From a virus: DNA of 33,437 nucleotides. Shown here one piece after another: positions 1 through 33,437 of this stretch. Positions within the stretch are counted from its first letter, which is position 1, and each line of letters starts with the position of its first letter. The notes below the pieces were generated by a model that had not been told where the DNA came from, ran no database searches, and saw only the letters and a program-made list of their open reading frames with translations. The translations under genes were made by a program, and so were the position numbers. The stretch spans positions 1 through 33,437 of the IMG/VR virus record IMGVR_UViG_3300010354_000314; one strand, given 5' to 3'.

Positions 1-417
1 CTTTTCAAACACAGGCACAAGAATTTGTAACCCACGATGAGGTGTTGGTGTGTAGATTAATTTAATTTTATCTTTAGATTTTTCATGTGGTTCAATAGGT
101 GTGATAGCATTCTGCATGACTACACACTTAGACCACGGGATATTATAATAATTGATATAAGCCTGCATCTGCCAGTTAGAGACGAACACGATCTTATGGA
201 ACCGATCGTGTCCGCCATTCTTTAGATGCTCAGATTCAGGATCACCCGGAAGGTCATGTTGCCAAAGAATCCTAACTTTAGTTTCATCCAACTCTCTTAC
301 ACGAGACGGAATGATTTGACACTGATCAAGAAGTTCTTTATCAATACTCTGATGGAGTCTCTCCATCATGAGTTCAGTGCCACCCTTAGCATTAGCAGAC
401 AGTTCATTCACTTCCAT
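1..417 (-). CDS. Glycosyltransferase, N-terminal part (gene runs off the left edge)
   Basis: On the minus strand an open frame starts at ATG 417 and stays open for 139 codons to the window edge, so the C-terminus is missing. The start lies about 10 nt after an AAGGGA ribosome-binding site and 20 nt after the speD stop. The protein begins MEVNELSANAKGGTELM and later has ILWQHDLPGDPES, HKIVFVSNWQMQAY and IKLIYTPTPHRGL. The GGTE near the N-terminus, the 'VSNWQ' segment and the 'Y(T/S)xTPHRGL' segment are typical of GT-B fold glycosyltransferases (GT1/GT4-like) seen in large phages and cell-surface clusters. The sugar donor and acceptor cannot be read from this part; roles could be DNA or virion glycosylation, or alteration of the host surface. 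It is probably co-transcribed with speD. Confidence 0.8.
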   Translation of the reverse strand, partial: MEVNELSANAKGGTELMMERLHQSIDKELLDQCQIIPSRVRELDETKVRILWQHDLPGDPESEHLKNGGHDRFHKIVFVSNWQMQAYINYYNIPWSKCVVMQNAITPIEPHEKSKDKIKLIYTPTPHRGLQILVPVFEK

Positions 418-437
418 AATATATTAATCCCTTTTTA

Positions 438-803
438 TTAAGCTTGGCGTGTCAAGAAAGATGGTCTAATTGACTTTGCCTTGAAGTATTGCTTTACAAG
501 ATCGATAACGATCTGGTTGTCATATGGCTTACAAGAAAATACATCGAGGTACATAGCATTGCCACCCTCGAGATCATCAGGAACAAAATGAGCACAGATG
601 TTTGAAGTTTCAATCAACTGTACAAGAGTGTAACCGGCTTTGTTTCCGCTACCGAAGCTAACGATCTGTGGTTCACCATAAGCAACCATATCTATATCAT
701 TAACCAATTGCTTTGTAAATCTGTAAATTGTATCGTAATCATTGATAGCGTGTGCATCAAGATCGGCGCAGTCTAATACGAGATGATAACCCCAATATGC
801 CAT
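438..803 (-). CDS. speD: S-adenosylmethionine decarboxylase (speD-like), 121 aa
   Basis: This is a small bacterial-type AdoMet decarboxylase proenzyme, which makes decarboxylated AdoMet, the aminopropyl donor for spermidine. The fold is recognised from MAYWGYHLVLDCADLD at the start, AYGEPQIVSFG in the middle and the core ETSNICAHF followed by YLDVFSCKP. By alignment to the bacterial class, Ser67 is the expected self-cleavage/pyruvoyl residue, His72 and Cys91 are the processing and proton-donor residues, and Thr59 sits where a Ser is usual. The residue before Ser67 is Thr rather than the usual Glu. A TAGGAG ribosome-binding site lies upstream of ATG 803. A terminator hairpin separates it from the upstream gene, so readthrough or an unseen promoter is needed. 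speD is a known auxiliary metabolic gene in cyanophages and relatives. Activity is inferred; inactive or re-specialised paralogues exist in this family. Confidence 0.85.
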   Translation of the reverse strand: MAYWGYHLVLDCADLDAHAINDYDTIYRFTKQLVNDIDMVAYGEPQIVSFGSGNKAGYTLVQLIETSNICAHFVPDDLEGGNAMYLDVFSCKPYDNQIVIDLVKQYFKAKSIRPSFLTRQA

Positions 804-825
804 GTCATTTGAACTCCTATGATTA

Positions 826-856
826 GAAAAAAGAAAGCTCTTCTTTCGAAGAGCCT
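826..856 (-). terminator. Rho-independent terminator after the DUF2693-like gene
   Basis: Read on the minus strand, GCTCTTC (854-848), loop GAAA, then GAAGAGC (843-837) form a perfect 7-bp stem with a stable tetraloop. The T-rich tract TTTCTTTTTT follows at 836-827. It lies just after the stop of the 91-aa gene and before speD, so it probably lowers or separates speD expression from the DUF932 operon. Confidence 0.8.
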
Positions 857-862
857 TGTTAT

Positions 863-1138
863 TTATTCGTATCCTTCAATGTACTGTGCACTGAGGATAT
901 TCTCTAGTCGAAATGACCGCCATCCTAGATCATTGATTGACCAGACGGGAAGAACATCCGGATTTTCTTTTCGATGTGTCTCAGCAGCTTCAATATCTTC
1001 ATTCTTCATCTGCGGAGGCATATGCTTAGGGTTCAACGTTGCACGCATAGTGCGGAGCGAACCATCAACTTTAGTAAACGTAAGATCAACAGCTCCCTTC
1101 TTAAGGAGCTTCACCATTTCTTCACGATCAGTAACCAT
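863..1138 (-). CDS. Small SH3-barrel-like phage protein (DUF2693-like), 91 aa
   Basis: The protein begins MVTDREEMVKLLKKGAVDLTF, continues TKVDGSLRTMRATLNPKHMPP, and ends with VLPVWSINDLGWRSFRLENI. The pattern of a short N-terminal helix, 'v.FtKvDGs.R.m.aTL' and a final 'v.Vwdi....WRSFr.d.i' is typical of small T4-type phage proteins annotated as DUF2693 or SH3 beta-barrel fold proteins. Their function is not established. The start ATG overlaps the glutaredoxin stop as TAATG, which points to translational coupling, and a strong terminator follows the stop codon. Family assignment is from memory of the motif. Confidence 0.7.
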   Translation of the reverse strand: MVTDREEMVKLLKKGAVDLTFTKVDGSLRTMRATLNPKHMPPQMKNEDIEAAETHRKENPDVLPVWSINDLGWRSFRLENILSAQYIEGYE

Positions 1139-1398
1139 TATTTTTCCTCGTTCAAAAGCTTTCGCGTATCAAGAGATTCTTCAGTCAAGATCTTGCTCAA
1201 CTCAGTGAATCCACCGATATGATAACCATCGATGACAACTACAGGAAAAGACCTAGCGTTAGGAAACTTTTCAAGCAGTTGTTCTCTGGTATAATCTACA
1301 CCAAGTTTATGTTCTGTAAACTGTTTATTTCTAGTAGTCAGCAGACTCTTAGCAGATACACAGTGAACGCAGTTATCTTTGCTATAAATTTCAATCAA
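1138..1398 (-). CDS. Glutaredoxin, TTG start, 86 aa
   Basis: A thioredoxin-fold redox protein. It has the redox pair CVHC (Cys10 and Cys13), the cis-proline segment RSFPVVVIDG (Pro52) and GYHIGGFTEL, the glutathione-binding 'GG' loop. Length matches phage glutaredoxins such as T4 nrdC, which reduce ribonucleotide reductase. The frame can be extended to ATG 1458, but that would lie inside an upstream 35-aa gene and add 20 residues ahead of the first beta strand. I chose TTG 1398, which follows GGAGAGAACGAC and makes MIEIYSKDNC the N-terminus; this TTG overlaps the stop region of the upstream peptide gene. No ribonucleotide reductase gene is in the window. Confidence 0.85.
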   Translation of the reverse strand: MIEIYSKDNCVHCVSAKSLLTTRNKQFTEHKLGVDYTREQLLEKFPNARSFPVVVIDGYHIGGFTELSKILTEESLDTRKLLNEEK

Positions 1399-1498
1399 GT
1401 CGTTCTCTCCAATATTCCAATACGTCAGCCCATATGGTAGGATCATAACCGGCTGCAATCATGTCTTCTTCAACGAGGATTTCGAGGTCGCTCTTCAT
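1391..1498 (-). CDS. Small acidic peptide gene, 35 aa, upstream of glutaredoxin
   Basis: A short frame opens at ATG 1498 after an excellent ribosome-binding site (AGGAGATATATA then ATG) and ends TGA at 1393-1391. It encodes a peptide starting MKSDLEILVEEDMIAAG and continuing YDPTIWADVLEYWRERLD, acidic and probably helical. Its stop region interleaves with the TTG start of glutaredoxin (CTTGATTGA), so the two are probably translationally coupled. No function is recognised. Support is the strong ribosome-binding site, the overlap and the otherwise unexplained gap between DUF932 and glutaredoxin. Confidence 0.65.
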   Translation of the reverse strand: MKSDLEILVEEDMIAAGYDPTIWADVLEYWRERLD

Positions 1499-1511
1499 TA
1501 TATATCTCCTA

Positions 1512-1537
1512 GAGAAAGAGAGGCTGCTTACGCAGCC
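1512..1537 (-). terminator. Hairpin at the DUF932 stop codon, weak terminator or RNA stabiliser
   Basis: On the minus strand GGCTGC (1537-1532), loop GTAA containing the stop codon, then GCAGCC (1527-1522) form a perfect 6-bp stem. A pyrimidine-rich TCTCTTTCTCT follows instead of a clean T-run. It may attenuate transcription into the 35-aa peptide and glutaredoxin genes or protect the DUF932 message 3' end. Confidence 0.4.
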
Positions 1538-2487
1538 TCCGCCATTTCGATTGCAGTCTCAAGTGCTTGAGTCTTGAGGTTGCGGTTGGTGCCAAACCAC
1601 GAAGAGGCAAGGCGGGTATCCTGATTACGACCCATGACGTGGTCAGTCATGAAGGTAACCGTATTGAAAGCCTGCCACCAAGTGCCCTGAGCATACTCTG
1701 CACCGGGCTGCTGGTCAAGCAACTCAAGAGCGATACCAGCATTCTTGGAAAGCTCTTTCTTGGTGTTGTCGGTAACACCGGTAACAGGGAAGATACGCTT
1801 GAAGTAGTCAACGATAGACTCGTCATTGAACTTCTTGGAGCCAAGGAAGCCAGCCATTTCTTTGTACTGGGCAAGCTTGTCAGCAGCAATGCCAAGCATC
1901 ATCTTGACGTTGTCAGGATCGAACTTGGTACGGTGAGAGATCTTAGCCATACGCTCAACCGCAGAGTTAAGCGAGAGGGTCAGAGTGTTGTTGCACACCA
2001 CACGGATAGGTGTGAAGCGCACGTCAGTGGAGAAACCATACTTGTGGAAGTTCGAGAACAAGAGGTAGGACTCAACAACGTCACCCTTGAACAGCTCGAA
2101 AGATTCCTTGACTTTGGCCAAGCCCCACACGATCTGGCCATCGCGAAGCGAGCCAGCAGTGTGCATCTCCATATCACCGGAGAGGACGAAGTCATTGAAG
2201 AAGTCAAAGGCTTCTTGGTTCTGGACCTCGTTCCAGTCATCAGAGACAACGTCGATGATCTTGTCGTCAATGTTACGGACCAGTGCTGAGCGGCCAACCG
2301 GAACTTTCTTGCCGGCAACCTCAGCGAAGGCCGGAACCTTCGTGACAGTCCAGTCAAGACCGGCTGCTTCGAGCATCTGGGCAGGGGTCAGGTCGGCAGG
2401 AACCTTAGTACCAAGGCCGTGCCAAGGGGTCTCACCAGCGTAGGCCATCTGAGCCTTACCGTTGAGCATCTCAATCATGTGTGCCAT
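1528..2487 (-). CDS. DUF932 / TIGR03299-type phage-plasmid protein, 319 aa
   Basis: The start ATG 2487 follows ACACAGGAGTATATAGC, a clear ribosome-binding site. The N-terminus has the family hallmark MAHMIEMLNGKAQMAYAGE then TPWHGLGTKVP. Later come VSDDWNEVQNQEAFDFFNDF, KYGFSTDVRFTPIRVVCNNTL and a C-terminal TWWQAFNTVTFMTDHVMGR. This is the DUF932 family, widespread on phages and plasmids; its molecular function is unsettled. The gene is visibly richer in G+C than its neighbours and prefers codons such as ACC, ATC, AAG and GCC, so it looks either recently acquired or selected for strong expression. It is the first gene of the leftward operon, under the promoter at 2539-2566. Confidence 0.85.
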   Translation of the reverse strand: MAHMIEMLNGKAQMAYAGETPWHGLGTKVPADLTPAQMLEAAGLDWTVTKVPAFAEVAGKKVPVGRSALVRNIDDKIIDVVSDDWNEVQNQEAFDFFNDFVLSGDMEMHTAGSLRDGQIVWGLAKVKESFELFKGDVVESYLLFSNFHKYGFSTDVRFTPIRVVCNNTLTLSLNSAVERMAKISHRTKFDPDNVKMMLGIAADKLAQYKEMAGFLGSKKFNDESIVDYFKRIFPVTGVTDNTKKELSKNAGIALELLDQQPGAEYAQGTWWQAFNTVTFMTDHVMGRNQDTRLASSWFGTNRNLKTQALETAIEMAEAA

Positions 2488-2538
2488 GCTATATACTCCT
2501 GTGTGATTGGTTAGTGTCTGTATTCAGCTTACTTTCTG

Positions 2539-2566
2539 ATAATACCAAGTCCTCATCATTTGTAAA
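2539..2566 (-). promoter_or_regulatory. Sigma70-type promoter for the leftward DUF932 operon
   Basis: On the minus strand: -35 TTTACA (2566-2561), 16-nt spacer, -10 TATTAT (2544-2539) preceded by TGG, an extended -10. A/T-rich tracts including a TTTTTTCGAAAAAA palindrome lie just upstream and could act as an UP element. Predicted transcription start is about 2532, with a leader of about 45 nt to ATG 2487. Confidence 0.7.
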
Positions 2567-2579
2567 CAGCCAAAATCAC

Positions 2580-2593
2580 TTTTTTCGAAAAAA
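2580..2593. promoter_or_regulatory. A/T palindrome between divergent promoters
   Basis: TTTTTTCGAAAAAA is a perfect 14-bp palindrome (the A-run continues to 2595). It sits 13 bp from the leftward -35 box and 7 bp from the first rightward -35 box. It could be a shared UP element for RNA polymerase alpha subunits or a regulator site; this is inferred from position alone. Confidence 0.45.
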
Positions 2594-2599
2594 AATCGG

Positions 2600-2627
2600 T
2601 TTACTTCGCCGGTCCCTGTGGTAGTAT
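2600..2627 (+). promoter_or_regulatory. Rightward promoter P1 (extended -10)
   Basis: TTTACT (2600-2605), 16-nt spacer, TAGTAT (2622-2627) preceded by TGG. Its surroundings (AAAAATCGGTTTAC ... GTGGTAGTATATAC) closely match those of P2 62 bp downstream (AAATATCGGTTGAC ... TTGGTATAATAATC), so the two look like duplicated or strongly constrained early-promoter sequences. Confidence 0.55.
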
Positions 2628-2645
2628 ATACATATGGTCAATGAG

Positions 2646-2678
2646 GCAGCGAAAATATCGGTTGACATTTTTCGCTGC
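2646..2678. promoter_or_regulatory. 10-bp inverted repeat over promoter P2, operator candidate
   Basis: GCAGCGAAAA (2646-2655) and TTTTCGCTGC (2669-2678) are perfect inverted arms separated by 13 nt. The -35 box of P2 (2662-2667) lies in the loop and the right arm fills most of the P2 spacer, where a dimeric repressor could block polymerase. In RNA made from P1 the same repeat would form a hairpin. Confidence 0.5.
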
Positions 2679-2689
2679 TTTGGTATAAT
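2662..2689 (+). promoter_or_regulatory. Rightward promoter P2, near-consensus sigma70
   Basis: TTGACA (2662-2667), 16-nt spacer, TATAAT (2684-2689) preceded by TGG. Both boxes match consensus fully and the extended -10 adds strength. The predicted start is about 2696, giving a leader of about 16 nt to ATG 2712 that holds only the ribosome-binding site AAGAGG. It is probably an early promoter read by unmodified host polymerase. Confidence 0.85.
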
Positions 2690-2711
2690 AATCTTATAAG
2701 AGGTGATAATC

Positions 2712-3845
2712 ATGGCTAAAGCAGCACGTAGACCGGCGCTCAATGCACGCGTCAAAGTAAAGAAGCCGCGGGTCACACGATCTGAGGCATATTTGGTCAA
2801 TCTAAAGTACATGGGTGATGAGCCTGAACTCCGTGGCCAATTGTCAGATTCACAACTTGGTAAGGCTCTTAATTGGTATAATGCCATGTGCTCTACCTCA
2901 GAGTACAAAGAGTACACGCGTGACTATCTTAAGTCTATCAAGCGTGATCGTGAAGCTAAGCAAGTCATGCGAGTACCTGACCAATATTTTCCTACCACGA
3001 TCGGGTCTATCTCACGTCTCTTGTCTCGTGGTTGTACTGTGCAAGATAGCACCATGTCTTTCTTTGAGTCCAAGCTTAAAGAAGCATTGTCTCGTGTTAT
3101 CGAAGTAGAAAAGCCAGAGACTCCTGTTGAGAAAGTTTCTATTCAAGATCGTATGAAAGAACGTGCTAATGATATCATCGGTGACATCGAAGAGATCATC
3201 GACTCTGGTGTCGAGTTCTCTCTATACGATCATCTTCAGAAAAACCAGATACCTGCTATGTATGCTACCAAGATCATCGACCACTATCGTCCGTGGCTCG
3301 AAGAACTTTGTGAAGCACACGAAGGTAAATGTGATCAGCTCAAAGAAGCTTATAAGCACCTTACTAAGAAGCAGCTTGAAGCTCGTGTGTTGTTCATCAA
3401 CTCATTGATCGAAGATGCTGAACGTTATGGTGACGTTACTAAAAAGCTTCGAGCTCCTCGTAAGCCTCGTGCTGTATCTGCTGAGAAGAAGCTTAAGAAC
3501 TTTATCTACATGAAAGAAAGCAATGAGTACAAGATTGCTTCTATCTCTCCTGATAAAGTCTTAGGTGCTCAGGAGCTTTGGACTTTCAATACGAAGTATA
3601 AGCTGCTGACAGTGTTCCGTGCACGTGGACCTGCAGGTCTCGACGTCAAGCGAACCACTATCATCGGCTATGATGAGTCTACAACAATGACTAAGCGTTG
3701 CGGTCGTAAGCCAGAATACTTCGTTGACAAAGTTCTAAACGGTGGTAAGCTGGTCTTGAGAAAACTGATGGATGAAGCTAAGGGTGATGCACCCCTAGCA
3801 GCACGCATCAACGAACACACAATCCTTTTGAAGGTGGTATCATGA
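2712..3845 (+). CDS. Conserved phage protein of unknown function, 377 aa
   Basis: I place the start at ATG 2712 (MAKAARRPALNARVKVKKPR), 8 nt after AAGAGG; a GTG at 2703 in the same frame lies within the ribosome-binding site. The N-terminal ~25 residues are very basic, and 'SDSQLGKALNWYN' follows at about 45-57. The middle (about 115-260) is charged and mainly helical, and the C-terminal ~110 residues look like a mixed domain (FIYMKESNEYKIASISPDKV, LWTFNTKYKLLTVF). I recall similar proteins in T4-like cyanophages as conserved hypotheticals, so I give no function; the basic tail suggests nucleic-acid binding. It is the first gene behind an early-type promoter and shares an ATGA overlap with the next gene. 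Confidence 0.75.
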   Translation: MAKAARRPALNARVKVKKPRVTRSEAYLVNLKYMGDEPELRGQLSDSQLGKALNWYNAMCSTSEYKEYTRDYLKSIKRDREAKQVMRVPDQYFPTTIGSISRLLSRGCTVQDSTMSFFESKLKEALSRVIEVEKPETPVEKVSIQDRMKERANDIIGDIEEIIDSGVEFSLYDHLQKNQIPAMYATKIIDHYRPWLEELCEAHEGKCDQLKEAYKHLTKKQLEARVLFINSLIEDAERYGDVTKKLRAPRKPRAVSAEKKLKNFIYMKESNEYKIASISPDKVLGAQELWTFNTKYKLLTVFRARGPAGLDVKRTTIIGYDESTTMTKRCGRKPEYFVDKVLNGGKLVLRKLMDEAKGDAPLAARINEHTILLKVVS

Positions 3846-4276
3846 AGATTGTCAATGAATGCAAGATGTTTACTCCCGAACAGCTGCAGCTTCTTGAAAA
3901 GAAGTACAATGGCAAGTTTGTGTTTGAGAGTTGTCTTAAAAACAAAGATGGTGGCTGGTGTAATTTTCCAGCTGCTATCTTCTACACTGAAGAAGCACAC
4001 CCACAAGGCTCGAACTACTTTGCTATCTGGTTTGATGATGCCGGTCATGTCATGATATCTAATGGTATCACTGCTACTGAACCATTCTATGGTATTGTTG
4101 TTGATGATACAGCATACTACTCTCGCTATCGTCATGACTATAAAGACTATGGTGGTTTCTTCATCGATGGTGGTCGAGACTATTCACGTTTCGGCGGATC
4201 ACGTTTTAAAGATATCAAGAGTTGCACAATGAAAGTAGAAAAAGACAAATTAACTGTTTACAATGTTAGACAGTAG
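3842..4276 (+). CDS. Conserved hypothetical phage protein, 144 aa
   Basis: The ATG overlaps the previous stop (ATGA), so the two are translationally coupled. The protein starts MKIVNECKMFTPEQLQLLEK and is rich in aromatic residues and glycine: GGWCNFPAAIFYTEEAHPQG, SNYFAIWFDDAGHVMISNG, then DYKDYGGFFIDGGRDYSRFGG. It looks like one compact alpha+beta domain with no signal peptide or membrane segment. I do not recognise a family. The tmRNA promoter -35 box (4257-4262) lies inside its last codons. Confidence 0.7.
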   Translation: MKIVNECKMFTPEQLQLLEKKYNGKFVFESCLKNKDGGWCNFPAAIFYTEEAHPQGSNYFAIWFDDAGHVMISNGITATEPFYGIVVDDTAYYSRYRHDYKDYGGFFIDGGRDYSRFGGSRFKDIKSCTMKVEKDKLTVYNVRQ

Positions 4277-4287
4277 TGGTATAAATA
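4257..4287 (+). promoter_or_regulatory. Combined early/late promoter for the tmRNA-tRNA-gp33 unit
   Basis: TTTACA (4257-4262), 17-nt spacer, TATAAA (4280-4285) preceded by TGG fits an extended -10 sigma70 promoter. The same -10 reads TATAAATA (4280-4287), the T4 late-promoter consensus. The predicted start is about 4292, just before the tmRNA acceptor part. The A-rich stretch before the -35 box could serve as an UP element. Confidence 0.7.
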
Positions 4288-4291
4288 ATCA

Positions 4292-4359
4292 TGCTGAGGT
4301 CGTTGAGGCGTTCAGAATAAACGTTTCGGACGCGGGGGCAGTACCCGCCGCCTCCACCA
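4292..4359 (+). ncRNA. ssrA: tmRNA acceptor piece with T arm and encoded CCA
   Basis: The segment TTCGGACGCGGG matches the end of bacterial tmRNA (E. coli has TTCGGACGCGGG at the same place). The T stem is GCGGG (4332-4336) with CCCGC (4344-4348). The 7-nt loop is GGCAGTA, not the usual TTCRANY; both tRNAs downstream have TTCGAAT. The acceptor strand CGCCTCC, discriminator A4356 and CCA 4357-4359 follow. Upstream sequence (about 4292-4328) should supply the 3' strand of helix P2; its 5' end is estimated. Confidence 0.9.
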
Positions 4360-4458
4360 TAAACACACGGTTGCAGCAGGTAGCAAGTATGTTGGTCTGC
4401 AATCCGACAGAGGGCTGGAATTCCTAGGTAGTGAACAACTACGCCGTGTGTTTTTGAT
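4360..4458 (+). other. tmRNA intervening segment removed in maturation
   Basis: The 99 nt between the pieces begin and end with complementary arms: AAACACACGG (4361-4370) and CCGTGTGTTT (4444-4453), a perfect 10-bp stem. It would stack near the acceptor stem and hold the precursor ends together, as expected for a permuted tmRNA precursor trimmed by tRNA-processing nucleases. Confidence 0.8.
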
Positions 4459-4606
4459 GGGGGCGAAATAGGATCGACGTGCGTAGTAAAAGTACGAAGA
4501 GACCGAAAGCAACGTATAGATGCAAACGATAATGCACCTTTCGCTATGGCAGTAGCTGCCTAAGCATGAGCTCGGTGGGGAGCTTGGAAACAGAATCCCC
4601 ACCACA
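4459..4606 (+). ncRNA. ssrA: tmRNA coding piece, tag ANDNAPFAMAVAA
   Basis: It starts with the acceptor strand GGGGGCG and then AAATAGGATCGACG, the tmRNA D-region signature. The tag frame is GCA (4522-4524) through GCC, with stop TAA 4561-4563, giving ANDNAPFAMAVAA; with the alanine charged on tmRNA the tag is AANDNAPFAMAVAA. The ANDN start and AVAA end fit alphaproteobacterial tags recognised by ClpXP. ATAGAT precedes the resume codon, like the TAGTC element of E. coli. Downstream, GGTGGGG (4574-4580) pairs with CCCCACC (4597-4603), and GAGCT/AGCTT could add a pseudoknot. The 3' end at about 4606 is estimated from this stem. Confidence 0.92.
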
Positions 4607-4613
4607 GTTTATT

Positions 4614-4690
4614 GGTCACTTAGCTCAGCAGGATAGAGCAACAGCCTTCTAAGCTGTGGGTCGATGGTTCGAATCCATCAGTGATCACCA
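4614..4690 (+). tRNA. tRNA-Arg(UCU)
   Basis: A complete 77-nt cloverleaf with encoded CCA: acceptor GGTCACT/AGTGATC (one G-U pair), D stem GCTC/GAGC, anticodon stem ACAGC/GCTGT around loop CTTCTAA, and T arm GATGG-TTCGAAT-CCATC. Anticodon TCT reads AGA and AGG, the Arg codons that dominate the late structural genes to the right. It starts 7 nt after the tmRNA coding piece, so it is probably processed from the same transcript. Confidence 0.95.
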
Positions 4691-4706
4691 TTTTAAGGAG
4701 CCATAC

Positions 4707-4817
4707 ATGTCTAAGCGTTATGATCATTGGTTTTGGAATAGCAGGCTTGTTGATAGCATAGCAAGCTTTATCGTGAGGCTAGACACTTACATATGGCGTA
4801 AGCAATATAATCGTTAA
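4707..4817 (+). CDS. Small basic, Trp-rich peptide gene, 36 aa
   Basis: ATG 4707 follows AAGGAG with 6-nt spacing; the stop is TAA 4815-4817. The peptide starts MSKRYDHWFWNSRL, continues VDSIASFIVRLDTYIW and ends RKQYNR. It has three Trp, basic ends and a hydrophobic stretch (LVDSIASFIVRL) that could form an amphipathic helix lying on a membrane. It sits alone between two tRNA genes, on the same transcript. No family is recognised; the strong ribosome-binding site is the main support. Confidence 0.65.
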   Translation: MSKRYDHWFWNSRLVDSIASFIVRLDTYIWRKQYNR

Positions 4818-4824
4818 AATTTAT

Positions 4825-4916
4825 GGGGGTGGGTGTTGGTACACGGGAGGGCCTTATAATCCCTTTAGCGCCCGATTAGCGTTCTTGACTCGGTTCGAAT
4901 CCGGGCACCCCTACCA
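4825..4916 (+). tRNA. Long-variable-arm tRNA, Leu-like body with UAU anticodon
   Basis: A 92-nt tRNA with encoded CCA. The acceptor is GGGGGTG (4825-4831) with CACCCCT (4906-4912), discriminator A4913, and the T arm is CTCGG-TTCGAAT-CCGGG. A 5-bp variable arm (AGCGC 4867-4871, GCGTT 4879-4883) makes it class II (Leu/Ser/Tyr type). The D arm is tiny: GTG-TTGGTA-CAC. The anticodon loop CTTATAA (4853-4859) gives anticodon TAT (4855-4857), which reads AUA, but the pair closing the loop is a C-T mismatch, so the loop may act as 9 nt. D-arm and variable-arm sequences resemble tRNA-Leu. Isotype is uncertain: Ile by anticodon, Leu by body. Confidence 0.7.
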
Positions 4917-4932
4917 ATTCAGAAAGTAATCA

Positions 4933-5160
4933 ATGAAAGATCTTATTTTTAATGTGAACTACGTCCAAGAGATTGAGAACTTGGTGAGAGATAAAAACAT
5001 AGAGTACATCGATGCGATTGTGCACTACTGTGAGAAGTCAGGTTTAGAGATTGAGTTCTTGGCTAGTGTCATTAAGAAAGATCCTGTGATGAAATCAAAG
5101 CTTCAGTTTGAAGCAGAGAATCTTAACTTCATGAAGAAGAGTGCAAGACTTCCAATATAG
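4933..5160 (+). CDS. 33: Late-transcription coactivator gp33-like, 75 aa
   Basis: The sequence EIENLVRDKNIEYIDAIVHY then CEKSGLEIEFLASVIKKDPV and KSKLQFEAENLNFMKKSARL aligns with the core of T4 gp33 (IIEKMVEEFGMSYLEATTAF ... KIQSEAIDENLL). gp33 binds the RNA polymerase beta flap and the sliding clamp to activate late promoters together with the gp55 sigma factor. At 75 aa it is shorter than T4 gp33 (about 112 aa), lacking the N-terminal tail, and I see no clear C-terminal clamp-binding motif. It starts 16 nt after the tRNA CCA with a weak AGAAAG ribosome-binding site. TATAAATA motifs in this window agree with a gp33/gp55 system. Confidence 0.7.
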   Translation: MKDLIFNVNYVQEIENLVRDKNIEYIDAIVHYCEKSGLEIEFLASVIKKDPVMKSKLQFEAENLNFMKKSARLPI

Positions 5161-5169
5161 GAGAGTGTA

Positions 5170-5382
5170 ATGCCGTACAAAGAAGTTTGGATAGATGACG
5201 AAGACCTCTCCGATTTTGATGATCTAGATCTTATTGATGAATTACGAAGACGTAAATACACTATCTACGGCAAAAAATATGATCTCGTATGGGAACTTTA
5301 TCAGGCATATCTATTAGATAACGAAAAAGCTTTTAGAGAATATGTCAAAAAGATATTGATTGAGAATGGATACAGACCGTAA
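5170..5382 (+). CDS. Small acidic conserved phage protein, 70 aa
   Basis: ATG 5170 follows TAGGAGAG with good spacing, beginning at the gp33 stop. The protein starts MPYKEVWIDDEDLSDFDDLD, then LIDELRRRKYTIYGKKYD: an acidic N-terminal strand, then a helix with basic residues, then WELYQAYLLDNEKAFREYVK. Small proteins with this 'v.ldDFdd.dLidELe.RgY.v' pattern are common in T4-like cyanophages and relatives, without known function. It sits between gp33 and gp59, so a role in replication or late transcription is only contextual. Confidence 0.7.
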   Translation: MPYKEVWIDDEDLSDFDDLDLIDELRRRKYTIYGKKYDLVWELYQAYLLDNEKAFREYVKKILIENGYRP

Positions 5383-5383
5383 G

Positions 5384-5959
5384 ATGTCAGCATTTGAATG
5401 TTACAAAGAGTATGTGGCTTTGAAAAACCACTTTACTCAGAAGAGCTATGACTATGTCAAATACAATGGTAAGACGAGTGTAAAGGCTGACTCTTTTAAT
5501 TCACGAAAAGATAAGATCTTCTTTGAGAAACTTGCTAAGCACAAAGATCCTAAAGGATTCTTGATTGCTAACTTAGTAGAAGATGAGAAAGTCTGGATTA
5601 AAGACTTAGCGTATAATGAAATAGCTCAGACAAGATACAACGACTGGACTAAAAGGATTCAGTCGTTGACTTATATATTCAAGACAGAACTATCAAAGCT
5701 TAAAGAAAACTTTGATGAGAACTTCTTGGTAGAAGAGTACGATCATCCACACCTTCTAAAACTTTACCTTCGAAAAGAGATTTCAATAGAGACACTAGTC
5801 ATCTTGGTCGAGGTGACTGGTTGTTTCAAACATTGGAATAAGAAACTTAAAGACGATCCTATCTGGGATCAAGTTTCTTTTAAGATCAAGAAGTATAGAT
5901 CTTTCTTGAACTTTGATGCAACTAAAATAAAATCTGTTATAGTTGACAAATTTAGCTAA
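5384..5959 (+). CDS. 59: gp59-like loader of the replicative helicase, 191 aa
   Basis: T4 gp59 loads the gp41 helicase on gp32-coated forked DNA. The match is seen in FECYKEYVALKNHFTQKSYD, SRKDKIFFEKLAKHKDPKGF and LIANLVEDEKVWIKDLA (T4 has RRDKYFFQKL and FISNLVANQDAWIGD), and near the end IWDQVSFKIKKYRSFLNFD against T4 VWNNYSIKLKAYRKILNID. I prefer ATG 5384 (MSAFECYKEY), 2 nt after the previous stop; ATG 5366 and TTG 5360 are in frame and would add 6 or 8 residues by overlapping that gene. No start has a strong ribosome-binding site. Location just before gp32 fits the replication role. Confidence 0.88.
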   Translation: MSAFECYKEYVALKNHFTQKSYDYVKYNGKTSVKADSFNSRKDKIFFEKLAKHKDPKGFLIANLVEDEKVWIKDLAYNEIAQTRYNDWTKRIQSLTYIFKTELSKLKENFDENFLVEEYDHPHLLKLYLRKEISIETLVILVEVTGCFKHWNKKLKDDPIWDQVSFKIKKYRSFLNFDATKIKSVIVDKFS

Positions 5960-5973
5960 GAAGCATATAAATA
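5943..5973 (+). promoter_or_regulatory. gp32 promoter, combined sigma70 and late-type -10
   Basis: TTGACA (5943-5948), 17-nt spacer, TATAAA (5966-5971), with the -10 reading on as TATAAATA (5966-5973), the T4 late consensus. The -35 box overlaps the last codons of gp59. The predicted start is about 5978, which puts the leader hairpin at the very 5' end of the message. One site could therefore serve both early and late polymerase forms. Confidence 0.75.
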
Positions 5974-5978
5974 GATGT

Positions 5979-6022
5979 GCAGCTGTTGCTGCTACACACT
6001 GTTATACAACGCAATACAACGC
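5979..6022 (+). promoter_or_regulatory. gp32 leader: 5' hairpin plus tandem repeat, autoregulation candidate
   Basis: The leader begins with a hairpin GCAGC (5979-5983), loop TGTT, GCTGC (5988-5992). It is followed by an A-rich region with the tandem ATACAACGC at 6004-6012 and 6014-6022, and then the ribosome-binding site GGAGAA (6029-6034). T4 gp32 represses its own translation by binding a 5' structured element and then an unstructured A/U-rich leader; this leader has the same layout. I found no clean pseudoknot pairing. Confidence 0.45.
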
Positions 6023-6039
6023 TTATATGGAGAAATACA

Positions 6040-6936
6040 ATGGTAGACTTTTCACAACTTAAGAAAGCATCTTCGCAGTCCCTCGATAAACTTACTGCTG
6101 AACTTAATAAGCTTTCAAATCCCCAAGAACAGAAGAAGGGTGACGATCGTTTCTGGTCTCCCTCAGTAGATAAAGCTGGTAACGGCTATGCTGTTATTCG
6201 CTTCCTCCCAGCTCCTGCTGGTGAAGATATCCCGTTCGTTCGTCTCTTTGATCATGGCTTTAAGGGACCATCGGGTAAGTGGTACATCGAAAACTCTCTC
6301 ACTTCAATCGGTCAGAAGGATCCTGTTAGCGAATACAATAGCTATCTTTGGAACCTATCGTCTGATGATAACTCAGACTCTCGTAAGCAAGCTCGTGCAC
6401 AGAAGCGCCGTCTCCACTACATCTCTAACATCTATGTAGTTAAGGATCCTGCTAATCCTGAGAACGAGGGCAAGGTATTCTTGTTTAAGTATGGCAAGAA
6501 GATCTTTGATAAGCTCAATGACTTGATGAATCCTCAGTTTCCTGATGAAGCACCTATCAATCCATTCGACTTCTGGCAGGGTGCTAATTTCAACTTGAAG
6601 ATTCGTAACGTTGAAGGCTATCGCAACTATGATAAGTCAGAGTTCAGCGCAGCTTCTGCATTGCTTAATGATGATGAAGAACTTGAGAAGCTTTGGAAGA
6701 AAGAATATCCTCTTCAGGCTTTCCTTGCTCCAGAAAACTTCAAGAGCTATGATGATTTGAAGACTAAGTTGAATACTGTACTTGAAGTTGCTAGTACAAC
6801 TGTCCGTAAAGCTGAAGAAGAGGATGTTCCGTGGGCTCGTTCAGAACCTGCTCCTCAACTTAAAACTTCATCTGCACCTTCATTTGAGGAAGATGAAGAA
6901 GATGAGATGGAATTCTTCAAGAAGCTTAAGGCTTAA
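6040..6936 (+). CDS. 32: Single-stranded DNA-binding protein gp32, 298 aa
   Basis: The protein coats single-stranded DNA and organises replication, repair and recombination. Start ATG 6040 (MVDFSQLKKASSQSLDKL) follows GGAGAA; the frame upstream is only leader sequence. LKKASS near the N-terminus resembles the LAST cooperativity motif. The OB-fold core contains GNGYAVIRFLPAPAGED, PSGKWYIENSLTSIGQKDPV and EGKVFLFKYGKKIFDKL. The C-terminal tail is acidic (EEDEEDEMEFF), as in T4, where it recruits partners such as gp59. The T4 zinc site (CPVC and its partner His and Cys) is replaced by DPVSEYN, so no zinc finger is expected; I recall the same in cyanophage gp32. Length is close to T4 gp32 (about 301 aa). 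Confidence 0.95.
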   Translation: MVDFSQLKKASSQSLDKLTAELNKLSNPQEQKKGDDRFWSPSVDKAGNGYAVIRFLPAPAGEDIPFVRLFDHGFKGPSGKWYIENSLTSIGQKDPVSEYNSYLWNLSSDDNSDSRKQARAQKRRLHYISNIYVVKDPANPENEGKVFLFKYGKKIFDKLNDLMNPQFPDEAPINPFDFWQGANFNLKIRNVEGYRNYDKSEFSAASALLNDDEELEKLWKKEYPLQAFLAPENFKSYDDLKTKLNTVLEVASTTVRKAEEEDVPWARSEPAPQLKTSSAPSFEEDEEDEMEFFKKLKA

Positions 6937-6941
6937 ACTTA

Positions 6942-6968
6942 AAGGGGGCTTTCGCCCCCTTCTTTTTT
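6942..6968 (+). terminator. Strong terminator after gp32, shared by converging genes
   Basis: GGGGGC (6944-6949), loop TTTC, GCCCCC (6954-6959), extended by two A-T pairs and followed by TTCTTTTTT (6960-6968). On the other strand the A-rich flank supplies a shorter T-tract, so it may also stop leftward transcripts, although the T-run overlaps the stop codon of the 860-aa lysin gene. Confidence 0.9.
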
Positions 6969-9549
6969 ATGATACCATTGAGCCCGCTCTAGCTCTTCTA
7001 TTGACCGAAATACTATTACTTCCTAATGCTTCTACTAAAGCACCTGCGACACCAGCACCTAATACTTCGGCAAAACCTCCAGTAGGTGTAACTGTCGGTA
7101 TCGAATCAACACCAAACCTTCTTGTGCTTGGAGTAGTGTGAGTTGTTTGATTTTGTGGTCCTACTGTAGAAGATCTTTGTTGTCTCGGTGCATACGACAT
7201 TTCTGTTGATCTTCTACCAATATCTTCACCAATTCTTATCTGTGGTTGTACCGGCCTTAAAGCACTCTGCGCAAGATTTCCTACTGCGCTGCCAAGCATG
7301 CTACCAATAAATCCTCCTGCAGGACCTCCTCTGCTACCTAACATACCACCTATCATACCGCCTATTCCACCAAGACCACCTCTTCCCATCATTCCCATTC
7401 CACCTATCATACCCATGCCAGGCATCATACCACCTCTTCCCATCATTCCTATTCCGCCCATACTCATGCTAGGCATCATACCACCACCTAGCATGCCACC
7501 AATACCTCCACCTATTCTTCCACCGGGCATACTGATTCCAGCACCTCCACTCGGAGAAGCTGTCATTCTACCACCCGGTTGACTGCCACCAGCACCTCCT
7601 CTAGATTCATTTTCACCACCGGCCATAGTACCACCACGGGCATCGCCAGAGCCTCCTGATCCACCTTCTCTCTCGCCAGCAGAGAAATGCATTGTATCTT
7701 TAGAAGAACGCCAATCACCACCCCAACCTAATCCATACTTACGTGCCATTGCAGATATATTTGCTGGCATATCTGTCTTGCCATAATTTGGATTTCCCGG
7801 AAACGTGTGAGGATTTTGTGATGGGTTAATATCAATGGCCATTCCTTTAGAATGATAACTAAATCCACCAGCAGCAGTTGTTCTATTAGCATATCCTCCA
7901 ATAGAATTAATTTTATAACCAGATCCTTCTAGCTCATTAACAAAACCTTCAAACTTATCAGCGTGTTCAGCAGCTACTTGATATGGTCTACCGCCAGGTG
8001 TTTTTAATGTAACCATACCACCTTGCTGTCGTCTTTGGCCACCACCTATTCTTTCACTTCCACCACGACTTCCTTGCCAAGGTTCTGGACCAGCTCTATC
8101 CTGTGGATACATTGCTTGTGTATCAGTACCACCACCACGTGTTTGAGAAGGATGTTGTGGCAATACTCCTGACATGGTTTGTGTTGGCACACCTGCATCA
8201 TTTGTAGGTGTTTGTGGTAAAGTTTGTCTATTAGTATCTACTGTTGTCGGAGCTGGTGATGATCCTCCGGTAGTTGGAGCCGCTGTAGGATTTTGACTTG
8301 TTCCAGATTGTGGAGTTGAACCTCCAGCTGTATTTCTATTACTTCCTGAATATATAGAATATACAGATGGTGCCCATCTTGGATTAACTGTATTATAACC
8401 ACCAGCAACTAAATTGGATAATGTTTTCTGCGGATCATCCGAATATCGATTTCCCCATCTTTTAATATGGTGTTTAATTGCAGACTCTAAACTGTCATAA
8501 ACAGCGTGTTGCTGACCATCAGCACCTCTAGTTCCACCTACAATTCCATCTTTTCCTATTTGACTTTGTACTATTGTTTGACCAAATGGATTATTAGCTC
8601 GCGCTGTCATCGAGCTTTTTAGCCAACCGGATTCTAACATAGCTATAGCTGCAGTTAGCTTTGGATCTGGAGAACCAGCTTTTCTAGCTGCTTCTTCAAT
8701 CTTAGCAAAAGCTTCTGCATTAGAACCAGTGAAATTTGTTGGTGCTGGTCTTGCATCTTGATTTGGCTGATATGATCTGCCGCCACCGCCAGTTGAAGCT
8801 ACACTAGATCCAGGAGTTACTCCGGAAGAACTTTGTGATTGTGATGCTCCTGGAGTTGTAGTACCTTGAGTTGCATTAGAAGGTTGTGCATTGGATCCGG
8901 ATCCCATAACTGCTGAAGTTCCAGCTGCACCTGCTGCAGCTCCAACTGCACCCGCTGCACCAAGACCTAGAGCTGCCCTTCCTGCTCCACCTCTACCTCC
9001 ACCACGTCCTCCACCTCTTCCTCCACCGCCAACTGGTGGAGCGCTATTAGTAATATTATTAGTAACGTTATTAGTAACGTTATTAACAGTTTGTTCTATT
9101 ACTGGTGGAGGTTCTTTTTTATAGAGAAGTCGATTTATGGTTATCTCAATTCTTTCTTGAGATAATAACATATCTTCTAATTTATCATCTAGTCTTCTAA
9201 GTCTTCTATTAACTGACGTTAGACTATTAGCTATACTAGTATTTTGTTCTTTTATTCCAGAAATTTCACCTGTCAATCTACTATTGGATGAAGTCACTGA
9301 ATCCGCAAAAGACTTACTAAAATTTTTTTTTGACTCTTCCGGATTAGCTATAGCTCTTCCTAAAGTTCCAAAATTTTTAGAAGCACCAGATCTGAAATCT
9401 CTACTTACTATTTTTCTAAAAGATTCTGGACTTTGATCATTTAATCTAGAATTTACATATCTTCCCGCGCTGCCAAATCTTTCGGCAGCGGCTTGACCAA
9501 ACCCTTCTTTTAATGCAGCTTTTACTCTATCTGATAAACTTTCAGCCAT
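6967..9549 (-). CDS. Virion-associated lysin with glucosaminidase and M15 peptidase domains, 860 aa
   Basis: This is a modular protein. Residues 1-145 are helical, with a coiled coil at about 95-140. Low complexity follows: VNNVTNNVTNNITN (155-168) and GGGRGGGRGG. A FlgJ-type glucosaminidase domain spans about 275-405 (ETAIAMLESGW-like 'AAIAMLESGWLKS', catalytic candidate Glu306; NNPFG). A Pro/Thr/Gly linker precedes a zinc M15 endopeptidase domain at about 511-625 (SYHSKGMAIDIN with His566 and Asp573, and DTMHF with His621). A Gly/Met-rich stretch covers about 670-755, with a hydrophobic C-terminal part. It cuts both glycan and peptide bonds of peptidoglycan. It follows gp48 and gp26 in one operon, so it is probably a baseplate or tail component rather than a holin-dependent endolysin. 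No signal peptide is seen. Its start overlaps the frameshift extension stop. Confidence 0.85.
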   Translation of the reverse strand: MAESLSDRVKAALKEGFGQAAAERFGSAGRYVNSRLNDQSPESFRKIVSRDFRSGASKNFGTLGRAIANPEESKKNFSKSFADSVTSSNSRLTGEISGIKEQNTSIANSLTSVNRRLRRLDDKLEDMLLSQERIEITINRLLYKKEPPPVIEQTVNNVTNNVTNNITNSAPPVGGGGRGGGRGGGRGGAGRAALGLGAAGAVGAAAGAAGTSAVMGSGSNAQPSNATQGTTTPGASQSQSSSGVTPGSSVASTGGGGRSYQPNQDARPAPTNFTGSNAEAFAKIEEAARKAGSPDPKLTAAIAMLESGWLKSSMTARANNPFGQTIVQSQIGKDGIVGGTRGADGQQHAVYDSLESAIKHHIKRWGNRYSDDPQKTLSNLVAGGYNTVNPRWAPSVYSIYSGSNRNTAGGSTPQSGTSQNPTAAPTTGGSSPAPTTVDTNRQTLPQTPTNDAGVPTQTMSGVLPQHPSQTRGGGTDTQAMYPQDRAGPEPWQGSRGGSERIGGGQRRQQGGMVTLKTPGGRPYQVAAEHADKFEGFVNELEGSGYKINSIGGYANRTTAAGGFSYHSKGMAIDINPSQNPHTFPGNPNYGKTDMPANISAMARKYGLGWGGDWRSSKDTMHFSAGEREGGSGGSGDARGGTMAGGENESRGGAGGSQPGGRMTASPSGGAGISMPGGRIGGGIGGMLGGGMMPSMSMGGIGMMGRGGMMPGMGMIGGMGMMGRGGLGGIGGMIGGMLGSRGGPAGGFIGSMLGSAVGNLAQSALRPVQPQIRIGEDIGRRSTEMSYAPRQQRSSTVGPQNQTTHTTPSTRRFGVDSIPTVTPTGGFAEVLGAGVAGALVEALGSNSISVNRRARAGSMVS

Positions 9550-9730
9550 TATTTCTAGCCTTTTGATCTTCTTCTAGTTTCTTCAAATAATTATTCAGAA
9601 GAGTAACATATATATCTCGTTCAAATGGTAGTATATTTTCAAGATCTTCTATTGAGTATTTATGATGCTGAACCAAACTAAAGATTGTTTGATAATAGTT
9701 CTCTAGTGTGTTATGGCTCAGCGAAAGGAA
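9542..9730 (-). CDS. 51: gp51-like extension of gp26, read by -1 frameshift, 62 codons
   Basis: After the gp26 slippery site the -1 frame is open for 62 codons and ends TGA at 9544-9542, overlapping the ATG of the next gene. It reads FLSLSHNTLENYYQTIFSLV, then QHHKYSIEDLENILPFERDI and YVTLLNNYLKKLEEDQKARN. The 'PFERDIYVTLLxxYLKKLEE' motif is typical of the second product of tail-assembly chaperone pairs in myophages and of small T4-type gp51-like proteins. The frame has no ATG or GTG start with a ribosome-binding site, so it is most simply made as a gp26 fusion of about 296 aa. The coding frame is well supported; the expression route is inferred. Confidence 0.7.
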   Translation of the reverse strand, partial: FLSLSHNTLENYYQTIFSLVQHHKYSIEDLENILPFERDIYVTLLNNYLKKLEEDQKARNNG

Positions 9731-10431
9731 AAAAAATCAGTTAAATTTGTTAATACTATTTGTCTATCATGATCTAATGAATTTTTATAATTTATTTCAT
9801 ACTTCATGTATGGTATATTATTAAAGAAATACTTGATCTCATCATATACTTTAACAGGTAGATTTTCTAAAAATTCGAGTATCTCTTCTTTGGTAAGATT
9901 CTTAAAGTCATCTACTTCTTCACCAACATAAATCTTATCTAAACAAGAAAGTATTAAATACTCAATTACATCTTGACCATCTTGTTTTAACAATTGTTTA
10001 TCATCATACAATTTAGCTGTAGGATATTTTAATGTTACAGAGATATTATCTGTAATCTTAACATTATTGGAAACATCTTCTGGAAAAACTACTTCTATCT
10101 TATTTAAATCTATAGCAAAACTATAAGGTTTTTCATCTTCATTATCGATGTAACTAACATTAGTTATATTACCAATAGAAAAACATCTTATCTTAATAAA
10201 GATATACTCTAAATCAAAGATGGTAAAATCATTCACATCAATATTAGGTGTGATGATGCAGTTATTAACTACTTGCTTTAAAGCAGTTAATATATCAGCT
10301 TCATCAGTACTTTCTTTTGCCATAAGAAGAATCTTTTCTTCTTTGACTAATAGAGGTCTTATTCTTATCTTCTTCTTGTTAGAAGGTATCGTCACATCGC
10401 TTGTTGGATGTGTAATTTTAGGCAATGACAT
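9718..10431 (-). CDS. 26: Baseplate hub/assembly protein gp26-like, 237 aa
   Basis: The N-terminus MSLPKITHPTSDVTIPSNKK then KIRIRPLLVKEEKILLMAKES matches the T4 gp26 family (T4 baseplate hub subunit, PF12322 type); about 237 aa against 208 in T4. 'VKEEKILLMAKES' and a C-terminal LEFLENLPVKVYDEIKYFFN are the clearest conserved parts. The start follows TGGAGTGAAATAAT. Near the 3' end GAT TTT TTT TCC contains the perfect slippery heptamer T-TTT-TTT within a run of eight T (9736-9729), and the -1 frame beyond it stays open with a gp51-like sequence. The unshifted product ends FSFR. It lies between gp48 and the tail lysin in the leftward late operon. Confidence 0.78.
   Translation of the reverse strand: MSLPKITHPTSDVTIPSNKKKIRIRPLLVKEEKILLMAKESTDEADILTALKQVVNNCIITPNIDVNDFTIFDLEYIFIKIRCFSIGNITNVSYIDNEDEKPYSFAIDLNKIEVVFPEDVSNNVKITDNISVTLKYPTAKLYDDKQLLKQDGQDVIEYLILSCLDKIYVGEEVDDFKNLTKEEILEFLENLPVKVYDEIKYFFNNIPYMKYEINYKNSLDHDRQIVLTNLTDFFSFR
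9729..9736 (-). promoter_or_regulatory. Slippery T8 run for -1 ribosomal frameshifting in gp26
   Basis: Minus strand GAT TTT TTT TCC gives U-UUU-UUU in the zero frame, where both tRNAs can re-pair after a -1 shift. The zero-frame stop TGA (9720-9718) is three codons downstream, while the -1 frame remains open for 62 codons. I did not find a clear downstream stimulatory hairpin or an upstream Shine-Dalgarno-like stimulator. Confidence 0.65.
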
Positions 10432-10451
10432 ATTATTTCACTCCATTGTAA

Positions 10452-11495
10452 TTAGGGTTCAAATGCTCCTGGACCTGCACTAGATCTAACTTCTTCTACC
10501 GCTTGGATGCCTTGAACAGCTGCTTGATTCCAGCTAGTCAAGTTAGTCATGTTTGGTGTCATACCACCTTCTCTAACATCTGCTCTAGCGTGCTGACCAG
10601 CTAACCAGTATTCTAATTCCCAGAAAGACATCTTTAATATAATAGTTTCCGGTTCACCATCTTTATGAAATGTTGGTGTTCCAGAGCCATAATAATTTAT
10701 GCTGCATGCGGTGCATACACTTGGTTTAAATCTATAAAGAAACTGAGGATGAGAAAATTGAATATTAAATACAGCAGGAAATGTAAAGAAAGCTCCTCCG
10801 AGTTCTATTCCTGGTGCCATCCAGTTGTTTACATCTGCTACCATATTTTTTAAATTAATTGATTCTTGTAAATTTTTAGGAGAGAGTTTCCAAGTAAACT
10901 CATGCATCTTATATGTTGGACCTTTTAATAATAATACTTGAAAATTGTTTATAGCTAGACCTGTTATAGCAGAAGCACTAGCACTAAGACTACCTCCAGT
11001 AGCAGCATCAAATCCTCCTCCAACAGCAGATAATATACCAGCTAATATACCACCACCGGCCATAGAGAGATTATCAGTTATTGGAGAATCACTACCTCCT
11101 GGACCAAGTCTCGTATCTCTACCAGTTAATGTATTAAATATAGATGCTCCTGCACCAACTGCTATTGCTCCTGTGAATCCTAGATCCGTAGGTGTATATT
11201 CAACTCTTTGTGTATCACCAAGTTGCATTGGCATTGGTAATATAATTTGTGCTAAACTATTACCTCTTGCTACTTCCATAGCATTTATTCTAGCATACTT
11301 TTGTACACCAATACAAATATAAAATTTAGGATTATCTGAAATAAATTGATATCTTTGTAACCTTGCAGCATCAATAGCGTTTTGCGCAATTACTTCTTGA
11401 GGAGATAGCCTTGAAGCAGCAGTCAACGGTGATTGATTTCTGGCTTGTAGAACACCCGTTGAATTTGATTGGTTGGTCTGTAAATTAGAAGGCAT
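10452..11495 (-). CDS. 48: Baseplate tail-tube cap gp48-like, 347 aa
   Basis: T4 gp48 caps the hub and starts the tail tube with gp54. The evidence is length (T4 gp48 about 364 aa) and the segments QRYQFISDNPKFYICIGVQK, GPTYKMHEFTWKLSPKNLQE, FNIQFSHPQFLYRFKPSVCT and the C-terminal ILKMSFWELEYWL. A Gly/Ala-rich middle (about 115-185: GAIAVGAGASIFN, GGGILAGILSAVGGG) looks like a hydrophobic helical insert. The start follows AGGAAAAAAG. Its ATG is only 22 bp from the oppositely oriented gp4 ATG, so its promoter must lie inside gp4; a TATAAATA late motif is found there at 11590-11583. Confidence 0.78.
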   Translation of the reverse strand: MPSNLQTNQSNSTGVLQARNQSPLTAASRLSPQEVIAQNAIDAARLQRYQFISDNPKFYICIGVQKYARINAMEVARGNSLAQIILPMPMQLGDTQRVEYTPTDLGFTGAIAVGAGASIFNTLTGRDTRLGPGGSDSPITDNLSMAGGGILAGILSAVGGGFDAATGGSLSASASAITGLAINNFQVLLLKGPTYKMHEFTWKLSPKNLQESINLKNMVADVNNWMAPGIELGGAFFTFPAVFNIQFSHPQFLYRFKPSVCTACSINYYGSGTPTFHKDGEPETIILKMSFWELEYWLAGQHARADVREGGMTPNMTNLTSWNQAAVQGIQAVEEVRSSAGPGAFEP

Positions 11496-11504
11496 CTTTT
11501 TTCC

Positions 11505-11512
11505 TATAAATA
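11505..11512 (+). promoter_or_regulatory. Late-promoter motif directly before gp4, possible leaderless message
   Basis: TATAAATA lies 5 nt before the gp4 ATG (11518). With T4-like spacing transcription would start at or next to the ATG. No ribosome-binding site is visible before gp4 (TTTTTTCCTATAAATATTTTT has no purine-rich site), which fits a leaderless message. Confidence 0.55.
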
Positions 11513-11517
11513 TTTTT

Positions 11518-11958
11518 ATGTTACATCAAGGCTACTTCAAACCAAAAAATCCTCAGAAATATAAGGGCGACCCGACTAATATTATTTATAGGTCAGGGTG
11601 GGAACTTAAATTTATGCTTTATGTTGATTCTCACCCGGAGATAGTAGAATGGGGCAGCGAAGAGTTTTCTATACCATATAGATCACCTATAGATAATAGG
11701 ATACATCGTTATTTTCCAGATTTTTATCTTAAGAAAAAGACTAAAGATGGTAAAAGCCAGACTATGGTTGTAGAGATCAAGCCATTAAAACAAACTATAG
11801 AACCACAAAAGCAAAATAAGAAGACAAAAAGATATATAAACGAAGTCATGACTTGGGGAATAAATAGCTCTAAGTGGCAAGCAGCACAAGAGTTCTGCAA
11901 AGAACGTAATTGGCAGTTCCTTATCTTAACAGAAAAAGAGTTGAACATAAAATACTAA
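11518..11958 (+). CDS. 4: Head completion protein gp4-like (nuclease fold), 146 aa
   Basis: The match to T4 gp4 (also called gp50/65) is clear: GYFKPKNPQKYKGDPTNIIY, RSGWELKFMLYVDSHPEIVE, WGSEEFSIPYRSP, RIHRYFPDFYL and then MVVEIKPLKQT. gp4 joins finished heads to tails. The spacing E...PYxSPxDxxxHRYFPDF...VVEIKP has the acidic/K layout of TnsA/PD-(D/E)XK endonucleases, consistent with a proposed DNA-trimming role. I use ATG 11518; the frame continues upstream only to a poor TTG inside gp48. The next gene overlaps the stop as TAATG. Confidence 0.9.
   Translation: MLHQGYFKPKNPQKYKGDPTNIIYRSGWELKFMLYVDSHPEIVEWGSEEFSIPYRSPIDNRIHRYFPDFYLKKKTKDGKSQTMVVEIKPLKQTIEPQKQNKKTKRYINEVMTWGINSSKWQAAQEFCKERNWQFLILTEKELNIKY
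11583..11590 (-). promoter_or_regulatory. Late-promoter motif for the leftward gp48 operon
   Basis: The minus strand reads TATAAATA from 11590 to 11583, inside gp4. Transcription would start at about 11577, giving an 80-nt leader to the gp48 ATG 11495. In this A/T-rich DNA a chance 8-mer is possible, but it is the best candidate because gp48 otherwise has only 22 bp upstream. Confidence 0.45.
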
Positions 11959-12539
11959 TGGCATATGTTTTTCAGAAGTTAGCACAAAAGGGTTACAAGG
12001 CCGGCATAGTATCTAATAAAGACATATTAGATGCTAGAGAATGGTTTAGAGATCAGGCTCAAAATATAAAGTCAGTAAACCCAACAAGTATGATGAAGAC
12101 TGGTGTATCTGGTTCTCCTACTATGGGAAGCATGTTCATGTTTATGTACGATCCAAAACATAAACAGACTTTACCTTATTATGATAAGTTTCCTCTCGTA
12201 TTTCCAATAAATTTTTATTCTGATGGTTTCTTAGGAATTAATTTACATTATATTCCACCAGAAACAAGAGCAGTTTTGATGGATCGTCTGTATAGTACTA
12301 TAAATAATGATAGTATCGGTGAGAATACAAAAGTACAATTAAACTATGAGATGTTATCTGGAGCCAGTAGGTTTAAGTATTTTAAACCGTGTGTAAAAAG
12401 ATATCTCTATAGTCATGTTGTATCTGGCTTTAAGTATGTTAGTCCTTTAGACTGGGACAAAGCTATCATGTTACCAACAGAAAGATTTGCCAAGTCTACA
12501 AAAGAAAGAGCATGGTCAGATTCAATGAGTAAACTATAA
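11958..12539 (+). CDS. Conserved T4-type morphogenesis protein, 193 aa (possibly gp2-like)
   Basis: Start ATG 11958 overlaps the gp4 stop (TAATG). The conserved-looking core is GSMFMFMYDPKHKQTLPYYD, KFPLVFPINFYSDGFLGINL and HYIPPETRAVLMDRLY; later FKPCVKRYLYSHVVSGFKYV. I recall relatives of this protein next to gp4 in T4-like cyanophages and pelagiphages, sometimes named DNA end protector gp2, which in T4 neighbours gene 4. I am not certain of that link, so I leave the symbol blank. No membrane or signal segment. The gene also overlaps its downstream neighbour by TAATG. Confidence 0.7.
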   Translation: MAYVFQKLAQKGYKAGIVSNKDILDAREWFRDQAQNIKSVNPTSMMKTGVSGSPTMGSMFMFMYDPKHKQTLPYYDKFPLVFPINFYSDGFLGINLHYIPPETRAVLMDRLYSTINNDSIGENTKVQLNYEMLSGASRFKYFKPCVKRYLYSHVVSGFKYVSPLDWDKAIMLPTERFAKSTKERAWSDSMSKL

Positions 12540-13378
12540 TGCCGGGATTTAATGTAGACGAATTTAGATCTAGAGTTTCGGATGCTGGTGGTTTAACTAG
12601 AAACAATAAGTTTCGTTTAGTAGTAACACCACCACAAATATTTACAGGCATAGCTCCTGATAAACGTACTACTACTCTACAACAAACGATATCTCATGCA
12701 AAGTATTTAGAATTTTTCTGTTACGCTACAAGTATTCCTGGCTTAGCATTAAATACTCACGAGTATAGAAGATATACGTATGGTCTTGCTGAAAAAAGAC
12801 CAGTAGCAGTACAATTTAGAGATATTACTCTAAGCATTTATTTTGATAATCAAAGAAGAAACTATGATTTTTTTAAGTCATGGATAGAAACTATCTTTAC
12901 ACATGATGCTAGAAATACTATAGATGATTTGTTTATAGTTGATTATAAAGAAAACTATGCATCTACACTAGAGCTTTTTGTATATAACGATGCTGGCATA
13001 TTAATTGCAAAATATGTAATGACAGAAGCGTTTCCAATAGCCATTGGTGATATGCCAGTTAATTGGGCAGATACAAACAATCTATTAAAAATACCTGTAA
13101 CTTTTACTTTCTATACAATGTACAACGAATTCTCATGGTTAGAGAGTGAATATTATGATAGATTAACATTGCCATCTAGTAAAGAAGAATCTTTAGAAAG
13201 GCAATCTCAAGTTGATGGAATAGATTTTGGTATTAGAGGTAGTCCTAATTATCCACCATATGGTAGTGGCATCGGAAAATACAGTCTTCCACCAGATGAC
13301 GTTGTAACTGGTATACGAGATAAAAACAGTATAGATGGCAAAATGCCCGGAAAAGATCCTAGGTTTATAGTGAGATAA
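12539..13378 (+). CDS. 54: Baseplate tail-tube initiator gp54-like (tail-tube fold), 279 aa
   Basis: The protein belongs to the T4 gp19/gp54 tail-tube family. Visible features: NNKFRLVVTPPQIF, FFCYATSIPGLALNTHEYRR, VAVQFRDITLSIYFDNQRRN and YDFFKSWIETIF. The last two match the 'f.di.lsf..d.....f..fe.Wi..i' core of tail-tube proteins. Length (279 aa; T4 gp54 about 320, gp19 about 163) and location between gp4 and gp53 favour gp54, the platform on which the tube polymerises on gp48. The C-terminal 60 residues are polar and Gly/Pro-rich. The start overlaps the previous stop (TAATG); the end has tandem stops TAATAA followed at once by the gp53 ATG. Confidence 0.75.
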   Translation: MPGFNVDEFRSRVSDAGGLTRNNKFRLVVTPPQIFTGIAPDKRTTTLQQTISHAKYLEFFCYATSIPGLALNTHEYRRYTYGLAEKRPVAVQFRDITLSIYFDNQRRNYDFFKSWIETIFTHDARNTIDDLFIVDYKENYASTLELFVYNDAGILIAKYVMTEAFPIAIGDMPVNWADTNNLLKIPVTFTFYTMYNEFSWLESEYYDRLTLPSSKEESLERQSQVDGIDFGIRGSPNYPPYGSGIGKYSLPPDDVVTGIRDKNSIDGKMPGKDPRFIVR

Positions 13379-13381
13379 TAA

Positions 13382-14257
13382 ATGGAAAACTATTTTAATA
13401 AATTTCCAAGTATAGTTTACAACGATAAAGAATGTCTAGATATAACTAGAAGAGCTTCTTTTGGCAAAAATCAATTTAGAAAAACAAATTTATTCTATAC
13501 TTATGACATAGAAAATAATTTTAGAGCCGACCAGGTAGCTGAATACTATTATAAAGATCCAACATATGATTGGTTAGTAATGCTTCAAAATGGAATAGTA
13601 GATCCATATTATGGATGGTATCTATCTGAAGAAGATTTCAATTCTTTACTTATAGAAAAGTATGGAAGCTTTGAAAATAGTCTTAAAAAAATTAAGCACT
13701 ACCAGTTAAACTGGGCTGATGGTGATGAAGAAATAACTAAAAGCTTTTATGAAAACAATTTGCCATATGAACATAGAAAGTATTATGTACCAATTTATGG
13801 TGTAAAAACAAATATTTCTTCTTATGAAAGAAGAAAAGAAGATTGGACTGTTAATACTAATAAAATTATAAAACTTAACGTTAATAATTATACAAATGGC
13901 AATTCTTTTACGGTTGGAGAATTGGTTGATATTAAAAGTAATTTATCAAATCAGACAGCCAATGGAACCGGCGAAGTAATAAGTTCAAATAGTAGTGCCA
14001 TAGTAATAAAAAATATTAGTGGATATACAACAAACAATTATTATGTTGTCGGTGAAACATCAAATACATCTGCTTTGTTTACACATGCAAATACGATGGT
14101 AGAAAATATATCAAATTCAGAATTTGTTTTCTGGACAGCAATAACATGTTATGAATATGAGAAACAAAAAAATGAGCGTAATAAATCAATACGTTTAATT
14201 GATGCTAACTATTCACTACAATTAGCTGAAGACTTAAGAATTAAATTGTTAGAGTAA
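13382..14257 (+). CDS. 53: Baseplate wedge gp53-like with an inserted beta module, 291 aa
   Basis: gp53 clamps neighbouring wedges together. KDPTYDWLVMLQNGIVDPYY then GWYLSEEDFNSLLIEKYGS matches T4 gp53 (GNPQLYWVLLMCNDNYDPYYGW). The protein is longer than T4 gp53 (about 196 aa). Residues about 160-245 form an extra Asn/Thr/Val-rich beta segment (NNYTNGNSFTVGELVDIKSN ... TNNYYVVGETSN) resembling modules repeated in the gp7 and gp8 homologues here, and the helical gp53 C-terminus (EKQKNERNKSIRLIDANYSL) resumes afterwards. It has no strong ribosome-binding site and starts directly after tandem stops, so coupling is likely. Confidence 0.8.
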   Translation: MENYFNKFPSIVYNDKECLDITRRASFGKNQFRKTNLFYTYDIENNFRADQVAEYYYKDPTYDWLVMLQNGIVDPYYGWYLSEEDFNSLLIEKYGSFENSLKKIKHYQLNWADGDEEITKSFYENNLPYEHRKYYVPIYGVKTNISSYERRKEDWTVNTNKIIKLNVNNYTNGNSFTVGELVDIKSNLSNQTANGTGEVISSNSSAIVIKNISGYTTNNYYVVGETSNTSALFTHANTMVENISNSEFVFWTAITCYEYEKQKNERNKSIRLIDANYSLQLAEDLRIKLLE

Positions 14258-14261
14258 TATT

Positions 14262-15500
14262 ATGTTACCAACACCTGGAGAAGCAAGACTTAGACAAATT
14301 ACTATAAATGGAAGTGATTTGACACCTTATATTCAAGAGTTGTCAATTAGCGAAAGTGTATTTAAACCATTTAGATCTGCAGAAATGGTTATTATAGACA
14401 ATAACAATATAGCAAAACAATTGAAATTACAAGGTAACGAAGATATTAGAATAGCATTTGATGCAGGTTATGGGAAAGTATATGAAACAAAAATGAAAGT
14501 AGTATCTCCAGAAAATGCTAATTATTCTCCTAATATGAGATATCAAACTTTTAAATTAAATGCGGTTAGTGAAAGCTTCTTTAAAAATAAAACTAATACA
14601 GTACAAAAATCATTTAAAAATATAACTGGTAGTGATGCTATTAAAAAAATTCATGATGAATTAAAGCTTGGCGGTACTTTAAATATGACTGCAAGTAAAG
14701 GTTACATTGGAGAGAATGAACCTTATATTATTTCTAATTTAAATCCATTTGATGCTATACATGGCATTAGAACTAGATTAACTTCTGATAAGTATAAAAC
14801 AGGAGCTTATACTTATTTTGAAGATGCTGATGGTAATTTTATTCTAAAACCATTGGAAGAGCTTTTTGATACTTTACAGGCTCAAGTAAATCTAACTCAT
14901 AAACCTACTATGGGTGAAAACTTTAAAGATATGTATTCACAAGGGTATAATATAATTGGATTTCAAGAAGGTGCTTCATTTAATTCTGGTAGTAGATTTG
15001 ATATTACTGATGTATTAAATGCTAGAAAATCAGCCAAAGTAAGTACATTCAATACTCTCGAAGCACGTTATAAAGAAGGACCGGTAAAAGACCCAGAAGA
15101 AGGTAAAAAGGCTGGTAACTATTATGTAAGAGACACATATAATAATGAAGGACCAAGATCAACTACTCTTATACCGCACGATAAAAGATTAGAAAAAAAT
15201 TCTATGCAAGCCGAAAAGAGCGATAAAGAACAAAGATTCATACAAGAAGTAAAAAACGGACCATCTTGCACTATACAAGTGATGTTGGATTCCGGAATAA
15301 AGTGCACAGTAGGAAAGGGTGTTAATGCAAAGCTATCACAGCCAGTTGGTGACATGACAGCTTTTAGTTCTGGTGATCAACTTGGTGGAGATATGTTAGT
15401 AATTAACTTAAAACATATAATAAAATTTGATGACAGTAAACCAAAAGCTACAACAACTATGGAACTTGCCAAGGGCGGTTATAATAAAGGAACTGGTTAA
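14262..15500 (+). CDS. 27: Baseplate hub gp27-like, 412 aa
   Basis: The T4 gp27 trimer is the torus that carries gp5. The call rests on the N-terminus (ARLRQITINGSDLTPYIQEL, SISESVFKPFRSAEMVIIDN), the hub-like IRIAFDAGYGKVYETKMKV and SKGYIGENEPYIISNLNPFD, similar length (T4 gp27 about 391 aa) and position immediately before the gp5 OB protein. The conserved region 'a...F..iT..da...i...l' is typical of gp27/VgrG N-terminal hub folds. No enzymatic signature is visible. The TAATG overlap at 15500 couples it to gp5. Confidence 0.7.
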   Translation: MLPTPGEARLRQITINGSDLTPYIQELSISESVFKPFRSAEMVIIDNNNIAKQLKLQGNEDIRIAFDAGYGKVYETKMKVVSPENANYSPNMRYQTFKLNAVSESFFKNKTNTVQKSFKNITGSDAIKKIHDELKLGGTLNMTASKGYIGENEPYIISNLNPFDAIHGIRTRLTSDKYKTGAYTYFEDADGNFILKPLEELFDTLQAQVNLTHKPTMGENFKDMYSQGYNIIGFQEGASFNSGSRFDITDVLNARKSAKVSTFNTLEARYKEGPVKDPEEGKKAGNYYVRDTYNNEGPRSTTLIPHDKRLEKNSMQAEKSDKEQRFIQEVKNGPSCTIQVMLDSGIKCTVGKGVNAKLSQPVGDMTAFSSGDQLGGDMLVINLKHIIKFDDSKPKATTTMELAKGGYNKGTG

Positions 15501-16483
15501 TGAATTTTTTCTGGGCAGAAATAGTTGATGTTGAAAAAGATGATGAAAAATCAGGTAGAGCTAAGATAAGAATCTTTGAAGATCAGAGTCGTTTAAAAGA
15601 TGGTGAGTTACGCTACGCTAGACCAGTATTTCCGGTAACTGCTACTTCTGTAAAAGGAGCTGGTGTTACTCCTGGCTATCAAAAAGGCACCAGAGTTCTT
15701 GGTTTTTTTATTGATAATGATAATCAAATACCCTATATCATTGGTACAGTGCCAAGTGCAGGTAAACACGGAAGTTTAAATCAAGAAGGAAGAGATATAC
15801 CAACAGGTATATCAAAAGATCCTGGTAACTTTAATATTAAGACAGAAGATATAAGATATGTTACTAGTGGATCTCTTGAAGATAGAAAGTTAGATACGAA
15901 AAGTATTATTCAATATGCAAAGAATGATGCTAATGGTCCTTCAAAGTTTGCTGATGTTAAAACTATAGCAACACAAGTACCATTTGGTAAAAATGCAACA
16001 GATGTTATTAAGAAAATAGATCCTAAAAATGCAGCAGGCGTTTTAGGTCAAAGCGTTTTAAGTATGTTAAAGACATTTCAAACTTCTCCTGCAGGAAAAC
16101 TAATCAATATGGTTGGCGCTGCAAATTTTGCAGCAGTTGCGAGTCAAATACTACAAAGTAAAAAAGAAAGTAATAATAATAATTTAAGAGATCAACTTTT
16201 GGCTTTATTAGATTTAGTCAATAACATATTAATAATTATTGGCCAAGTAAAACCTGCTGATGCCCCTACATTTAGAAAAAACATTACTCAAATAAAAGCA
16301 TCAACTAGCAATTTATCAACTTCATTATTTTATCAAGATCAGTGCAATATAATTGTTACATTAGGAAACTCCTTAGAAGACACACCTAACGACAAGTTAC
16401 TAGAAATGATAGCGACAATTATTACTGAATGTCAAAGATTAAGAAATAATATTAACCAACAGATACAGAGTTTAAAGAGCTAA
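15500..16483 (+). CDS. 5: gp5 OB-fold hub protein without lysozyme domain, 327 aa
   Basis: Residues 1-90 match the N-terminal OB domain of T4 gp5: FFWAEIVDVEKDDEKSGRAK, IRIFEDQSRLKDGELRYARP, VFPVTATSVKGAGVTPGYQK and TRVLGFFIDNDNQIPYIIGT. In T4 the OB domain is followed by lysozyme and then the beta-helix needle. Here residues 90-180 are a polar linker, and about 180-327 are helical and hydrophobic (LLALLDLVNNILIIIGQVKP), with none of the T4-lysozyme residues. The needle is encoded by the next gene. The C-terminal helices may mediate trimer contacts or bind the needle; that is inference. Confidence 0.75.
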   Translation: MNFFWAEIVDVEKDDEKSGRAKIRIFEDQSRLKDGELRYARPVFPVTATSVKGAGVTPGYQKGTRVLGFFIDNDNQIPYIIGTVPSAGKHGSLNQEGRDIPTGISKDPGNFNIKTEDIRYVTSGSLEDRKLDTKSIIQYAKNDANGPSKFADVKTIATQVPFGKNATDVIKKIDPKNAAGVLGQSVLSMLKTFQTSPAGKLINMVGAANFAAVASQILQSKKESNNNNLRDQLLALLDLVNNILIIIGQVKPADAPTFRKNITQIKASTSNLSTSLFYQDQCNIIVTLGNSLEDTPNDKLLEMIATIITECQRLRNNINQQIQSLKS

Positions 16484-16486
16484 ATT

Positions 16487-17017
16487 ATGGCAATAAAAAG
16501 AGATGAAGAAAGAGTACCAAATACAACCTTTAATGCTCAGTACTCAAAAGTTAGAGTTGAAGAAACGCCTGGTGGTCATAAGATAACTTATGATGATACG
16601 CCTGGCGCTAGAAGATATAGACTCGAGCATCCATCCGGAACTTATACAGAAATTTCAGAAGATGGGAAAGTAGTACAAGTAAATGTAGCAAACAGACATG
16701 TGTATGATAAGGGTGGTTTAACACTTTCTATTCAAGAAAATGGTGACATAAAGATAGGTGGAAGTGCTAGACTTTCAATAGGTGATGGTGCTCATATTGA
16801 AGTTGGTGGCGATGCTGCAATTGCAATAGGTGGTGATGCAGTAGTTCATTCACACGGTAACTTAAAGATGGGAGCTGCAGATGTTTATATCGGTTCTCGC
16901 GGAAACATGGATTTAAACTGTTCTGGCAATTTTAATCTTTTAGTTGGTGGAACGACTAATATAGTATCAGATGGTAATATGACTCAATCGGCTCCACGCA
17001 TAGATCTTAATAAATAA
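16487..17017 (+). CDS. gp5 C-terminal beta-helix needle as a separate protein, 176 aa
   Basis: After an N-terminal segment (VRVEETPGGHKITYDDTPGA, YRLEHPSGTYTEISEDGKVV) the protein consists of short beta-strand repeats: GDIKIGGSARLSIGDGAHIE, VGGDAAIAIGGDAVVHSHGN, LKMGAADVYIGSRGNMDLN. This is the triple-stranded beta-helix pattern of T4 gp5C and VgrG spikes, with Gly/Asp turns every 6-8 residues. It should form the trimeric membrane-piercing needle that carries the PAAR tip encoded next. In T4 this region is fused to OB and lysozyme domains; here it is a free gene 3 nt after the OB gene. Confidence 0.82.
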   Translation: MAIKRDEERVPNTTFNAQYSKVRVEETPGGHKITYDDTPGARRYRLEHPSGTYTEISEDGKVVQVNVANRHVYDKGGLTLSIQENGDIKIGGSARLSIGDGAHIEVGGDAAIAIGGDAVVHSHGNLKMGAADVYIGSRGNMDLNCSGNFNLLVGGTTNIVSDGNMTQSAPRIDLNK

Positions 17018-17027
17018 GAGATAAACA

Positions 17028-17348
17028 ATGCCTGCAGTAGCAAGAAAAGATAGTGAAGATACAGTAGCATCACCTGATGGTTCAGGAATTTGCTGTTCAA
17101 GCGCATCTACACAATCTACTGATAAAGGTTCTAGTGATGTTTTTGTTAATGGTATAGGTGTAGTAAGACAAGGAGATGCCATGATAACACACGATTATCC
17201 AGGACCATGCTGTAATCCTCATGCTCCGGTTCTTACAACATATTCTTCTACTGTATTTGTTAATGGTAAAGGATTAGGAAGAAAAGATGATGCTTATGGT
17301 GGTGATCACATTATATCATCTGGTTCAGGAAATGTATTTGCAGGATAA
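17028..17348 (+). CDS. 5.4: PAAR-type spike tip protein (gp5.4-like), 106 aa
   Basis: PAAR proteins sharpen the end of the gp5/VgrG needle and bind a metal. Signs are the repeated 'VFVNGIGVVRQGD' and 'VFVNGKGLGRKDD' hairpins and the ending GGDHIISSGSGNVFAG, a PAAR hallmark. Metal-ligand candidates are the Cys and His residues of GICCSSAS, THDYPGPCCNPHAP and DHII. Length and position right after the needle gene agree with T4 gp5.4 (about 97 aa). The four to five cysteines in CC pairs are more than T4 gp5.4 needs and may add ligands or disulfides. ATG 17028 follows AAGAGATAAACA. Confidence 0.85.
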   Translation: MPAVARKDSEDTVASPDGSGICCSSASTQSTDKGSSDVFVNGIGVVRQGDAMITHDYPGPCCNPHAPVLTTYSSTVFVNGKGLGRKDDAYGGDHIISSGSGNVFAG

Positions 17349-17352
17349 TTAA

Positions 17353-17772
17353 ATGGCACGTTCGGACAGATATACAAGTTTAACAGATAAACCCATCTAT
17401 TACAGTGATTTTTCAAATAATTTAGATGTTAATCCAGCAACAGGATTCTTAGCAAAGATAACCAATGAAAATTCTGTAAAAAATTCTATTAAAAATATTA
17501 TTTTTACTAGAAACGGTGAAAGATTTTATAGATCAACAACAGGATCTAAGATAGCATCTTTGTTATTTGAACCTATGGATGGACCAACAGCAATAGCTTT
17601 AAAAGATACTATCTTTGAAGCTTTAGAAAACAGTGAACCAAGAGCATTAATAAAAAATGTAGAATTATTTCCAGACTATGATAGAAATGCTTATCTTATT
17701 ACGATTGTATTTAGCATTATAAATATTCCAGAAGACATAACTTTTAATTTCTTTTTAAATAGAGCAAGATAA
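17353..17772 (+). CDS. 25: Baseplate wedge gp25, 139 aa
   Basis: gp25 is the small wedge protein that nucleates sheath assembly and is related to type VI secretion TssE. It is recognised from IYYSDFSNNLDVNPATGFLA, KNIIFTRNGERFYRSTTGSK, IASLLFEPMDGPTAIALKDT and IFEALENSEPRALIKNVELF. The 'T..GER......GS.i..lLFEp.d' and 'EpR' segments are the family core. Length matches T4 (132 aa). The last codon overlaps gp6 as TAATG. A TATAAATA inside the gene (17718-17725) is probably chance. Confidence 0.93.
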   Translation: MARSDRYTSLTDKPIYYSDFSNNLDVNPATGFLAKITNENSVKNSIKNIIFTRNGERFYRSTTGSKIASLLFEPMDGPTAIALKDTIFEALENSEPRALIKNVELFPDYDRNAYLITIVFSIINIPEDITFNFFLNRAR

Positions 17773-19565
17773 TGGCCAACAGTTCAATAAACCTAGTAGG
17801 TTTAGATTTTGATGTCATAAAGAATGATTTTAAATCATATCTAAAATCACAAGATCAGTTTAAAGACTATGATTTTGATGGTTCTAATATGTCTGTTCTA
17901 TTAGATATTATGGCTTATAATACTTATAAGAATGCTTTTTACTTGAATATGGCCATATCTGAGGCATTTCTAGATTCTTCTCAATTAGAAGCTTCTGTCT
18001 TATCACATGCAAAAGAACTTAATTATCTGCCTAGATCATCAAGATCATCAAGATGCAAAGTAAGAGTTGACTTTCAGGCTACCGGTGATACACAACCATA
18101 CATAATAGAAAAAGGTTCTTCATTCACTGGAATTATAAAAAACGAATCTTTTATTTTTACTATACCAGAAACTTTGACTGTATCTTCAACTAATACATCT
18201 TTTAGTTATGAAACATACTTATATGAAGGTATATATTTAAAAGATTCTTACATAGTTGATTCGAATATTGAAAATCAAAGATTCATTATAACAAATAAAA
18301 ATGTAGATACTAATAGTTTAGTTGTTACCGTATATGAAGATGGTTCTGATATTGGTGAGAATTATACTCAAAGCACAACTCTACTTGGTCTAGGATCATC
18401 AAGCAAGGCTTATTTTTTACAAGCTAGTGATCTTGGTAATTATGAAATAATATTTGGTGATGGTGTTATTGGTAAAAAACCAAAAAATAATTCCAGAATA
18501 GTTCTTGACTATAGAATATCAAATGGTGAAAGAGCCGATGGTGTTAAAGAACTATCAATCAATTTTGATCCAACTAATGGCGATATATTAGTAACACCTG
18601 AAGTTACAGTTTTAGAAAATGCTATAGGTGGTATGCAGAGAGAATCACTTGATTCTGTTAAGTACTATGCTCCTAGACACTTTCAAGTTCAAGAAAGAGC
18701 TATAACAACTTCTGATTATGAAATCATGTTAAAAACACAGTTTCCTGAAATCAACACTCTTTCTGTTTATGGTGGAGAAGAAGTTGATCCGCCAAGATAT
18801 GGTAAAGTTTTTATTGCTATTGATGTATCTAATGTAGATGGTATACCTGAAAACAAAAGAAATGAATATTATTCATTCATAAAAGCTAGATCACCACTTT
18901 CTATAGATCCTATAATAACAGAACCAATATTTACGTATCTTTCTGTTGACTCAAAAGTAAGATATAATATTAACATTTCTAAGTCTACACCTGATAGATT
19001 AAAAACTCTTGTAACTCAAGCTATATTAGATTATAATCAATTATATCTGGATGATTTTAATGCTACTCTTAGAAATAGCAAACTTAATTATACAATCGAT
19101 TCTGCAGATTCAAGTATAGTAAGTAATATTACTGATGTTTTAATCTATAAAAAAATAGTTCCAATTTTAGGAACACCACAAAACATTGATATTTTATTTA
19201 ACGTATCATTAACAGATGATCTACCTCTTTTATTGGATAGTCATCCGTCATCCGATAGACATACTATTTCTAGTAGTTTATTTAACTATAATGGTATTGA
19301 TGTAAGTATAGAAGATAATGGTGAAGGCGTATTAAGATTAGTTCAGCCTATTGGTGATATGCATAAAAAAATCAGAGATATTGGAACAGTTGATTATAAT
19401 ACAGGACTAATTAAATTAATTAATTTTACTGTTAACTCATATCAAGGTAATGAGATAAAAATCTATGCACGTCCAAGAGATACTGATGTTAGTGTAAGTA
19501 AAAATACTATTTTAACTATTGAACCGACAGAAGTAAAAGTAAAGATTGAAGCGGTTAGAGTTTAA
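17772..19565 (+). CDS. 6: Baseplate wedge gp6, 597 aa
   Basis: gp6 forms the inner ring of the baseplate and drives its contraction. The N-terminus (FDVIKNDFKSYLKSQDQFKD, YDFDGSNMSVLLDIMAYNTY, KNAFYLNMAISEAFLDSSQL, LSHAKELNYLPRSSRSS) is the typical gp6 / baseplate J-type opening. The middle holds RAITTSDYEIMLKTQFPEIN, a segment found in all gp6/J proteins. Length is close to T4 gp6 (about 660 aa). It overlaps gp25 and gp7 by TAATG at both ends, matching a fixed wedge stoichiometry. Confidence 0.92.
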   Translation: MANSSINLVGLDFDVIKNDFKSYLKSQDQFKDYDFDGSNMSVLLDIMAYNTYKNAFYLNMAISEAFLDSSQLEASVLSHAKELNYLPRSSRSSRCKVRVDFQATGDTQPYIIEKGSSFTGIIKNESFIFTIPETLTVSSTNTSFSYETYLYEGIYLKDSYIVDSNIENQRFIITNKNVDTNSLVVTVYEDGSDIGENYTQSTTLLGLGSSSKAYFLQASDLGNYEIIFGDGVIGKKPKNNSRIVLDYRISNGERADGVKELSINFDPTNGDILVTPEVTVLENAIGGMQRESLDSVKYYAPRHFQVQERAITTSDYEIMLKTQFPEINTLSVYGGEEVDPPRYGKVFIAIDVSNVDGIPENKRNEYYSFIKARSPLSIDPIITEPIFTYLSVDSKVRYNINISKSTPDRLKTLVTQAILDYNQLYLDDFNATLRNSKLNYTIDSADSSIVSNITDVLIYKKIVPILGTPQNIDILFNVSLTDDLPLLLDSHPSSDRHTISSSLFNYNGIDVSIEDNGEGVLRLVQPIGDMHKKIRDIGTVDYNTGLIKLINFTVNSYQGNEIKIYARPRDTDVSVSKNTILTIEPTEVKVKIEAVRV

Positions 19566-22057
19566 TGGAAATAATTGAAAAGAAAATTTCTAACTTAATA
19601 GAAAATCAATTCCCTTCTTTTTATAAAGAAGAAGGACCGATCTTTATTGAATTTGTTAAGCAATATTATAAATGGTTAGAAAATGAAAATGCTTTAAAAC
19701 ATTCAAGAAATTATTTTGATTATAAAGATATTGATTCTACTACTGATGAATTTCTAGTTTATTTTAAAGAAAAATATTTAAAGAATATTCAGTTTGAAAC
19801 TAATACAAATACTAGACAACTTCTAAAACATACACTAGATTTATATAGATCTAAGGGTACTGAAAGATCTATAGATCTTTTATTCAAACTAGTGTTTGGT
19901 GTTTCAGCACAAGTGTATTATCCCGGCGATGATGTATTCACATTGTCTTCTGGTAAATGGAAAAAACAAAAATATTTAGAAGTAAACCTCAACAATATTA
20001 ATAAAGTATTTTCTGGTGAAACCATCATAGGTTTATCTTCATCTGCTACAGCATATGTTGATGCAGTAGTTAGAAAAAAAGTAAGGGGTAGACTTATAGA
20101 TGTATTATACATCTCTTCTTTAAAGGGTAATTTTGTTACTGGTGAATATATTAATGTTGTTAATGATGGTGTTCTTGATGGAGATAGAAAAACGTTTATA
20201 TCGGGATCTTTAAATAACGTATTAGTTTCTGATATCGGTGTAGGTTCTGATTATGCAGTTGGTGATATTGTTGATTTAAGCTCAGTATATGGTATTAACG
20301 CAAAAGCTAGAGTAGTTTCTATTAACTCTGCTATAGGAACTGTCGACTTTGAACTTATTAATGGTGGTTATGCATACACAGATAATGCAAGTATATTAAT
20401 TTCAGAAAAAGTTCTAACACTATCAAATGTAAATGTATCCAATACACAAGTAAATAACTACTTTGAAATATTAAATAATGTGTATCAGCCACAAGCAAAC
20501 ATAAATTTTTTAAATGCAAATGGTTATTTTACACCTAATGATTACATATACACATATCATGCGAATAATGATGTAAAAGGTGTTGGCAAAGTCATATCAA
20601 GCTCAACAAATACTGCCACAAATGGTCAGATTTATATAATTAAATATTCTGGTAACCTTCAGGCTAATGCTTTCTATACTACCGGTAACACGATTGGCGC
20701 CAATCAATCAGTTGTAAATGGTTATGTTGATAAGACGGTATCAGCAAACGTTATTGGCGTATCATCTAATGTTACTCTGCATATTGCAAATACTAATAAG
20801 TCATTTATTAAAGATGAAATAATTTATCAAGTTAATGAAAGTAATACTGTTACTGCAAACGGAACCGTATTGAAATATACACAAACTTTAGGTTCAAATG
20901 GTATACTGGAAGTTGCTAATAGCTTTGGTGTATTTAGATCATCTAGAGCAATTTATAGTTCAAATAATTTAGTTTCAAACTTAGCATCCGTAGAACTTAG
21001 AATTGGTGTACATAGTGTAAATGGTTCTTATACTGCATATAATAATAATTATGTTTATGCTAATGCAGAAAAATATGACACAACAGCAGTAGTAAAAAAT
21101 ATTGGTCTTGGAACAGGTGCTTCATTTAGCATTTCAAATGATATGTTATATGAAGAATATATTGATTTAAACACCGATTATCTTTATGAGTTTTCTAATA
21201 CAGAACTCGATTCAACTTATGGTTTTGATGCTTTACCTACAGCAAACTTAACAACAATTATAGATGATGCACTTGCATATTCTAATAATCAAATTGGTAA
21301 AATTGCAGCAATTACTGGAATAAATCCTGGTTCTGGTTATAGTTATCCGCCGTTTGTTTTGATATATGAACCTAAAACTTATCGCTATCAAAAGCAAGAT
21401 AAAATATTAACTATCGCAAATAATACTGCTACGTTTTTACCAGGAGAGATTGTTACTCAAAACGTTGGTTCTAACGCTTATGCTATTGTAAAAAGCTTTA
21501 GTAATAATGAATTAAGACTTGAAAAACTAGTTTGGAATGATATTTTTGCTATTACTACAAACACAGCAACAAGAATATTTGGTGAAACTAGTGGTGCATA
21601 TGGTAACGTAACTGCTATTAATGTTGATTTTACCACTGACTATATTGGTTTTAATGCAGTAGTTGATAATAGAGTACAAACTTCTAATGGAGCCATAACA
21701 GAACTTCAAGTCTTAGACTCTGGTTATGGATTCGTTAATTCAGAAACAGTTTCTATAACATCTTCTAATAATGATTCTATAGCTTCCGGAATAGCTATTC
21801 TAAGAAGACAGGGTGAAGCTCAAGGATTCTATAGTCAGAAGGGTGGATTCTTAAGTGATCAAAAGAAATTATTTGATGGCAGTTATTATCAAGATTATTC
21901 ATATGAAATTATATCATCTGTCGTTCTTAATAAATATGAAGAAATGCTTAAACAGGTTCTTCATTTATCAGGCACGAAATATTTCTCTAGATATGAATAT
22001 GCTGAAGATGCCAACGCAAGTATTAATATTTTAGATGTAAACATTACGGTACAATAA
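19565..22057 (+). CDS. 7: Baseplate wedge gp7-like, 830 aa
   Basis: The N-terminus FPSFYKEEGPIFIEFVKQYY then KWLENENALKHSRNYFDYKD and LLKHTLDLYRSKGTERSIDL is the conserved gp7-type opening in T4-like phages. The gene lies between gp6 and gp8, as in T4 (gp7 about 1032 aa). From about residue 110 the protein is built of recurring beta modules rich in Asn, Ser and Thr, with the pattern 'F..GE.i......A.a.V......L.v' (for example VFSGETIIGLSSSATAYVDA, NNTATFLPGEIVTQNVGSNA, ATRIFGETSGAYGNVTAI). The C-terminus (GSYYQDYSYEIISSVVLNKY, YEEMLKQVLHLSGTKYFSRY) is again conserved in this family. Confidence 0.75.
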   Translation: MEIIEKKISNLIENQFPSFYKEEGPIFIEFVKQYYKWLENENALKHSRNYFDYKDIDSTTDEFLVYFKEKYLKNIQFETNTNTRQLLKHTLDLYRSKGTERSIDLLFKLVFGVSAQVYYPGDDVFTLSSGKWKKQKYLEVNLNNINKVFSGETIIGLSSSATAYVDAVVRKKVRGRLIDVLYISSLKGNFVTGEYINVVNDGVLDGDRKTFISGSLNNVLVSDIGVGSDYAVGDIVDLSSVYGINAKARVVSINSAIGTVDFELINGGYAYTDNASILISEKVLTLSNVNVSNTQVNNYFEILNNVYQPQANINFLNANGYFTPNDYIYTYHANNDVKGVGKVISSSTNTATNGQIYIIKYSGNLQANAFYTTGNTIGANQSVVNGYVDKTVSANVIGVSSNVTLHIANTNKSFIKDEIIYQVNESNTVTANGTVLKYTQTLGSNGILEVANSFGVFRSSRAIYSSNNLVSNLASVELRIGVHSVNGSYTAYNNNYVYANAEKYDTTAVVKNIGLGTGASFSISNDMLYEEYIDLNTDYLYEFSNTELDSTYGFDALPTANLTTIIDDALAYSNNQIGKIAAITGINPGSGYSYPPFVLIYEPKTYRYQKQDKILTIANNTATFLPGEIVTQNVGSNAYAIVKSFSNNELRLEKLVWNDIFAITTNTATRIFGETSGAYGNVTAINVDFTTDYIGFNAVVDNRVQTSNGAITELQVLDSGYGFVNSETVSITSSNNDSIASGIAILRRQGEAQGFYSQKGGFLSDQKKLFDGSYYQDYSYEIISSVVLNKYEEMLKQVLHLSGTKYFSRYEYAEDANASINILDVNITVQ

Positions 22058-24099
22058 TGGCAACAAAATTAACAACAGTACATAATAAACACCATGTAGC
22101 TACGCAGTTCTTAGAATCTGTTTCAGAGACTACAAATACTGCATACTATGTGTTTGTTGGTGACCAATATGATAGACCTACTATCAGAGATATAAATGAG
22201 TCTGATAGAAGTATCATTATCGATACATATCAGAACATGATCATGGGTAAACGCGTAACTCCTTCTGATATTAAACTTGGAATAAGAAATATTCCATACG
22301 TATCAAACACAAAATATGATATGTATGACGATCAAGATGAATTTCTTAATATAAAAAACTATTATGCAATAGTTAATGCCTCTTCGTATTATCACGTATA
22401 TAAATGCTTAGATAATAATGGAAATACATATTCAACTATTACTCCTGATATATCACACATTTCAGGTTCAAATACAGAATTATATGAAACATCTGATGGA
22501 TATAGATGGAAATATATGTTTTCAGTTAGTTCATCTATAAAGTCAAAGTTTGCTACTGAAGATTATTTTCCTTTAGTTTCTAATAGTTCTGTAACAAGTA
22601 GTGCAGTTGATGGCTCTATTAACTTAATTAAAGTTATCGACGGCGGAAAAAGATATGATAATTACCTAGAAGGAACTTTCAGTACTTCACAGATAAAAAT
22701 AAATGGTAATTCAGTTTTATATGAAATCTCAAATTCAAATATTAATACTACTAATACTTTCTATTCTAACTGTTTAATATATCTTTCATCTGGTACAGGT
22801 GTTGGACAATATAGAAAGGTATTAGATTATTTCACAAATTCGAATGGTAATTATATTGTTGTTAACAGTGAATTTACAACTGTACCAACCAATGGCACAG
22901 AATGGGAAATATATCCTAATGTAAAAATAGTTGGTTCTGGTCAAACTATTAATGCTGTAGCTAGAGCTATTATAAATTCAAGTTCTTCAAATAGCATTCA
23001 TAAGATTGAAATATTTGAACCTGGAAAAAATTATAATTTTCATGAAGCTTCAGTTGAAGTATCAAGTGTTGTTTCCACTTCCGAAAACTTCAATCAAGCA
23101 AATGTTAGATCGATCTATTCACCACCCGGTGGTCACGGTTCATCTATAGAAAATGAACTTTATTCTAAGAATATGATCATAAGCGTTGAGTTTGCTAACA
23201 ATGAAAGCAATACTATCTTAACAACTAATAAATTTAATCAAGTTGGTATATTAAAAGATCCATTATTCAATAATGTGAACCTTGCACTCGATAATGTTGT
23301 AGGATCATTTACACCTAATGAAAAAATTATTAAGATAACACCAGTAAGAATTAATACTAATGTGGTAAGTAATTCTGCTACTGCAAATATAGTATGTAAT
23401 TCTGCAGCATTTGATACACAATTAAGTGCCGGAGACTTATTATATCTAAAAACTAGTGATGATTCAGAACATTTTATTCATACTGTCAATAGCATTGTCA
23501 ATTCGACAGTTATAACTCTAACTACAAATACATTTGTTTCTTCTAATAATATATGGATGTATCTTGCTAATATCTCATCAAATGGTTATTTAACTGATAT
23601 TAAAACTGCAAACTCTATATTACTATCAAATGTGCAAGGTATATTCCAGACAAATGATAAAGTCATTGGTGTAGAATCAGGGACAATTGGAACTGTAACA
23701 ACCGTATATAGAAATGATGTAGCTAAGGGATTTAATACTTTTATACAACTTGGCAAATTTGTTGGTAACCTTGTTTCTGGTACATTTACAGAAAATGAAA
23801 TAATATATCAAGGTAATCTGAGTACTTCAAATGCTACTCTTCATTCTGTAATAAATACATCTAGTAACGGTATTCTTCTTTATGTAAGTAACACAGTTGG
23901 TTCATTTTCTTTTGGTAATGTAGGTAATGTATCTTATACTGTAACAGGAAATGATAGTTTAGCAATAGCTCATGTATCAAATTCTTATCCTGGTGAATTA
24001 GTATATGGATCTGGAGAGATATTATATCTCAATAATATTGAAGTAGTTGAAAGAGATGAAACACAAAAAGAAGTATTTAAAATAATTTTTGAATTTTAA
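22057..24099 (+). CDS. 8: Baseplate wedge gp8-like, enlarged, 680 aa
   Basis: The N-terminal half matches gp8: HHVATQFLESVSETTNTAYY, VFVGDQYDRPTIRDINESDR, YYHVYKCLDNNGNTYSTITP and ELYETSDGYRWKYMFSVSS. T4 gp8 has about 334 residues; here the protein is twice as long. The extra region (about 390-640) consists of the same 'F..NE.I......A.v..V' beta modules found in the neighbouring gp7 (NVQGIFQTNDKVIGVESGTI, LVSGTFTENEIIYQGNLSTS). The C-terminus ends LYLNNIEVVERDETQKEVFK, like T4 gp8 relatives. It overlaps gp7 by TAATG. Confidence 0.8.
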   Translation: MATKLTTVHNKHHVATQFLESVSETTNTAYYVFVGDQYDRPTIRDINESDRSIIIDTYQNMIMGKRVTPSDIKLGIRNIPYVSNTKYDMYDDQDEFLNIKNYYAIVNASSYYHVYKCLDNNGNTYSTITPDISHISGSNTELYETSDGYRWKYMFSVSSSIKSKFATEDYFPLVSNSSVTSSAVDGSINLIKVIDGGKRYDNYLEGTFSTSQIKINGNSVLYEISNSNINTTNTFYSNCLIYLSSGTGVGQYRKVLDYFTNSNGNYIVVNSEFTTVPTNGTEWEIYPNVKIVGSGQTINAVARAIINSSSSNSIHKIEIFEPGKNYNFHEASVEVSSVVSTSENFNQANVRSIYSPPGGHGSSIENELYSKNMIISVEFANNESNTILTTNKFNQVGILKDPLFNNVNLALDNVVGSFTPNEKIIKITPVRINTNVVSNSATANIVCNSAAFDTQLSAGDLLYLKTSDDSEHFIHTVNSIVNSTVITLTTNTFVSSNNIWMYLANISSNGYLTDIKTANSILLSNVQGIFQTNDKVIGVESGTIGTVTTVYRNDVAKGFNTFIQLGKFVGNLVSGTFTENEIIYQGNLSTSNATLHSVINTSSNGILLYVSNTVGSFSFGNVGNVSYTVTGNDSLAIAHVSNSYPGELVYGSGEILYLNNIEVVERDETQKEVFKIIFEF

Positions 24100-24108
24100 G
24101 GGGTTTAG

Positions 24109-27100
24109 ATGGCTATCGAAAAAGATCTTAATGTATCTCCATACTTTGATGACTACGATGAGGCTAAGAATTTTCATAGAATTCTTTTCAAGCCAGGAGT
24201 TGCAGTACAAGTTAGAGAATTAAATCAACTTCAAGCTATTCTGCAAAATCAAGTTGAACGTTTTGGTAATAACATCTATAAGAGAGGAACTATTATAGAT
24301 GGTTGTTCATTTTCGTTTGACGATACTATTAGATACGTTAAACTTCTTGATAATGATTTTTATGGTACCCCTGTAAATATTAATATTTTAAATAACTCAA
24401 GCTTTAGAGTTAAAAACGGAAACAACGTTTTATCTACAATTGTAAACGTTTCTGATGGTTATGAATCTACAGATCCTAATCTTAAAACTTTATATATTCG
24501 TTATAGAAATGCTGGTGATTCAGGAACTGAATATTCGTATGATCCAAATCAAGTTCTAACTGTTTATCATAAAAATAAAAGACTTGGCGATATCACTGTT
24601 AATAATGGTGGCTTGAATTTTTCTAATTCTGATACTGTTGTTATAACACCACAGATAACTGTAAATGTTACTTCTGGTTCATTTACAAATGGTCAATATG
24701 TAACTGATACAACAAATGGTGCAAATTTACAGATCATTGATATAGATACTACAACATATTCATCTAATAATTGGGTTCTTCTTAAGTTAAAACCATTAGA
24801 TTCAGTATTAGCAAATGTTAATGCTACAGCAAATCTATGGACAGTAGACGTTGGTAATGAAATAACAACAAATACTGCAGTAGCTACAATTATAACAAAG
24901 TTTGGTAATAATGCACTTGGCTTTGTTAGAACTACAGCAGCTGGTAAAATTACAAATGTTGCTTTAACATCTAGAGGTAGTGATTATGAATATGTTCCTA
25001 CAGTTAGAGTAAGATCTATTGGTAACGAAGCTGGTCTTAGCAGTTTAGATCTTGAAGCTAGAAACTTTTATACTAAAGTAGTCGTAGCTGATGGAGCTAC
25101 AGCTGTAGGCAATAGTTATCAGTTTGGTGTAAGCGAAGGTATTATATATCAGAAGGGTCACTTTATAAGAGTTGAACCGCAATCTATTATAGTTTCTAAA
25201 TATAATAATGTACCAAACAGTGTTTCTGTAGTATTTGAAACAACAGAAGATATTATTAACTCTAATATTGACACATCTCTATTAGATAATGCTCTTGGTA
25301 CTGAAAATGAAACTGCTCCTGGTGCTGATAGATTAAAGTTGACAGCTAATTTGGTTGTAACTGCTACAGCAAATGCAGAAGCAAATGCAGAAACTTATAT
25401 ATTAACAAGTTTCTCTGAAGGTTATCCTTTTAGACAAAATCAATTTACAGCTTTCAATTCTATAAACGATGAAATGGCAGAAAGAACAAAAGATCAATCT
25501 GGTAACTTTGTTCTAGATCCATTTGCAATGACTACACGTTCTCCTGCAAATACCGCATTTGAAGGAAATACATTTTCTATAGTAGTAGATCCGGGTAGAG
25601 CATATATTAGTGGTTACAGAGTAACAACAAAATCAAATTTTGTTTTAGATGTTCCTAAATCATTAGATACTGTAACTGCAAATGTAAATATAAGTTTAAA
25701 TTATGGCAATTATATCAGAGTTTCTGATCTTGCTGGTATGTTCCAGTTTAATACTGGTGATATCGTAAAGCTATATGATACAGCAAAAGATTATATTGCA
25801 AACTCTGATTTAGCTACAGCAGAATCTATAACACCGGTTGGAACGAATATTGGACAAGCAAGAGTAAGATCGCTTGTTCTAGAAAATGGAGTAGCTGGTA
25901 CATCTTCTGCAGTTTATAGATTATATCTATTCCAAGTTAACATATATCCTGGTTATAACTTTAAAGATGCCAAAAGCGTATATTATGATGGCACAATTAA
26001 AGGTATAGCTGATATCATACTGGAATATGATGCTACATCTAACAGTGATATCGCTGTATCAAAAGATAGTAAAAATGGTAAATTAGTATTTAATACTGGA
26101 AGAACAATTAAAAATGCTAATAATGTAAGATATACTTACAGAACTGTAGCATCAAATGTTGCTATGAGTGGTAATGGTACAGCAACAATTTCTTATACAA
26201 GTATTGCTGATGAATTTTTCCCATATTCTTCTTCATTAAGTACATCAGATCTACAGTCTTTATATGTAGCTCCAGCTGGTCAAGGATTTAAAGCAAATGC
26301 CGCAGTAACAGGAACAGTGACTGCTACAACTACTTCACCAAACTTGGTTGGATCTTCAACTACATTTATATCAGACTTAAGAATAGGTGATTACATCTAT
26401 GTTTATTCTAATACTGCAAGCTATGATATAAAGTTAGTTAAAAATATTGTTAATAATACATTAATTATTGTTGATTCAAATGTATCTTTTGCAAATACAA
26501 CTTCTTATATTAAGAGATATTATCCAAGATATCTTCCAATTCCGTTTGGAACAAGAGATGGTCTTTCAGCCAATGTTGATGCAAATGGAAACATTTTAAC
26601 TATAAATCTTGGAAGTGCAATTGAAACACCTTCAAATAATCATACTATAGTTGGTTATAATGTTGAAAGAATTGGTGCAGCAGCTGGAACTAAAACAGCA
26701 AGCAGAAATAATTTTGTTAAAATTAGCACCGCAAATAACACAGCAAATACTGTTGGTCCGTGGTACTTAGGTGTAAAAGATATAATTAGACTTAGAAAAG
26801 TTTATAAGTCTAATAGTAGTACAGTTAATACAAATAGTACAGATGTTACAAATTATTTCTATATCGATCATAATCATAATGAAGATTATATTGATAATGG
26901 TTGGTTATATTTAAATCCTAAAGTAAACTTTTCTCTAGCAAATACTGATTGGTTGCTTGTAGAATTTGATAGAGCTAATACATCTGTAAGTGGTTATTAT
27001 ACTTCTGTGTCGTATCTAACAGCAAATGCTCAACAGATTGCGGTCAATGATTCTAAAGCTTTAGCTAATTTGAATACAAGCATGCATACTATGGAAGTGC

Positions 27101-27813
27101 CTGAATTCTTTACAAATGAAAATAGATATTATGATTTATTAAAATGTTTTGATTTTAGACCTCATTCGAATAATAATGCAAACTTGACATCTAATGTTGC
27201 ATTAGCTACAATTAATCCAGAAGAATTGAATGCAAATAGTTTATTTGCAAATACAGAATATAGATTCCCTCTTCCTGATAGTAGATTAACAGCGCAAGTA
27301 GAATTCTATACAGGTAGAACTGATACAGTTAGAGTTAATAAAAATAATACTATAACTGTAACTGAAGGTATAAGTAATGGTGGTCTAACTACAACTGGAA
27401 GAACAAGAGATAGTATAAAGATTGGTAATGTAAGAGTACCACCTTATCCTTCTATTCCTGAAAATCCTTCTACTCAGTTGCAAGAAATATTAGATAAGCA
27501 AATTGCTAGTGAAAATTTTGTTTTCAATAGAATAATAGATAGAACTATTTCTAGACAAATGGACAATACTTCACAAGCAAAAGCTTACAATATGAAAGAT
27601 ATTGGTAGACTTGATCGACGCATTCAGAATCTTGAATACACTGTAAGTCTTTCATTGGCTGAAAGTAATCTTAAAAATAAAGTAATTCCAAGTTCTATTT
27701 CACCTGAAATTAATAGATTTAAGTTTGGATTCTTTATTGATGACTTTTCAAATAAAAACTTTACAGAAGAGAAAGATCCAGAATATTCTGCAACGTTGGA
27801 TATAAACAAGTAA
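24109..27813 (+). CDS. Large baseplate/tail structural protein with DUF4815 N-terminus, 1234 aa
   Basis: The opening MAIEKDLNVSPYFDDYDEAK then NFHRILFKPGVAVQVRELNQ and LQAILQNQVERFGNNIYKRG is the DUF4815 signature of T4-like marine and alphaproteobacterial phages. The body is Asn/Thr/Ala-rich beta structure with segments such as FSIVVDPGRAYISGYRV. The C-terminal ~150 residues are helical (EILDKQIASENFVFNRIIDR, DIGRLDRRIQNLEYTVSLSL), a coiled coil suggesting trimerisation. The position after gp8 is where T4 has gp9-gp10-gp11, so it may do the job of those peripheral wedge/fibre-attachment proteins; this is inferred from order. The start follows AAGGGG. Confidence 0.8.
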   Translation: MAIEKDLNVSPYFDDYDEAKNFHRILFKPGVAVQVRELNQLQAILQNQVERFGNNIYKRGTIIDGCSFSFDDTIRYVKLLDNDFYGTPVNINILNNSSFRVKNGNNVLSTIVNVSDGYESTDPNLKTLYIRYRNAGDSGTEYSYDPNQVLTVYHKNKRLGDITVNNGGLNFSNSDTVVITPQITVNVTSGSFTNGQYVTDTTNGANLQIIDIDTTTYSSNNWVLLKLKPLDSVLANVNATANLWTVDVGNEITTNTAVATIITKFGNNALGFVRTTAAGKITNVALTSRGSDYEYVPTVRVRSIGNEAGLSSLDLEARNFYTKVVVADGATAVGNSYQFGVSEGIIYQKGHFIRVEPQSIIVSKYNNVPNSVSVVFETTEDIINSNIDTSLLDNALGTENETAPGADRLKLTANLVVTATANAEANAETYILTSFSEGYPFRQNQFTAFNSINDEMAERTKDQSGNFVLDPFAMTTRSPANTAFEGNTFSIVVDPGRAYISGYRVTTKSNFVLDVPKSLDTVTANVNISLNYGNYIRVSDLAGMFQFNTGDIVKLYDTAKDYIANSDLATAESITPVGTNIGQARVRSLVLENGVAGTSSAVYRLYLFQVNIYPGYNFKDAKSVYYDGTIKGIADIILEYDATSNSDIAVSKDSKNGKLVFNTGRTIKNANNVRYTYRTVASNVAMSGNGTATISYTSIADEFFPYSSSLSTSDLQSLYVAPAGQGFKANAAVTGTVTATTTSPNLVGSSTTFISDLRIGDYIYVYSNTASYDIKLVKNIVNNTLIIVDSNVSFANTTSYIKRYYPRYLPIPFGTRDGLSANVDANGNILTINLGSAIETPSNNHTIVGYNVERIGAAAGTKTASRNNFVKISTANNTANTVGPWYLGVKDIIRLRKVYKSNSSTVNTNSTDVTNYFYIDHNHNEDYIDNGWLYLNPKVNFSLANTDWLLVEFDRANTSVSGYYTSVSYLTANAQQIAVNDSKALANLNTSMHTMEVPEFFTNENRYYDLLKCFDFRPHSNNNANLTSNVALATINPEELNANSLFANTEYRFPLPDSRLTAQVEFYTGRTDTVRVNKNNTITVTEGISNGGLTTTGRTRDSIKIGNVRVPPYPSIPENPSTQLQEILDKQIASENFVFNRIIDRTISRQMDNTSQAKAYNMKDIGRLDRRIQNLEYTVSLSLAESNLKNKVIPSSISPEINRFKFGFFIDDFSNKNFTEEKDPEYSATLDINK

Positions 27814-27853
27814 ATAGGAATAGAATAAATGAATTTTATTAAGGTAAAAAACT

Positions 27854-28327
27854 ATGTTATATCCTCTTAGAGAAAATTTTTATATAACCATTAACGGTGA
27901 TACAGAACCGGCGTATCAAGAGTTTCAAATAGTTTCTCAGCCTGTAGCTACATATGTCTATGTTCCACCGACAACCGGAACTGGTGTCGGTGGTACTGGT
28001 GTTGGTGGTACTGGCGTAGTTACTACAGGAGAAGTAACTACAGGCACAGGTGGTACAGATTGGACTGGTACTGGTGTTGGTGGAACAGGTGTTATAACAA
28101 CTGGTGTCGGTGGAACTGGTGTTGGAACTGGTGTTGGTGTAGATTATCCAGTATATGATGACGGCGATGATGGTGGAGATGATGACGATGATGATGATGC
28201 ACCATGCACAGGAGATACTGATACAACTGGCGATACATGTACATGTGCTGATGCCGAAGATGACGATGATGATGACGACGATGATGATGACGGTGATGAT
28301 GACGATGGTGATGATGATGGCGAATGA
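27854..28327 (+). CDS. Gly/Thr/Val-repeat protein with poly-Asp C-terminus, 157 aa
   Basis: No family is recognised. Residues 1-40 look like an ordinary small domain (MLYPLRENFYITINGDTEPA, QEFQIVSQPVATYVYVPP). Residues 41-96 are near-perfect repeats of GTGVG/GTGVV type. Residues 97-157 are dominated by Asp (about 33 of 61) around a short Cys-containing core, APCTGDTDTTGDTCTCADAE (Cys118, 129, 131). ATG 27854 follows AAGGT. It stands between two virion structural genes and is read in the same direction, so it is probably a structural or host-contact protein. Glycine repeats could form extended or polyglycine-type helices, and the Asp tail could bind Ca2+ or mimic DNA charge; these are guesses. 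Confidence 0.7.
   Translation: MLYPLRENFYITINGDTEPAYQEFQIVSQPVATYVYVPPTTGTGVGGTGVGGTGVVTTGEVTTGTGGTDWTGTGVGGTGVITTGVGGTGVGTGVGVDYPVYDDGDDGGDDDDDDDAPCTGDTDTTGDTCTCADAEDDDDDDDDDDDGDDDDGDDDGE
27974..28324 (+). repeat. Low-complexity GGTACTGGTGTT repeats followed by a GAT/GAC tract
   Basis: From 27974 to about 28141 units close to GGTGGTACTGGTGTT recur, with synonymous drift among copies. From about 28153 the DNA is mostly GAT and GAC codons. Such tracts can change length by slippage. All visible copies stay in frame within the 157-aa gene. Confidence 0.75.
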
Positions 28328-28372
28328 TTTGAAGCTAAATAATAAAAAGTATATTTCGGAGAAATTAAAGCA

Positions 28373-31126
28373 ATGGTAGCATTTAACAAGCTGAGAAGAT
28401 CAGGTAGATTTAAACTCAATAAAGCTTCTCTAGAATTTAGAACTTATGGTTTAAAGCCAAATACTGTCTATAATTTTGTAGACGAGTATGGTGAAGACTT
28501 GAGTTCTTATACTCAGCAAGTTAAAAAGGGTGAAAATTATAATACAGTTTTCAATTATTATCAAGCCAATGAAAGATCACCAAACTTAGATACTGATGGA
28601 TATAATATTCCATATTCACATAGTGATATTCACTATGAAATACTTTTCAATGATTATAATTATTCTGATTTAAATACAAAGATTGACAATGTAATTGAAA
28701 TTGGTGAAGTTGGAGATCCATTAAAAACAGACGAAAATGGTATGTTGGCTTTTTATTATTATCATCCAGATAATAATAATTTAAGTGATGATCTTCTTAA
28801 GAATACATCTTTAAAAGTTAATAGATATAAAGATTTCTTATTTAAGACTTATAAGTTGACACTTCCAGATGGAACACATACTGTTAATATTAACCCTGGC
28901 AAGAAACTTGTAAAAAGTAAGAATATCGATAAGACTGATAATTCTACATTTACTGAAAGAGTTTCTGCAGCAGAAAAAGTAGCATTTAATCTTGCGCAGA
29001 CTTTTTATATTGATGCAGATGCAGTAGATAATGCTACTGAAGTTTTTATTAGCAGTATCGATTTATTCTTTAAAAGCAAATCAAGTTCTGATGCAACAAC
29101 ATCGATAAGCGGTTTAACTAATCCTGGATGTAGTGTTACCATCGTTCCTACTAAAGATAGAATTCCAATTATAGATGAAGCATCTTATATGCCATTTTCT
29201 AGATTAGAACATGGTTTTATTGGTGTTGATTCTGAAAATGCTTCAGTAAAAACTAAATTCATGTTTTCAAATTTAGTTAACGTTAAAACAAATACTGAAT
29301 ATGCTATTCTAGTTAAGTTTGACGGAAATTCTAATTTTAAACTTTGGACGAGTACAGAAGGCGAATATATTTTAGGTACAACAAATAAAACTGCTGGACC
29401 TGCCGGAAAATATATTGGTAATTATTACAGTTATTCAAGTTCTGGTAACAGTTGGATACCGAACAATTCAACAGACTTGAAGTTCAATGTTAATATTGCT
29501 AGATTTGCAACAAGTGGAACACCTATTAATGCAAATCTATCCAATATTATTGTTAGAAATAATAGTAGAGAATTCATTCATTTCAATGAACTAAGTTCTT
29601 CTGCAAAAGATTTTAAGCATAATGAGAAAGTTTATCAAGTACAAGCAAATGCTACAGGAAATATTTCTGTAAGTAATACTTCTACTACAATTACAGGTAA
29701 TGGAACTTTATTTGACACTTATTTTGATCAAGGTTCTGACTATGAATGGATTGTTATCCAAAATGCCGGTGGTCAAAACGAACTCAGAGAAGTTGTTTCT
29801 GTAACATCAAATACTGTATTGACTATCGATAGACCAACTAGCTTTACTAACACAGCTTGCAAATTCTATAAAGCTCCTGTAGCATGGGTAGAAGCTGTTA
29901 AGTCTTCATATCTAGATGGTGGAAAATCAAATCTATTAGTCTTAGCATATTCTCAAGCAAATAGTTCTCTCAAATTCTCTAATAACGGAACAATATATGG
30001 TTCTGTAAGCAATGCTTATGTAGTTAATACACAATTAGTTGATATTAAAGTTAATGAAGGTTCATTGGCTTTAAATCTTATTAATCCTGCACAGGCAGAG
30101 TATAGCACTGATATAACTTTCAACTACACTCTTGATGCTGGTGGCAACACTATATTAGATGCTACACCATTTAGTAAAAATGTAAGCAACTTTGTGAGCT
30201 ATACATTTTCTCCAGAAGATGCAGTTGTATTTCCTTCAAGATCAAACGAAATATCTGCTATAGTTGCTAGTGGTAATTCTACTGTCTATGCAAATGATTA
30301 TGGTAATTCAGTAGTATTGCAGATATCACCAACTATAGTAAATGATTTCGTTTCACCTAAAATCGGTTCTTTAAAAGATGTTGTCTTAACAAGATATGTC
30401 ATTAATAATGATTATACAGATGAAAACACAAAATATGGAAATGCGTATAGCAAGCACATCACAACAAAGGTTAATTTAGAAGCAAACGTAGCAGCTGAAG
30501 ATATCTTAGTATATATTAATGCGCACAGACCAGTCGGAACTGATATAAAAGTATTTGCTAAGATCTATAATAATCTAGATGTAGATGCTTTTGATGATAA
30601 AGATTGGACTCTATTAGAACAAAAGAGTTCAGCAGTTAATGCATATTCTAAGAATAGAAATGATATTATAGAGTATACTTACGGCTTTACTCAATATCCA
30701 AATACAGACTTCACTTCTGCGGGATATGTTTCAACAACAATAGATCAAACAAATGTTACCGGTACTAGCACAACATTCTCTACTGATTTTGCTGCTAATG
30801 ACTTAGTTAAAATATATCCTGCTCTATTCCCCAATAATTATATTGTAGGTGTAGTAGATACAGTTTCTAATAATACATTATTAACACTGAAGACACCTAT
30901 AACAAATAATAGCATTACGGGTACTGGATTAAAGATTGATAAACTTGAACATAAGTATCAAGCATTTAATAATATTACTACAGATAACGTAGTAAGATAC
31001 TATAGTTCAAGTATGACAGAATTTGATAAGTTTAATAGCTTTAAATTAAAGATTGTTTTCTTGTCAAATAATAGCTATAATATCCCGTTTGTTCAGAGCT
31101 TAAGAGCAGTAGCAGTTTCAACATGA
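28373..31126 (+). CDS. Large virion structural protein, 917 aa
   Basis: The start MVAFNKLRRSGRFKLNKASL follows GGAGAA. Early segments such as LEFRTYGLKPNTVYNFVDEY and later VAFNLAQTFYIDADAVDNAT, EVFISSIDLFFKSKSS are typical of large structural proteins found after the DUF4815 protein in T4-like cyanophages and relatives. The region resembles receptor or fibre-attachment beta-sandwich domains: GNGTLFDTYFDQGSDYEWIV and VTGTSTTFSTDFAANDLVKI look like two copies of one module (about 440-490 and 805-855). The C-terminus ends FKLKIVFLSNNSYNIPFVQS. Exact role unknown; a peripheral baseplate or fibre-connector role is inferred from position. Confidence 0.75.
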   Translation: MVAFNKLRRSGRFKLNKASLEFRTYGLKPNTVYNFVDEYGEDLSSYTQQVKKGENYNTVFNYYQANERSPNLDTDGYNIPYSHSDIHYEILFNDYNYSDLNTKIDNVIEIGEVGDPLKTDENGMLAFYYYHPDNNNLSDDLLKNTSLKVNRYKDFLFKTYKLTLPDGTHTVNINPGKKLVKSKNIDKTDNSTFTERVSAAEKVAFNLAQTFYIDADAVDNATEVFISSIDLFFKSKSSSDATTSISGLTNPGCSVTIVPTKDRIPIIDEASYMPFSRLEHGFIGVDSENASVKTKFMFSNLVNVKTNTEYAILVKFDGNSNFKLWTSTEGEYILGTTNKTAGPAGKYIGNYYSYSSSGNSWIPNNSTDLKFNVNIARFATSGTPINANLSNIIVRNNSREFIHFNELSSSAKDFKHNEKVYQVQANATGNISVSNTSTTITGNGTLFDTYFDQGSDYEWIVIQNAGGQNELREVVSVTSNTVLTIDRPTSFTNTACKFYKAPVAWVEAVKSSYLDGGKSNLLVLAYSQANSSLKFSNNGTIYGSVSNAYVVNTQLVDIKVNEGSLALNLINPAQAEYSTDITFNYTLDAGGNTILDATPFSKNVSNFVSYTFSPEDAVVFPSRSNEISAIVASGNSTVYANDYGNSVVLQISPTIVNDFVSPKIGSLKDVVLTRYVINNDYTDENTKYGNAYSKHITTKVNLEANVAAEDILVYINAHRPVGTDIKVFAKIYNNLDVDAFDDKDWTLLEQKSSAVNAYSKNRNDIIEYTYGFTQYPNTDFTSAGYVSTTIDQTNVTGTSTTFSTDFAANDLVKIYPALFPNNYIVGVVDTVSNNTLLTLKTPITNNSITGTGLKIDKLEHKYQAFNNITTDNVVRYYSSSMTEFDKFNSFKLKIVFLSNNSYNIPFVQSLRAVAVST

Positions 31127-31368
31127 AGATTAAAAAGAATAATAAGAAAAAAAGAAAGACTAATTTAATTGCAACAAACATACCGGGTTTTTATAAAAAT
31201 AAGAATACCGGAATCATTATAAATAAGAATAAAAATGAATTAGCTCTTGTAAAAAATGCAGTGAATAATGCTAAGCTTGCTAATGAGAGTAAAGAAAAAG
31301 TTGAAAAATTAGAAGATGAAGTTAAGCAATTAAAAGAGTTATTATTACAGGTTATAGAACGGAAATAA
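31123..31368 (+). CDS. Small Lys-rich coiled-coil protein, 81 aa
   Basis: ATG overlaps the previous stop (ATGA). The N-terminus is extremely basic (MKIKKNNKKKRKTNLIATNI), then IPGFYKNKNTGIIINKNKN, then a heptad-like C-terminal helix (ANESKEKVEKLEDEVKQLKE). 'GFYKNKNTG.IINKN' resembles small phage proteins with a beta hairpin before a coiled coil that sit next to tail-fibre genes. It could be a fibre or whisker accessory or chaperone; no firm family. Confidence 0.7.
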   Translation: MKIKKNNKKKRKTNLIATNIPGFYKNKNTGIIINKNKNELALVKNAVNNAKLANESKEKVEKLEDEVKQLKELLLQVIERK

Positions 31369-31371
31369 TTT

Positions 31372-32304
31372 ATGTCTAAAACTCTATCTTCTATCAATAC
31401 AACTGCAGATACTTTTCAAAATTGGATTGATAGAACTAATAGTATTATTACTTTATTAGATACTGAAGTTGTAACAGCCAACTCTGCTGGAGCTCTAACT
31501 TCTGGTAATGGTTTCGTAAATGGCCACTTTGGAGCAAACACTCTTGTTGCTACATTTGTTCGTGGTGGAAATGTTACAACAAATAGTGTCTTAACATTCC
31601 AAACTAACACAGCTTTCAACGCAAATGTTTTAATAAGTCAACAACTAGCCGTAACTAACACTGTTGCTTTTTCTAATACATTATCTGTTACTGGAAATGC
31701 TACTTTTTCTAATACTTTAGCAGTTACAGGTGCTGTTACATTTTCTAATACTGCAACTATTGCTGGATTAGCAAATGCTGCCGGCGGTATTAATACAACT
31801 ACTGCCAATGCTACTAGTATTAATGTTGGAGCAAATGTTAATTTAACAACTTCATATCTAAATATTGGCAATTCTTCAGTCAATGTAGTTATCAATTCTA
31901 CTTCTATAGTTACGGGTTCTGTGACTGTAAATTCTTCAATGATAGTAGTAGGTGGAAGTAATGTGGCTACGGTGGCTGCATTATCAGGATTAGGTATCTC
32001 AAACACAATTACTTTTACGGGAACATCTTCTCAAGTAATGGACAGTATATCTTTATCATCTACAAGATCTGCTGAATATTTAATTTCTGCTAATAATAAT
32101 ACAGCAAATGCCTATCAGGTTAGTAAGATATTAGTCATTCATGATGGTACAACTGCTTATGTTACTGAGTATGGTACAATGTATACAAATACTTCTGTTG
32201 TCTCAATATCCGCTGGTGCAAATGCTACACATATGTTTATTAATTGCACTCCTGTTTCAACAAACACAACTGTCAACTTTACTCGATTTGCACTAGGTGT
32301 ATAA
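31372..32304 (+). CDS. Repeat-containing tail fibre/structural protein, 310 aa
   Basis: The N-terminus MSKTLSSINTTADTFQNWID then RTNSIITLLDTEVVTANSAG, ALTSGNGFVNGHFGANTLVA is a conserved opening of T4-like cyanophage structural proteins. It resembles a short helical virion-attachment part followed by a beta shaft. A 12-residue repeat FSNTLxVTGxxT occurs three times (residues 100-135). The C-terminal ~100 residues (IHDGTTAYVTEYGTMYTNTS, ATHMFINCTPVSTNTTVNFT) look like a compact beta domain found at ends of fibres. Probably trimeric. Confidence 0.75.
   Translation: MSKTLSSINTTADTFQNWIDRTNSIITLLDTEVVTANSAGALTSGNGFVNGHFGANTLVATFVRGGNVTTNSVLTFQTNTAFNANVLISQQLAVTNTVAFSNTLSVTGNATFSNTLAVTGAVTFSNTATIAGLANAAGGINTTTANATSINVGANVNLTTSYLNIGNSSVNVVINSTSIVTGSVTVNSSMIVVGGSNVATVAALSGLGISNTITFTGTSSQVMDSISLSSTRSAEYLISANNNTANAYQVSKILVIHDGTTAYVTEYGTMYTNTSVVSISAGANATHMFINCTPVSTNTTVNFTRFALGV
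31669..31776 (+). repeat. Three 36-bp direct repeats in the fibre gene
   Basis: Units at 31669-31704, 31705-31740 and 31741-31776 encode FSNTLSVTGNAT, FSNTLAVTGAVT and FSNTATIAGLAN; each starts TTTTCTAATAC. A weaker related unit (QQLAVTNTVA) precedes them. This is a beta-helical shaft repeat in frame. Confidence 0.8.
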
Positions 32305-32306
32305 AA

Positions 32307-32636
32307 ATGGCAATAAAAGCAAACTTAGTAATAGATCAGGGAACAACATATTCTACAGATTTAAATTTGACCGATGAAAATGGTGATGCTTTAGTTCTTT
32401 CTGGTTATAGTGCTAATTCACAGATAAGAAAACACTATACTTCTTCAAATTCTGTATCATTTACTACATCAATAAATGCAAATGCTGGTATTATAACTCT
32501 ATCATTAACTGCAAATCAAACTGCAAATTTAACTGGGGGAAGATATGTTTATGATGTAGAACTTACTGATGCTTCAAATAGTATATCTAGGATAGTTGAA
32601 GGTATAGTCACAGTTACACCACAGGTTACCAGATAA
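32307..32636 (+). CDS. Small virion structural protein, 109 aa
   Basis: I place the start at ATG 32307 (MAIKANLVIDQGTTYSTDLN), because the longer frame overlaps the previous gene. LTDENGDALVLSGYSANSQI, RKHYTSSNSVSFTTSINANA, GIITLSLTANQTANLTGGRY and VYDVELTDASNSISRIVEGI form an immunoglobulin-like beta sandwich. The pattern (iDQGt.f......d..G....LsGy.a..qiR) is shared with small structural proteins of T4-like marine phages and with BppU/upper-baseplate N-terminal domains. Probably part of fibre attachment. The next gene overlaps the stop as TAATG. Confidence 0.75.
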   Translation: MAIKANLVIDQGTTYSTDLNLTDENGDALVLSGYSANSQIRKHYTSSNSVSFTTSINANAGIITLSLTANQTANLTGGRYVYDVELTDASNSISRIVEGIVTVTPQVTR

Positions 32637-32902
32637 TGGTTAATATAGTTGTTTCTTCTAAGAAAGCAATAAGAGTAACTGCTAATACAACAGGTGAAGT
32701 TATTCAGTCTTCTACACCCGTTACTTTAAAAAACACTACTAAAATTTCAGCTGGTAGATTAGATCAATTGGCCGATGTTTCGGAGCCTGCAACACCAGAA
32801 GATGGTTCTACTTTAGTATATAATGCTAGTACAGACACATATGAAGTTAAAAAAGTTAATTTAGGTGAGGTTGAAGGTGATCTTAACGGTGGAACGTTCT
32901 AA
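32636..32902 (+). CDS. Small structural/fibre-linked protein, 88 aa
   Basis: Starts at the TAATG overlap. MVNIVVSSKKAIRVTANTTG, then KISAGRLDQLADVSEPATPE and DGSTLVYNASTDTYEVKKVN. The segment 'L.DV.......dG..LvYn..td.Yevk.v' is a common beta-prism-like repeat in phage tail fibres and their short accessory proteins. No enzyme motif. It is probably part of the fibre network encoded at this end. Confidence 0.65.
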   Translation: MVNIVVSSKKAIRVTANTTGEVIQSSTPVTLKNTTKISAGRLDQLADVSEPATPEDGSTLVYNASTDTYEVKKVNLGEVEGDLNGGTF

Positions 32903-32904
32903 AA

Positions 32905-32912
32905 TATAAATA
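32905..32912 (+). promoter_or_regulatory. Late-promoter motif before the terminal fibre gene
   Basis: TATAAATA lies in the 40-bp intergenic gap, 30 nt before ATG 32943. Predicted transcription start is about 32918, leaving room for the ribosome-binding site AAAGGA (32930-32935). It is the best-placed late motif in the rightward operon. Confidence 0.65.
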
Positions 32913-32942
32913 ATTTAAAAAATAATAACAAAGGAACCACCA

Positions 32943-33437
32943 ATGGCAAACCAAATTCAAATTAAAAGAAGTACTACTACAGCAACACCAGTATCACTTG
33001 CTAATGGTGAATTAGCTTGGACATCAAATGGTGATATCCTCTTTATTGGATCAGGCGGCGCCGTAGAACCTATCTCTGGTAAGAGATATCCAGGCGTTCT
33101 TACAGCCAACCAAGCTTTGGTTGCCAACGCTACTTCTGGTATCGATAAGATTATTGTAGCAAATCTTCAGCCAACATACATTTATGCTAATGGTGCTTCC
33201 GGAACTGCCGGTCAAATCCTCACTTCTAACTCTTCTGGTGGTGTTTATTGGACAGCTCCAGCAGCAACTACAGCAGGCGCAAATACACAAGTTCAATTTA
33301 ATGATTCTGGTGCTCTTTCTGGTGATGCTGACTTTACATTTAACAAAATAACAAATACACTCACTGTAACTAATATTGCCGGTAATGGTGCTTCTATCAC
33401 TTCTGTAGATGCAACAAAAGTTGGCGGTAATACTGCA
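32943..33437 (+). CDS. Tail fibre protein, N-terminal part (runs off the right edge)
   Basis: ATG 32943 follows AAAGGA; the frame is open for 165 codons to the window edge. It starts MANQIQIKRSTTTATPVSLA then NGELAWTSNGDILFIGSGG. The pattern 'iQiKRs...aTP.sLa.GELa...nGd.LfiG' is a widespread phage fibre N-terminal domain that binds the virion. Later AGQILTSNSSGGVYWTAPAA and NTQVQFNDSGALSGDADFTF are standard shaft repeats of phage fibre and neck proteins. The receptor-binding end is beyond the window. Codon use shifts locally towards more C-ending codons than its neighbours, which may indicate high expression. Confidence 0.85.
   Translation, partial: MANQIQIKRSTTTATPVSLANGELAWTSNGDILFIGSGGAVEPISGKRYPGVLTANQALVANATSGIDKIIVANLQPTYIYANGASGTAGQILTSNSSGGVYWTAPAATTAGANTQVQFNDSGALSGDADFTFNKITNTLTVTNIAGNGASITSVDATKVGGNTA

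Follow-up and report, generated by a model that had tools for sequence, protein, structure and literature searches.

In the T4-like myovirus represented by the window (the whole analysed stretch of 33,437 nucleotides, IMG/VR record IMGVR_UViG_3300010354_000314), a TAC-N/TAC-NC pair of tail assembly chaperones is very probably (probability about 0.9) made by -1 ribosomal frameshifting. Most ribosomes would stop at 9718 and yield the short form gp26 (TAC-N), and a minority would slip by -1 on U_UUU_UUU at 9736-9730, probably aided by a hairpin at 9722-9667 located 7 nt downstream, to give a long form of 296 aa (TAC-NC). The tape-measure protein would then be coated by many copies of the short form and few of the long one, whose C-terminal domain would recruit the tail-tube protein, by analogy to lambda gpG/gpGT; in T4, the same two products are supplied by the separate paralogous genes 26 and 51. 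From the recoding signals, their conservation, the homology of the -1 frame protein and the T4 paralogy, all of which were observed, we infer the frameshift, its efficiency, the role of the hairpin and the chaperone action. Features are collected in Table 1.

Table 1 Features of the gp26 region, with positions in the window
Feature	Positions	Strand	Evidence or remark
Upstream gene, tail tube cap / tail-tube-like protein	10452..11495	minus	phrog_230, E 4.5e-37
gp26 (zero-frame ORF, 237 aa), T4 gp26-type protein, predicted short tail assembly chaperone (TAC-N)	9718..10431	minus	PF12322, phrog_150
Slippery heptamer T_TTT_TTT, inside T8 run 9729-9736	9730..9736	minus	Sequence and conservation in relatives
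-1 frame ORF, 62 codons + stop, TAC-C domain like T4 gp51 C-terminus	9542..9730	minus	phrog_634, -1 in relatives, codon-position divergence
Hairpin 5' arm GCUGAGCCA, 7 nt past heptamer	9714..9722	minus	Folding and pair counts in relatives
Possible inner helix of hairpin, 9700-9707 with 9677-9684	9677..9707	minus	Window's MFE structure only
Hairpin 3' arm UGGUUCAGC	9667..9675	minus	9/9 pairs in window, -18.9 kcal/mol, z about -6
Next gene, 860 aa, tape-measure position, glucosaminidase and M15 peptidase domains	6967..9549	minus	Start overlaps -1 ORF end

On the minus strand, the 3' end of gp26 reads GAT(9738-9736) TTT TTT(9730) TCC TTT CGC TGA(9720-9718), with the heptamer T_TTT_TTT three sense codons ahead of the stop. 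The post-slip -1 frame runs from 9730 to 9545 (62 codons) and is closed by TGA at 9544-9542, giving a predicted fusion of 234+62 = 296 aa; the initial annotation of this DNA, made from the letters alone, had placed the heptamer and sized the -1 frame and product in the same way. It had also let the -1 frame stop exactly at the start of the next gene; in fact the 860-aa gene starts with ATG at 9549-9547 (ATGGCTGA) and the -1 stop lies just inside it, an overlap of 8 nt.

Conservation was assessed in 61 non-redundant relatives (median identity 50%) and in 81 loci (80 relatives and the window). A zero-frame heptamer T_TTT_TTT or T_TTT_TTC, i.e. a conserved tandem-slip site, was present in 61/61, as GAT-TTT-TTT in 60 and as GAT-TTT-TTC in the remaining one, and the zero-frame stop followed 1-3 codons past the heptamer in 81/81 loci. 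From codon usage, GAT-TTT-TTT was expected in 33% of the sequences; elsewhere in the gp26 gene Asp and Phe codons mixed T and C freely (GAT 74%, TTT 67%), and outside the slip site in-frame TTTTTT[TC] occurred at 4 of 13,954 codon positions in the gp26 genes of the relatives. The gp51 domain was always in the -1 frame wherever this was testable (80 relatives minus one contig end, plus the window). Conservation of heptamer and -1 frame is far above chance expectation, and the retention of T-run and -1 frame among relatives, put forward earlier as a check, was borne out. The same combination of T_TTT_TT[T/C] and a -1 TAC-C-like ORF was found in the isolated phages S-PM2, phiM12, HTVC008M, P-SSM7, Melnitz, SRB7757, Atu_ph04, Mendera, AS-zj, SH-Ab15599, VH7D, pf16, OC, F86 and ACG-2014e. 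A T8 run is a classic site of homopolymer errors in sequencing or assembly, and with an altered T8 length, which the initial annotation had named as possible counter-evidence, the true frames would fuse directly; this explanation is refuted by the comparison, the frame relation being the same in 80 relatives and many isolated phages and the T8 being identical in an independent contig from another sample (L002).

The product of the -1 frame matched the gp51-type family phrog_634 (E 2.7e-26), and codon-position divergence in this frame was 0.36/0.22/0.53, by which selection at the protein level is visible. Pfam matches of the domain to integrase SAM-like and HaeIII families were weak, fell under their cut-offs and were discarded; a search of NCBIfam returned no family for this domain and none for gp26. 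In GenBank the ORF is annotated as a separate gp51 in S-PM2, phiM12, HTVC008M and others, which would make it a free-standing small protein arising from reinitiation downstream of the gp26 stop, and TGATG/TAATG overlaps permitting reinitiation are present in the distant phages Mendera, F86, K476 and RHph_I34. Against two separate proteins, however, an SD-preceded start was found in 0/61 non-redundant relatives, and in 37/61 no ATG lies ahead of the conserved core. In the window, one start-like codon alone lies ahead of this core, a TTG at a distance of 44 nt from the end of gp26 and without SD, which agrees with the earlier statement that the ORF has no start with a ribosome-binding site; likewise, a free-standing gp51 with its own start, named there as contrary evidence, was not encountered, as no relative examined from the window's group has an RBS-bearing start. 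Separate proteins would moreover leave the invariant heptamer and the hairpin unexplained, and both domains are joined in one protein in T4 gp51; this alternative is highly improbable and was rejected.

The hairpin stem was named from the fold of the window and then tested by folding single sequences and counting pairs; RNAalifold, applied to all 138 alignment columns, yielded no consensus structure. The 7-nt spacing of the stem from the heptamer lies in the range of about 5-9 nt expected for -1 frameshift stimulators. Eight to nine of the 9 pairs form in 45/61 relatives, with two-sided changes at 7/9 pairs; 86% of stem cells were paired vs 22-38% with slid partners, and 34 stem cells were two-sided vs 10.1 after shuffling (reached in 0/500 shuffles). 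Folding of the 60 nt downstream gave a mean z of -3.46 vs -0.37 in gp26 controls (p 9e-21), and stability against synonymous recoding a z of -3.37 (controls -0.03 and -0.51). Some relatives pair the hairpin with a different 3' partner, and it is weaker or absent in some relatives and isolated phages (L023, L057, L084, L086, L089). From these sequence data we infer a stimulatory role, in which the hairpin would probably help the -1 slip. We lean towards the view that in T4-like phages other than the T4 group the recoding signal of the tail chaperone has two elements, a U7 slip site and, a few nt downstream, a conserved hairpin that was rebuilt with different partners in different lineages at a nearly fixed position, and that T4 swapped this signal for a duplication of the gene into 26 and 51.

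T7-T8 runs can trigger polymerase slippage in some bacteria, and the window carries a T8, on which RNA polymerase might stutter to give mRNA length variants and thereby the fusion by ordinary translation. Such transcriptional slippage is improbable, as the run is broken to T6 + C with the heptamer kept as T_TTT_TTC in L052, S-PM2, P-SSM7, AS-zj and VH7D, and a covarying hairpin at a fixed short distance suits a ribosomal stimulator.

For ribosomal frameshifting, a further line of evidence is the relation to T4. PF12322 (T4_baseplate) covers gp26 of the window as a whole domain (E 5.4e-52), with an additional match to phrog_150 (E 7e-54); T4 gp26 and gp51 both belong to PF12322 and are hence paralogues. 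The -1 ORF is the counterpart of only the C-terminal ~50 residues of T4 gp51, which shares its match to phrog_634. With T4 left out of its construction, an HMM of the -1 domain scored gp51 C-termini of T4-like phages with up to 26.4 bits and T4 with 15.5 (best shuffle 9.7), and an HMM of the virtual fusion gave 27.4 for T4 gp51 and up to 45.8 for relatives, vs 8.2 for the shuffle. Because gp26 and gp51 are paralogous and the extra C-terminus of gp51 matches the -1 domain, T4 gp51 is, by sequence comparison, a gp26-like domain plus a tail, the whole of it corresponding to the predicted frameshift product and T4 gp26 to the zero-frame product, the short form. The term gp26-gp51 fusion used in the initial annotation was right in effect, but it is the fusion that corresponds to whole gp51. 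The AlphaFold2 model of gp26 was confident (pLDDT 88.7); among the matches listed, the top-probability fold matches were 3fgx (prob 0.51) and the solved tail assembly chaperone HK97 gp13 (2ob9; weak, prob 0.41, TM to target 0.40, E 2.0), with E about 2, and a PDB sequence search with the gp26 profile found no matching chain.

The position of the 860-aa gene is near that of the annotated tape measure genes in HTVC008M and phiM12. Domain and family profile searches gave no named tape-measure match for its protein, and when it was compared by BLASTP with the HTVC008M tape measure and with a fragment of a downstream cyanophage gene, low-complexity or chance matches were all that came up. TAC frameshifts of lambda (gpG/gpGT) and of other long-tailed phages were reportedly described by Xu, Hendrix and Duda in 2004. 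The likeness to lambda (reviewed in PMC5009743) would lie in a small chaperone gene that precedes the tape-measure gene and in which a -1 shift close to the end yields, besides the short form, one with a C-terminal extension; by sequence, however, lambda G/GT is another protein family, and the window has a U_UUU_UUU site with a downstream hairpin. The same 2016 review held the G-T frameshift to be widely conserved 'except T4' (PMC5009743). As T4 gp26 and gp51 are traditionally called baseplate hub assembly chaperones, gp51 being indispensable although the particle does not contain it (PMC3004832), the products of a real frameshift might serve hub assembly only and not tape-measure chaperoning. 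This is unlikely, since the short/long logic and the place between a tail-tube-like gene and a gene in tape-measure position would fit lambda G/GT. The hub and tape-measure views need not conflict, as the tape measure of T4, gp29, also forms part of the hub (PMC3004832).

The programmed -1 frameshift and the tail-chaperone analogy of the initial annotation are well supported, but its impression that a gp26/gp51 frameshift was undescribed has to be corrected. According to the citing papers PMC12846349 and PMC10885494, TAC genes of T4-like phages were identified by Vladimirov, Gautam and Davidson in 2022 (Virology 566:9-15); the former credits them with slippery poly-T sites in 'TAC-N genes of T4-like phages', the latter with the finding that some T4-like phages carry the short and the long copy separately. 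As far as these papers report it, that system and the window have the family PF12322 and the short/long products in common; T4 itself uses two genes rather than a frameshift. The passages citing this work do not mention a hairpin. In the Pakpunavirus Adele and in Andersonviridae (PMC12846349), the conserved poly-T -1 site and the TAC-N/TAC-NC logic are alike, but phage families and site (GTTTTT) differ. In cyanophages and marine vibriophage, gp51 lacks the first ~200 residues (Sullivan et al. 2010, PMC3037559); what is called 'gp51' in cyanophages, with about 60 aa, matches the -1 frame product of the window as one and the same domain, and a frameshift would explain its shortness, the absent ~200 residues being gp26.

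Judged from the citing papers, the frameshift device in T4-like phages is already published (2022) and the window is a further case; what the conserved hairpin usefully adds would be a new detail of the published system. The '60-aa gp51' of cyanophages and related phages is very probably the end of a frameshift product and not its own gene, a reading borne out across dozens of uncultivated viruses, by which many database entries would be wrong. T4 gp26 and gp51, for a long time known as hub assembly chaperones whose action was obscure, gain a testable role as the short and the long version of a single chaperone, and the hairpin offers a clear target for measuring control of the short-to-long ratio.

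The locus is best explained by −1 ribosomal frameshifting at the 3′ end of gp26, the short form (TAC-N) of a tail assembly chaperone (TAC), with tandem slippage on U_UUU_UUU that would give a minority long form. In the 33.4 kb virus contig, gp26 ends on the minus strand with GAT TTT TTT TCC TTT CGC TGA, and a −1 slip at the heptamer is predicted to add a gp51-type domain (TAC-C) to give 296 aa. The numbers of the initial annotation (heptamer, three codons to the stop, 62 codons, 296 aa) were all reproduced from the window sequence; the −1 ORF, said to stop exactly at the next gene start, was instead found to overlap that start (ATGGCTGA) by 8 nt.

Features of the frameshift locus in the window
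Feature	Position	Strand	Remark
gp26	complement(9718..10431)	minus	237 aa
Slippery heptamer T_TTT_TTT	9736-9730	minus	three sense codons ahead of gp26 stop
−1 ORF after slip at heptamer	end at 9542	minus	62 codons
Hairpin 5′ arm GCUGAGCCA	9722-9714	minus	7 nt after heptamer
Hairpin 3′ arm UGGUUCAGC	9675-9667	minus	pairs with GCUGAGCCA

Retention of T run and −1 frame in related phages had been named as a check. An IMG/VR scan gave 80 relatives, all but one with the −1 domain and always in the −1 frame; in the single exception the locus is cut by the contig end. Sequences with >90% identity were removed, leaving 61 including the window (median pairwise identity 50%), of which 60 carried GAT-TTT-TTT and one GAT-TTT-TTC. 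Elsewhere in the gp26 genes the same codons reach 74% (GAT) and 67% (TTT), in-frame TTTTTT[TC] was counted just 4 times among the 13,954 other codon positions, and other conserved Phe columns of the alignment hold 8–28 TTC among about 55–60 sequences. The heptamer lies 1–3 codons ahead of the stop in 81/81 loci. The naive probability of its conservation, 10^−29, makes the case look stronger than it is, the sequences being related. A start preceded by a ribosome-binding site was found for the −1 ORF in no relative, as the initial annotation had stated for the window, and divergence by codon position (0.36/0.22/0.53) indicates that the −1 frame behaves as a translated protein. Transcriptional slippage on the T run is less likely as a source of the fusion, because the run is interrupted in some relatives while the tandem-slip heptamer stays.

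Among isolated phages, T_TTT_TT[T/C] with a −1 ORF was found in Kyanoviridae, Emdodecavirus, Pootjesviridae, Menderavirus and other groups, and also in Straboviridae outside the T4 group; in the records examined, the −1 part either had a gene entry of its own or was left unannotated. Vladimirov, Gautam and Davidson are said to have described, in 2022, an apparent conservation of frameshifting across several T4-like groups and the use of genes 26 and 51 by T4.

A TAC-C-like −1 ORF is kept after the gp26 homologue, without canonical heptamer, in Kuttervirus (L094:4711-4899, L111:2211-2399), and one is likewise present in Vibrio phages K476 and D492 (L092:4693-4902, L112:2142-2345). The gp26 homologues of this set end in ATT TTC ATT TAA, CTT TTT GCG TAA or CTT TTC AAG TAA; candidate routes to a long form are a non-standard slip or, in the Vibrio phages, reinitiation at TAATG. 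Rhizobium phage RHph_I34 has a degenerate slip site (GAT TTT TTG CAC TGA, L107:1484-1513) and a TGATG overlap as possible start for the downstream ORF, and may represent an intermediate stage from one mechanism, frameshifting, to the other, reinitiation.

Added to the initial annotation was a hairpin downstream of the heptamer (−18.9 kcal/mol, z about −6), which probably stimulates the slip on U_UUU_UUU. Across all 61 sequences, the 60-nt stretch after the heptamer had a mean z of −3.46 against shuffles (gp26 controls −0.37) and −3.37 against random synonymous recodings of the −1 frame protein (controls −0.03 and −0.51). In the stem, defined from the window's own fold and with pair counts inflated by relatedness, 86% of cells were paired vs 22–38% with the partner slid, 7/9 pairs had changes on both sides, and two-sided cells numbered 34 vs 10.1 in shuffles. 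One middle pair ties amino-acid choices ~15 residues apart, Ser AGY being found mostly with C in the partner column and Asn AAY with U (Fisher p 5e-5, relatedness uncorrected). Eight or nine pairs were formed in 45/61; in relatives L009, L052, L069, L075 and L077, where fewer pairs of this stem form, another strong hairpin starts 2–9 nt after the heptamer. A clear hairpin was not seen in relatives L023, L057 and L068 or in the isolated phages HTVC008M, P-SSM7 and Atu_ph04, and RNAalifold did not report the hairpin.

The zero frame matched PF12322 (E 5.4e-52) and phrog_150 'baseplate hub', and the −1 frame matched phrog_634 'baseplate hub assembly catalyst' (E 2.7e-26). The −1 frame also matched C-terminal columns 231-281 of phrog_150, a hint that some family members carry both parts in one protein. 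PF12322 is present in T4 gp26 (208 aa, 8.8e-64) and gp51 (249 aa, 3.9e-52), whose genes are adjacent on opposite strands and which are, by sequence, paralogues; the extra C-terminal tail of gp51 matches phrog_634, and T4 gp51 is, on these profile matches, a member with both parts in one protein. With HMMs made from the window's relatives only, against circularity, the −1 domain matched the gp51 C-terminus of T4-like phages (T4 15.5 bits, relatives up to 26.4; best of 1,800 shuffled sequences 9.7), and the virtual fusion gave 27.4 for T4 gp51 and up to 45.8 for relatives vs 8.2 in the control. Phage RB43 (L113:1501-2794) has a gp51-type gene directly followed by a second ORF with a gp26-like end (LRGLEAFLKVVG), an arrangement that fits an origin of the T4 two-gene layout by duplication of a gene in place.

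The gp26 gene is flanked by a tail-tube-cap-like gene and by an 860-aa gene at the probable tape-measure position. An AlphaFold2 model of gp26 was good (pLDDT 88.7) and closest to viral baseplate hub/gp26 models; among the PDB matches listed, the highest probabilities were those of 3fgx (0.51) and of 2ob9 (0.41), the latter being the HK97 tail assembly chaperone, and as both have E about 2, the modelled fold link to tail assembly chaperones is only suggestive. The 860-aa product (6967-9549, minus strand) combines glucosaminidase and M15 peptidase domains with a long tract rich in Gly and Met and a likely coiled-coil N-terminal region, and is a candidate for a tape-measure protein that carries its own cell-wall enzymes. 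A low-complexity ORF (27854-28327, plus strand) has Thr/Gly repeats (TGVGGTGV) and, after them, a long stretch rich in Asp. The short/long logic of the locus is the same as in lambda gpG/gpGT, where both forms attach to the tape measure and the extension brings in tail-tube protein (PMC5009743).

In the initial annotation, this arrangement was not known to have been described for gp26/gp51 of T4-type phages; a prior report exists. According to the passages citing it in the PRFect (PMC10885494) and Adele (PMC12846349) papers, Vladimirov et al. (2022) dealt with TAC genes of T4-like phages, poly-T slippery sequences in their TAC-N genes, and separate short and long TAC copies in some of them. 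Sullivan et al. (2010) had already pointed out that the first ~200 residues are missing from cyanophage gp51, an absence for which the proposed frameshift accounts. The signal in the window is strongly supported as real and its locus belongs to an already known kind of system, to which the stimulator hairpin, with its conservation, covariation and re-formation, and the breadth of sampling among uncultivated viruses may be new additions.
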